IMG/VR virus record: IMGVR_UViG_3300036828_000126
Coordinates: 1-41,441 of that record
Reading direction: 5' to 3' (one strand)
Origin: a virus
DNA length: 41,441 nt
Position numbers and translations under genes: made by a program. Under the pieces are notes generated by a model that was not told the DNA's origin, did no database searches, and saw only the letters and a program-made list of their open reading frames with translations. Shown one piece after another: positions 1-41,441 of this stretch; within the stretch, counting starts at the first letter, position 1, and each line of letters starts with the position of its first letter.

Positions 1-84
1 GCCACTGATGATAGACATTGCGGTTTAGATAATGTAATCAAACCATTAGGTCGCGATGCTCATCGGCGCAGCCTGAGATCAAGC

Positions 85-120
85 GGCCCAGCGAAGACGT
101 TGTAGCGTCCCTGCTGGGCC
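85..120 (+). promoter_or_regulatory. Two-tier hairpin upstream of the packaging genes
   Basis: An 8-bp outer stem (GGCCCAGC at 85-92 with GCTGGGCC at 113-120) encloses symmetrical 3-nt internal loops (gaa/cct) and a 4-bp inner stem (GACG 96-99 with CGTC 106-109) capped by ttgtag. No U-run follows, so it is not a classical intrinsic terminator. It lies about 30 nt upstream of the HNH gene, next to the terminase genes. It could be a leader structure, a processing site or part of a packaging site; the pairing is seen, the role is unknown. Confidence 0.55.
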
Positions 121-149
121 TGACCACCAAGCTGGTAGGAGCAGCTCGA

Positions 150-791
150 ATGGCTGGGACGTCGTTTATCTGTGAATCCGTTAGCGCGTCAACGCGCGTC
201 GTTTTAGCGACGTGTAAGGAATGTGAGTCGCCGTTTAAATATGAGCATGTCGGAAGAAAGCCAGGAAGGCCACGTGAGTTCTGCTCCAAGAATTGCAGTG
301 CAAGATTTCACTATAGGCGATCATATCGCAAAAACGGAACCAAGAACTGGCGGAGACATACGTTCAACTGCCAGGTTTGCCTAAAACCATTCGAGACATA
401 CAATCGGCGGACGGTCACCTGCGGAATATCATGCGGAGGCAAACTGGGAGTTGCCAACGCTCTACAACGGGGAACACGGCCGAAGGGGGTCTTCGCTTCT
501 GATAATGAGAGGTGGCGGCATTTCACTCATAGCCGCCGCGCTAAGATCAAGGGGCAAGAGAAGTTTCCTTCGACAGAAATATATGAGCGCGATGGCTATC
601 GATGTGGCCTGTGTGGCGGGAAGATTGACCGTCGAACGAAGTGGCCTCATCCGCGATCAGCCAGCCTGGATCATATTAAGCCAATAAGTGAAGGCGGCGA
701 GCATTCGCGCGTCAACGTGCAATGCGCCCACCTAGGCTGCAACTCCAAAAAACACGCCGGTGCAGGAGGACAGCACCGTTTGTTCGGATAA
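150..791 (+). CDS. HNH endonuclease with two N-terminal Cys4 motifs
   Basis: A 213-residue HNH nuclease. In phages that package through HK97-type terminases, an HNH protein encoded next to terminase assists cleavage of concatemeric DNA. The HNH core is C-terminal: CGLC (Cys152/Cys155), the D-H pair at 174-175, Asn189, and Cys192/Cys197. The N-terminal half carries two further cysteine sets, 22/25 with 45/50 and 74/77 with 91/95, which look like two zinc-binding fingers. These make the protein longer than the usual 100-150-residue phage HNH proteins. The ATG at 150 is preceded by AGGAG with about 8 nt spacing. The small terminase follows 11 nt downstream, which supports the packaging role. Confidence 0.88.
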   Translation: MAGTSFICESVSASTRVVLATCKECESPFKYEHVGRKPGRPREFCSKNCSARFHYRRSYRKNGTKNWRRHTFNCQVCLKPFETYNRRTVTCGISCGGKLGVANALQRGTRPKGVFASDNERWRHFTHSRRAKIKGQEKFPSTEIYERDGYRCGLCGGKIDRRTKWPHPRSASLDHIKPISEGGEHSRVNVQCAHLGCNSKKHAGAGGQHRLFG

Positions 792-802
792 TGGGATAGA
801 AC

Positions 803-1129
803 ATGGCAAAAGGCGGCTATCGACCAGGGGCGGGGAGGCCGCCCAAAAAGCCTAAGCCGACTCCGGCATTGCCGCGAAGCGAGGGACAAACAGGCGGCCC
901 AGACGATGTGGCCAAGATGCCGCTCGAATACATGTTGGCCGTCATGAACGATCCGACCGCTGATCTAACTCGGCGCGATCGAATGGCGATTGCCTCCGCT
1001 CCATTCGTGCATGCGAAGATTGGCGATGAGGCCTCCGGCAAGCGCGACAAGGATGCCGCCGCCGCCAAGGAGGGTGCCTCCGGCCGGTATGAGCCGCCGC
1101 CGCCGCCAAGGCTGGTTGTGAACGGCTAG
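803..1129 (+). CDS. Probable small terminase subunit
   Basis: A 108-residue basic protein. Its N-terminal GGYRPGAGRP motif (residues about 4-13) is typical of the start of many phage small terminase subunits, which recognise the packaging site and recruit the large subunit. The middle (about 35-75) is predicted helical and could oligomerise. The C-terminus is Ala/Lys-rich and ends in a polyproline stretch. The protein is shorter than typical TerS proteins (about 140-180 residues), so it may be a reduced version. Its position between the HNH nuclease and large terminase, with only 7 nt to the next start, is the strongest evidence. Function is inferred from motif and synteny. Confidence 0.75.
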   Translation: MAKGGYRPGAGRPPKKPKPTPALPRSEGQTGGPDDVAKMPLEYMLAVMNDPTADLTRRDRMAIASAPFVHAKIGDEASGKRDKDAAAAKEGASGRYEPPPPPRLVVNG

Positions 1130-1136
1130 TGCCTGG

Positions 1137-2987
1137 ATGGAATGGAGCACTGCCTGCCTGGATTGGGAACGGAGGCTGCTTGCTGGCGAATCACTGATCC
1201 CATTCGGGCCATTATTCCCGGGTGAAGCGGCGGCAGCTTCAGAGATCTTCCGGGACCTGCGCATCGTCGATGCGGCTGGCAGTCCGACGATGGGCGAGGC
1301 GTGCAAAAGGTGGGTGTTCGACTTCTGCGATGCCGTCTTCGGCTCCTATGACCACGGGACAGGCCGCCGACTGATCCGCGAGTTTTTCCTTTCTGTATCG
1401 AAGAAGAATTCCAAGTCCACCACAGCGGCCGGCATAATGCTGACCGCGCTGTTGAGGAATTGGCGCAGGTCTGCCGAGTTCATCGTCTTGGCTCCGACGA
1501 TCGAGGTTGCGCAGAATTCGTTCAAGCCGGCCCACGACATGATAATGGAGGACGAGAACCTAGCCGCCATCCTGCGGTCGCAGCCACATTTTCGCGTCAT
1601 CACGCACAAGACGACCGGCGCCACGTTGAAGGTGATCGCGGCGGACGATGAAGCTGTAAGCGGCAAGAAGGCCGTCGGCGTTCTGGTGGATGAACTCTGG
1701 CTGTTCGGCAAGCGCCCGAATGCCGAGAACATGCTACGGGAAGCCACGGGTGGCCTTGCGTCGCGGCCCGAGGGATTTGTTATCTATCTATCGACGCAAT
1801 CTGACGAACCTCCGACCGGCATTTTCAAGCAAAAGCTCGAATACTTTCGGGACGTTCGCGACGGCAAAATACTGGATCCGCGATCGCTGCCAGTGCTGTA
1901 TGAGTTTCCTAGACGGATCCTGGACGAGGAACTCTACCGCGATCCGTCCATGTTCTACCTCACCAACCCGAATATCGGTGCTTCGGTAGATCGCGAGTTC
2001 CTGGCGGGCGAATATCAGAAGGCTCTGCTTGCTGGCCCTGGTTCGACCGCCGGCTTTCTCGCCAAGCATCTGAACATCGAGCTGGGGATCAACATCCGCG
2101 GCAATCGCTGGCCGGGCGCTGAGTTCTGGAGCCAGCGCGCGGATCCTGCCATCACGCTCGAGGCCATCCTGGATCGCTGCGAGGTCGTGGTGATCGGCAT
2201 CGATGGCGGCGGCCTTGACGACCTGTTCGGCCTGGCGGCACTCGGCCGCGAGCGCGACACGAAGGCGTGGCTGCTGTGGTCGCACGGCTGGGCGCATAAG
2301 GGCGTGCTCGAGCGCCGGAAGTCCATTGCCACGCGGCTGACTGAGTTCGCGTCGGCGGGCGAGTTGACGATCGTGGATGACCAACTCGATGACCTGTCAG
2401 CGATCGTCGCCATCGTGGCGCGCGTCAAGGACGCCGGGCTGTTGGGTGGCGTCGCAGTCGACCCGGCGGGCCTGGGCGAGTTCGTCGACGCGATGGCGGA
2501 GATCGAGGTCACGCAGGACGCCAAGCTGCTGATTGGCGTCGGCCAAGGCTACCGCATGATGAATGCGATCAAGACCGCCGAGAGGAGATTGGCCAGCGGC
2601 ACGCTGCGTCACAGCGGGAGCGGGCTCATGGCATGGTGCGTCGCGAACTTGAAGATCGAGCCGACGGCGACCGCAATCAGGGCCACGAAGCAGAACGCCG
2701 GCGACGCGAAGATCGATCCCGCCATGGCGATGTTCGACGCGGTCGACATCATGAGCACCAACCCGGATGCCAATGGGATCAGCATCTACGAGACGATGAG
2801 CGACGAAACCGCCGCGGAATTCGGCTTGCAGATCAGTGCTGATGCGGTGTCACAGCTTGCGGATCGGATGCAGATCGACGGCGATGAGCGTGTGATCTTA
2901 GCAAATCCTCGCCATCCACGCTGGCAGGAGGTGCGCGAGCGTTTCGAGGAACGGCTGGTTGGGGCCGGAAGCGAGGATGAGTTCTGA
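1137..2987 (+). CDS. terL: Terminase large subunit
   Basis: The 616-residue motor of DNA packaging, with ATPase and nuclease halves. In the ATPase domain the Walker-A-like segment SVSKKNSKST is at 86-95, Walker B VLVDEL at 182-187, and a coupling motif LSTQS near 219-222. The C-terminal nuclease domain has acidic residues in GIDGGG (Asp356), VDPAG (Asp442) and KIDPAMAMFDA (Asp527/Asp534), as expected for an RNase H-like fold. Length and motif order fit the HK97/Terminase_1 group. The ATG at 1137 has a poor ribosome-binding site, and translation probably couples to the small subunit 7 nt upstream. The methyltransferase gene overlaps its 3' end. Confidence 0.95.
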   Translation: MEWSTACLDWERRLLAGESLIPFGPLFPGEAAAASEIFRDLRIVDAAGSPTMGEACKRWVFDFCDAVFGSYDHGTGRRLIREFFLSVSKKNSKSTTAAGIMLTALLRNWRRSAEFIVLAPTIEVAQNSFKPAHDMIMEDENLAAILRSQPHFRVITHKTTGATLKVIAADDEAVSGKKAVGVLVDELWLFGKRPNAENMLREATGGLASRPEGFVIYLSTQSDEPPTGIFKQKLEYFRDVRDGKILDPRSLPVLYEFPRRILDEELYRDPSMFYLTNPNIGASVDREFLAGEYQKALLAGPGSTAGFLAKHLNIELGINIRGNRWPGAEFWSQRADPAITLEAILDRCEVVVIGIDGGGLDDLFGLAALGRERDTKAWLLWSHGWAHKGVLERRKSIATRLTEFASAGELTIVDDQLDDLSAIVAIVARVKDAGLLGGVAVDPAGLGEFVDAMAEIEVTQDAKLLIGVGQGYRMMNAIKTAERRLASGTLRHSGSGLMAWCVANLKIEPTATAIRATKQNAGDAKIDPAMAMFDAVDIMSTNPDANGISIYETMSDETAAEFGLQISADAVSQLADRMQIDGDERVILANPRHPRWQEVRERFEERLVGAGSEDEF

Positions 2988-4311
2988 TGGCGGCCACATG
3001 ATCGAGTTATTCGAGGGCGACTGCATCGACGTCCTGGCTGGCCTCTCCGACAGTTCGGTCCATGCGATTGTTACGGACCCGCCGTATGCTTTAACATTCA
3101 TGGGGCGCGCATGGGACAGGTTCGAGCCGCGTGAGTATCAGGCGTGGTGCGAGCGATGGTCGCGCGAGGCTCTGCGCGTGCTGAAGCCGGGCGGGCATAT
3201 GCTGGCGTTCGGCGGGACGCGGACATGCCATCGGCTGGTGACTGGGATCGAGGATGCTGGATTCGAGGTCCGCGACATGGTGGCATGGCTCTATGGATCT
3301 GGCTTCCCTAAATCGCTCGACGTGTCCAAGGCGATCGACAAGGCGGCGAGAGCGGAGCGGGAGGTTGTGGGGCGGTATCAACCACCGAACGGCACGACCT
3401 GGAATTTGGAGAATGATACGGCCAGAACCGAGATCGGCGCTAATGGGCACTCGTCACGCGCCGCCTCTCTCGTCATCACCGCCCCTATCACGCCGGAAGC
3501 CGTCCGCTGGGCCGGCTGGGGCACGGCGCTAAAGCCCGCGATGGAGCCGATCGTCCTGGCCCGCAAGCCGCTATCCGAACGCACCGTGGCGGCGAACGTC
3601 CTGGCGCACGGCACGGGGGCGATGAATATCGACGCTTGTCGGATCGAGGGCGCCCCGCCAAGCCGCCAGCAGCCCGCATTCAACAGCCCAACGGGTAAGA
3701 TTTATGGGTTCAAGGCGGGTGAAGGCCGCAACGGTGAAATGAGTCACGCAACCGGCCGCTGGCCGGCCAATGTTTTGCACGACGGCAGCGACGAAGTGGA
3801 AGCGGCGTTCGCGGCGGCGGGGGAGCGGACGAGCGGCGCACTGAAGCCTTACCGTGAGCAGCACGAGAACGCTACCAGCTTCCGCATGGACCGCGACAAG
3901 ACATACACGAAGGCCGCCGACTCTGGCACGGCATCCAGATTCTATTACACAGCGAAAGCGGACGGCGACGGCCGCGTGTTCTACTGCACGCTATGCCAGC
4001 GCCATTTCAACGCCATCGACAAGGTGGAGCATCGGCACGGGCGGCCCGACATGCGCCACGTCAACACGCATCCGACGGTGAAGCCGATCGACCTGCTGCG
4101 GTGGCTGGTGCGGCTGATCACGCCGCCCGGTGGGACGGTGCTGGATATGTTTGCCGGGACTGGCACTACTGGCGAGGCTGCCATGCTCGAGGGTTTCGAC
4201 TGCATCCTGATCGAGCGTGATGCGGCGAGTGTGGCGGACATTCGGCACCGGCTCAGCCGATGGTCCGGTCTGGATGCGCCGCTGTTCCTAGAAACTGCGG
4301 CGGCAGATTAG
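2977..4311 (+). CDS. DNA N4-cytosine/N6-adenine methyltransferase with inserted zinc-knuckle-like segment
   Basis: A 444-residue AdoMet-dependent DNA amino-methyltransferase of the N6_N4_Mtase family. The catalytic motif DPPY is at 34-37 and the AdoMet-binding FAGTGTTG at 392-399, so the order is motif IV before I (beta-class arrangement). The HPTVKP segment just before motif I is typical of the family. The long middle is probably target recognition. Unusually, residues 337-354 hold CTLC followed by HRH (Cys337, Cys340, His352, His354), where relatives normally have a short basic stretch. No cognate restriction gene is visible, so the enzyme probably protects phage DNA or is regulatory. The start at 2977 has GGAAG six nt upstream and overlaps terL by 11 nt; ATG 2998 is the alternative. 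Confidence 0.9.
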   Translation: MSSDGGHMIELFEGDCIDVLAGLSDSSVHAIVTDPPYALTFMGRAWDRFEPREYQAWCERWSREALRVLKPGGHMLAFGGTRTCHRLVTGIEDAGFEVRDMVAWLYGSGFPKSLDVSKAIDKAARAEREVVGRYQPPNGTTWNLENDTARTEIGANGHSSRAASLVITAPITPEAVRWAGWGTALKPAMEPIVLARKPLSERTVAANVLAHGTGAMNIDACRIEGAPPSRQQPAFNSPTGKIYGFKAGEGRNGEMSHATGRWPANVLHDGSDEVEAAFAAAGERTSGALKPYREQHENATSFRMDRDKTYTKAADSGTASRFYYTAKADGDGRVFYCTLCQRHFNAIDKVEHRHGRPDMRHVNTHPTVKPIDLLRWLVRLITPPGGTVLDMFAGTGTTGEAAMLEGFDCILIERDAASVADIRHRLSRWSGLDAPLFLETAAAD

Positions 4312-4321
4312 GTAAGGCGTG

Positions 4322-5710
4322 ATGGCTGGCATCTGGGACCACATCGCTGGCCTGTTCGCACAGCGCCAGGTCGGCGATGCGCGGTATCCTGCGCAGCGCA
4401 TGATCCCATTCTCGCCGGCGGTGATGGCCGGCGTTCGCGTCACGCCGGACACCGCGATCACGGTGCCCGCAGTGTGGGCGTGCCTGCGCTATCTCTCGCA
4501 GACTGTCGCGTTCCTGCCGTGGCATGTAATGCTGCAATCCGACAACGGCGGGCGGCAGGCGCCAACGCATCCGGTCGATTGGCTGCTCTACAAGCGACCC
4601 AACCCTGAGTGGAGCAGCTTCCAGTTTCGCGAGACGCTGACACATTGGGCGCTGCGGCATGGCAACGGGTATGCCGAGATCGAGCGCGATCCGATAGGCC
4701 GCCCGATGGCTCTCTGGCCGATCCATCCGCGTCGTGTCCTGCCCTTCCGCGATGACGTAAATGGCGTGCTGCGCTATCGCGTCTTTGCGCCGAATACAGA
4801 TTCGCTGGCGCCAACGGAACTCGACGCGGCCGATATGTTCCATCTGCGCGGATTTGGCGAAGATGTTGTTGGTCTATCGGTCATTGAATACGCTGCTGAG
4901 TCAATAGGCTGGGCGAAGGCAGCGCAGATTTTCGGCGCGTCGTTTTTCGGGTCCGGCATGAATATTGCTGGCGTCGTGCAGTCAAAAAAGCCGATGAATG
5001 ATACCGCCATGCGGAGATTGAGGGCGGGCTTCAATCGGATGTATCGCGGCGTCAAGGGCGAACGCATGATGTTCCTTGACGACGGGATGGAATACAAGTC
5101 AGTAGGCATTGAACCGGAAAAGGGCCAGTTTCTCGCCACCAACAACTTCTTGGTAAGCGAGATTTGTCGGTGGTTCGGCGTGCCTCCACACAAGGTAGCG
5201 CAACTGGAGCGCTCGACGCTCAGCAATATCGAACATCAGGGGATCGAGGTTGTCGTCGACAGCATCTCGCCGTGGTGCAAGCGATTCGAGGACGAGGCGG
5301 ATTACAAATTATTTGGCCAGAACCGGCAGGGTTACTACACGAAGCTGAATCTTAATGCCCTGATGCGCGGTGACTCCGTGTCACGTTCCGGGTTTTACGA
5401 GAAGCTGCGTCAGCTTGGCGCCCTGAGCGTCAACGACATCCTGCGCTTTGAGGACATGAACACGATCAGCGCGGCTGATGGCGGAGACAAGCGGGTGATG
5501 CAAGCGCAGTTCACGACGCTGGACAAGATCGGCGAGGCACCGCCGGCACCGACCGTCATTCCGGCCGGAGAGTCCACACCGAGCCACAATCCGTCGCCCG
5601 GCAGCGAGCCGTCCCGGTCAACGCCTGCGTCGCCGACCGGTGCGAGGGAACGCGCGGCAATGCAGGCACTGGCAACGCTGGAGTTAGAACTGGAGGCCAT
5701 AGGAGCATGA
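4322..5710 (+). CDS. HK97-type portal protein
   Basis: The 462-residue portal forms the dodecameric ring at the capsid vertex through which DNA passes. Characteristic features include TVPAVWACLRYLSQTVAFLP near the N-terminus, the WSSFQFRETLTHWALRHGNG helix, HLRGFGEDVVGLS, and the C-terminal ILRFEDMN segment. Length matches the family (about 400-450). The last 60 residues are Pro/Ser-rich and probably disordered, ending in a short acidic helix. The ATG at 4322 follows AAGG; a GTG three bases earlier is possible. In HK97-like operons the protease gene follows directly. Here a 3.4-kb insertion separates them. Confidence 0.93.
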   Translation: MAGIWDHIAGLFAQRQVGDARYPAQRMIPFSPAVMAGVRVTPDTAITVPAVWACLRYLSQTVAFLPWHVMLQSDNGGRQAPTHPVDWLLYKRPNPEWSSFQFRETLTHWALRHGNGYAEIERDPIGRPMALWPIHPRRVLPFRDDVNGVLRYRVFAPNTDSLAPTELDAADMFHLRGFGEDVVGLSVIEYAAESIGWAKAAQIFGASFFGSGMNIAGVVQSKKPMNDTAMRRLRAGFNRMYRGVKGERMMFLDDGMEYKSVGIEPEKGQFLATNNFLVSEICRWFGVPPHKVAQLERSTLSNIEHQGIEVVVDSISPWCKRFEDEADYKLFGQNRQGYYTKLNLNALMRGDSVSRSGFYEKLRQLGALSVNDILRFEDMNTISAADGGDKRVMQAQFTTLDKIGEAPPAPTVIPAGESTPSHNPSPGSEPSRSTPASPTGARERAAMQALATLELELEAIGA

Positions 5711-5711
5711 T

Positions 5712-5796
5712 GTGTTGTGACGTGTCGTGTCGTGTCGTGAAATGTCGTGATGTGGCGTGACGTGAAGTGGCATTGCGTGATGTGGCGTGGCGTTAC
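5712..5796. repeat. Pentamer array 1 (17 units of GTGNN)
   Basis: Seventeen consecutive 5-nt units, read on the plus strand as GTGNN, with no break in phase. Fourteen have GTG exactly; the others are ATG, ATT and GTT. The two N positions vary freely. On the strand that encodes the neighbouring genes the units read NNCAC. The array begins one base after the portal stop and ends 6 nt before the stop codon of the convergent gene at 5803-6321, so it fills the whole gap. Period 5 cannot encode a protein repeat. Counts were made by hand. Confidence 0.9.
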
Positions 5797-5802
5797 GACT
5801 TA

Positions 5803-6321
5803 TTATGGTTGCTCTGACAGCCTACCCGAGCGGGCGGCTCGCATAGCATCCAAACTCGCTCTTATCGTTTCACTCGTCGGAGGCGGCGTCGCACCATCAC
5901 GGATGATCGGCCGGTTTCGATCATACGTCATATGCACGAGCAGCCCGAGAGCAGCCTGTTCTGAGAATGCTTTGATCCTCGCCGTGTTTGACATATCGTT
6001 GGCGACGATGAGGACATTCGCGATGGACTTCGACGCCCGACTGAAAAGCCTCCGCCCTCGCAATCTGGCGCGTTTACCGAGAGCGTGAGCCTCATCGTTC
6101 TGCATCCTCTGATAGCCTGATTGCCGCACGTTGACGAAGATGGCTCCGGTTTCACGATTGGCCAGATCCATTGCGCGGTATGCAAGATAGAGACGCCGGT
6201 CTATCGGCGAGCCTAGCGCTTTGGATAATTCCTCGTAGCGCACGAGACCGCTGATCGAGCAAGCCTCGAACACATCGGCCAGTTTGCGGACTATCGCGGC
6301 GTTCGTGGTGACGAAGGGCAT
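5803..6321 (-). CDS. Conserved phage protein of unknown function (array module, gene B)
   Basis: A 172-residue soluble, basic protein. From memory it resembles a widespread family of uncharacterised phage proteins with a helical N-terminus (IVRKLADVFEA), a segment like VRYEELSKALGS that reads as a winged-helix-like start, then GAIFVNVRQSGYQRM and a basic helical stretch RARLRGRRLFSRASKSIANV (about 85-103). The order resembles a small nucleic-acid-binding protein, but no catalytic motif is visible. The ATG at 6321 is preceded by AGGAGACC on the minus strand, just outside pentamer array 2. The stop is followed by array 1. Longer reading upstream through the array would give a His/Thr-rich artefact, so this start is preferred. 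Function is unknown. Confidence 0.72.
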   Translation of the reverse strand: MPFVTTNAAIVRKLADVFEACSISGLVRYEELSKALGSPIDRRLYLAYRAMDLANRETGAIFVNVRQSGYQRMQNDEAHALGKRARLRGRRLFSRASKSIANVLIVANDMSNTARIKAFSEQAALGLLVHMTYDRNRPIIRDGATPPPTSETIRASLDAMRAARSGRLSEQP

Positions 6322-6340
6322 TGTCTTCTGGGTCTCCTGT

Positions 6341-6475
6341 GTGTTGTGTTGTCGAATGAAATGCCGTGACGTGCAGTGCCATGGTGTGAAGTGCGGTGGT
6401 GTGCTGTGCAGTGCGATGGCGTTGCGTGATGTGGCGTTGCGTGGCGTGCCATGTTGTGGTTTGCAATGGAGTGTA
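6341..6475. repeat. Pentamer array 2 (27 units of GTGNN)
   Basis: Twenty-seven consecutive in-phase 5-nt units between genes A and B of the minus-strand module. By hand count 17 are GTGNN and 6 ATGNN; the remaining four are GTC, GTT (two) and TTG variants. The array runs from 3 nt after the stop codon of gene A to the Shine-Dalgarno sequence of gene B. It shares the 16-mer ttgcgtgatgtggcgt (6422-6437) with array 1 (5773-5788) and cagtgcgatggcgt (6409-6422) with array 3 (7146-7159). Confidence 0.9.
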
Positions 6476-6478
6476 GAA

Positions 6479-7081
6479 TCAATCGGCTGCGAGTTTCTGA
6501 CGGTTGTCAATCCACTCCAACTTTTTGAGGATGAACCGGCCATTTGAACCGCCCTTCTCTGGTCGGTACTGGCCAAGGCCGATGTAGAGGCCGGTCAACT
6601 CGATCATCTCGCGGAATATGTTCTTGGTGATGATCGGATCAAGGATAAGGGCCTCGAATGTCACTTGCCATCCCATCGGTATCTGAGGGAGGCGGCGCGT
6701 GACTCGGGAGCCGGAACCACGCTTGCCATCGGAATTGAGCGACAGGACGATGCATTCGACCTTTGCTGGATCAATGCCTAGGGAGATCGGGCCTAGGATG
6801 CTGACGCCTGACCGCATCTTGGCTGTCCACGTGGCTTTGCCTTGGCCCTTGATTTGGATCTTCGAGTAACGCGCGGCTTCACATAGTGCCATGTGGACGG
6901 CGAATGACGGGATACACATTCGAGGCTTTCCGTCTATGAGTTCGACGGTCATCTTCGATCGCCATGTGCGCCGATCATAGTCGTCTGGCCCTTCGCCTTC
7001 GAGCCACGGATCGTCATGCTTGCGAGATTGCGAGTAAGGCGCGGTGCCATCGATGGTAACGACTGCCTTGGTGAAGTCCAT
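6479..7081 (-). CDS. Conserved phage protein with glycine-rich C-terminal loop (array module, gene A)
   Basis: A 200-residue protein. It matches, from memory, a large family of uncharacterised phage proteins with an N-terminal beta-strand ending in a GTAP-type turn (VVTIDGTAPYSQ, about 7-18) and a C-terminal helix followed by GLGQYRP...GGSNGRF (168-183). The helix-then-glycine-rich-loop ending recalls RAMP/ferredoxin-like RNA-binding folds (Cas5/6/7). That similarity is inferred from the motif alone and needs a structure prediction. The middle holds CIPSFAVHMALCEAARYSKI. The ATG at 7081 has GGAG six nt upstream, directly next to the first unit of array 3. Array 2 follows its stop. Gene B lies downstream on the same strand. 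No nuclease or polymerase motif is visible. Confidence 0.72.
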   Translation of the reverse strand: MDFTKAVVTIDGTAPYSQSRKHDDPWLEGEGPDDYDRRTWRSKMTVELIDGKPRMCIPSFAVHMALCEAARYSKIQIKGQGKATWTAKMRSGVSILGPISLGIDPAKVECIVLSLNSDGKRGSGSRVTRRLPQIPMGWQVTFEALILDPIITKNIFREMIELTGLYIGLGQYRPEKGGSNGRFILKKLEWIDNRQKLAAD

Positions 7082-7092
7082 TTCTATCTCCG

Positions 7093-7197
7093 GTGTTGTG
7101 GCGTGCGATGCAGTTGGGTGGTGTTGAGTGATGTGATGTCGATTACAGTGCGATGGCGTGCAGTGCGATGTGGTGTGGTGAAGTGTGGTGCCGTATG
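7093..7197. repeat. Pentamer array 3 (21 units of GTGNN)
   Basis: Twenty-one in-phase 5-nt units between genes C and A of the minus-strand module; by hand count 13 are GTGNN and 3 ATGNN. The last unit ends one base before the stop codon of gene C (7199-7201), and the first abuts the ribosome-binding site of gene A, whose transcript reads AACAC then CGGAG. The same AACAC-to-GGAG junction occurs between array 2 and gene B. Confidence 0.88.
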
Positions 7198-7198
7198 T

Positions 7199-7465
7199 TC
7201 ATGCAGAACGCGGTCTTCCACGCCTGCGAGGCGGGCGGCACCTGACCTTCCTGGTGCGTAGCCATTCGATCGCAGGATCAACCAGGATGAATGGCGTTCG
7301 GCCGATGTACTCAACCGGCATGCCTGCTGCTATCCAGTTGTAAACCGTTCGCTCGGTGCGCCCGTCTGGCGGCACAGCTGCCGCGAATTGCCTGATCGTT
7401 GCCCGACCCGCCAGCAGCTTTTCTCTCACCTCAGTTGTGACTTCGGACGGCGGAATATGGGTCAT
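7199..7465 (-). CDS. Small helix-turn-helix DNA-binding protein, excisionase/repressor-like (array module, gene C)
   Basis: An 88-residue protein with a compact helix-turn-helix core: ATIRQFAAAV, then RTERTVYNWIAAGMPVEYIG and a strand FILVDPAIEWL. This is the layout of AlpA/excisionase-type winged-helix proteins. A very basic tail (RRRGRPRSA ending) could contact DNA nonspecifically. An alternative GTG start at 7510 would add 15 residues; the ATG at 7465 has GCGAGGA directly upstream, so the start is uncertain. It is the first gene of the three-gene minus-strand block and diverges from the collagen-like gene. A 14-bp perfect palindrome 96 nt upstream of its start is a natural operator candidate. 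Confidence 0.68.
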   Translation of the reverse strand: MTHIPPSEVTTEVREKLLAGRATIRQFAAAVPPDGRTERTVYNWIAAGMPVEYIGRTPFILVDPAIEWLRTRKVRCRPPRRRGRPRSA

Positions 7466-7560
7466 TCCTCGCGCCTGACTATGGTTCAACGTGACGCCCA
7501 CCAAATGCACCGGATTTCATCAGATAGTCAAGTGGGTCGTTCCAGAAAGACCCCCAGGAT

Positions 7561-7574
7561 CTTCTGCGCAGAAG
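7561..7574. promoter_or_regulatory. Perfect 14-bp palindrome, candidate operator
   Basis: CTTCTGCGCAGAAG reads identically on both strands. It lies in the roughly 190-nt divergent gap between the minus-strand HTH gene and the plus-strand collagen-like gene. A TTGACT -35-like hexamer on the minus strand (about 7528-7533) lies between it and the HTH gene, with only a weak -10. Autoregulation by the HTH protein is an inference from position. Confidence 0.45.
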
Positions 7575-7659
7575 TTCTGACGTGATGCCGCTGTCACTGG
7601 ATAGCAGCTTGCGCGCCTCACGAACCCGAGACGAGTGATAACAGTGGTTACCGCGCGTA

Positions 7660-8883
7660 GTGGAATTAGTTGGTGGTCAATGGAAAATGCCTGACGATCC
7701 CCTGATCATGGCGCTGGCCAGCGGTGGCGAGCCAGATGCCGATGGGCCGTGGTCGTCGGTCTATCGGTTGATGCGCCGCGCGTTCGCTCGCCTCGATCGG
7801 CTCGGCAGCCGCATCGACACGATAGCGCTCGCGCCAGGACCGCAGGGTGATGCAGGCGCGGCTGGGCCGGCCGGCGATCCGGGACCGCCTGGAGAGTCCG
7901 GCGAGGATGGCGCTGACGGCCTGCCGGGACCGGCAGGGCCTCCCGGACCGCAGGGGCCGCAAGGTGAGCCGGGGCCACCCGGTGAGGACGGTGCGGACGG
8001 CCCAGCGGGAACGCCAGGGCCTCCCGGACCGCAAGGCGAACCCGGTGAGCCAGGGCCGCCTGGGGAGTCCGGTGAGGACGGTGTAGCAGGCCCGCAAGGG
8101 CTGCCCGGGCCGCAGGGCGAGCGTGGCGACCAGGGGCAGCCGGGACCGGTTGGCGAGGACGGTGCAGACGGCATCACGGGTCGCGACGGCAGGGACGGCT
8201 TGCCTGGGCCGCAGGGCGATGCCGGCGCGGCTGGTCCGACCGGCGATCCCGGTCAGGATGGCGAGGACGGTGCAGACGGCGAGCCGGGGCTGCCGGGGCC
8301 TGCTGGTCCTGCCGGGCCACAAGGCGAGCCCGGGCCGGCCGGTGAGGACGGCGAGCCGGGACCGCCCGGCCCTCAGGGCCTGCAGGGCGAGCGTGGCGAC
8401 CAGGGGCAGCCGGGACCGGCTGGTGAGGACGGTCAGGACGGCATCATGGGCCGCGACGGCAGGGACGGCTTGCCCGGACCGCAGGGCGAGCGCGGACCAC
8501 AAGGCGATCCAGGCCCACGCGGCATGCAAGGCCCGCAAGGTGACCCGGGCGAGGCCGGAGACATGGGGCCGATGGGCGCGGCCGGATTGGGGATTCAGCA
8601 TGCTGCCATTTCGGATGCGGGAATGCTTCAGATCGTTCTCACGGATGGCGCGGTGCTCGATCTGGGCCGCGTCATCGGCGCCAACGGACGCGACGGCATC
8701 CAGGGCGTCCGCGGCAGCGCCGGCCCGCAAGGCGAACCCGGTGAGCCAGGACCGCCAGGCGGAACGATCCTCGAGGTCGGATCGGCGCGCGCCGCAGGAC
8801 TGACCGCGCGGACATTGGATCGGCTGGTCGCGCGCAAGCTGACGATCGACGGTGCCGAGATCACCGTCCTGACGCTCGACTAA
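7660..8883 (+). CDS. Collagen-like (Gly-X-Y) repeat protein
   Basis: A 407-residue protein. Residues about 60-305 are almost uninterrupted Gly-X-Y triplets rich in Pro, Asp, Glu, Gln and Arg, as in bacterial and phage collagen-like proteins that trimerise into a rigid stalk. The N-terminal 60 residues ([14 protein letters not shown], then helical [18 protein letters not shown]) probably trimerise or anchor. A non-collagen segment (about 308-340, [20 protein letters not shown]) is followed by a short second Gly-X-Y stretch and a C-terminal cap ending [15 protein letters not shown]. Similar stalks occur in phage tail or head fibres. The start is uncertain: GTG 7660 or ATG 7687 (nine residues shorter), both with weak ribosome-binding sites. 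Its place between portal and protease genes is atypical for a tail fibre and suggests a head decoration or an inserted gene. Confidence 0.85.
8116..8219 (+). repeat. Internal duplication in collagen-like gene, copy 1
   Basis: A block of about 104 bp encodes [19 protein letters not shown] and the following [13 protein letters not shown]. It recurs nearly unchanged at 8385-8489, with scattered mostly silent or conservative differences. This points to recent expansion of the collagen tract by recombination between triplet repeats. Confidence 0.8.
8385..8489 (+). repeat. Internal duplication in collagen-like gene, copy 2
   Basis: Second copy of the collagen block, beginning [16 protein letters not shown] and ending GLPGPQGE, against the copy at 8116-8219. 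Differences include Val to Ala, Ala to Gln and Thr to Met substitutions in the variable X/Y positions. Confidence 0.8.
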
Positions 8884-8905
8884 AACCGCGCTCCGGGAAA
8901 ATGCA

Positions 8906-9079
8906 ATGGACCTCCTGCTGATCATCTTGCTGATCCTGCTCTTGGGTGGCGGAGGCTGGGGATGGCGAACCGGCGCCATAGCGTGGAACCCGCTCGGCAT
9001 GATCCTGGCGGTCCTGCTGATCGTTCTGTTGGTCGGCTTGCTGGTGCCGCCATGGCCCTATCACCGCTACCTCTGGTAA
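8906..9079 (+). CDS. Small two-helix membrane peptide
   Basis: A 57-residue peptide beginning MDLLLIILLILLLGGG. It has a second hydrophobic segment (MILAVLLIVLLVGLLV) and ends in WPYHRYLW. Two short membrane helices joined by a Gly/Trp-rich turn recall the small DUF3309-type peptides, and also holin-like peptides. GGGA lies about 7 nt upstream of the ATG. It sits 22 nt after the collagen-like gene and 16 nt before the head protease gene. No function can be assigned. The high hydrophobicity and good ribosome-binding site support it as a real gene. Confidence 0.62.
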   Translation: MDLLLIILLILLLGGGGWGWRTGAIAWNPLGMILAVLLIVLLVGLLVPPWPYHRYLW

Positions 9080-9095
9080 TTCGAGGAATTCTAAA

Positions 9096-9977
9096 ATGCC
9101 CATGCCGACACCCAACAAGAGCGAGAAGCAGGACGAATTCATCTCGCGCTGCATGGGTGATGCGACGATGACAAAGGACTTCCCGGACAGTCCGCAACGC
9201 GCCGGCGTTTGCTACAAGCAATGGCGCGAGCGTGACACGCCGCCGAAGAAGGCAGCGGCTTCTGCCACCGTGACGGCGTTGCGTCAGCCACGCCCCGCAC
9301 CGGCTGGATACAAACTCGTCCATAATGCCGCGCAACAGTCCGCCGAGATTTGCCTGTACGGCATGATCGGAGACGGGTTTTTCGGAGACGGAATTTCGTC
9401 CGACCGCTTCATCAAGGACATTCGCGCGATCGGCAACCTCAAGGCGCTGGATCTGCGCATCAATTCGGAAGGCGGCGATGTCTTCCACGCGAAGGCAATT
9501 TACGCATTGTTGATGGAGCATCCGGCGAAGGTTACGGTTCATATCGACGGCCTTGCCGCTTCGGCGGCCAGCTATATCGCCATGGCCGGAGATCAGATCA
9601 ATATGGCCGACGGCGCATTCATGATGATCCACAATGCCTCCGCCATGGTCATGGGCACCGCTGCCGAGCTTGAGCGCACGATCGCGTTGCTGAAGTCGGT
9701 CGACCAGACATTGGTGAGTGTTTACGCCAAGCGCTGCGGCATGAAGCCAGCCGCGGTCCAGGCGCTGATGGACGCGGAAACCTGGATGAACGCGCAGGAT
9801 GCGGTCGAGAAAGGGTTTGCCGATGCGGTGACTGGTGAGGCTCGTGTTGCCGCAGCCGTCCGCGATCCGTCACGGTATGCGCATCTACCCGACGCGTTGA
9901 GGGCAAACAGTCAACGCGCCAGCGCCGCACTGGCGAGCATTGCCGCACAGATGGCGCTGTCGACTCCTCGAATGTAA
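9096..9977 (+). CDS. ClpP-type head maturation protease
   Basis: A 293-residue serine protease of the ClpP/crotonase fold that matures procapsids by cleaving scaffold and capsid N-termini. The nucleophile is Ser156 in DGLAASAAS (151-159) and the histidine is His179 in FMMIHNAS; LRINSEGGDV (120-129) is the typical oxyanion-strand segment. An extra N-terminal domain of about 45 residues (SEKQDEFISRCMGD through QRAGVCYKQW) occurs in other phage head proteins and has two conserved cysteines (19 and 39). The ATG at 9096 is preceded by GAGG. The capsid gene follows after 134 nt. Confidence 0.92.
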   Translation: MPMPTPNKSEKQDEFISRCMGDATMTKDFPDSPQRAGVCYKQWRERDTPPKKAAASATVTALRQPRPAPAGYKLVHNAAQQSAEICLYGMIGDGFFGDGISSDRFIKDIRAIGNLKALDLRINSEGGDVFHAKAIYALLMEHPAKVTVHIDGLAASAASYIAMAGDQINMADGAFMMIHNASAMVMGTAAELERTIALLKSVDQTLVSVYAKRCGMKPAAVQALMDAETWMNAQDAVEKGFADAVTGEARVAAAVRDPSRYAHLPDALRANSQRASAALASIAAQMALSTPRM

Positions 9978-10111
9978 CTACAGGTTTGGTGGGCTCCAGG
10001 CATTACCCGCGTCTGGATTTGTAAGAGCGAACCGATGGGCACGGTTCAATTAGCCTGAAAGCGCGCGAGCCATTCGGCCGTCGCTATTTTCGCAACAATC
10101 GGAGTCCAATA

Positions 10112-11500
10112 ATGCACACCGACATGGTTGGTGCGGCGACGTTCGCGTTTCCGCCCGGACTGATCGCGATATTCGCCAATGCGGCACCGACAATCGAGGC
10201 GTTGCAGGCCACGCAGCAGGAGATGCAGGACCGCTCCATGGGCGTGGTCGCAGCTGCCGATGCCGAGGGGCGCGAGCTCACCGAGGACGAGTGCGACGCA
10301 CTGGAGCGCGATGCGGCGGAAGTCGCCCGCCTGACGCGCCAGATCAACGCGCGGCGCCTCACGGTGCAGGCTGCGGCGCCTGCCGGCTCACGACGCGCCA
10401 CCCAAGCGGCTGATCCGGCAGCTGGCGGTGGCACGCGCGTTCCTGCCCAGGCGCGCGTCCAGAACGGCCGCGGCGACTTCTCCACGCTCGGCGACTTTGC
10501 GGTAAGCGTGCGCGCCGCAGCGGTCAGCGGCACGCCGGACGCCAAGCTGCTGAATGCGGCAACCACCTATGGCGGCGAGGGCACGGGTGCCGATGGCGGC
10601 TTCGCTGTGCCGCCCGATTTCCGACGGGACATCTGGATCAAGACGATGGCGGACGAGAACCTGCTTGCCCGCTGCGCCAGCCTGGTCACCGGGTCGAACA
10701 ACCTGACGATCCCGAAAGACGAGACGACGTCATGGCAGACGACTGGCGGCATTCAGGTATATTGGGAGGCCGAGGCCGCGACCGTTGCGCAATCGAAGCC
10801 GGCATTGACCATGTTGACGATCCGGCTCGCCAAGTTGATGGCGCTCGTCCCGATCTCCGATGAGTTGCTGGACGATGCGCCTGGCCTCGAATCATGGCTC
10901 CGTGCCAAGGCGCCAGGAAAGATGGCGAGCAAGATCAACACGGCCATCATTTCCGGCACCGGAGTTGGCCAGCCGGTCGGCATCATGAACTCCGGCTGTC
11001 TGATCACAGTGGCGAAGGAAACGTCGCAGGCGTCCCTTACCCTCCTGTTCGCGAACATCAACAAGATGTGGTCACGGATGTACGCACCGTGCAGGAGAAA
11101 CGCGATCTGGCTCATAAACCAGGACATCGAGCCGCAGCTGCACGCGCTGGCATTCGATCCTGCGGCCACCTCCAAGGTGCCGGCGTATTTGCCGGCCAAT
11201 GGGCTTTCGGTGGAACCATACGGCACGCTCATGGGCCGGCCTGTGGTTCCGATCGAGGCATGCAGCACGCTCGGCACGACTGGCGACATCATCCTCGCTG
11301 ATCTGTCGCAGTACTGGGCGATCACCAAGGGCACGCAGAACGTCCAGACGGACGTGAGCATGCACCTGTATTTCGACCAGGGCCTCCAGGCGTTCCGATT
11401 CACATTCCGCCTGAACGGGCAGCCGGCTTGGGGAACATCCGTGACGCCCCAGAACGGGACGAATACCCGCTCGTGCTTCGTGGCGCTGGCCGCCCGCTGA
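10112..11500 (+). CDS. HK97-fold major capsid protein with N-terminal delta/scaffold region
   Basis: The 462-residue major capsid subunit. Residues about 27-90 form a helical, charged region (TIEALQATQQEMQDRSMG onward) that acts as built-in scaffold and is removed by the upstream protease in this family. The HK97 core starts near GGFAVPPDFRRDIW. It includes the E-loop/P-domain segments LTIRLAKLMALVPISDELLDD and GTGVGQPVGIMN, and ends with FRLNGQPAWGTSV. GGAG is placed 8 nt before the ATG. A 6-bp hairpin (10029-10047) lies in the gap upstream. Order protease then capsid matches HK97-like head operons. Confidence 0.94.
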   Translation: MHTDMVGAATFAFPPGLIAIFANAAPTIEALQATQQEMQDRSMGVVAAADAEGRELTEDECDALERDAAEVARLTRQINARRLTVQAAAPAGSRRATQAADPAAGGGTRVPAQARVQNGRGDFSTLGDFAVSVRAAAVSGTPDAKLLNAATTYGGEGTGADGGFAVPPDFRRDIWIKTMADENLLARCASLVTGSNNLTIPKDETTSWQTTGGIQVYWEAEAATVAQSKPALTMLTIRLAKLMALVPISDELLDDAPGLESWLRAKAPGKMASKINTAIISGTGVGQPVGIMNSGCLITVAKETSQASLTLLFANINKMWSRMYAPCRRNAIWLINQDIEPQLHALAFDPAATSKVPAYLPANGLSVEPYGTLMGRPVVPIEACSTLGTTGDIILADLSQYWAITKGTQNVQTDVSMHLYFDQGLQAFRFTFRLNGQPAWGTSVTPQNGTNTRSCFVALAAR

Positions 11501-11524
11501 TTTCATTTTCTCGACCAGCTGATC

Positions 11525-11541
11525 ACCTTTTCTCGAAAGGT
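11525..11541 (+). promoter_or_regulatory. Small hairpin covering the ribosome-binding site of the next gene
   Basis: ACCTTT (11525-11530) pairs with AAAGGT (11536-11541) around a TCTCG loop. The 3' arm contains AAAGG, the only Shine-Dalgarno-like sequence before the ATG at 11550. The pairing is exact but short, so any effect on translation is inference. Confidence 0.4.
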
Positions 11542-11549
11542 CAAGATCC

Positions 11550-12065
11550 ATGTCTAACTCCGGCAACCAACACATTCTGGAGAAGATGCAGATTGTTCCT
11601 TGCATCGTTCCCGTTAACCTCGCGACCGGCGCCAATACCGGCGACTGGGTGAGCCTCAAAAACTACAAGCGATGCGCAGTCGTCTTTGTCAAGGGAGCTG
11701 GTACCGGCGGTCAGGATCCGACGCTCACGTTTCTCCAGGCAACAACGGTTGCCGGCGCCGGATCGAAAAACCTGACGTCCGTCACGCGTGGCGATCGCAA
11801 GGCCGCGACGGCGCTAACCTCGGTCGGCACGTTTACGACTGTGACGCAGGCCGCCGCCAATACATTCACCGCGACTGATGGCGCGGCCCAGGCGCTTTGG
11901 GTGGTGGATATCAAGGCTGAAGACCTGGACATCGATGGCGGCTTTGACTGCATGCAAGTCAATATCGCGGACCCTGGCACCGGCACAGCGCTCGGCTCTG
12001 TGCTCTATCTGCTTCATGATCCGCGTGACGTCGCTGTGCCGCTGGCGAGCGCCATTGTCGACTGA
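11550..12065 (+). CDS. Virion protein, probable head decoration protein
   Basis: A 171-residue protein rich in Thr, Ala and Gly and predicted all-beta (e.g. RCAVVFVKGAGTGGQDPTLT, AQALWVVDIKAEDLDIDGGF). It lies directly downstream of the capsid gene, where cement or decoration proteins are normally encoded. The DIDGGFDCMQVNIAD segment is seen in related phage proteins next to capsid genes, from memory. The start has AAAGG about 9 nt upstream. No catalytic motif is visible. The assignment rests on position and composition. Confidence 0.6.
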   Translation: MSNSGNQHILEKMQIVPCIVPVNLATGANTGDWVSLKNYKRCAVVFVKGAGTGGQDPTLTFLQATTVAGAGSKNLTSVTRGDRKAATALTSVGTFTTVTQAAANTFTATDGAAQALWVVDIKAEDLDIDGGFDCMQVNIADPGTGTALGSVLYLLHDPRDVAVPLASAIVD

Positions 12066-12079
12066 TCGGAGGATTGCAG

Positions 12080-12364
12080 GTGCCCAAGATACTGTTCCAC
12101 GCCGCGCCAGATCCGAATGACCTGCCTGCGGATCAGCCAGACTATCAGGTAGGCGAGACCTACGACGTTACAAACGACGTCGCCGGCCGGTGGCTGTTCC
12201 GCGGCATCGCTACGGAGGTGGCAGAGCCAGTCGCGGAACCTACCCCCGTGGTTGGAACGCGCTTGTCCAGGGGGTTTGCCGCCGCAGCAGCGGATGCGGC
12301 CGGCACGCCGCCCCAGGAGCCAGTGACGCGCGCTGGGCCGCCGACGCCGAACAAAGGCGAATGA
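12080..12364 (+). CDS. Small phage protein of unknown function
   Basis: A 94-residue protein with an ordered N-terminal half (KILFHAAPDPNDLPAD, YQVGETYDVTNDVAGRWLFRGIA) and a Pro/Ala-rich, probably disordered C-terminus. The GTG at 12080 is chosen because GGAGGA lies exactly six nt upstream; a TTG at 12074 would leave no spacing. The strand-rich half resembles small head-associated proteins with an SH3-like outline, but that is weak. The stop overlaps the start of the acyltransferase gene (ATGA). Confidence 0.6.
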   Translation: MPKILFHAAPDPNDLPADQPDYQVGETYDVTNDVAGRWLFRGIATEVAEPVAEPTPVVGTRLSRGFAAAAADAAGTPPQEPVTRAGPPTPNKGE

Positions 12365-12960
12365 TCTCACCGCACGCCATTGTGGCGCCCTGGGTTGTCT
12401 TCGGCGAGGGATGCGTTGTGCATCCCTTCGCTGTCGTGGGGCGGCTACCGGATCGCAGCGCCGCTCTGGCCAGGCGCGGCGTTCCTATCGAGAAGCTGGT
12501 CATCGGTGACCGCGTGGTGATCGGGTGTCATGCCGTAGTGTTCGGCGGTGTGGCAATCGGCGACGATACGTTGGTCGGCGATTTCGCCCACATCCGCGAG
12601 GGGGTGCGCATCGGCCGGCGGTGCGTGATCGGGCGCTACGTCGCGATCCAGTACGATTGCGTCATCGCCGACGATTGCCGTTTCCAGGACAACAGCTCGA
12701 TCACCGCAGTGGTTGGTCCCGGCTGCTTCTTTGGGGTTGGCGCGATCACGTCCAATCATCGCAACCTGGATTTGCGAGACTACCGCCACGAAGGCATTAC
12801 GCCGCCGATATTCGGCGAGCGTGTCATGGTTGGCAGCGGCGCGAACATCCTGGCCGGCGTCACCGTCGGCGACGATGCGGTGATCGGTGCTGGCGCGGTG
12901 GTGACCAAGGATGTGTCGGTGGGCGCTCTGGTGCTGGGGCCGGCAGCGTGGCAACGATGA
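12361..12960 (+). CDS. Left-handed beta-helix (hexapeptide repeat) acyltransferase-like protein
   Basis: A 199-residue protein built from hexapeptide repeats ([LIV]-G-x4 pattern), e.g. VIGDRVVIGCHAVVFGGVAI, IGRRCVIGRYVAIQYDCVIA and VGDDAVIGAGAVV. This is the fold of LpxA/NeuD/WbbJ-like transferases that transfer acetyl or other acyl groups from CoA or ACP to sugars, acting as trimers. A histidine in ITSNHRNLD is a possible catalytic base. The ATG overlaps the stop of the preceding gene, and its own stop overlaps the next start, so it is translationally coupled to a sugar-transferase cluster. In a phage this suggests modification of a virion or host glycan. The substrate is unknown. Confidence 0.85.
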   Translation: MISPHAIVAPWVVFGEGCVVHPFAVVGRLPDRSAALARRGVPIEKLVIGDRVVIGCHAVVFGGVAIGDDTLVGDFAHIREGVRIGRRCVIGRYVAIQYDCVIADDCRFQDNSSITAVVGPGCFFGVGAITSNHRNLDLRDYRHEGITPPIFGERVMVGSGANILAGVTVGDDAVIGAGAVVTKDVSVGALVLGPAAWQR

Positions 12961-13622
12961 CAACGTTAGCATCATTCTATGCGCCGCGGCCAGAGCATCC
13001 GAACCATGTCTACGACTTCGTCGACTGCCTGCGCCTGCAACGCGAGACATGCGAGCGATACGGTGTGCGGCAGATCGTCATCACCGATTGGCTGGGCGGG
13101 TTCGACGGGATCGAGACATTCCACACCGATCTGCCGCATTCACTGATGCCAGCCATCCTTGCCGGGCAACTGGCGCTGCTGCAAAGCGGCATCCACGATG
13201 ATCTGATCCTGACAGGAGCCGATTGCCTGCTTGGCCGTGACCCAAGCGAGTTGTTCGACCATAGCGACTTCGATCTGGCTATCACAACCCACCCGTTCGC
13301 CGACTGCATTCTCAACACCGGCATGATGGCCGTGGCCGCCGGCAGCGCCGATCTTGTAGCGGCGATCTGGCGGAATGCTCTTGGCGATTGCGGCGACGCC
13401 TGGGGGGATGACCAGTTGGCGCTAGCTCGGTATATTGAGCCGACGCTGGAGCACGGTTCCAGGACGCTTGGATCGCTGTATGTCAGACAGTTGCCGGTTC
13501 CTGGCTACAACGAAGCGCCGGACGACGCCGAGCACAAATTGAATCCAGTGCCGCTGATCGTCCATTTCCGAGGGCCACGGAAACGGTGGATGCGGGCGTG
13601 GGCCGCGAGATGCCTCCAATGA
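12957..13622 (+). CDS. Glycosyltransferase-like protein (GT-A fold, GT8-like)
   Basis: A 221-residue protein resembling nucleotide-sugar transferases. LILTGADCLLGRDPSELF (83-100) occupies the place of the metal-binding acidic motif and its following helix in GT8-like enzymes, although the motif reads A-D-C rather than D-x-D. AILAGQLALL, LNTGMMAVAA, DAWGDDQLAL and LIVHFRGPRKRW (near the C-terminus) match the order of acceptor-side motifs. Length is at the low end for the family. It is coupled by ATGA overlaps to both neighbours. The donor and acceptor sugars cannot be read from the sequence. Confidence 0.7.
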   Translation: MTTLASFYAPRPEHPNHVYDFVDCLRLQRETCERYGVRQIVITDWLGGFDGIETFHTDLPHSLMPAILAGQLALLQSGIHDDLILTGADCLLGRDPSELFDHSDFDLAITTHPFADCILNTGMMAVAAGSADLVAAIWRNALGDCGDAWGDDQLALARYIEPTLEHGSRTLGSLYVRQLPVPGYNEAPDDAEHKLNPVPLIVHFRGPRKRWMRAWAARCLQ

Positions 13623-13852
13623 ACTCGATGAATGATGACGGCAGCTTCAATGTGCCTAATGAGTGCATCCCTGAGTTGATGGAGCTGCTGTGCCAATCCG
13701 AGGACATGAAGGCCGCGATCGGCCGTTCAAAGCAGGAAGATCCTCCGGTCAAAATGCGCTGGATGTGTCTGTGCGGGCAGTGGAACCTGCGGCATATCGA
13801 GTTCTGCTGTCATTGCGGATCGAGTGCGCGTGAGAGCGAGCGCTCCCTATGA
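13619..13852 (+). CDS. Small zinc-ribbon protein
   Basis: A 77-residue protein whose C-terminal part has two closely spaced cysteine pairs (MCLCGQWNLRHIEFCCHCGS), a probable zinc ribbon. The N-terminal half is acidic and helical (ECIPELMELLCQ). The ATG at 13619 overlaps the stop of the glycosyltransferase gene, and its own stop overlaps the next start; ATG 13610 is an alternative. Coupling suggests it works with the glycan cluster, perhaps as an adaptor, but no function is known. Confidence 0.65.
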   Translation: MNSMNDDGSFNVPNECIPELMELLCQSEDMKAAIGRSKQEDPPVKMRWMCLCGQWNLRHIEFCCHCGSSARESERSL

Positions 13853-14496
13853 CGCCAGTAGAGGAAGCCCGCGGCTATGAGTTGTGGACGCCCGAGCCTC
13901 GCTATGCCGGGCATATGGTGTTCGTGCTCGGCGGCGGCCCAAGCCTTGCTGCGTTTGACGTTGAACGGTTGCATGGTCGAGTGGTGATTGCGGTCAACGC
14001 ATCGCTCTATATCTGCCCGTGGGCCGATCTGTTCTACTTCACGGATCATAACTTCTGGACGGACCACCGGGCGGTTATCGACGCATTTTCAGGTATGATC
14101 GTTACCGCCGACCGCCACGCAAAGGCGGAGCAGCCCGAGAGGCTGCGGCGCATCGAGGGCCTCACTCAACCCGATTTCACACATGAGAACCCGCTGAAAT
14201 TCGGACGGACATCTGGGCATACCGCTATCAGCCTCGCCATCGCGATGGGCGCAGCCCGCGTTGTGCTGCTGGGATTTGATATGCGTCGCGTTGATGGTCG
14301 CTCGCACTGGCATGACTACTATCCATCGCAGGATGACAAGCTGTTCTCGCACGACTTTCTGATCCACTTCAGGGGGTGGAATGAGGCGGCGCTGCGAGCC
14401 GGCGTCGATGTCGTGAATTGCACGTCTGGCAGCGCGCTGGAGGAGTTCCGCAAGGCCCAACTCGATGACATCCTGGAGGAGGTCAGCCTGTGCTAG
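13849..14496 (+). CDS. MptE/DUF115-like protein, possible glycosyltransferase
   Basis: A 215-residue Rossmann-type protein. VLGGGPSLAAFD (26-37), followed by VVIAVNASLYICPWADLFYF, and TSGHTAISLAIAMGAARVVL with GFDMR (about 121-146) match the MptE-like/DUF115 family, also seen in motility-accessory (Maf) and some sialyltransferase-like proteins. Members bind nucleotide-linked substrates, and the phage versions are uncharacterised. It ends the coupled glycan cluster; the next gene begins within its last codons. A sugar-transfer role is inferred from family and context. Confidence 0.72.
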   Translation: MTPVEEARGYELWTPEPRYAGHMVFVLGGGPSLAAFDVERLHGRVVIAVNASLYICPWADLFYFTDHNFWTDHRAVIDAFSGMIVTADRHAKAEQPERLRRIEGLTQPDFTHENPLKFGRTSGHTAISLAIAMGAARVVLLGFDMRRVDGRSHWHDYYPSQDDKLFSHDFLIHFRGWNEAALRAGVDVVNCTSGSALEEFRKAQLDDILEEVSLC

Positions 14497-15119
14497 CAAC
14501 GCAGTCGATTGTTGCCGTGCTGTCCTCGGCACCAACGCGCGACCTGACTACGCTCGCCACCGTGAAGTCCGAACTCGGCATCGTGACGGGTGCCGATGAT
14601 GCAAAGCTACGGCGCTGGATCGCCGATGCGTCCGAGCAAATTACCGATTATCTCCACCGCAATCTGGCGTCTGAATCAGTGCAGGAGATCTTCCGGCTGC
14701 GTGCCTGGAGCGACGATCCTCTTATTCTCTCTCGCCGCCCGGTCAGTGCTATTTCGTCTGTGACAATCGATGGCGATGAGGCGGTCGATCCGTCCCTCTA
14801 CGAACTTGATGCGGAACCAGCTCTGCTCTACCTGCTCGATCCGGCCGGTTTTCGCCGCGAATGGCATGGAATGTATGTCAGGGTGCTCTACACCGCCGGC
14901 TACGAACTACTGACCACGCTGCCACGCTCGATCGAGCGTGCTTGCCTGATCCTGCTGCGCCATCGCCAGGCGACCGGTGATCGAGATCCGACTATCCGCC
15001 AGGAGAACGTCGCCGGCGTGCTCGATACGCAATACTGGATCGGCGGGCTCGGCGAGGACAAGGCCATGCCGCCGGAAGCCTGCGCGCTGCTCGATCCGTA
15101 TAGGGAAATACCCATTTGA
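14490..15119 (+). CDS. Head-tail connector protein (gp6-like)
   Basis: A 209-residue, mostly helical protein of the HK97 gp6/phage connector group that forms a ring under the portal. The segment TLATVKSELGI...DDAKLRRWIADASEQITDYL (about 21-55) is the family hallmark, followed by a beta-rich part (PVSAISSVTIDGD) and a helix ERACLILLRHRQA. The GTG start at 14490 is supported by GGAGG eight nt upstream and overlaps the previous gene by 7 nt. Confidence 0.85.
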   Translation: MLATQSIVAVLSSAPTRDLTTLATVKSELGIVTGADDAKLRRWIADASEQITDYLHRNLASESVQEIFRLRAWSDDPLILSRRPVSAISSVTIDGDEAVDPSLYELDAEPALLYLLDPAGFRREWHGMYVRVLYTAGYELLTTLPRSIERACLILLRHRQATGDRDPTIRQENVAGVLDTQYWIGGLGEDKAMPPEACALLDPYREIPI

Positions 15120-15160
15120 CTATCGGTGGCTGGCTGCGCGACTGCGCACTGGAGCGTCCC

Positions 15161-15328
15161 ATGAGCCTGACCGAAATGGACGAGATGCACGAGGATATCG
15201 GCGAGTTGGAGCGGCGTGTTGCCACGCTGGAGCGCGTCATTCTGCTGCGCGCAGGCTTGGTCGGTGCGCCATCGACGCACTTGGCACTGCCGGGAGAACC
15301 ACCCGCCGCGCCTCCGCCGGGAGAATAA
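15161..15328 (+). CDS. Small coiled-coil protein
   Basis: A 55-residue protein. MHEDIGELERRVATLERVIL forms two to three heptads of coiled coil, followed by a Pro-rich tail. The ATG at 15161 is favoured by GGAG seven nt upstream; a TTG at 15116 overlapping the connector stop would add 15 residues. Its function is unknown. It lies among head-tail joining and virion genes. Confidence 0.6.
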   Translation: MSLTEMDEMHEDIGELERRVATLERVILLRAGLVGAPSTHLALPGEPPAAPPPGE

Positions 15329-15347
15329 CGAAAGGAGACTTTGGGAA

Positions 15348-15785
15348 ATGGCGATCAGTGGGACGACAGAGACTGCGATTATGGTGCTGATCTTCAACGC
15401 AACAGCGTGGGCCAATTACGCCGATAATGCCGCCAGCGTTCCGCAGACGCAGATAGCATACGCGCTGCACACGGCTGACCCGGGCACGGCGGGCACGCAG
15501 ACTACCAGCGAGATCGGCTATACCAGCTATGCGCGCACCAATGTCAACCGCACCGGCGCGGCGCACTCGGTCACCGGCACCGCCCCGGCCTCGTGCAGCC
15601 CAGTGGCGGCGATCAGCTTCGTGCAGGGAACCGGTGGAGCCGGCACTGCGACATACTTCAGCGCCGGCAAAACCGGCGGCGGCGCTACGGCGATCCTGTT
15701 CTCTGGGACGGTCACTCCAAACATCGTCTGCGGGAATCTCATCACGCCCCAGCTTTCCACGGCGACCGCGATGACGCTAACCTAG
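15348..15785 (+). CDS. Phage virion protein of a conserved family
   Basis: A 145-residue, Ala/Thr/Gly-rich, all-beta protein. The sequence IFNATAWANYADNA, then IAYALHTADPGTAGTQTTSE and SYARTNVNRTGA, matches from memory a recurring family of siphophage structural proteins (an N-terminal helix, the LHTADPG turn, then beta-strands). Its exact virion position is not established. AAAGGAG lies about 10 nt upstream of the ATG. Confidence 0.7.
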   Translation: MAISGTTETAIMVLIFNATAWANYADNAASVPQTQIAYALHTADPGTAGTQTTSEIGYTSYARTNVNRTGAAHSVTGTAPASCSPVAAISFVQGTGGAGTATYFSAGKTGGGATAILFSGTVTPNIVCGNLITPQLSTATAMTLT

Positions 15786-15792
15786 TGCGATA

Positions 15793-16209
15793 GTGCAACT
15801 AGATCCAGCCTACGCCGATCACTTCCGGCAATGCCTGCTGGAACTCGACGTGTCGACAGCGCGTCGCATCTGGCAGCACGTTGCGCCTGGGTTGCCGCAG
15901 CCGGCGAGCGACGACGAAGCGTTGGTGATGATGCACGCGGCGCGGGTCGAAATGCAGCACATGCCGCGGCGAGCGCGCGACTATTCGCGGGCGTGGCTCG
16001 ATGAGCGGGAGCGGCGACAGATTGTCACTGCGGTCGGCATCGCCGTCGGATTGCATAGCGAAAGTGATCCAAAGGCGCTGGAGCGCTCGCACATGATCCG
16101 CGATGCGATGGCAGATGCGGTGGCCGATGCCTACCGCGAGGGTGTGGACCTACTGCTCGATGCGGAGGAGGTCCGGCGGCGGATGATCGTAGCAAGGAAG
16201 CGGGCATGA
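15793..16209 (+). CDS. Uncharacterised helical phage protein
   Basis: A 138-residue, charged, mostly helical protein (HFRQCLLELDVSTARRIWQH, RRARDYSRAWLDERERRQIV, MADAVADAYREGVDLLL). No family is recognised. The GTG start at 15793 has no clear ribosome-binding site, and the next in-frame ATG is well inside the conserved-looking helix. The stop overlaps the next start (ATGA), which argues that the gene is real. It lies among virion genes. Confidence 0.6.
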   Translation: MQLDPAYADHFRQCLLELDVSTARRIWQHVAPGLPQPASDDEALVMMHAARVEMQHMPRRARDYSRAWLDERERRQIVTAVGIAVGLHSESDPKALERSHMIRDAMADAVADAYREGVDLLLDAEEVRRRMIVARKRA

Positions 16210-16583
16210 CAACTACAACTGAAACGCAAGTCGCTGCTCTGGCGAACAATCTGGTTGATCTCACGTCGCGGCTCTATGCGATCAGTCAGGAGATTTCCCA
16301 GGCTTCCGCGCTGTGGACGAATATCGGCGCAGCGAGCCTGTTGAATGCTTTTCCGTCCTTTACTGCATCGGCAACTGGAGGTTACGGCTCGACCGATGGA
16401 TCGCCGAACGTGGCCCATCCCATTAACATTGGTGTCCAACCCGGCTCTCTTTTAAGCCGGGCGATAAGCGCCAATGACCTAGCCTCGTTGTTAACCTTCC
16501 TACAAGGCATACAAACCGCGATCGGCGGCGGCGCAGTCTCAGCCAATGGTGCCGCTGTGCAGCTGGTTGCAAAGACACTCTGA
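16206..16583 (+). CDS. Small virion-associated protein
   Basis: A 125-residue protein with an N-terminal helix (TQVAALANNLVDLTSRLYAI) and a Gly/Ser/Ala-rich remainder. No recognised domain. It is translationally coupled to the gene before it and is 3 nt from the next gene. Composition fits an oligomerising structural or fibre-base protein; function is not known. Confidence 0.6.
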   Translation: MTTTTETQVAALANNLVDLTSRLYAISQEISQASALWTNIGAASLLNAFPSFTASATGGYGSTDGSPNVAHPINIGVQPGSLLSRAISANDLASLLTFLQGIQTAIGGGAVSANGAAVQLVAKTL

Positions 16584-16586
16584 ACC

Positions 16587-17675
16587 ATGGCTGATCAATA
16601 CGTAATTGTCGCGCCGGATAGCACAGGAAAGAAGATTGACACCGCTGAGTTGACGGTCAACGCGCAGACGGTCGAGCGTCAGCGCATGGCGATTGGCGAC
16701 AACACAACAGCGGCGAACTATCTGGCGATTGATGCGACCGGCAATGCAGCGGTCGTTGATCGTGATATTTCCGCTACTGGCAACGTCACCACGCTGAATG
16801 CCAATCTGGCGACGGGCGCGCCGACCGCTAATTCTACCATTTCCGTCACAGCCGCCGGCGGTGAAGGCTGCGCCAGCGTTCAAGTCACCGGCACGTGGAC
16901 AGGCACCTTGCAGCCACAGGGCACGGTTGACGGCACGAATTGGGTCAACCTTGGCCCGTCATCGCTCAACAACATCACGACCAATGCACTGAGCGCAACA
17001 ATTGTATCCGCTGCTGTTGGCATCTGGCAGTGTGATATTGCGGGTTTCGAGCAGTTCCGTGTAACAGCCTCGGCTGCGATGACCGGCACCGCTGTGGTGA
17101 CGGTGCAGGCGTCTAGCGGCACCAGCACGGTGGCGCTCGATGCGTCGCTGCCGGCTGGGACGGCAGTTATCGGGGCGCTGAGTGCCAATCAATCGGTCAA
17201 TGTGGCGCAAGTCGCCTCTGGTAATCTCTCCACTTCTGCTACAGGCGTTCAGCGTGTCGGTATCGCCGGCAACGCCAATGCGGCGCTTGACGCGGCGGTA
17301 GGCTCATTGCCGACGAACAATTTGGCAGCGATCCATGTGCCGACGACTGGCTCTGGTGCGGCGTTGTCATGCAAGACATTGTCGGCAATGAGCACCGCCA
17401 CCAATGTCAAGGGTAGCGGTCCTGGCAATCTTTATGGTTTCGCGCTGGTAAACGGTAGCACGAGCGCAGGATTTGTGTCGTTCTTCAATACGTCTAGCAC
17501 AACTACGTCGACGCCAGTGCTGAGTTATCCGATAGGCGCCAGCGCGACGGTCTATGTGCCTCCAGGTGCACTCGCCATTCTCAATTGTGCTACCGGCATA
17601 GGTATTTACTGTTCAACCACTGTCGGCGGCACCACCACAATTACTCCCATCAACGGTTCGGTGTTCTACGCCTGA
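16587..17675 (+). CDS. Ser/Thr/Ala-rich virion fibre or decoration protein
   Basis: A 362-residue protein, low in charge and rich in Ser, Thr, Ala, Gly and Val. The N-terminus (STGKKIDTAELTVNAQTVER then QRMAIGD) resembles that of many phage structural proteins that attach to virions. Residues about 75-160 form a beta-sandwich-like stretch (TISVTAAGGEGCASVQVTGT, DGTNWVNLGP), and the C-terminal part (IHVPTTGSGAALSCKTLSAM) is another beta domain. It directly precedes, and overlaps, a glycosyltransferase gene, so it is a plausible glycan acceptor. That is inference. Confidence 0.62.
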   Translation: MADQYVIVAPDSTGKKIDTAELTVNAQTVERQRMAIGDNTTAANYLAIDATGNAAVVDRDISATGNVTTLNANLATGAPTANSTISVTAAGGEGCASVQVTGTWTGTLQPQGTVDGTNWVNLGPSSLNNITTNALSATIVSAAVGIWQCDIAGFEQFRVTASAAMTGTAVVTVQASSGTSTVALDASLPAGTAVIGALSANQSVNVAQVASGNLSTSATGVQRVGIAGNANAALDAAVGSLPTNNLAAIHVPTTGSGAALSCKTLSAMSTATNVKGSGPGNLYGFALVNGSTSAGFVSFFNTSSTTTSTPVLSYPIGASATVYVPPGALAILNCATGIGIYCSTTVGGTTTITPINGSVFYA

Positions 17676-18373
17676 TGCCAACCAATTGCTGCTTAACTGT
17701 CGGTATCCCGAGTAGTGGGCGCCCCGTTGCCCCAGAATGGGCACTGTCCATGATGTTGCAGACCTATCCATCCAACACGTCGATCGGAATTATGATGATT
17801 GTTGGTATGGAGGTAGGAGACGCACGCAACGCATTGGTGGAGAAGGCGCTCGCCTGCAACTCCGAGTTCATCTGGTTTGTGGACGACGATACCGCTCCGC
17901 CTCACTTCGCCGCAGCGCGTTTGGTTTATGAGATGCGTCAGCGTCCAGAGATGGCGGCGATCGGTGGAGTTTACTGCATGAAGAACGATCCACCTGATCC
18001 GACCGTCTATCGCGGGAATGGTAACGGCTCGTTCTGGAACTGGAAAGCGGGTGATGTATTCGAGGTGACTGCGATCGGCACTGGTTGCCTGATGATCCGT
18101 TGTAGCGTGTTCAAGGACATTGAGCAGCCGTGGTTCAAAACCACGCTGTCGATACCAAGTGAGCCGATCAACGGTGATCGCGTCATCTGCGAAGGTATGT
18201 CAGACGATCTCTACTTCTGCGACAAGCTGGTGCGTGCCGGCCATCGTATCTTCGCGCATGGTGGCGTTCTGTGTGACCATTGGGACGCGACCAATCGGCT
18301 CCGGTATTCCTTGCCTCCTGACAGTCTTCCTTTTCGCAACGCGCTTTCAATCACTGCTGAGGCGGAACGATGA
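17675..18373 (+). CDS. Glycosyltransferase family 2-like protein
   Basis: A 232-residue GT-A protein. FIWFVDDDTAPPHFA (66-79) holds the metal/nucleotide-sugar binding acidic triplet (Asp70-72). VGDARNALVEKAL (47-59) is the conserved segment preceding it in phage GT2-like proteins. IGGVYCMKNDPP, VTAIGTGCLMIRCSVF and EGMSDDLYFCDKLVRAGHRI follow in the usual GT2 order, the last with an E/D-D-x-x-F pattern typical of the acceptor base. The TGATG overlap couples it to the virion protein upstream. Target and sugar are unknown. Confidence 0.85.
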   Translation: MPTNCCLTVGIPSSGRPVAPEWALSMMLQTYPSNTSIGIMMIVGMEVGDARNALVEKALACNSEFIWFVDDDTAPPHFAAARLVYEMRQRPEMAAIGGVYCMKNDPPDPTVYRGNGNGSFWNWKAGDVFEVTAIGTGCLMIRCSVFKDIEQPWFKTTLSIPSEPINGDRVICEGMSDDLYFCDKLVRAGHRIFAHGGVLCDHWDATNRLRYSLPPDSLPFRNALSITAEAER

Positions 18374-18492
18374 CACTCGTTCTGTTACTCAATCCGAAGA
18401 TCATTCCATCGCAAGCGCGGTCGGCAACTTATATAGCATCGCATTATCATACGGTTGACCTCTCGATCAACGAGCGCATGAGCCAGCGGTAG
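18370..18492 (+). CDS. 40-residue coupled peptide
   Basis: MTLVLLLNPKIIPSQARSAT begins a 40-residue open frame whose ATG overlaps the glycosyltransferase stop (ATGA) and which ends 7 nt before the next gene. Its start resembles MSLLLLFNQP of that next protein, so it may be a remnant of, or a leader for, the large repeat protein. No function can be assigned. Confidence 0.4.
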   Translation: MTLVLLLNPKIIPSQARSATYIASHYHTVDLSINERMSQR

Positions 18493-18499
18493 CCGGCCC

Positions 18500-21400
18500 A
18501 TGAGCCTGCTGCTTCTATTTAATCAGCCTGCGGCTGGCGGTCAGGTCACTGTTGAGGCCACAGGAGCCCTTGTCGTCGGGGCCGCCGCCACATCGACATC
18601 GCTGGCCTCTCTGACGGTCGGCTCTGGTGCAACCGCACTGCTCGCATGGTTCGAGACCAGCGGCAACACGATTACGAATCTAACACTCCATTGGGATTCG
18701 GCCGGCACAAACCAACTTATGACCCTGATCGGGAATGTCTCGATCAGCGGCGGATATGTCAGCCTGTTCGGTTTGGTGAACCCGACCCCAGGCGCAAAGA
18801 CACTATCTTGCACCTGGACTGGTTCGGCGACCTCTCTGCTGGATGCTATTTCGTTCACCGGCACGGATACGTCGTCCGTCGCTAATGCGTTCAAGAATTT
18901 CAATTCCAGCACACCGACTGGCACTAGCGCGACGATGGCTGTCACCGGGGCAACCGGCAACATCCAGGTCGTTGGCGCAGCGCAGAACGCAAATCAGTGG
19001 GCGAGCCTGACCGCAACCGGCTCGACTCAGGTCTTCAAAGACGCAACGCATGTCGCGGGAATTGCAAGCCGCGCTCCGAGTGCGCCATCGCTGACCTGGA
19101 CTCTTACTTGTGGCGTTTCGGTAACTGGCGCGTTTTGCGGCTGCGATGTGGTGGCGGCGGCCGGTGGTGGCGCAGCGGCTGGCACGGCGGCTGGCACTGG
19201 TGCGGCAACCGCCGTTGGCCTTTCGACCGCCGCGGCGCAGGGCACGGCGGTTGGCTCAGGCGTGGCTACAGGCGGCGGCGCTCCTATCGCGGCTGGCGCC
19301 GGCACAGCAACCGGCACCGGCGCGGCTACAGGCGTATCCACTGGGGGCGGTGGACAGGTAGCGGTCAATGCTACAGCGACCGCCATTGCAGCGGGAACTG
19401 CTGCGGCCGCCACCAATACGACACTGACGATCGCCTCCGGCGCGACCTCGATGCTGGCCTGCCTGATAACGGCGGGTGCATCGACCAACCCAAGCCTGCA
19501 TTGGGATAGCACCGGCACCAATCAGCTGATGACGCTGATCGGCTCGGTGGTCGGAACCGGACAGCGGATCTATCTGTTCGGCCTAGTCAGTCCGACGACC
19601 GGCGCGCATACGCTCGGCGCGACATGGACTACATCGTGCGATTATACGCTCGACTGCATCGCCTTCAACGGCACGGTCACTAACAGCGTCGCCAGCGCAT
19701 TTGCGAATTTTAACACGTCAACGCAATCGACGGCAAACACGACGCTGGCGATCACGGGGGCGACCGGCAATATCCAATACTGCGCGGTGGCAGGCAGCGC
19801 AGCGATAACAAGCCTCACGGCGACTGGCTCCACGACAGTCGCAAACGATAATTCTAATTTCGGTAATGTACAGGCCAGAGCGCCGAGCGCTTCCAGCCTT
19901 ACCTGGACGGCTGCCGGCACGGCCGTTCAAAAGCCAATGGCCGGCTGCGACGTCGTGGCATCAGGCGGCGGCGGAACCACCAATGCCGGGGATGGCGCCG
20001 CGTCCGGCACAAGTGCTGGATCTGGTATCGGCGCATCCCTAGCGGCGGCTCTGGGTTCGGCAGCTGGTGTCGGTGCCGCCGCTGGTCTCCCGCTCTACCA
20101 AGGCGTCGCCAGCGGCACTGGCGACGCGACCGCCACAGGTCTCTCGACTGCGGCGACGCAAGGCACGGCAGTCGGCACGGGTTCAGCCACTGGCATCCCG
20201 CTCTACTCGGGTCGTGCCGCTGGCACAGGATCGGCGACGGCCACAGGACTGGCGATAGCGGCCGGCGTTGGCGCGGCGGCTGGCGTCGGCGCTGCCAGTG
20301 GCTCCGCAGCGGTATCGTCCTTTGGTGCCGCGGCTGGAACTGGCGCGGCTACAGGCGTTCCGCTCTATCAGGGCGTCGCTAGCGGCGTCGGAACTGCGAT
20401 GGCTGCCGGTCAGGCCACCGCTGTTGCCCAGGGCGCTTCTATTGGCATTGGCGCTGCGACGGCCACCGGCCTTTCGACTGCGGCAGCGCAGGGTGCGGCG
20501 GTTGGCACGGGAGTTGCCACCGGAATCCCGCTCTACGCCGGGCGCGCGGCTGGCGTTGGTGCGTCTGCCGGCACCGGACTGTCTACTGTGGCGGGTGCCG
20601 GCTCCTCGTCTGGTGTCGGCGCGGCGAATGGCACTGGCTTGCGCACTGCCGCCGGCGATGGCGCAGCGGCTGGCGTCGGTGCGGCCGCGGGCATCCCGCT
20701 CTATTCCGGGCGCGCGGCTGGCACGGGCGCTGCGACGGCCACCGGCCTGGCCACCGCGGCAGGCGTCGGCTCCTCGAGCGGCGTCGGTGCGGCGGTTGGC
20801 TCCGCTGCCCTGTCGGCGCAAGGCGTGGCAGCCGGTGTCGGCGCCGCGGTTGGCATCCCGCTCTACCAGGGCGTCTCTACAGGCGTCGGTTCGGCCACCG
20901 GCACGGGCCTGTCCACCGCAGCAGGCGTCGGTGCTGCCACTGGTGCTGGTGCTGCGACGGCCACTGGCATTGCGATTGTCGCGGCACAGGGCGCAGCCGG
21001 CGGCGTAGGTGCCGCCAGCGGCATCCCGCTTTACTCGGGCCGCTCGACCGCCACGGGCGCAGCGACCGCCAGTGGCTTGGCGACGGTTGCCGGCGCTGGC
21101 GCGGCGACTGGCACCGGAGCCGCGACCGCGACCGGATTGGCGACGTCGGCGACGCAGGGTGCGGCGTCCGGCACGGGCGCAGCCACTGGCATCCCACTCT
21201 ATTCGGGCCGTGCCGTTGGCGCCGGTTCGGCGACGGCCACAGGACTGGCGATAGCGGCCGGCGTTGGCGCGGCGGCTGGCACCGGGGCGGCAGCTGGATC
21301 GGCGGCAGTATCGGCGCTGGGTGCGGCAGCCGGCATCGGTGCCGCCACCGCTATCCCGCTCTACCAGGGCGTCGCCAGCGGCGTCAGCACGGCCACCGCG

Positions 21401-22027
21401 ACCGGCCTATCGACGGCAGTAGCGCAAGGCGTGGCGGCCGGCACAGGGGTTGCAGCGGCCACCGGCATCGCTGGGGCGATGGCCGCAGCCAGCGGTATCG
21501 GTGCCGCTGTTGCAACTGGCCAATCGACGGCAGTGGCGCAGGGCGCAGCGTCCGGCACGGGCGCGGCGGCTGCCCAATCGACCAGTTCGTCCAAAGGGTC
21601 GGCGGTTGGCACGGGCGCTGCCACTGCCATTCCGCTCTATTCTGGCCAAGCGGTCGGCACCGGCGCGGCAACGGGCGCCGCTCGAGCGACGGCCGCGGCA
21701 CAAGGCGCGGCAGATGGCATTGGCGCTGCCGTCGGACAGGGTGCGGCGCAAGCGGTCGCGATCGGCCTGGCGGCTGGCATCTCAGCAGCGCTGGCCGTCG
21801 GATATGGGCGGCCGACCATCCATCTGGCCGAGATCGAGGGGCCGCCGATTCCGCATCGATCACCACCACGGTCCAGACGTCTAGCGTCGGAAGCCGGACC
21901 GCGGACACTGCTCGAGGTCAGCGCAGGGGCCCGGCCGATGATGGAGTCTGCGACCGCGCGGTCTCCCCATCCAGGTCATTTGCTGCGACGCATGACGGAT
22001 GTGGCTGCGAGACCTCGGGTCGACTGA
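18500..22027 (+). CDS. Giant Ala/Gly/Thr-rich repeat virion protein
   Basis: An 1175-residue protein. After a short hydrophobic start (MSLLLLFNQPAAGG) come two homologous beta-rich domains, about residues 15-221 and 286-492, both containing HWDSxGTNQLMTLIG and ending in a GCDVVA segment. Then about 600 residues follow of a low-complexity array of 17-20-residue units with alternating small residues, such as GTGAATGIPLYSGRAAGTGS. The tetrapeptide PLY[QSA]G occurs ten times, mostly alternating between QGV and SGR forms. The C-terminal 70 residues are Pro/Arg-rich and unrelated. Regular Gly/Ala spacing suggests a silk-like or polyglycine-II/beta-solenoid rod. A long fibre on the virion is the likely role; the gene lies between head and tail genes. 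Confidence 0.7.
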   Translation: MSLLLLFNQPAAGGQVTVEATGALVVGAAATSTSLASLTVGSGATALLAWFETSGNTITNLTLHWDSAGTNQLMTLIGNVSISGGYVSLFGLVNPTPGAKTLSCTWTGSATSLLDAISFTGTDTSSVANAFKNFNSSTPTGTSATMAVTGATGNIQVVGAAQNANQWASLTATGSTQVFKDATHVAGIASRAPSAPSLTWTLTCGVSVTGAFCGCDVVAAAGGGAAAGTAAGTGAATAVGLSTAAAQGTAVGSGVATGGGAPIAAGAGTATGTGAATGVSTGGGGQVAVNATATAIAAGTAAAATNTTLTIASGATSMLACLITAGASTNPSLHWDSTGTNQLMTLIGSVVGTGQRIYLFGLVSPTTGAHTLGATWTTSCDYTLDCIAFNGTVTNSVASAFANFNTSTQSTANTTLAITGATGNIQYCAVAGSAAITSLTATGSTTVANDNSNFGNVQARAPSASSLTWTAAGTAVQKPMAGCDVVASGGGGTTNAGDGAASGTSAGSGIGASLAAALGSAAGVGAAAGLPLYQGVASGTGDATATGLSTAATQGTAVGTGSATGIPLYSGRAAGTGSATATGLAIAAGVGAAAGVGAASGSAAVSSFGAAAGTGAATGVPLYQGVASGVGTAMAAGQATAVAQGASIGIGAATATGLSTAAAQGAAVGTGVATGIPLYAGRAAGVGASAGTGLSTVAGAGSSSGVGAANGTGLRTAAGDGAAAGVGAAAGIPLYSGRAAGTGAATATGLATAAGVGSSSGVGAAVGSAALSAQGVAAGVGAAVGIPLYQGVSTGVGSATGTGLSTAAGVGAATGAGAATATGIAIVAAQGAAGGVGAASGIPLYSGRSTATGAATASGLATVAGAGAATGTGAATATGLATSATQGAASGTGAATGIPLYSGRAVGAGSATATGLAIAAGVGAAAGTGAAAGSAAVSALGAAAGIGAATAIPLYQGVASGVSTATATGLSTAVAQGVAAGTGVAAATGIAGAMAAASGIGAAVATGQSTAVAQGAASGTGAAAAQSTSSSKGSAVGTGAATAIPLYSGQAVGTGAATGAARATAAAQGAADGIGAAVGQGAAQAVAIGLAAGISAALAVGYGRPTIHLAEIEGPPIPHRSPPRSRRLASEAGPRTLLEVSAGARPMMESATARSPHPGHLLRRMTDVAARPRVD
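20040..21800 (+). repeat. Tandem 17-20-residue Ala/Gly repeat coding tract
   Basis: DNA coding the repeat array of the 1175-residue protein. Units are degenerate at the DNA level (gcggct/ggcacg/gcggcg themes), with several nearly identical longer blocks, for example around 20215-20300 and 21210-21300 (both encoding TATGLAIAAGVGAAAG). This indicates block duplication as well as point divergence. Edges are approximate. Confidence 0.75.
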
Positions 22028-22078
22028 GCCCCAGCTAAAACTCCGTCAAAACGCTAGAAAGACTTAGGGTCGCCCTGA

Positions 22079-22519
22079 ATGTTGGAAACATCCTCCATCT
22101 ATCCCCTCGGGCCGAGCGTTGATGCCGCCGACTGGCAAATCACGACCGCTGGAACATACATCGGTGTATGGGCCGATGATCTGGCCGGCCTGGATGGTGT
22201 GGCGGCGCAATTGCGGTTCGCCTGGGGATCGGCCGGAACGTCGGTTCGCGTGTGCCTACAATCGAGCCTCGATCAAGGCGTGACCGCATACGATGTCGCG
22301 GTGGTCGATTTCGCCGCCATATCGCGGACGGTCATCTTCGCGGTAGCGACTGGAACCACTGCCATTGTGCTGCCCGGCGAGGGTGGCATGCAGCAGGGCG
22401 GGTCGCAGGAAACGGAGGGCGTTATAACATCGGTGCTTGGCGATCGGTTCCGCCTGAAAGTCGTTGTGGGCGGGACCTACGTCAATACGACGTTGTCCGC
22501 TCGGATCATGCCGAGATGA
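22079..22519 (+). CDS. Phage structural protein of unknown function
   Basis: A 146-residue beta-rich protein (DWQITTAGTYIGVWADDL, QLRFAWGSAGTSVRVCLQS, FRLKVVVGGTYVNTTLS). The pattern of a short sandwich domain with a SPDQG-like turn (SLDQGVTAYDVAV) recurs in phage proteins encoded just before head-tail joining genes. Its stop overlaps the next start (ATGA). Function is not assigned. Confidence 0.6.
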   Translation: MLETSSIYPLGPSVDAADWQITTAGTYIGVWADDLAGLDGVAAQLRFAWGSAGTSVRVCLQSSLDQGVTAYDVAVVDFAAISRTVIFAVATGTTAIVLPGEGGMQQGGSQETEGVITSVLGDRFRLKVVVGGTYVNTTLSARIMPR

Positions 22520-22860
22520 ACGCCGACGGTGTGCGTCGCGCCCTGGCGCGCGTCGGCGAAACCATCACACTGCGACGTCTGACCGGCACGCAGCGCATAC
22601 CGTTCGATGTGATCTGCCGCGCGAAGGTCACCGTCGGCGCCGCGACGGTGCTGGTTGGCGGGATCGAGCAGAACGCAGATCGCGTGCTGATGACGGCCGA
22701 CGAGATCGACGCTGCGCGCTGGCCCGGCCTGCCGCACCACGGCGATCTGGTGATCTACGACGACGGCCGGACCGCCACCGTGCAGGGCCGGTCTGACGTG
22801 ACGCAACTCGGCGCTGATCGCGTGCTGACCTTCCCGGTGCTCGGCGCTATCGCCTCATGA
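22516..22860 (+). CDS. Probable head-tail joining (head closure) protein
   Basis: A 114-residue protein. Size, beta-rich pattern (ETITLRRLTGTQRIPFDV, KVTVGAATVLVGGIEQNADR, RTATVQGRSDVTQL) and position between a connector-type gene and the tail terminator gene fit the head-closure protein family that seals the portal exit after packaging. It overlaps both neighbours by ATGA. No unique motif was identified, so the call rests on synteny and fold pattern. Confidence 0.6.
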   Translation: MNADGVRRALARVGETITLRRLTGTQRIPFDVICRAKVTVGAATVLVGGIEQNADRVLMTADEIDAARWPGLPHHGDLVIYDDGRTATVQGRSDVTQLGADRVLTFPVLGAIAS

Positions 22861-23282
22861 CGCCCGAAGTCTGGGACGATGCGCGCACCCGTATCGCGAC
22901 GGTGGCGGCGACACTCGACCTGCCGGTGGCGTGGCCGAACGAGGATGGCCAGACCTGGGTCGCTCCGCCAGTGCCGTGGCTTGAGATCGAGGCATCCTCC
23001 GCGGCCAGTGCGCCGATCGAGCTTGGCGGCGGCATTTGGCGCGAGGATGGCACGATCTGGCTGCATCTGATGCTGCCTCTCGGCACCGGGATCCGCGACG
23101 GCCTGGTGCAGCGCAAGGCGTTCTCGGTGGCGTTCCGCAGCTTGGGAGGCGCATTGCCAGATGCTCCGGTAGGACTGTTCTACCGCGATCAGACATTCGA
23201 TCCGCTCGGCGCCGACGACGGAGTGTATAGACGCCTGTCGCTCCTCATCCGCTACGACTACCAGGATATCGTTACCCCTTGA
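22857..23282 (+). CDS. Probable tail terminator protein
   Basis: A 141-residue protein starting MTPEVWDDARTRIATVAATL. It continues PWLEIEASSAASAPIELGGG and DGTIWLHLMLPLGTG, then GLVQRKAFSVAFRSL and ends RLSLLIRYDYQDI. This alpha/beta order is that of the phage tail-terminator/DUF4128 group, which caps the tail tube and joins it to the head. It is coupled to the previous gene and lies two genes before the tail tube gene, as in lambda-like phages. Confidence 0.7.
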   Translation: MTPEVWDDARTRIATVAATLDLPVAWPNEDGQTWVAPPVPWLEIEASSAASAPIELGGGIWREDGTIWLHLMLPLGTGIRDGLVQRKAFSVAFRSLGGALPDAPVGLFYRDQTFDPLGADDGVYRRLSLLIRYDYQDIVTP

Positions 23283-23299
23283 AACAGGAGATGCTTCCG

Positions 23300-23530
23300 A
23301 TGAAGTTCCATGTAATGCGGGAAACCCCCGATAACTCCGGCACTTATGCCGACGTCGGGTCGGAGCACGATACGGCCGACGCCGCGGTCGCGCATGTGAC
23401 GCAGCATCTCGCGCATCTCGGCGGGAGGTATGCGCTGCGGCTTTATGAGCCGGTGCGAACCGATGCGCAGCACGCGGCAGACCTCGCAGCGGCACAGGAA
23501 GCCGGGCCGCAGCCTGCGCCAGAGGCATAA
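23300..23530 (+). CDS. Small phage protein of unknown function
   Basis: A 76-residue protein (MKFHVMRETPDNSGTYADVG onward) with an Ala-rich, acidic C-terminal helix. The ATG at 23300 is chosen because AGGAG lies 9 nt upstream; earlier in-frame TTG/ATG codons have no spacing. It sits between the tail terminator and tail tube genes. No family is recognised. Confidence 0.58.
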   Translation: MKFHVMRETPDNSGTYADVGSEHDTADAAVAHVTQHLAHLGGRYALRLYEPVRTDAQHAADLAAAQEAGPQPAPEA

Positions 23531-23557
23531 AGGCTCAGGTTGAAGGAGTAATAGATC

Positions 23558-24745
23558 ATGGCCGCGACGGCTTCATATCAAGCTGGTTTTGAATCAAACG
23601 CCACACAAATCTCATACGCTAATGAGGTGACATGGGGCGTAGTTCCGGCAGTGCAGTTCCAGGCTGTCCGCTATACGTCGGAAACGCTGGGGCTCAACAA
23701 AACACGCTCGCGTCCGTCGGAAATTACCGGCGTGCGCGAGGCGACGCAGGCCGTGACGACGCAGCAGACTGCATCCGGGGCGGTCAATTATGCGCTCAGC
23801 TATGGCACATTCGACGAATGGATGGCTTGCACGCTCCAGGCTGACTGGCAGGCGCCACAATCGCCGGACTCGATCCTGGTGGATATAACCATGACGACTG
23901 GAACGAACGTCATCACGTCCACCCTTTCGACTAAATTCAACAACGTCTCGGTCGGCCAGTGGCTCAGGATATTCGGAGCGGTCAATGCCGGGAACAACGG
24001 CTATTGGTATATTACCGCGAAGGCCAGTGGCCAGAATATCACCGTCGAGGGGCCTCAGACGATGGTAACGGAAACATCGTCGGCGGGGAATATCAAGATC
24101 CGCGCATGTCAGTTAAAGAACTCCAACACCTTCAAGAGCCTCTTCCTAGAGCAGATGTTCTCGGCCACGCAATTCCTGACATATCCTGGAGCCTATCCGA
24201 CGCGCTGGACGCTCTCTGGCGGGCTCGGATCATTCCCGACCGGCGCCTTTGAATTCGCTGCCAAATCGCAGACCAAGGCGGTTACGGAGCAGTCAACCGG
24301 CGCGGTGTTGGCGGCTCCGACCACGCGCGTTTTCGATCCCGTCGCAGGATGGGTGGCGGCAACCTGGAACGGCGCCGCGATCGCATCGGCAATCGATCGC
24401 TTTGCATTCACGGTTGAGAACACCGGAGCAGCGGCGGAATTCGCCATGGGCAGTTCGTCCGCGGCCGGCATTCTCGGCGGGCTGCTGACAGCCTCCGGCA
24501 GTTTTCGGACCTACTACAAGGATGCAACGCAACTCGACCTGTCGATCGCGGAAACCGCCGGGAGGCTGGCCTTCATCGTGAAGGATTCGGTGGGTTCAGC
24601 ATACATCTTTACGTTCCTCTCTGCCGTCCTGACTGGAAATCCGAACGTCACAGGGCCTGGCAGCGCTGTTATGGCGGATTGGACGGTGGAGGGGGGGCCG
24701 TCCGGGGCCGGCACGTTCACGGTCGACAAACTGCCAGCAACCTAA
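23558..24745 (+). CDS. Tail tube protein
   Basis: The 395-residue major tail protein that stacks as hexameric rings to form the tube. The N-terminal SNATQISYANEVTWGVVPAV and the following LGLNKTRSRPSEITGVREAT are typical of phage tail tube proteins. Two related halves are visible: a tube domain before about residue 200 and a second beta domain (ATTRVFDPVAGW to DWTVEGGPSGAGTF), ending in the usual DxLPA-type tail. AAGGAG lies upstream of the ATG. It directly precedes the frameshifted tail chaperone genes, the canonical order. Confidence 0.88.
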   Translation: MAATASYQAGFESNATQISYANEVTWGVVPAVQFQAVRYTSETLGLNKTRSRPSEITGVREATQAVTTQQTASGAVNYALSYGTFDEWMACTLQADWQAPQSPDSILVDITMTTGTNVITSTLSTKFNNVSVGQWLRIFGAVNAGNNGYWYITAKASGQNITVEGPQTMVTETSSAGNIKIRACQLKNSNTFKSLFLEQMFSATQFLTYPGAYPTRWTLSGGLGSFPTGAFEFAAKSQTKAVTEQSTGAVLAAPTTRVFDPVAGWVAATWNGAAIASAIDRFAFTVENTGAAAEFAMGSSSAAGILGGLLTASGSFRTYYKDATQLDLSIAETAGRLAFIVKDSVGSAYIFTFLSAVLTGNPNVTGPGSAVMADWTVEGGPSGAGTFTVDKLPAT

Positions 24746-24827
24746 TCCGGTTCGGCGGGCGCTGCGCTCACCCCGTCGCCCGCTGGAAGCCGGTGCGGTT
24801 GGTCCTCCCTTTCCACATCGGCAGGGC

Positions 24828-24858
24828 GCGGCCCGGGATGTATGCTATCTCGGGTCGC
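24828..24858 (+). promoter_or_regulatory. 11-bp hairpin after the tail tube gene
   Basis: GCGGCCCGGGA (24828-24838) pairs along its whole length, counting two G-U pairs, with TCTCGGGTCGC (24848-24858) around a 9-nt loop. It lies in the 154-nt gap between the tail tube gene and the chaperone gene. There is no clear U-run. A partial terminator or mRNA-stabilising structure at the end of a highly expressed gene is plausible. Confidence 0.5.
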
Positions 24859-24899
24859 GCCTCAAATATTTCCAAAGCATACTTGGACGGAGAAGCATC

Positions 24900-25358
24900 T
24901 TGGTATCTCTCAGGGAGTTTCGGACCGACACAAAAGCGGTCAACGATGGCGAGTGGGTTCCGCTCAGGCAATATGGCGATTTAGAGATCCAGTCGAGAGG
25001 GTTCACGGACGACTTCGTGGACGCGCAAACGGAACGGCTCGCCAAGGCTGCCGAACCATACCAGAACAACGCTGCGCGCGTGCCGAATTCGGCGCTGCGT
25101 CAACTGAATGCTTCGCTGTTGGAGGACCATCTAATCATTGGCGTCAGGAACCTCGTTGACGAAAATGGCGAGCCTGTAACGCTGCAGGCATTCCATGCGC
25201 TGCTATACGACCCGGCATACAACAAGCTGATGCGGGCCTGCTGGGATGCGGCGCAGTCGATCTCCACTCGTAGCCTTGCCCAACTGGACGCGGCAAGGGG
25301 AAACTCTCAGAAGCCCTCCACAACCATCTCGAATGGGGCGACCTCAGAGAGCGGCTGA
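24900..25358 (+). CDS. Tail assembly chaperone (G-like), unshifted product
   Basis: A 152-residue protein encoded between the tail tube and tape measure genes, the position of lambda G. It is helical in its second half (LQAFHALLYDPAYNKLMRAC, SISTRSLAQLDAARG). The start is TTG 24900 with GGAG nine nt upstream; no ATG is available in frame. The 3' end contains a GGGAAAC slippery heptamer (25298-25304) in the correct frame. Continued reading in the -1 frame yields a longer G-T-type protein, and G-T fusion proteins recruit the tape measure protein in lambda. This unshifted form would be the abundant product. Confidence 0.8.
   Translation: MVSLREFRTDTKAVNDGEWVPLRQYGDLEIQSRGFTDDFVDAQTERLAKAAEPYQNNAARVPNSALRQLNASLLEDHLIIGVRNLVDENGEPVTLQAFHALLYDPAYNKLMRACWDAAQSISTRSLAQLDAARGNSQKPSTTISNGATSESG
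25298..25304 (+). other. Programmed -1 ribosomal frameshift site (GGGAAAC)
   Basis: In the zero frame the ribosome reads G GGA AAC, the X XXY YYZ pattern; after a -1 slip both tRNAs can re-pair as GGG AAA. Lambda uses the sister heptamer GGGAAAG at the same point of its G gene. The -1 frame is open from just after a TAG at 25271 to 25651, so the shift must happen within the overlap ending at 25358. The heptamer sits inside that window. Confidence 0.85.
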
Positions 25359-25651
25359 AGGGGTTTCTGGATGACGCCGATTTGCCCCCGGCGTCGCCTG
25401 TCGACCGGAGGTTCGTCTGGATCTGGCGGGCATGGCATCGGCTGCACTACGACCGCCCCTATCACGGCGGCGGCATGGGGCCTGCTGTGCCAGGCCGCAT
25501 CGCCTGGATGACGCTCCGAGTGTGGGCTGACTGCCACAAGCTGAGTGACGGTGAATTCGCACTGCTGGATGCCTGCATGGAAACCATGGACGGCGTATTC
25601 ATCCAATGGTGGGTGCAGAAAAACATCCAACCCGGTTCGGGAGGGCGATAA
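25304..25651 (+). CDS. T-like extension of the tail assembly chaperone (via -1 frameshift)
   Basis: The second reading frame has no credible start of its own. It continues the chaperone through the -1 frameshift, giving about 250 residues in total (135 before the shift, 115 after). The added part begins LSEALHNHLEWGDLRERLKG and contains FVWIWRAWHRLHYDRPYHGG, DCHKLSDGEFALLDACMETM and a final WWVQKNIQPG. This resembles the T part of other phages, which often carries conserved aromatic and charged residues. The stop codon is followed at once by the next ATG. An independent TTG start at 25382 is possible but unsupported by a ribosome-binding site. Confidence 0.8.
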   Translation, partial: LSEALHNHLEWGDLRERLKGFLDDADLPPASPVDRRFVWIWRAWHRLHYDRPYHGGGMGPAVPGRIAWMTLRVWADCHKLSDGEFALLDACMETMDGVFIQWWVQKNIQPGSGGR

Positions 25652-25936
25652 ATGTCGGAAAATCGCAACTGGCCGGAAAAAGGTCACTGTCGGATCGTCT
25701 CTAACGGGACAGCAATCGGATCGTCGGTGGACGTTTGGACCGGTGAGACATGGATCTCAATCCGCGGCGTCTTCGCGATCAAGTACGTAATCGATGCGAG
25801 GACCGATGAGCGAGGCGGACCTTTCGGAGGCGCCGGGACGGCAGTGTTATCCATGAACCTTATAGGGTGTGATCTTACGATCCCGGTCGGGCAAGTAACG
25901 TTGGAAGCGATTCAGGCCGAGGATCGTTTACGCTGA
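25652..25936 (+). CDS. Small tail-region protein of unknown function
   Basis: A 94-residue beta-rich protein (WPEKGHCRIVSNGTAIGSSV, TWISIRGVFAIKYVIDARTD, CDLTIPVGQVTLEAIQAEDR). GGGAGG lies 7 nt before the ATG, which abuts the stop of the frameshifted chaperone. It overlaps the next gene (TGATG). No family is recognised. Position between chaperone and tape measure genes suggests a tail role. Confidence 0.58.
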   Translation: MSENRNWPEKGHCRIVSNGTAIGSSVDVWTGETWISIRGVFAIKYVIDARTDERGGPFGGAGTAVLSMNLIGCDLTIPVGQVTLEAIQAEDRLR

Positions 25937-26604
25937 TGGCGTCGCCTATGTCGCAGCGCTTCGACGAAGTCGTCCACACAATGATCGACGCGCATACGAC
26001 CTCGGTCGAGGCGCACCGACGCATTGCCGAATATGCGCGCAGTCGGTTGCAGGACTTGATCCGTTCCGGTGAGGGGTCGCCGGACTACACGCGCATCGTC
26101 GATGGCGTGATCGGAGCGCCAGAGGAGGCGGTCAAGCTGGACGGCGGCACCATCGAATACCGTTTCGCCAGGATCACAGAGGCGGTCGTGTTCGCGTTGT
26201 CAATGGCTCGGGAAATTTCCCCAGATCCAGGTGGCGAATACTCGCTCTCATGGTTCGTGGCGGTTGACGGCGTGCCGTGGACCGGCTCGCTCACCGATAT
26301 CCCGGTATCCTCCACAGTAATCATCGTCAATAATGCGGATTACGCCAGAATGCTGGAGCAGCGCGGCATGATCTCGAAACGCACGGCTCGCAGGCGAGGC
26401 CAACGTGCGCGCGGCATCCTGAAGCGGACGCCGCACCCCAACCATGTGGTGACAGAGCTTGTGCGGCGCGAAACTGCGCGGCGGTTCCCGACGATAAGCG
26501 TGGAGCGGCAATTCGTGACGCTGCCCGGAGCCTATGTCCGAAAGACGCCGCCGCGGGGAGCGATCACCTATCCGGCCGTCGTGCTGACGCCGAAGAAGGC
26601 ATAG
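25936..26604 (+). CDS. Probable tail or neck structural protein
   Basis: A 222-residue alpha/beta protein. An N-terminal helical region (MIDAHTTSVEAHRRIAEYAR) is followed by beta-rich GGTIEYRFARITEAVVFALS and EYSLSWFVAVDGVPWTGSL, then VSSTVIIVNNADYARMLEQR and a basic C-terminal part. From memory the middle segment, with D/N-x-DYARMLE, occurs in phage minor structural proteins related to tail-completion proteins. It immediately precedes the tape measure gene. Assignment is tentative. Confidence 0.55.
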   Translation: MASPMSQRFDEVVHTMIDAHTTSVEAHRRIAEYARSRLQDLIRSGEGSPDYTRIVDGVIGAPEEAVKLDGGTIEYRFARITEAVVFALSMAREISPDPGGEYSLSWFVAVDGVPWTGSLTDIPVSSTVIIVNNADYARMLEQRGMISKRTARRRGQRARGILKRTPHPNHVVTELVRRETARRFPTISVERQFVTLPGAYVRKTPPRGAITYPAVVLTPKKA

Positions 26605-26608
26605 CTGC

Positions 26609-29600
26609 GTGGCATCGCTTAACGAGGTCCGTGACCGCTATGTGATCGAGACTCATCTTGACAACCAGATCGATGCGGCTGGCGCTGCGGCGAAGCGGAC
26701 CCTGGACGCTCTCTCGGCATCCGCTGCGGAAGCGGCGAAGCGCACGATCGAGGCCGGGGAGGCTACCGGCACGTCCGGCCGGCATATTGAAGAGTCGCAG
26801 CAGCATATGGCCAAATTCGGCCTTACCGCGCATGAAACCGGCTTCATCATGCGCGTTTTCGCCGTCGATGCCGTGGCTGGCTTCTCTGCGCTGGCGGCAG
26901 GCGCGTCGCTGGCCTCCGTCGCGACAATGGAAATCTCACGGCTCGGCGCCGAACTGATCCTATCGCGCCACGGCTTTCGAATCTTCCAGCAGGAAGCCTC
27001 GGCGGCGATCGCCGCGATCGGCGGATGGTCGGTCGCCGGTCCCATAGCGGCTATTGCGGCCATCGGGGCCGGGCTCGCTCTGGCCGGTGCCATGTCGGAG
27101 TCGTCGGAGCGGAAGTTCGCCGCTCTGTCCGTGCAGTTATCCGCCACGCGCAGCGATGCCGTGGCAATGGCAAATGAAGTGAAAGCGGCGGCACAGGCGG
27201 CGTCAGCCACGGGGCAGATCAGCACTTCCGGAGCCACTGCTGCCGGCTATGAGATCGCAGGGTCGCAGAATTTTGCTGGAACGCAACAGGACTTGCAACG
27301 CCTAATCCTGGACTCGCAGCGTCTAGGCGAAGTGATGGGCGATGCGGCAAAGGGTCCTGCAACATTTAGGGCTGCTCTAGATAACGCGGGAAAAACCGCT
27401 CAGGAATTGGCAGATCAGCACTTCCCGGGTTTCACGCAAGCGCTCGCAGACAATGTCCAACAAATGCAGGACACCGGCGATGCGACAGGAGCGGCGCAGA
27501 AGGTTATCGACGAACTGCGTCAGACGACCGACAAAGTCCCGGAATCGTTGACCGCGATCCAGAAGGCACTTGAGGAACTGTCGCAAGCATTCAGCGATCC
27601 TGGGGCCAACGGGAAGTCTTTCGCGAAAGAACTCGGCGAGGCGATAAATCAGGCGGTCGCCGTCACGATCAGCGGAATCGCTAATATCGTCAAAGTTATC
27701 CGTGATAGTGCCGCCGCGATGCGCTCTCAGTTGCCAGAATTAGCGCCTGGAATTTCCATCGACCCAGCGACAGGGAAGGCTAGTCATTCAGCGACGACCA
27801 CTCCGGAGCAAAGCCAGCAACGGCTGATCGCGTCGACGCAGGGCGAACAGTTCGGGCCAGCCGCGCCAACGGAAGAGCAGATACAGGGAATAAAGGCTGC
27901 CACCGAGGCGCAGAAGAACCTTAACGACATCATTCAAACCGGCACTAAAGTAGCCAACTCGCATTATGAGACCATCACCAAGCTTGAGAACCAGAATAAG
28001 TCCTTCCTGGATGTGATCTCCAAACTCAACCCGGAAAACGCGAAAGAGGCAGCGCAGATCAACAAGCTGACGGTCGCCTACTTCGTGAACAACGAGGAGA
28101 TCAACAAACTATCCGGCTCCGTGCAAAAGCACACAGCGGCGCATAAAGAGCACCTCGACGTAATCACCAAAGACACCGAGAAACTCAAGGACCAAATCAG
28201 CGAACAGCAACGCCTAGCAGGCGCTTACGGCCAAGGGTCTGATGCCGTCGCAGCTATCACCGTGCAGTTCAAGGCCGAGGCGATGGCGCTCTCGGAAGGA
28301 CTGATCCCAGGCAAACAGAAATACATCGAGCGTATCCAGCAGCTTATCCCGCTCCTCAAGGAGCTATCGCAGGCCGAGGAAAGCGTCGGCATCCAAAAAC
28401 AGATCGAGACGCAGCAGAAGCAAATCGGCGTGCTCGACGAACAGACCAAGGAGTTGGGGCAAAACACCGACGTTGCCGCGCAAAACATGACGACATTCAA
28501 GGCGCTGGCCGAAGTGAAAGATAAGTACAACACGACAAGCGAGAAGGAGAAGCAAACTTACGTCGACAACGCCGTCAAGATCACTGACATGACGCGCGCC
28601 TACGAGCAGCAGCGTAATTCGGTGGACGAGGTCGCGAACTTTACGGTCAACGCGATGGACACCATCGGGAATGCCATTACCGCGTCGTTCGTCCAGGGCT
28701 CCGCGTCAGCCGTGAACTGGGGCAACCTCATGAAGTCGGTCGTGGCTCAGGTCATCCAGGAATTCGCCAAGCTGGCAATCCTGAACCCGATCCTGAACTC
28801 GGTCTTCGGTGGCACGCGCGGGACACTTTCCAGCGCGTTCGGCGGCGTTGGTAGCGTGCTTGGCACCGGAGGTGACCTCACGTCCGTGATGGGCGCGTTG
28901 CGGAGTGGCGCAGTGCCTGGCGGCGGCGGTGGAAGCGGCGGCCTGTCAAATATCATGAGTCTTGCCTCGCTCGGAAGCAGGTTCACCGGTATCGGCCAAT
29001 CCGTCGGAGGCAACATCATGGATATGTTGCCATCCGGGTTGCAGTCAGTCCTCAACACGCAGTTGATCGGTGGTCTGGCCGGCGGGCAGTTCGGTCCGGT
29101 AACAGCCGGACTTGCCGCGGGTGGCGAAGGGTTGCCAGCAAGCCTGACGCTTGGCGGCCTGTTGGGCGGCGCTGGTGCTGGCTTTGGTGTGGGATCGCTC
29201 GCGGGCGGTTTTATACAGAGCGCCCTCGGAAAGACCGGGCCAGCGCCGACGATAGGGGCCGGCGTGGGGGCTCTGGGAGGCGCTGCCATAGGATCGATCA
29301 TTCCCGGCATCGGGACGCTTGTAGGGGGCCTGCTCGGCGGTCTGCTTGGAGGTGGCGGCGGCGGCCTGATCGGTCCTAAGCCGGCATCACCCTACTCCTC
29401 GACTGGCGTCAGTATCGACCAGCAGGGCATGCTGCAGCTCGGCGCCACGTTTTCGCAGAAGGTGGATGCCACCGCGGAGCGGTCCGCCACCGAGGCCACC
29501 ATCGCCTCGCTGAATACCATGATGCAGGGCATGGGCCTCACGGCCACATCGCTCGGCGGAATTTCCCAGATCGGCCAGAACACTCCGGGCGGATTTCAGG

Positions 29601-31141
29601 ACCCGAGCAAGGCCGCGACGCTGGCTGGCGCGTTCTCCTCCATGCGGTTCGCCTCTAGCGATCCGCACACGCAGGCATTCCTTACCGCGCAGGGCGGCGC
29701 TTGGCCAGACGCCCAGACGCTGACAACCACCATCGGCATTGTGAAGCAGTTCATCGCCACGGTGGCAGGCACGGACTTCAACCAGAAGATCGATGCGACA
29801 CTGACGACGTATGGCCACCTGGCTGGCACCGATCTGTCGACGCAGCTTGGTGCCGTCGCTACGTTCGTGACGACGACTGTTCCGAGCTTGCTTGCCGTCG
29901 GGACGCCTATCGGGACCGTCGCGGCGGCAATAGGCGCGCTCAACGATCAGTTCGCGCCGGCCATCGCACAAGCGCAGCAGCTTGGTTACAAAGAGGCCGA
30001 ACTGACGGACGCCCGCGACAAGGCGATCGCGGCTGTGACGAAAGAGATCGCGTTCTCGGGCGCGCAGCAAAATCAGCAATTTGTAAACCGAGCGCTTGCT
30101 GCTGGTGCCACGCTCAGCGGCAATCCGGCGGATGCCCGCGCGGCTGCGCTGGCGGCCTTCGACACACAGGCAGAACAGCAGCGGCATGATCTTTCGGCGT
30201 CACTCATCGCTCAGTGGCAACCCTCAACCGCCGACGCCTGGAAAAACGTCAACAGCGTTATCGCATTGCAGGAAACCGCGCTCGGGAAGGAACGGCTGGC
30301 GATCGCCAAACAATACGATGATGCGATCGTCGCGTCGGCGAAGCAGGCAGCCGATACTGCCGCAGCAGAGGCGAAGGCGGCGGCCGACGCAGCCGCAGCG
30401 TCGCAGGCCCAGCTTGTGGCAAATACCGCGATCACATGGGCCAACAACAACGCTGTCTACGGCCGGTACCTGACGGCACGCGCGGCAAACGACAACAACG
30501 CGACCGAAGCCTACGCGGCACAGCTCTACAATTTCGATGCGCAGGCGCAGCAGCAGCGCGATCAGCTATCGGCGACCCTCAAGGCCGCATTCGGCGACGC
30601 TTTCGCGCAGGACAAGAATTATGCCTATCTGGTCAAGAGCCTGGATACGACACTCGCGCAAGAGCGGCTTCAGATCGCCAAGCAGTTCAACGAACAGATC
30701 GCATCGGTCAGCCTTCCGATTATCACCTCGATCGCGCAGTACGCCAAGGGCCTGCAGACTGGTCAGCTTTCGCCCTTGTCGCCGCAGTCGCAATATGCGC
30801 TCGCCTCGCAGCAATTCGGCGCGACGGCAGGGGCAGCGGGACGCGGTGATCTCACATCGCTGCAGGACCTCTCCGGCGCCGCCGACACAATGCTCACTGC
30901 GGCGCGGGCGCTATATGGCAGCGGCCAATCCTACGTCGACGCATTCAACAGCGTGCTGGACGCTTTGACAAAGGTGTCGACGATGACGCCGGATACCCTC
31001 ACCGCCTCGGTGCTGATGTCGGAGACACGGACGCAGACGCAGCAACTCGGCGACAAGCTGGATCTGCTGCGGTCGGAAGTCGCAGCGCTGCGCGACCAGG
31101 TCCGCCAGACCGGAAATATGCCATCCAGGTTGGCGGCATAA
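26609..31141 (+). CDS. Tail tape measure protein
   Basis: A 1510-residue protein whose length sets tail length. The first 130 residues are helical and Ala-rich, followed by a hydrophobic segment (about 133-162, IAAIGGWSVAGPIAAIAAIG). A long coiled-coil/helical middle contains many Q/K/E-rich stretches. WGNLMKSVVAQVIQEFAKLA and ILNPILNSVFGG (704-735) form the conserved C-terminal tape-measure motif of lambda H-like proteins. A Gly-rich hydrophobic part (885-922) may insert in the host membrane. Helical Ala/Gln-rich repeats follow to the end. The GTG start at 26609 has GAAGAAGG upstream. By the common rule of about 0.15 nm per residue the tail would be about 220 nm; this is an estimate. Confidence 0.93.
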   Translation: MASLNEVRDRYVIETHLDNQIDAAGAAAKRTLDALSASAAEAAKRTIEAGEATGTSGRHIEESQQHMAKFGLTAHETGFIMRVFAVDAVAGFSALAAGASLASVATMEISRLGAELILSRHGFRIFQQEASAAIAAIGGWSVAGPIAAIAAIGAGLALAGAMSESSERKFAALSVQLSATRSDAVAMANEVKAAAQAASATGQISTSGATAAGYEIAGSQNFAGTQQDLQRLILDSQRLGEVMGDAAKGPATFRAALDNAGKTAQELADQHFPGFTQALADNVQQMQDTGDATGAAQKVIDELRQTTDKVPESLTAIQKALEELSQAFSDPGANGKSFAKELGEAINQAVAVTISGIANIVKVIRDSAAAMRSQLPELAPGISIDPATGKASHSATTTPEQSQQRLIASTQGEQFGPAAPTEEQIQGIKAATEAQKNLNDIIQTGTKVANSHYETITKLENQNKSFLDVISKLNPENAKEAAQINKLTVAYFVNNEEINKLSGSVQKHTAAHKEHLDVITKDTEKLKDQISEQQRLAGAYGQGSDAVAAITVQFKAEAMALSEGLIPGKQKYIERIQQLIPLLKELSQAEESVGIQKQIETQQKQIGVLDEQTKELGQNTDVAAQNMTTFKALAEVKDKYNTTSEKEKQTYVDNAVKITDMTRAYEQQRNSVDEVANFTVNAMDTIGNAITASFVQGSASAVNWGNLMKSVVAQVIQEFAKLAILNPILNSVFGGTRGTLSSAFGGVGSVLGTGGDLTSVMGALRSGAVPGGGGGSGGLSNIMSLASLGSRFTGIGQSVGGNIMDMLPSGLQSVLNTQLIGGLAGGQFGPVTAGLAAGGEGLPASLTLGGLLGGAGAGFGVGSLAGGFIQSALGKTGPAPTIGAGVGALGGAAIGSIIPGIGTLVGGLLGGLLGGGGGGLIGPKPASPYSSTGVSIDQQGMLQLGATFSQKVDATAERSATEATIASLNTMMQGMGLTATSLGGISQIGQNTPGGFQDPSKAATLAGAFSSMRFASSDPHTQAFLTAQGGAWPDAQTLTTTIGIVKQFIATVAGTDFNQKIDATLTTYGHLAGTDLSTQLGAVATFVTTTVPSLLAVGTPIGTVAAAIGALNDQFAPAIAQAQQLGYKEAELTDARDKAIAAVTKEIAFSGAQQNQQFVNRALAAGATLSGNPADARAAALAAFDTQAEQQRHDLSASLIAQWQPSTADAWKNVNSVIALQETALGKERLAIAKQYDDAIVASAKQAADTAAAEAKAAADAAAASQAQLVANTAITWANNNAVYGRYLTARAANDNNATEAYAAQLYNFDAQAQQQRDQLSATLKAAFGDAFAQDKNYAYLVKSLDTTLAQERLQIAKQFNEQIASVSLPIITSIAQYAKGLQTGQLSPLSPQSQYALASQQFGATAGAAGRGDLTSLQDLSGAADTMLTAARALYGSGQSYVDAFNSVLDALTKVSTMTPDTLTASVLMSETRTQTQQLGDKLDLLRSEVAALRDQVRQTGNMPSRLAA

Positions 31142-31145
31142 GAAG

Positions 31146-34007
31146 ATGGCGGCCGACGGCGATCTCACCTTTTTCGCGGTGGAAATCCCGGTATTTAGGA
31201 CTGGATCGGACATCGTCTCGCTCTCGCAGGGCGCCGGAACGCATCCCAGCGGCACGCTCTCGCAATTCTCCGATATGCTCCAAACAGATACCACCATTCT
31301 CGCGTCGGATATCGGATATCGCACGACATCCGGAGCACCTCGGGTTTATCCGCCGCGTATTACGGGGGCCTTCCAGATTGACCAGCGGATCAATCTCGAT
31401 CCGACGCAGTCGGCGGTTGGCGCATCGTGGGGGCAGCTGTCGCTTTCGAATATCGATGGAGCATATGACTCGATTGCGGAAACCACGACATCCTTCGGGC
31501 AACTGGTCAGCATTTATTACGGCTCCAAGAGTTATGACGCGGCTCGGGGGATTATGGTCGATCCGCCGTATGGCTCACTCAAGCCGGTTGCTGTGCTGGC
31601 GCCGGAGCCATGGCTACTAACGTACAAGGAATTACAAATCCCTCTGCGAGATGCGACGTATCTGACGGAATTCCCGCTACAGTCACAAATCTACAGCGGA
31701 ACGGGATCGTATGAGGGGACAGCCGCACTACAAGGCAAACCCAAGCCAATGGCGCGCGGTGGAACCGCCTCGGCTCCGATCTATAACATCAGTCCTGTTC
31801 TGATCGATCCTGCGCAGCTGATCTACCAATATACAGACGGGCCCGGGACGGTGGTTAGAGCCTATGAGGGCGGCGCGGCTGTCTGGACATCAGACGGCGA
31901 TGTCTCCAGCCTATACGGCGGCAGCGTGCCGGCGGGACACTACCGAACGGACAACTCCCGCGGCTTGTTCCAACTAGGCTCCCAGCCTGTCGGGACGGTC
32001 ACGGCGGACGTGACTGGAGCCTTTCCATCCGGGGCGACAATCTCGCAGGCGGCTCTGATCGCGCTCGCCCTGCTGCAAGAGGATCTCGCCGTCGCGCCAG
32101 GTGCGCTTGATGCCGATTCGTTCCATGCGGCAATTTCCAGCGTGCTACCGCCGTTTGTCGCTTCCGAGGGAGCCGGAACTAGGCCGTGTGGCACACTCTC
32201 GCAGCTAGAAGGGAGCAACACGCTGGCGACAGCGACCGATCCAGCACAAGGTGTGGCGGGCGTGTGGTGGTCCTCGGATTCGACAGTGGACGGTCCGGGA
32301 GCGCTCGACCAGATAGTCCGCTCTTTCGGCGGTCAGGTGATCTCCGATCGCAGCGGGAGGTTGCGCTTAGTCCTCTTGCGCGATCTGACTGCGAGCGACA
32401 GTCCCGTCATTCAATTAGATCCGACGAATATAGTGGCGCTAGATCGCCAGCCGTTGCCTGCTACCGTGCAACCGCCATGCTATCGCGTGCGCGTGGGGTA
32501 CGCGACAAACCATACCATTCTGACATCGGGCCTATCACCGCAGGTATCTGCCGAACGCATCCAGTATTTGCAGTCGACTGGCGGGAACGCGACATTTATC
32601 TCGGACCAAGTCATGCGCGATTGGGTGCGGCCGACCGATCTGGGGCCGTTGCAATCTGTTATGCTCCAACTCGGTGACGCGCAGGCTGTCGCGGACATTC
32701 TTGGATCTCTTTGGAGCGTCCGCCGTGGATTTTATGCTGCGACTGTTCCAACGTCTCTAGCCTTGACGCTCAGTATTGGTGACGTCGTCTCTCTCGTCTG
32801 GCCTACGGGGAATCTCAATAGCGGCAAACTAGCCCAAATCGTCGGAGAGACATGGAAGTCATCCGATCCGACGATCACATTCTATCTGCTCGTGTCAGAA
32901 GTCTCTGCCGCTCCAACGGCGGTTGCTATTGCCGCCGCTCTCGCCGCCTATGATGTAACATCATACGGCGATGGTTCTGTCTATGCCGATCACTCGCTCG
33001 GGCTCATAAGCGGCCAACCGATCTCGGCATCTGATATTCTGGGCATCGTCAATGAGGCGCAAGCCGCGATTTCGCTCCTGGCCGAAATGGCCACGCAATG
33101 GAACGCCCTCGCTGCGCAGATTTCGGACTTGCAGCAACAGGCTGCGGCGGTGCCTGTCACGTCGCCGGATAATACGTGGATTTCCGCCGTCGGCGCCTGG
33201 TTATTCGACTCAGAGACGCCCCCCGTTAAGTGGGATCTCGTCGCCACGCAGGCGGGCACATCAGTGCGAGTGGCTGGCGTGATCGATGCGGCAACGGCCG
33301 GAACGACACTGTTGGGATGGAAAAGCTCGGCGATGTATCGACAGACCGGAGCCTCATGGTTCTCGTCTCCTCCGGTATATCCTGCGGTCTGGTCGTCCTC
33401 AACGGACCCTAGAATAACGACGACACCGCAGACATGGGGATCGCATAAGAATACGCATATCACACTGTCTGGCAGTAATCTCATTGCGACGGCCACTGCC
33501 AATGGCGTCGATCAGGTGGTCTCCTCAGCGCTAACGTATTCCTCTGGTAAATGGTATTGGGAAGTCCTTCTGACTTACACAGCCGATGGCGGGGCTGGGG
33601 TAGCGACGACACAGGTCCCGATTGGCGATGGTCAATGGCTTGGCAGCACGGACAATGGGATCGGCTGGTATCATGACGGCGCGATCTTCACGAACAACGC
33701 ATACCAGACTTCATGGTCTCCGTTTACCTCAGTTGCGCGTCTCTGCTTTGCGCTAGACCTGAACAACAACAAGCTATGGGGCCGTGTCGGCACGACGGGG
33801 GATTGGAATGCATCCGCGATAACAAACCAGAACCCCGCAACCAATACCGGAGGATTTAGCTTGAGCACTGGCACGATGCTATCCTTCCCGATGGGGCCAG
33901 CTGCAAACCTGAAGAGCACGGCAATACCAGACAGCATCACCGGCGTTTTCGCTTCCGGGTCCTTCGTCGGCGCGCCCCCGTCCGGGTTCGCCCCGTTCGT
34001 CTCATGA
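31146..34007 (+). CDS. Tail tip/baseplate protein with SPRY and carbohydrate-associated modules
   Basis: A 953-residue protein directly after the tape measure gene, where tail-hub or tip proteins are encoded. The first 600 residues resemble phage tip proteins (FQIDQRINLDPTQSAVGASW, GALDQIVRSFGGQVISDRSG, LALTLSIGDVVSLVWPTG). A helical linker follows (NALAAQISDLQQQAAAVPV), then a SPDNTWI module (about 673-760) homologous to modules in the next two genes. A SPRY domain (about 765-905) is last, marked by GKWYWEVLLTYTADGG and IGWYHDGAIF, with LCFALDLNNNKLWGRV. SPRY domains bind ligands, here perhaps host surface sugars or proteins. It overlaps the next gene by ATGA. Confidence 0.78.
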   Translation: MAADGDLTFFAVEIPVFRTGSDIVSLSQGAGTHPSGTLSQFSDMLQTDTTILASDIGYRTTSGAPRVYPPRITGAFQIDQRINLDPTQSAVGASWGQLSLSNIDGAYDSIAETTTSFGQLVSIYYGSKSYDAARGIMVDPPYGSLKPVAVLAPEPWLLTYKELQIPLRDATYLTEFPLQSQIYSGTGSYEGTAALQGKPKPMARGGTASAPIYNISPVLIDPAQLIYQYTDGPGTVVRAYEGGAAVWTSDGDVSSLYGGSVPAGHYRTDNSRGLFQLGSQPVGTVTADVTGAFPSGATISQAALIALALLQEDLAVAPGALDADSFHAAISSVLPPFVASEGAGTRPCGTLSQLEGSNTLATATDPAQGVAGVWWSSDSTVDGPGALDQIVRSFGGQVISDRSGRLRLVLLRDLTASDSPVIQLDPTNIVALDRQPLPATVQPPCYRVRVGYATNHTILTSGLSPQVSAERIQYLQSTGGNATFISDQVMRDWVRPTDLGPLQSVMLQLGDAQAVADILGSLWSVRRGFYAATVPTSLALTLSIGDVVSLVWPTGNLNSGKLAQIVGETWKSSDPTITFYLLVSEVSAAPTAVAIAAALAAYDVTSYGDGSVYADHSLGLISGQPISASDILGIVNEAQAAISLLAEMATQWNALAAQISDLQQQAAAVPVTSPDNTWISAVGAWLFDSETPPVKWDLVATQAGTSVRVAGVIDAATAGTTLLGWKSSAMYRQTGASWFSSPPVYPAVWSSSTDPRITTTPQTWGSHKNTHITLSGSNLIATATANGVDQVVSSALTYSSGKWYWEVLLTYTADGGAGVATTQVPIGDGQWLGSTDNGIGWYHDGAIFTNNAYQTSWSPFTSVARLCFALDLNNNKLWGRVGTTGDWNASAITNQNPATNTGGFSLSTGTMLSFPMGPAANLKSTAIPDSITGVFASGSFVGAPPSGFAPFVS

Positions 34008-34432
34008 CAATCCAGGCAGGAAGCCCGCTGACGGCCGCTGACATAGCGGGTCTCAAGGCGCTCGCCGACGCGGCTCTGGCAACCGCGGACACGCAACTCG
34101 GCTATGTTTCTACGTATGAGGACCAGATCATCGCGCTCCAGGGAGGGACAAGCACGGGCACCACCTCGCCGGACAATACCTGGATCACCGGCGCCGATCA
34201 GGTCATCTGGGACAATGCCAGTCCTTCGCAGGCATGGTCCCTCGTCTTTTCTCAGGGTTCCGGCTTGCAGGTCGCGGTCAATGGCAATGTCGATGCGAAC
34301 ACTGCCAATGCGGCACTGCTAGGCTGGCTTGGCGGCAAGATTTATCACGAGAATTCCTCATCGCCACCCGGATGGTACGTGTCAAACCCAACGGCTCCGC
34401 CGTCCTGGTCTGTGACGATTGATCCGCGGTGA
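34004..34432 (+). CDS. Stand-alone copy of the SPDxTWI carbohydrate-associated module
   Basis: A 142-residue protein with a 50-residue helical N-terminus (TAADIAGLKALADAALATAD) and one module from Ser55 to the end: SPDNTWITGADQVIWDN, then LQVAVNGNVDANTANAALLG, GGKIYHENSSSPPGWYV and a final DPR. The same two-part architecture begins the next gene, so it looks like a duplication of that N-terminus without the catalytic part. Similar modules appear in secreted proteins of alphaproteobacteria, from memory. It may cap or compete with the enzyme at the tail tip. Coupled by ATGA to the gene upstream. Confidence 0.7.
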   Translation: MTIQAGSPLTAADIAGLKALADAALATADTQLGYVSTYEDQIIALQGGTSTGTTSPDNTWITGADQVIWDNASPSQAWSLVFSQGSGLQVAVNGNVDANTANAALLGWLGGKIYHENSSSPPGWYVSNPTAPPSWSVTIDPR

Positions 34433-34471
34433 CTTCCGTGTCCCAACCATAGCGTGATCTGAGGAAACTAG

Positions 34472-37438
34472 ATGGCAATCACTACAGGAGTGGTCGTTAG
34501 CCTCGCGGACATTCTCGCGATCAAGGCGACGGCAGACGCTGCGGCGGCAAAGACCGCTACTGTGCAAACGCAGATCGCCGCGATGCAAGCCCAGGTCATT
34601 GCGCTGGCGTCCGGTGGCTCTGTCGCTCCAATCACGAGCCCGGATGGCACATGGATCACGACATCAGACCGAGTAATCTATGATAATCACTCTCCGCCAT
34701 GGCCGTGGACTCTGACGGCTGTCGCGGGGAAGGGATTGGTGGTCCAGGCAAATGGCACGCTGGATGCGAACTCTTCCAACGTGGTAAAACTCGGCTGGGC
34801 CGGAAACAAGATCCACCAGGAGAACAACTTTGTTCCCCCTGGATGGTGGTATTCCGACCCGGTATCGCCTCCGGTCTGGATAGGCGAAAACGATCCTACA
34901 CTGGTCGCCGGTCCTCTGACGATCACCGGTATCTCGCTTTCGAACGCTTCGTTTACCGGAGGGGCGCCGAGCGGGACCGTCGTTGGCACGATCTCTGTGC
35001 TCACAACCGGCGGAGCGTATTCCGGCAGCCTGGCGCTGACCGGCACGGATGCAGGTAGATTCGCAGTCTCATCAGGCTCGCTCGTGACGTCCGGGGTTGT
35101 CGCTGCCGGCAACTATAATTTCAACATCGTCGCCACACAGGCTGGCGCAATCGGCTCGCCATACACGTCAGCTAAAACTGTTACGGCATCCTCCGGCGGC
35201 ACGTCAGGGTTCTTAAACGGCTATCACCTGACGTTCGATTGGGAGGCGAACGACTTCGTAAACAACCCGACTCCCACGGCCGGAAAGTTCACGACGACAT
35301 TGTCCTCTGGGCTTCGCTATCTCGGCAACGGTGATCAGGAATATTGGGCCGACTCGTCGACCGGGCAGAACCCTTTCAGTCTCAGCAACGGGGTGCTGAA
35401 CATAGCCGCGACCTATGTCGGCTCAGGCAACACCCCTGGAGGCGGCAGCCTTTCGTATGTATCAGGGCTTTTCACGACGCAGGGTTTTTTCTCGCAGAAA
35501 TACGGCTATTTTGAAATGCGCGCCAAGCTGCCAGCAGGCGTCGGCATGTGGCCGGCATTCTGGATGCTGGACACTGACTCCAACGTGGGCGGCATGTGGC
35601 CTCCCGAGCTTGATGTGCTCGAGGCATTCGGCGCTCCGAACTCAGGCGGCGAGGGCGGCACGAACAAGGCGCACTGGGGTGTGCATAGCCAAAACGCGGG
35701 ACAGGAGGCCGGCGGCTGGGTGACTCTCGGCAGCGACGGAACCACGCAGTTTCACACCTATGGCGTCCTTTGGACATCTGCGACGCTGACATTCTACTAT
35801 GATGGCGTGTCCGTTGCATCGACGGCGACTCCGACTGACTATACGAAGCAAATGTATATGATCGTGAACCTCGCCGTGGGCGGCACGTGGCCGGGCAACG
35901 CGACGGGTGAAAACGCCACGATGCAAGTCGACTACGTGCGCGCTTTCTCGAATGACGCTGCCATTCCGCCAGTCGTGCTCCAGACAGTATCCTCTCCCGA
36001 CGGCGGCGGGACGTCGCTCTATGGTGCAACCTCTGCATCGTCAGGTGGCACGTCGCCTGGCGGTTTCACGATCGGAAGCGCGGTCGCCAACCCGTCATCT
36101 GGAACCCTGCTGAATGTCAATCTGACATCGCAGACCGGTCAGGTTGTCGGCCAAAGCCTGTTCGGCATCTCATCATCCTCAAACAATCACACATTTGCGG
36201 ATACTTTCGCCGATGCAGGATGGGTATCAACGATGGCACCCCTTGATTTCCGGGGGTGGCGCTTACAAGGCGAGAATCTCATCGGGTCGATATTCCCTTC
36301 GGCAAGTTCCTCCACCGGGGCTGACTTCACGGGGGCGATCTCAATTCTAGCAGCGCACATCAGGACCGCGCTACCAAATGCCGAACTGATGTGGACTTGT
36401 GTTGATCCCGGCATGTTGCCGGCTTATCAGACATCATCGGCTTCTGTGTTTGCCAGCCAAATGGTTCAAATCGCGACGTATCTGGAGAGCCATGGCGTTC
36501 ACGTAAAATATTGGGATTGCCTCAACGAACCGGAGTCGTCCACCTCATCGGCACAGGGCAAGGCTTTTAGCGCTGCGGCCTTTACGGCTCTGAATGCCAT
36601 GAACAAGGGTTATCAATTCGGCACGAGTCCGACAGGTCCGATGGGGATCATCGTCTCTCCGTGGCCAGCAGACTGCATCGCCGGCTATCCCGCAATGGAT
36701 TACATATCCGGCCACTGGTATGGGGGCGCTACGGATACTGGCAGCATTGCGCACGACCTCTCAATCGGCGGTGATTGGGATGGAGGCAACGCAGTCGGTC
36801 CGCTTGCATCAGGGCCTAGTGTCGGTTCCGGCTGTGCAATAGCCAATGAGACCGTCAACGGTAAGAAATACCCATTCGCCCTGACCGAATACGGCTTTAG
36901 CTACGGCGGTGGCGGCTACACGAATGCCGCTAGCACGAACATGATTGCAAGTTGCGCTTATGGCTCCCTCCTCATCGCTGGTGTGTTGAGCAATCGGATC
37001 TGGGCCTCCCACGTATGGGACGCCGGCCAGCACGTTTATGGATTCTCGAACTACCTCGGAGGCGTAGCACCGCACGTCATCATGCTCTCGCAGGGCGGTC
37101 AAAAGATGCCCGGCAATATCGTGTGGTCCCGTCTTGTGAAAGACGCGTACAGTGCCTCCGGTGTCGGTGGCGGCGGAGCCGGCCCATACCTGAGCGTGCT
37201 GGCAACGACCAACGGACTGATGATTATCAACAGCTCGCAAACGACCGCGAGCACCGGGTCTATCGTGCTGGGCGGTCTGCAAAATACGACCCTCAAAAAA
37301 TGGCAGCAGGTCGCCACGGATTCATCTGGAGGGTTCAGCAATAACGTCGGAACGACAACCACTGAAACGGTTGCTGCAGGAGGGGTTCTGGCGGCTCAGA
37401 CCTTCCCGCGGCTCAGTGTGACAGTATACTCGCCGTGA
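34472..37438 (+). CDS. Dual glycoside hydrolase tail protein (GH16 plus clan GH-A-like)
   Basis: A 988-residue probable depolymerase. Order: helical stalk (1-50), SPDGTWI module (56-140), cadherin-like beta domain (about 145-245), GH16 domain (about 250-505), linker, then a second glycosidase (about 560-985). The GH16 signature ELDVLE places the two catalytic glutamates at 379 and 384; YGYFEMRAKLPAG and GMWPAFWMLDTD support it. In the second domain YWDCLNEPES has a candidate acid/base Glu686 and PFALTEYGFSY a candidate nucleophile Glu806, the spacing and NEP motif of clan GH-A enzymes such as GH39 or GH5. GH16 enzymes usually cut beta-1,3 or 1,4 glucans or galactans, so the phage probably digests host exopolysaccharide. 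GAGG lies 8 nt before the ATG. Confidence 0.85.
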   Translation: MAITTGVVVSLADILAIKATADAAAAKTATVQTQIAAMQAQVIALASGGSVAPITSPDGTWITTSDRVIYDNHSPPWPWTLTAVAGKGLVVQANGTLDANSSNVVKLGWAGNKIHQENNFVPPGWWYSDPVSPPVWIGENDPTLVAGPLTITGISLSNASFTGGAPSGTVVGTISVLTTGGAYSGSLALTGTDAGRFAVSSGSLVTSGVVAAGNYNFNIVATQAGAIGSPYTSAKTVTASSGGTSGFLNGYHLTFDWEANDFVNNPTPTAGKFTTTLSSGLRYLGNGDQEYWADSSTGQNPFSLSNGVLNIAATYVGSGNTPGGGSLSYVSGLFTTQGFFSQKYGYFEMRAKLPAGVGMWPAFWMLDTDSNVGGMWPPELDVLEAFGAPNSGGEGGTNKAHWGVHSQNAGQEAGGWVTLGSDGTTQFHTYGVLWTSATLTFYYDGVSVASTATPTDYTKQMYMIVNLAVGGTWPGNATGENATMQVDYVRAFSNDAAIPPVVLQTVSSPDGGGTSLYGATSASSGGTSPGGFTIGSAVANPSSGTLLNVNLTSQTGQVVGQSLFGISSSSNNHTFADTFADAGWVSTMAPLDFRGWRLQGENLIGSIFPSASSSTGADFTGAISILAAHIRTALPNAELMWTCVDPGMLPAYQTSSASVFASQMVQIATYLESHGVHVKYWDCLNEPESSTSSAQGKAFSAAAFTALNAMNKGYQFGTSPTGPMGIIVSPWPADCIAGYPAMDYISGHWYGGATDTGSIAHDLSIGGDWDGGNAVGPLASGPSVGSGCAIANETVNGKKYPFALTEYGFSYGGGGYTNAASTNMIASCAYGSLLIAGVLSNRIWASHVWDAGQHVYGFSNYLGGVAPHVIMLSQGGQKMPGNIVWSRLVKDAYSASGVGGGGAGPYLSVLATTNGLMIINSSQTTASTGSIVLGGLQNTTLKKWQQVATDSSGGFSNNVGTTTTETVAAGGVLAAQTFPRLSVTVYSP

Positions 37439-38226
37439 CCGCGCTATTCGGCTGGGATAACTATGTGACGCGACCAGGAACTACGATTACATCATGGTCG
37501 GAGGAGCCAACACTGCCCGCGGCGAATATTGCGAACCCATACGGCTCTTTTTCGACAGGATGGCAAACTCTTACCGGAGATGTCACAAATGCCGACGGCG
37601 CACGGATTCAAATAACCCCTGCCAGCACGGGTCTGCCGTGGGTCGTTGCAGGGATATTCCGGACCAACCTGACGTCACAGTCCTCCGTGTCATTCGCGCT
37701 ATATTCCGGCGGCACTCAGACCTTGGTTCAGGTCATGGCTGGACCGGCCATCGGCTTTGGGCAGGTTGTAACCGTGTTCCCGGCAGGAACAACGGCGGAT
37801 GCTTTGATCATCTCAATAGACGACTCCTCAAATCCCGATCAGAATATCAACGTCCCTCTGGTGTATGCCGGCACTGCTTGGGTTCCGGCGACCGGCCCGG
37901 CCTGGTCTAGCACGATTGGTCGCGACGATGCGACCGACCTGGTGGTAACGCGAGGAGGTCAGGAAATCGTCAATCTCCTGTGGCAGCGACGGCGATGGGA
38001 GATCGCGCTTGACGGAATTCGCGCATCTGAGGTCTGGGCAAATGTGGATAATCTCCGCATGACGGCGCGGCGCGGCGGCAACGTGATTTATGTTCCCAAC
38101 GTGGACTCGGCTTATGTGGCACAGGAAGCCATCTTTGGCATGCTCCACGAAACGGCTGACATCACATTCCCCTATATGTCGGCGGATCGCCGGGCATGGC
38201 GTGCGCGAGTGACAGAAAGGCTCTGA
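37435..38226 (+). CDS. Tail-associated beta-rich protein
   Basis: A 263-residue protein that begins LFGWDNYVTRPGTTITSWSE and continues PTLPAANIANPYGSFSTGWQ. These Leu-Pro-Ala-x-N-I-x-[ND]P motifs are familiar from phage tail proteins that bind at the tip, from memory. The rest is a beta-sandwich-like domain (AGIFRTNLTSQSSVSFALYS) and a C-terminal part with RRRWEIALDGI and TADITFPYMSADRRAWRARV. The GTG start overlaps the previous stop (GTGA). Probably a baseplate or fibre-connecting protein. Confidence 0.62.
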   Translation: MTALFGWDNYVTRPGTTITSWSEEPTLPAANIANPYGSFSTGWQTLTGDVTNADGARIQITPASTGLPWVVAGIFRTNLTSQSSVSFALYSGGTQTLVQVMAGPAIGFGQVVTVFPAGTTADALIISIDDSSNPDQNINVPLVYAGTAWVPATGPAWSSTIGRDDATDLVVTRGGQEIVNLLWQRRRWEIALDGIRASEVWANVDNLRMTARRGGNVIYVPNVDSAYVAQEAIFGMLHETADITFPYMSADRRAWRARVTERL

Positions 38227-38229
38227 CCG

Positions 38230-39483
38230 ATGCTCGGCAATTTCATCTTAGAGACGGCCAATGCGCCCGGCACTGCGGCGACGGTCACCCTTGCCGGAGC
38301 GGCGGCAGGCCGGGTCGCGTTCTCGCAGAAGTTCCAGACCGGGGCACCATGCTATTATTTTCTAGACGACGGGAGCCAAGCGGAGGCAGGCAGCGGCACG
38401 TTCACCGTGGGGCCGCCGAACACGATCTCACGCGCGACGGTAATCTGGAACTCTGCCGGCAATACGTCGCGCCTCAATTTTACCGGTCAGACACGCATCT
38501 ATAACGAGATACCGGCGGAACGGAGGCTCTGGCTCGACACAGCTCTCAATCTGGCGCTGCCTGGAAACGTCGACGCTCCATCGCTGAACCAGGGACAGCT
38601 CGCAGGTTTCCGCAACGCGATCATTAACGGCGCGATGGAGATCGCGCAGCGCGGGACGTCATTCACGACTCCGGCCAGCAATACGCTAACCCTAGATCGC
38701 TGGCGGATTGTCTATGACGGGTCGGGAAGCACATTCACGGTGAGTCGCCAGCCTGTAGCGAATCAAGCATGGCTCGACAAAGGCTTCCGCTACATGCTGC
38801 AATACGCGCAGACGGTCGCCGGCTCGGGCGGGACAACTCGGCAAATTATACACAAGATCGAAGGCGTCAGGAGCTTCGCAGGCCGCAACGTCACTGTATC
38901 TATCTCCGGGTATTCCGACGCGCCGCGCACCGTTACCGTCTGGTTTGCTCAGGTATTCGGAACAGGCGGATCGCCATCTGCAACAGTCAACTCGGCGACG
39001 CAGAACTGGAGTCTTACGACTACGCCAGCGGATTTCTCGGCCACATTCGCCTTACCTACGATCAACGGAAAGACACTAGGGTCGAACAACGACGACTCCC
39101 TGACGGTCCTCATGAATTTGCCTTTGAATACAGCGCATACGATCAACATGACGGGCGTCACGGTAGAGCCGGGCATTGTCAAGACACCGTTCGAGTGGAG
39201 GCCGCCGCAGCAGGAATTGGCGCTGTGTCAGCGGTATTACCAGACCGTCGGATGGCAGACAAACGGTTATAGCACCGCCGGCACTTCCTACGCTCTCAAC
39301 GTTCCATACCCGGTTGTACTGCGTGCGACACCCACCGTCACCCCTAGCGTGGGTACGCAGACGAACTGTAGCGGCGGTACTGCGATCGCAGTCGGCGTCA
39401 GCACATATCAATATTCGACAACGGTCACTGGAGCTGGAGTCTTCACATACACCGGAACGGCAACAGTCTCCGCGGAGCTCTAA
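38230..39483 (+). CDS. Tail fibre / receptor-binding protein
   Basis: A 417-residue protein. The N-terminal 100 residues (MLGNFILETANAPGTAATVT, and GSGTFTVGPPNTISRATVIW) form the attachment part common to phage fibre proteins. Residues about 130-320 contain FRNAIINGAMEIAQRGTSFT, NTLTLDRWRIVYDGSGSTFT and VSRQ, the signature of a carbohydrate-binding jelly-roll module found in many phage fibres, followed by VEPGIVKTPFEWRPPQQELA and LCQRYYQT. The C-terminal beta domain ends in SAEL. It directly follows the tip genes and precedes a small fibre-assembly-like protein. Confidence 0.85.
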   Translation: MLGNFILETANAPGTAATVTLAGAAAGRVAFSQKFQTGAPCYYFLDDGSQAEAGSGTFTVGPPNTISRATVIWNSAGNTSRLNFTGQTRIYNEIPAERRLWLDTALNLALPGNVDAPSLNQGQLAGFRNAIINGAMEIAQRGTSFTTPASNTLTLDRWRIVYDGSGSTFTVSRQPVANQAWLDKGFRYMLQYAQTVAGSGGTTRQIIHKIEGVRSFAGRNVTVSISGYSDAPRTVTVWFAQVFGTGGSPSATVNSATQNWSLTTTPADFSATFALPTINGKTLGSNNDDSLTVLMNLPLNTAHTINMTGVTVEPGIVKTPFEWRPPQQELALCQRYYQTVGWQTNGYSTAGTSYALNVPYPVVLRATPTVTPSVGTQTNCSGGTAIAVGVSTYQYSTTVTGAGVFTYTGTATVSAEL

Positions 39484-39485
39484 AG

Positions 39486-39767
39486 ATGGCAGCATACCAC
39501 CTCATCGCCGGGCACCCCGCCGTGCTTCGCATCTCTGACGGCGCAGTAATCCCTTTCGCAGCGGGGAATACCGACTATTCCGTTTATGTGGACTGGCTTG
39601 CCCTCGGCAACACGCCTGATCCAGCGCCGCCGCCGCCGCCTGGCCCGGTGATCGAGCAGAGCGCCACGTCGCTCCTAATCGCCCAGGCGAAAACCCACGT
39701 CCAGCAAGGCAATCATGCCGAGGCGCTGGATGCCATCCTGCAACTCCTCGAAAGGACCGCCGTATGA
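39486..39767 (+). CDS. Small tail fibre assembly-like protein
   Basis: A 93-residue protein: GAVIPFAAGNTDYSVYVDWL with ALGNTPDP matches the short motif seen in phage fibre-assembly and C-terminal fibre proteins (D-x-x-IP...N-x-DY-x-x-Y-x-x-WL-x-x-GNTP). A Pro-rich linker and an acidic helix (TSLLIAQAKTHVQQGNHAEA) follow. Its stop overlaps the next start. Confidence 0.65.
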   Translation: MAAYHLIAGHPAVLRISDGAVIPFAAGNTDYSVYVDWLALGNTPDPAPPPPPGPVIEQSATSLLIAQAKTHVQQGNHAEALDAILQLLERTAV

Positions 39768-40078
39768 CCGCGACCATCATCTCGAATACGCCGCCGTTCG
39801 GCGCGCTGACCAACGCTACCGTGGCGCAGCTGTTCGCTGTCAACCAGGCGGTGGTTCGGTTGCAGGCGGCGGTGGCGAATGCAGCGACAGGCTACAGCGG
39901 AACTGCTGGTACGGAATACGAGACCGGAACAAACTTCGGAGTGGCAGCCAGCGCAACGCCAGGGCAAAAAGGCGCGGACTACGCGTACGCGGTAGCAAAC
40001 CTGGGAACCGCGTGGGCGACATTCTGGACAGCCGCTTTAGCCTCTATCCAAGCTCTGGACAACGGCGTCACGGCATAG
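39764..40078 (+). CDS. Small tail-end protein of unknown function
   Basis: A 104-residue protein with an N-terminal helix (VAQLFAVNQAVVRLQAAVAN) and a Tyr/Gly/Ala-rich middle, then a helical AYAVANLGTAWATFWTAALA. It is coupled by ATGA to the fibre-assembly-like gene. It is the last gene of the tail block; a 171-nt non-coding region follows. No family is recognised. Confidence 0.58.
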   Translation: MTATIISNTPPFGALTNATVAQLFAVNQAVVRLQAAVANAATGYSGTAGTEYETGTNFGVAASATPGQKGADYAYAVANLGTAWATFWTAALASIQALDNGVTA

Positions 40079-40153
40079 CGGGAGGGGACAGGGCGTGCCT
40101 CTGCGATCGCTCGAGGCCGTAGACGCAGACTCGGTCTGTCGTGTAGACCAACC

Positions 40154-40185
40154 AAGCCAGGAGGTTCGGACGATCTTCTTGGCTT
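40154..40185 (+). promoter_or_regulatory. 11-bp hairpin in the gap after the tail genes
   Basis: AAGCCAGGAGG (40154-40164) pairs completely, with G-U pairs allowed, with CTTCTTGGCTT (40175-40185) around a 10-nt loop. It lies between the last tail gene and the terminator-like hairpin at 40202. The 40079-40249 gap holds no convincing open frame. Confidence 0.5.
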
Positions 40186-40201
40186 CCTCTCCAGAAACTC
40201 G

Positions 40202-40230
40202 CGGCCGGGATGCCTCCCGGCCGTATCTTT
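40202..40230 (+). terminator. Intrinsic terminator-like hairpin
   Basis: CGGCCGGGA (40202-40210) pairs perfectly with TCCCGGCCG (40215-40223) around TGCC, followed by TATCTTT. A 9-bp GC-rich stem with a T-rich tail is the layout of a Rho-independent terminator for the long plus-strand late operon. The tail is short, so termination may be partial, and the next gene begins 20 nt downstream. Confidence 0.7.
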
Positions 40231-40249
40231 GAGCAGGCGCCGGTGAGAG

Positions 40250-40801
40250 ATGGCGGCGCGACCGGCGCCACCTAATGGACAAACTCCTTGGCAGAATCTG
40301 TTCGCCGGCTGGCCGGCTATCCTCGCCGCACTGTCCGCCGTCTACTTTGCCGGAACTCTGTTGTCCCGGGTCGGTCCGATCGAGGATGACCTGAAGAACC
40401 GCGAGCACCTTCTGCCAGTCATTCAAACCTCCGCTCGTCTAAATTCTTTGGAGGAGATCCAGAAGTCAGTCGTCGCCAAGGAGCAACAGATCAAGTCGGA
40501 ACTCGATGCCATGGGATCGCGCGTGTCGCGGCTTGACGACATCAGCGTCAAGGGCGTTGATCAGTGGAGTACCATGCTTCAACGTCTGTCGACGCTGGAA
40601 GCGGCCGAACCGGAACTGAAGGACCGGGACAACAGAATGCTGGCCGAACTATCCGCTTTAATCAACTCAGTCGCCATGGCGCGGGCAGAGGCTGCCGCCG
40701 CCGTCGCAAGACTCAATGCGCTGGAACAGTTGACGCGCGATCACGTGGAGCACGATGCGGCCGACCGGCGGCTGGATCGGATGGGAGTTAAGGCACCGTA
40801 A
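40250..40801 (+). CDS. Membrane-anchored coiled-coil protein
   Basis: A 183-residue protein with one N-terminal membrane helix (LFAGWPAILAALSAVYFAGT, about 17-36). A mostly helical periplasmic or cytoplasmic part follows, with several coiled-coil stretches (SLEEIQKSVVAKEQQIKSEL, AEAAAAVARLNALEQLTRDH). This resembles phage-encoded anchored coiled-coil proteins near lysis genes (spanin- or holin-associated), but no clear lysis motif is seen. The ATG at 40250 has a weak GGTGAGAG upstream. Its 3' end overlaps the convergent TraG-like gene by 14 nt, which marks the end of the phage block. Confidence 0.6.
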   Translation: MAARPAPPNGQTPWQNLFAGWPAILAALSAVYFAGTLLSRVGPIEDDLKNREHLLPVIQTSARLNSLEEIQKSVVAKEQQIKSELDAMGSRVSRLDDISVKGVDQWSTMLQRLSTLEAAEPELKDRDNRMLAELSALINSVAMARAEAAAAVARLNALEQLTRDHVEHDAADRRLDRMGVKAP

Positions 40802-41441
40802 CCGCCAGGCGTGGAATAACCGGCGGCGGTGACTTCCGTGCCAGGAACTCGGGCTCCTCCCACCACCGGATCTTGCGGGCGATGATCGGCCGCATGCCAG
40901 GTCGCAAGATCAGGCTCAGGTCCTGATTCATTTGCAGCACTTCTTGCCGCAGCAGGACCGGCCGCGGATGCGGATGCCGGCCCTCGGTCTGCGCGGCAGG
41001 TTTCATCCACGACATCCACCGCGGACGGTTCGAGGTCTGCACCTGCACCGTCCGGTTGCCAACGCGCTTCTCGATCTGCTCGGCCAGCTTCTCGTCCGAC
41101 GTGCCCATGATGATCTCGGCGCCGACGTTGTCGAATATCGAACTCGCAGCGTAGGGACCATACGCATCCATAACTTGTGGCCGGTTCTGCACGATCAGCA
41201 GCATCCGCAAACCATAGCCGCGGACGTATTCGAGCGCGTGCGACAGCCGATCCATCCGACCGAGCTGCGCGAACTCGTCCAGCAGCATGAGCGCCGGGAC
41301 CGTCAGCGTCGCGTCCTGATCCGGCGTCTTGGTCGTGTTGAGCGACAGCATGGCGTCGAATAGCAACCGCAGCAGCGGCGCGTTGCGCGGAATGTCGCCC
41401 GGGGAAACTCCGATGTAGATCGACATCGGTCGCCGGCGGAT
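40788..41441 (-). CDS. TraG/VirD4-type conjugation coupling protein, C-terminal part (5' end outside window)
   Basis: At least 217 residues of the type IV coupling protein, an inner-membrane ATPase that delivers DNA to a conjugation channel. The frame is open to the window edge (RRRPMSIYIGVSPGD), so the start and Walker A lie outside. Walker B is LMLLDEFAQLGRM, followed by LSHALEYVRGYGLRMLLIVQ and NRPQ. The lid region continues with DNVGAEIIMGTSDEKLAEQI, and the protein ends LARKSPPPVIPRLAVTVP. The end looks natural rather than truncated. It converges on, and overlaps, the last phage-like gene. It implies a plasmid or integrative conjugative element neighbouring the phage block. Confidence 0.88.
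   Translation of the reverse strand: MRRRPMSIYIGVSPGDIPRNAPLLRLLFDAMLSLNTTKTPDQDATLTVPALMLLDEFAQLGRMDRLSHALEYVRGYGLRMLLIVQNRPQVMDAYGPYAASSIFDNVGAEIIMGTSDEKLAEQIEKRVGNRTVQVQTSNRPRWMSWMKPAAQTEGRHPHPRPVLLRQEVLQMNQDLSLILRPGMRPIIARKIRWWEEPEFLARKSPPPVIPRLAVTVP

Follow-up and report, generated by a model that had tools for sequence, protein, structure and literature searches.

The window, by which we mean the entire 41,441-nt stretch of viral DNA analysed here, contains terminase, portal, head protease and tail-fibre genes; the locus described below is therefore phage-borne, as is expected of VIPR. Between the portal and the collagen-like tail-fibre genes of this tailed phage, both of which are on the plus strand, lies a minus-strand block in the operon order array, vipr, array, vap1-like gene, array (Table 1). 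VIPR, as described in a 2026 preprint (PMC13142463), is a phage weapon and possible forerunner of CRISPR, in which Vipr, a RAMP protein, works with vrRNAs made up of GGY and NN in alternation; the NN pairs alone specify the DNA target, which is read with a one-base skip.

The tail-fibre gene adjoining the locus (7660-8883, plus strand) specifies Gly-X-Y repeats and contains 72-81 bp tandem repeats. A DNA methyltransferase gene (2959-4311, plus strand) is situated between those for the terminase large subunit and the portal. Upstream of array 3 a small protein (7199-7465, minus strand) shows a weak match to the terminase small subunit family phrog_57; it was dropped as a part of the system because it is absent from relatives. 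Nucleotide and protein searches of the locus against named phages returned no match, and Pfam, PADLOC and NCBIfam gave nothing informative for the window's proteins, with no useful match for the vipr product. No cas gene set was present among the window proteins scanned, nor was a CRISPR array found in the TRF output.

Table 1. Genes and pentanucleotide arrays of the minus-strand locus
Feature	Position	Strand	Description
Array 1	5705..5794	-	18 CAYNN units, downstream of vap1-like gene; single 5-nt phase
vap1-like gene	5803..6321	-	172 aa, predicted winged-helix N-terminus, helical C-terminus
Array 2	6339..6478	-	28 CAYNN units, between vipr and vap1-like gene; single 5-nt phase
vipr	6479..7081	-	200 aa, RAMP fold, G-loop GLGQYRPEKGGSNGRF
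Array 3	7091..7195	-	21 CAYNN units upstream of vipr, presumed vrRNA guide(s); same position in relatives

Pentanucleotide arrays of the window

The three arrays lie within positions 5705-7195. The initial annotation had counted 65 units (17, 27 and 21), with 44 GTG and 10 ATG triplets; the GTG number holds, and counting over the window gives 67 units (18, 28 and 21) with 11 ATG. Read on the minus strand, which is that of the adjoining genes, the unit is CAY-NN: 44 units carry CAC (GTG on the plus strand), 11 carry CAT (ATG), and the remainder are mostly near-misses, the middle A being found in 66 of the 67. The information content on this strand over the 67 units is 1.12, 1.89, 1.14, 0.06 and 0.04 bits per position, and 15 of the 16 possible NN dinucleotides are used. 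With three positions near fixed and two near random, the proposal of selection on a triplet every 5 nt is upheld. So is that of strict phase, inasmuch as no array contains a single indel, the phase not being kept across the genes in between. The best 16-unit stretch of the window contains 15 RTG triplets, as against a maximum of eight when the window was simulated 300 times under a first-order Markov model and 4-5 in the best stretches outside the arrays; no further array of the CAYNN kind occurs elsewhere in the 41,441 nt.

The arrays occupy the gaps from a stop codon to the next ribosome-binding site, as first described. The last unit of array 1 overlaps the stop codon of the plus-strand portal gene, and CACAA stands three units before its end. 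Array 2 terminates in GACAA CACAA CACAC, followed by AGGAG, and shows the fixed 3′ AA units seen in relatives; array 3 terminates in CACAA CACCG, and both run into the next ribosome-binding site. A search of the window for a structured 3′ tail produced no Rfam match.

Relatives of the locus and their proteins

Relatives were sought by protein rather than by repeat, giving 14 loci in bacterial and archaeal genomes, together with the best 80 of 344 found in viral contigs. In most of these 94 loci, found by protein alone, period-5 arrays adjoin vipr on its own strand, and the period-5 scores at the relatives' arrays exceed 4 bits, against a maximum of 3.4 in shuffles. With the RTGNN pattern as the sole search criterion, the loci fall into two groups, 30 that are NN-diverse and 54 of low diversity only. 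A vipr gene lies within the fetched stretch in 22 of the 30 NN-diverse IMG/VR loci and in none of the 54 low-diversity GTGNN loci; several of the eight NN-diverse loci without one are cut short, or lie on the same contig as a vipr-bearing locus. On its own the RTGNN pattern has no diagnostic value; the useful filter is NN diversity. Three loci (L039, L074 and L076) carry NN-diverse arrays and no recognisable vipr in the fetched stretch; these are possibly orphan guides, or belong to a more distant Vipr.

A check proposed at first was whether the arrays always lie beside homologues of three proteins (5803-6321, 6479-7081 and 7199-7465), their occurrence at random loci without these gene families being named as a refutation of the triplet-reading proposal. 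Simple GTGNN repeats do occur anywhere, whereas NN-diverse ones do not. The association is seen for the vipr family in the 22 loci mentioned and for the vap1-like family, a member of which follows vipr on its downstream side in 104 of 129 loci (in most of the others the contig ends before that point); it fails for the third protein, which is not conserved in relatives. These figures also bear on a purely neutral origin, namely a microsatellite that arose by slippage and then degenerated by mutation. Repeats of the simple GTGNN type exist in viral contigs, as the 54 low-diversity loci attest, but mutation would erode every position rather than leave three fixed and two near random, and it is the NN-diverse arrays that go with vipr, low-diversity ones never; we regard such an origin as extremely unlikely.

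The product of vipr fits the description of Vipr as a RAMP homologue of about 20 kDa with an RRM core and a G-loop. A family profile (A1), built from 20 homologues taken from array-bearing loci, matches the PDB 36pp chain "SUSP1 Vipr protein" (E 5.2e-7) as well as the SUSP1 gene product among the collected loci (E 5.3e-8), and hhalign of the family against that gene product gave 95.7%. The vipr and vap1 genes of SUSP1 were located here from gene order and the adjoining GGYNN arrays. The AlphaFold2 model of the window protein (pLDDT 90.8) resembles PDB structures of Cas7-type RAMPs (Foldseek E 1.5e-7; Z 12.1), the nearest solved folds being Cas7 subunits of types III and VII. On the strength of the profile matches and the predicted fold, we identify this product as a Vipr-family RAMP protein, only distantly similar to SUSP1 Vipr. 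The initial suggestion was that a protein may read CAC (in RNA or ssDNA) or GTG; reading of CAC(Y) in RNA by a protein encoded beside the arrays is very probable, and the arrays are tied to this middle gene family.

The conserved gene downstream of vipr corresponds to the accessory vap gene of VIPR. The AlphaFold2 model of its product in the window reaches a pLDDT of 94, and its N-terminal domain resembles winged helices at moderate Z; the profile aligns weakly with SUSP1 Vap1 (81%).

Fixed triplet, guides and targets

On the coding strand the fixed triplet of the relatives is usually CGC/CGY; CAC/CAY, GAC, GGC, CTC, GTT and others also occur, and SUSP1, serving as a positive control, came out as GGY in the same scan. 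The arrays of one locus agree on their triplet, 4821 units having the main triplet versus 190 with any other. Ten triplet changes are needed on the Vipr tree compared with a shuffle mean of 32.6, a count that is approximate since this is a quick tree with many weakly supported inner branches; the CAY group of the window is nested within a 52-row clade, which is mostly CGY. Some CAY rows came from the RTG search, which biases the triplet frequencies, not the existence of switches.

Among 100 aligned Vipr proteins, Q at residue 171, which follows GxG in the G-loop, is confined to CAY systems (20 of 30), and every one of the 48 CGY systems scored has R; R is also seen with triplets other than CGY, and in a phylogenetic test the correlation comprises 2-3 independent pairs and cannot reach significance. 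The residue is Q in the window protein and D in SUSP1, a GGY system. From this alignment it is an appealing candidate reader of the second base of the triplet. The constant triplet may represent a switchable scaffold code, which has changed repeatedly between lineages (CGY, CAY, GAY, GGY, CTY, GTY), with all arrays of a genome converted together and Vipr co-evolving as the reader, residue 171 being the candidate contact; we consider the case for this evenly balanced. If true, different VIPRs would be orthogonal to one another's guides. The evolution of the scaffold triplet looks new. Neither the use of CAY nor triplet switching between lineages combined with uniformity inside a locus is described explicitly in the main text of PMC13142463, although its statement that all seven VIPR types use GGY/NN "or a related consensus" (fig. 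S17) may already cover the variant.

Many guides of the relatives start behind a TTTTCC-like leader and consist of about 7-11 variable units and fixed end units (CNC-AA or CAC-GA), followed by locus-specific sequence. Sequences repeated after the arrays, with possible hairpins in L131 and L187 and as the motif GGGATTTATAAG in L138, are candidate vrRNA tails. Uninterrupted arrays of 61, 62 and 72 units were observed in L207 (5498-5802 and 6400-6709) and L054 (3715-4074). Locus L220 possesses two plus-strand guides (5919-5988 and 6556-6705) with the common core TA GG TG TC GT GT AG and different ends, as if tracking variants of one target.

When 322 unique arrays were compared, at skips of 0-4, with the fetched loci (2 Mb in all), only two 19/20 matches at skip 1 appeared, both from one guide of a CGY locus (L141). 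This guide falls on the G-loop codons RPRNNG(F/Y)YGRF of relatives' vipr genes, matching 21/22 over 11 units at two loci, in frame and with the skip at the wobble base. The Paracoccus litorisediminis locus (L134) has four guides, three of which were compared with 125 genomes of its genus. In two of these genomes the first agrees at 20/20 with the terminase large-subunit codons DPLIERVTLV, the next AA unit fitting too, and a 2-nt-skip control of its pattern gave no match. For the second, a full match (22/22) to the antisense strand of the serine recombinase codons VDVVVVYKIDR was counted at 77 sites, spread over 43 genomes; these sites are homologous and count as one event, not 77. The third has a site 210 bases off in the same recombinase genes, with 2-3 mismatches. 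At uniform base composition the expected numbers of perfect sites per search are about 1e-3 for the terminase guide and 6e-5 for the recombinase guide. Because guides of relatives match terminase, recombinase and vipr genes in frame at a 1-nt skip, this rule holds in the wider family and with a triplet other than GGY (CGY relatives). The two bases that the initial annotation had taken for mere spacers thus decode, in relatives, to DNA targets.

Used as 8-unit exact patterns in IMG/VR, the guides of the window gave matches beyond the pattern at chance level and no target. In 327 genomes of an order, an array-3 guide produced 13 matches at 1-2 mismatches, as against two in a backward control; these were rejected, lying in unrelated genes. 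The CAY guides of L220 and L140 had no convincing target, a 21/22 site of the latter being outside any recognised phage gene, out of frame and not counted. A single 3-mismatch match of a Devosia guide was also rejected.

Interpretation and comparison with known systems

TRAP, the trp RNA-binding attenuation protein, is an oligomeric protein that reads regularly spaced GAG/UAG triplets in RNA, and it had been put forward as the best analogue of the arrays. By such a scheme an oligomeric protein would bind the CAC triplets of the transcript and control the operon, the spacer bases being without information. The likeness lies in regularly spaced triplets, thought to be read in RNA by an oligomeric protein, and is reinforced by their 5-nt spacing in every intergenic gap, beside ribosome-binding sites. 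It does not extend to the triplets themselves, which are CAC/CAT instead of (G/U)AG, nor to the adjoining protein, identified above as a Vipr-family RAMP; moreover, the fixed triplet varies from locus to locus and the spacer pairs of relatives are informative, matching in-frame targets perfectly. We judge TRAP-like regulation very unlikely; the closest relative is VIPR, by the Cas7-like RAMP fold and the sequence match to Vipr.

A VIPR-like ribonucleoprotein could alternatively target RNA, with Vipr and the CAYNN guides binding complementary phage mRNA. The Cas7 subunits of types III and VII, which come nearest in fold, form complexes that bind RNA, and the searches found no CAY-system target that could decide the matter. 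However, in the terminase and vipr genes it is the sense strand that relatives' guides match, so that they are unable to pair with that mRNA, those against recombinase genes match the antisense strand, and the published type II VIPR binds double-stranded DNA (PMC13142463); RNA targeting is very improbable.

In our estimation the window carries, with a probability of about 0.9, a VIPR system that is phage-borne and uses a CAY/NN code, with the arrays as guide RNA genes. The association of arrays, vipr and vap in relatives, the logo and strand of the arrays, the RAMP fold, the homology to SUSP1 Vipr and the decoding of targets in CGY relatives speak for it; counted against it are the absence of a target for the window guides and of a convincing one for the other CAY systems searched, the CAY in place of GGY, and the failure to find a conserved structured 3′ tail in the window (no Rfam match). 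By analogy with the published system, the arrays would be transcribed along with vipr and the vap1-like gene, in the minus-strand direction, and would act as vrRNAs, presenting CAY triplets in series with two guide bases after each. Vipr subunits would coat the RNA, about one per pentamer, gripping the CAY triplet and presenting the NN pair. Should the skip rule of the CGY relatives also apply to CAY, the complex would read double-stranded DNA in the pattern NNxNNxNN, leaving out one base in each unit, for the most part the wobble base of a codon, and repress a gene belonging to a competing phage or mobile element, assisted by the Vap1-like winged-helix protein. Repression of competitors' genes is the most likely function because of the published VIPR mechanism and the decoded targets of relatives; guides hitting terminase, recombinase and vipr are as expected of conflict between mobile elements.

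Starting from a bare sequence pattern, these results extend VIPR to many environmental phages, with 344 relatives in one IMG/VR scan, and the relatives point to a scaffold triplet that is not universal. Natural Viprs with different triplets are possibly orthogonal programmable DNA binders, and constitute a natural experiment on the reading of guide RNA. Compared with Class 1 CRISPR-Cas, the window protein has the RAMP fold of the backbone subunits (Cas7, Csm3; type III, type VII), whereas the guide is made of pentamers with a non-contiguous code and the locus is a minimal one of two genes, with no cas set among the proteins scanned. The type II VIPR of Escherichia phage SUSP1 (PMC13142463; PDB 36pp) differs from the window locus in its triplet (GGY versus CAY), in its shorter arrays (9-16 units versus 18-28, uninterrupted), in its pseudoknotted tail, none being recognised in the window by Rfam, and in a Vipr that is only distantly similar. 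The two have in common a phage-borne Vipr-family RAMP with a Vap1-like gene downstream, pentanucleotide arrays that occupy the gaps in the same orientation as the genes, a fixed triplet ending in Y followed by a hypervariable NN and, as observed in relatives of the window, the 1-nt-skip target rule.
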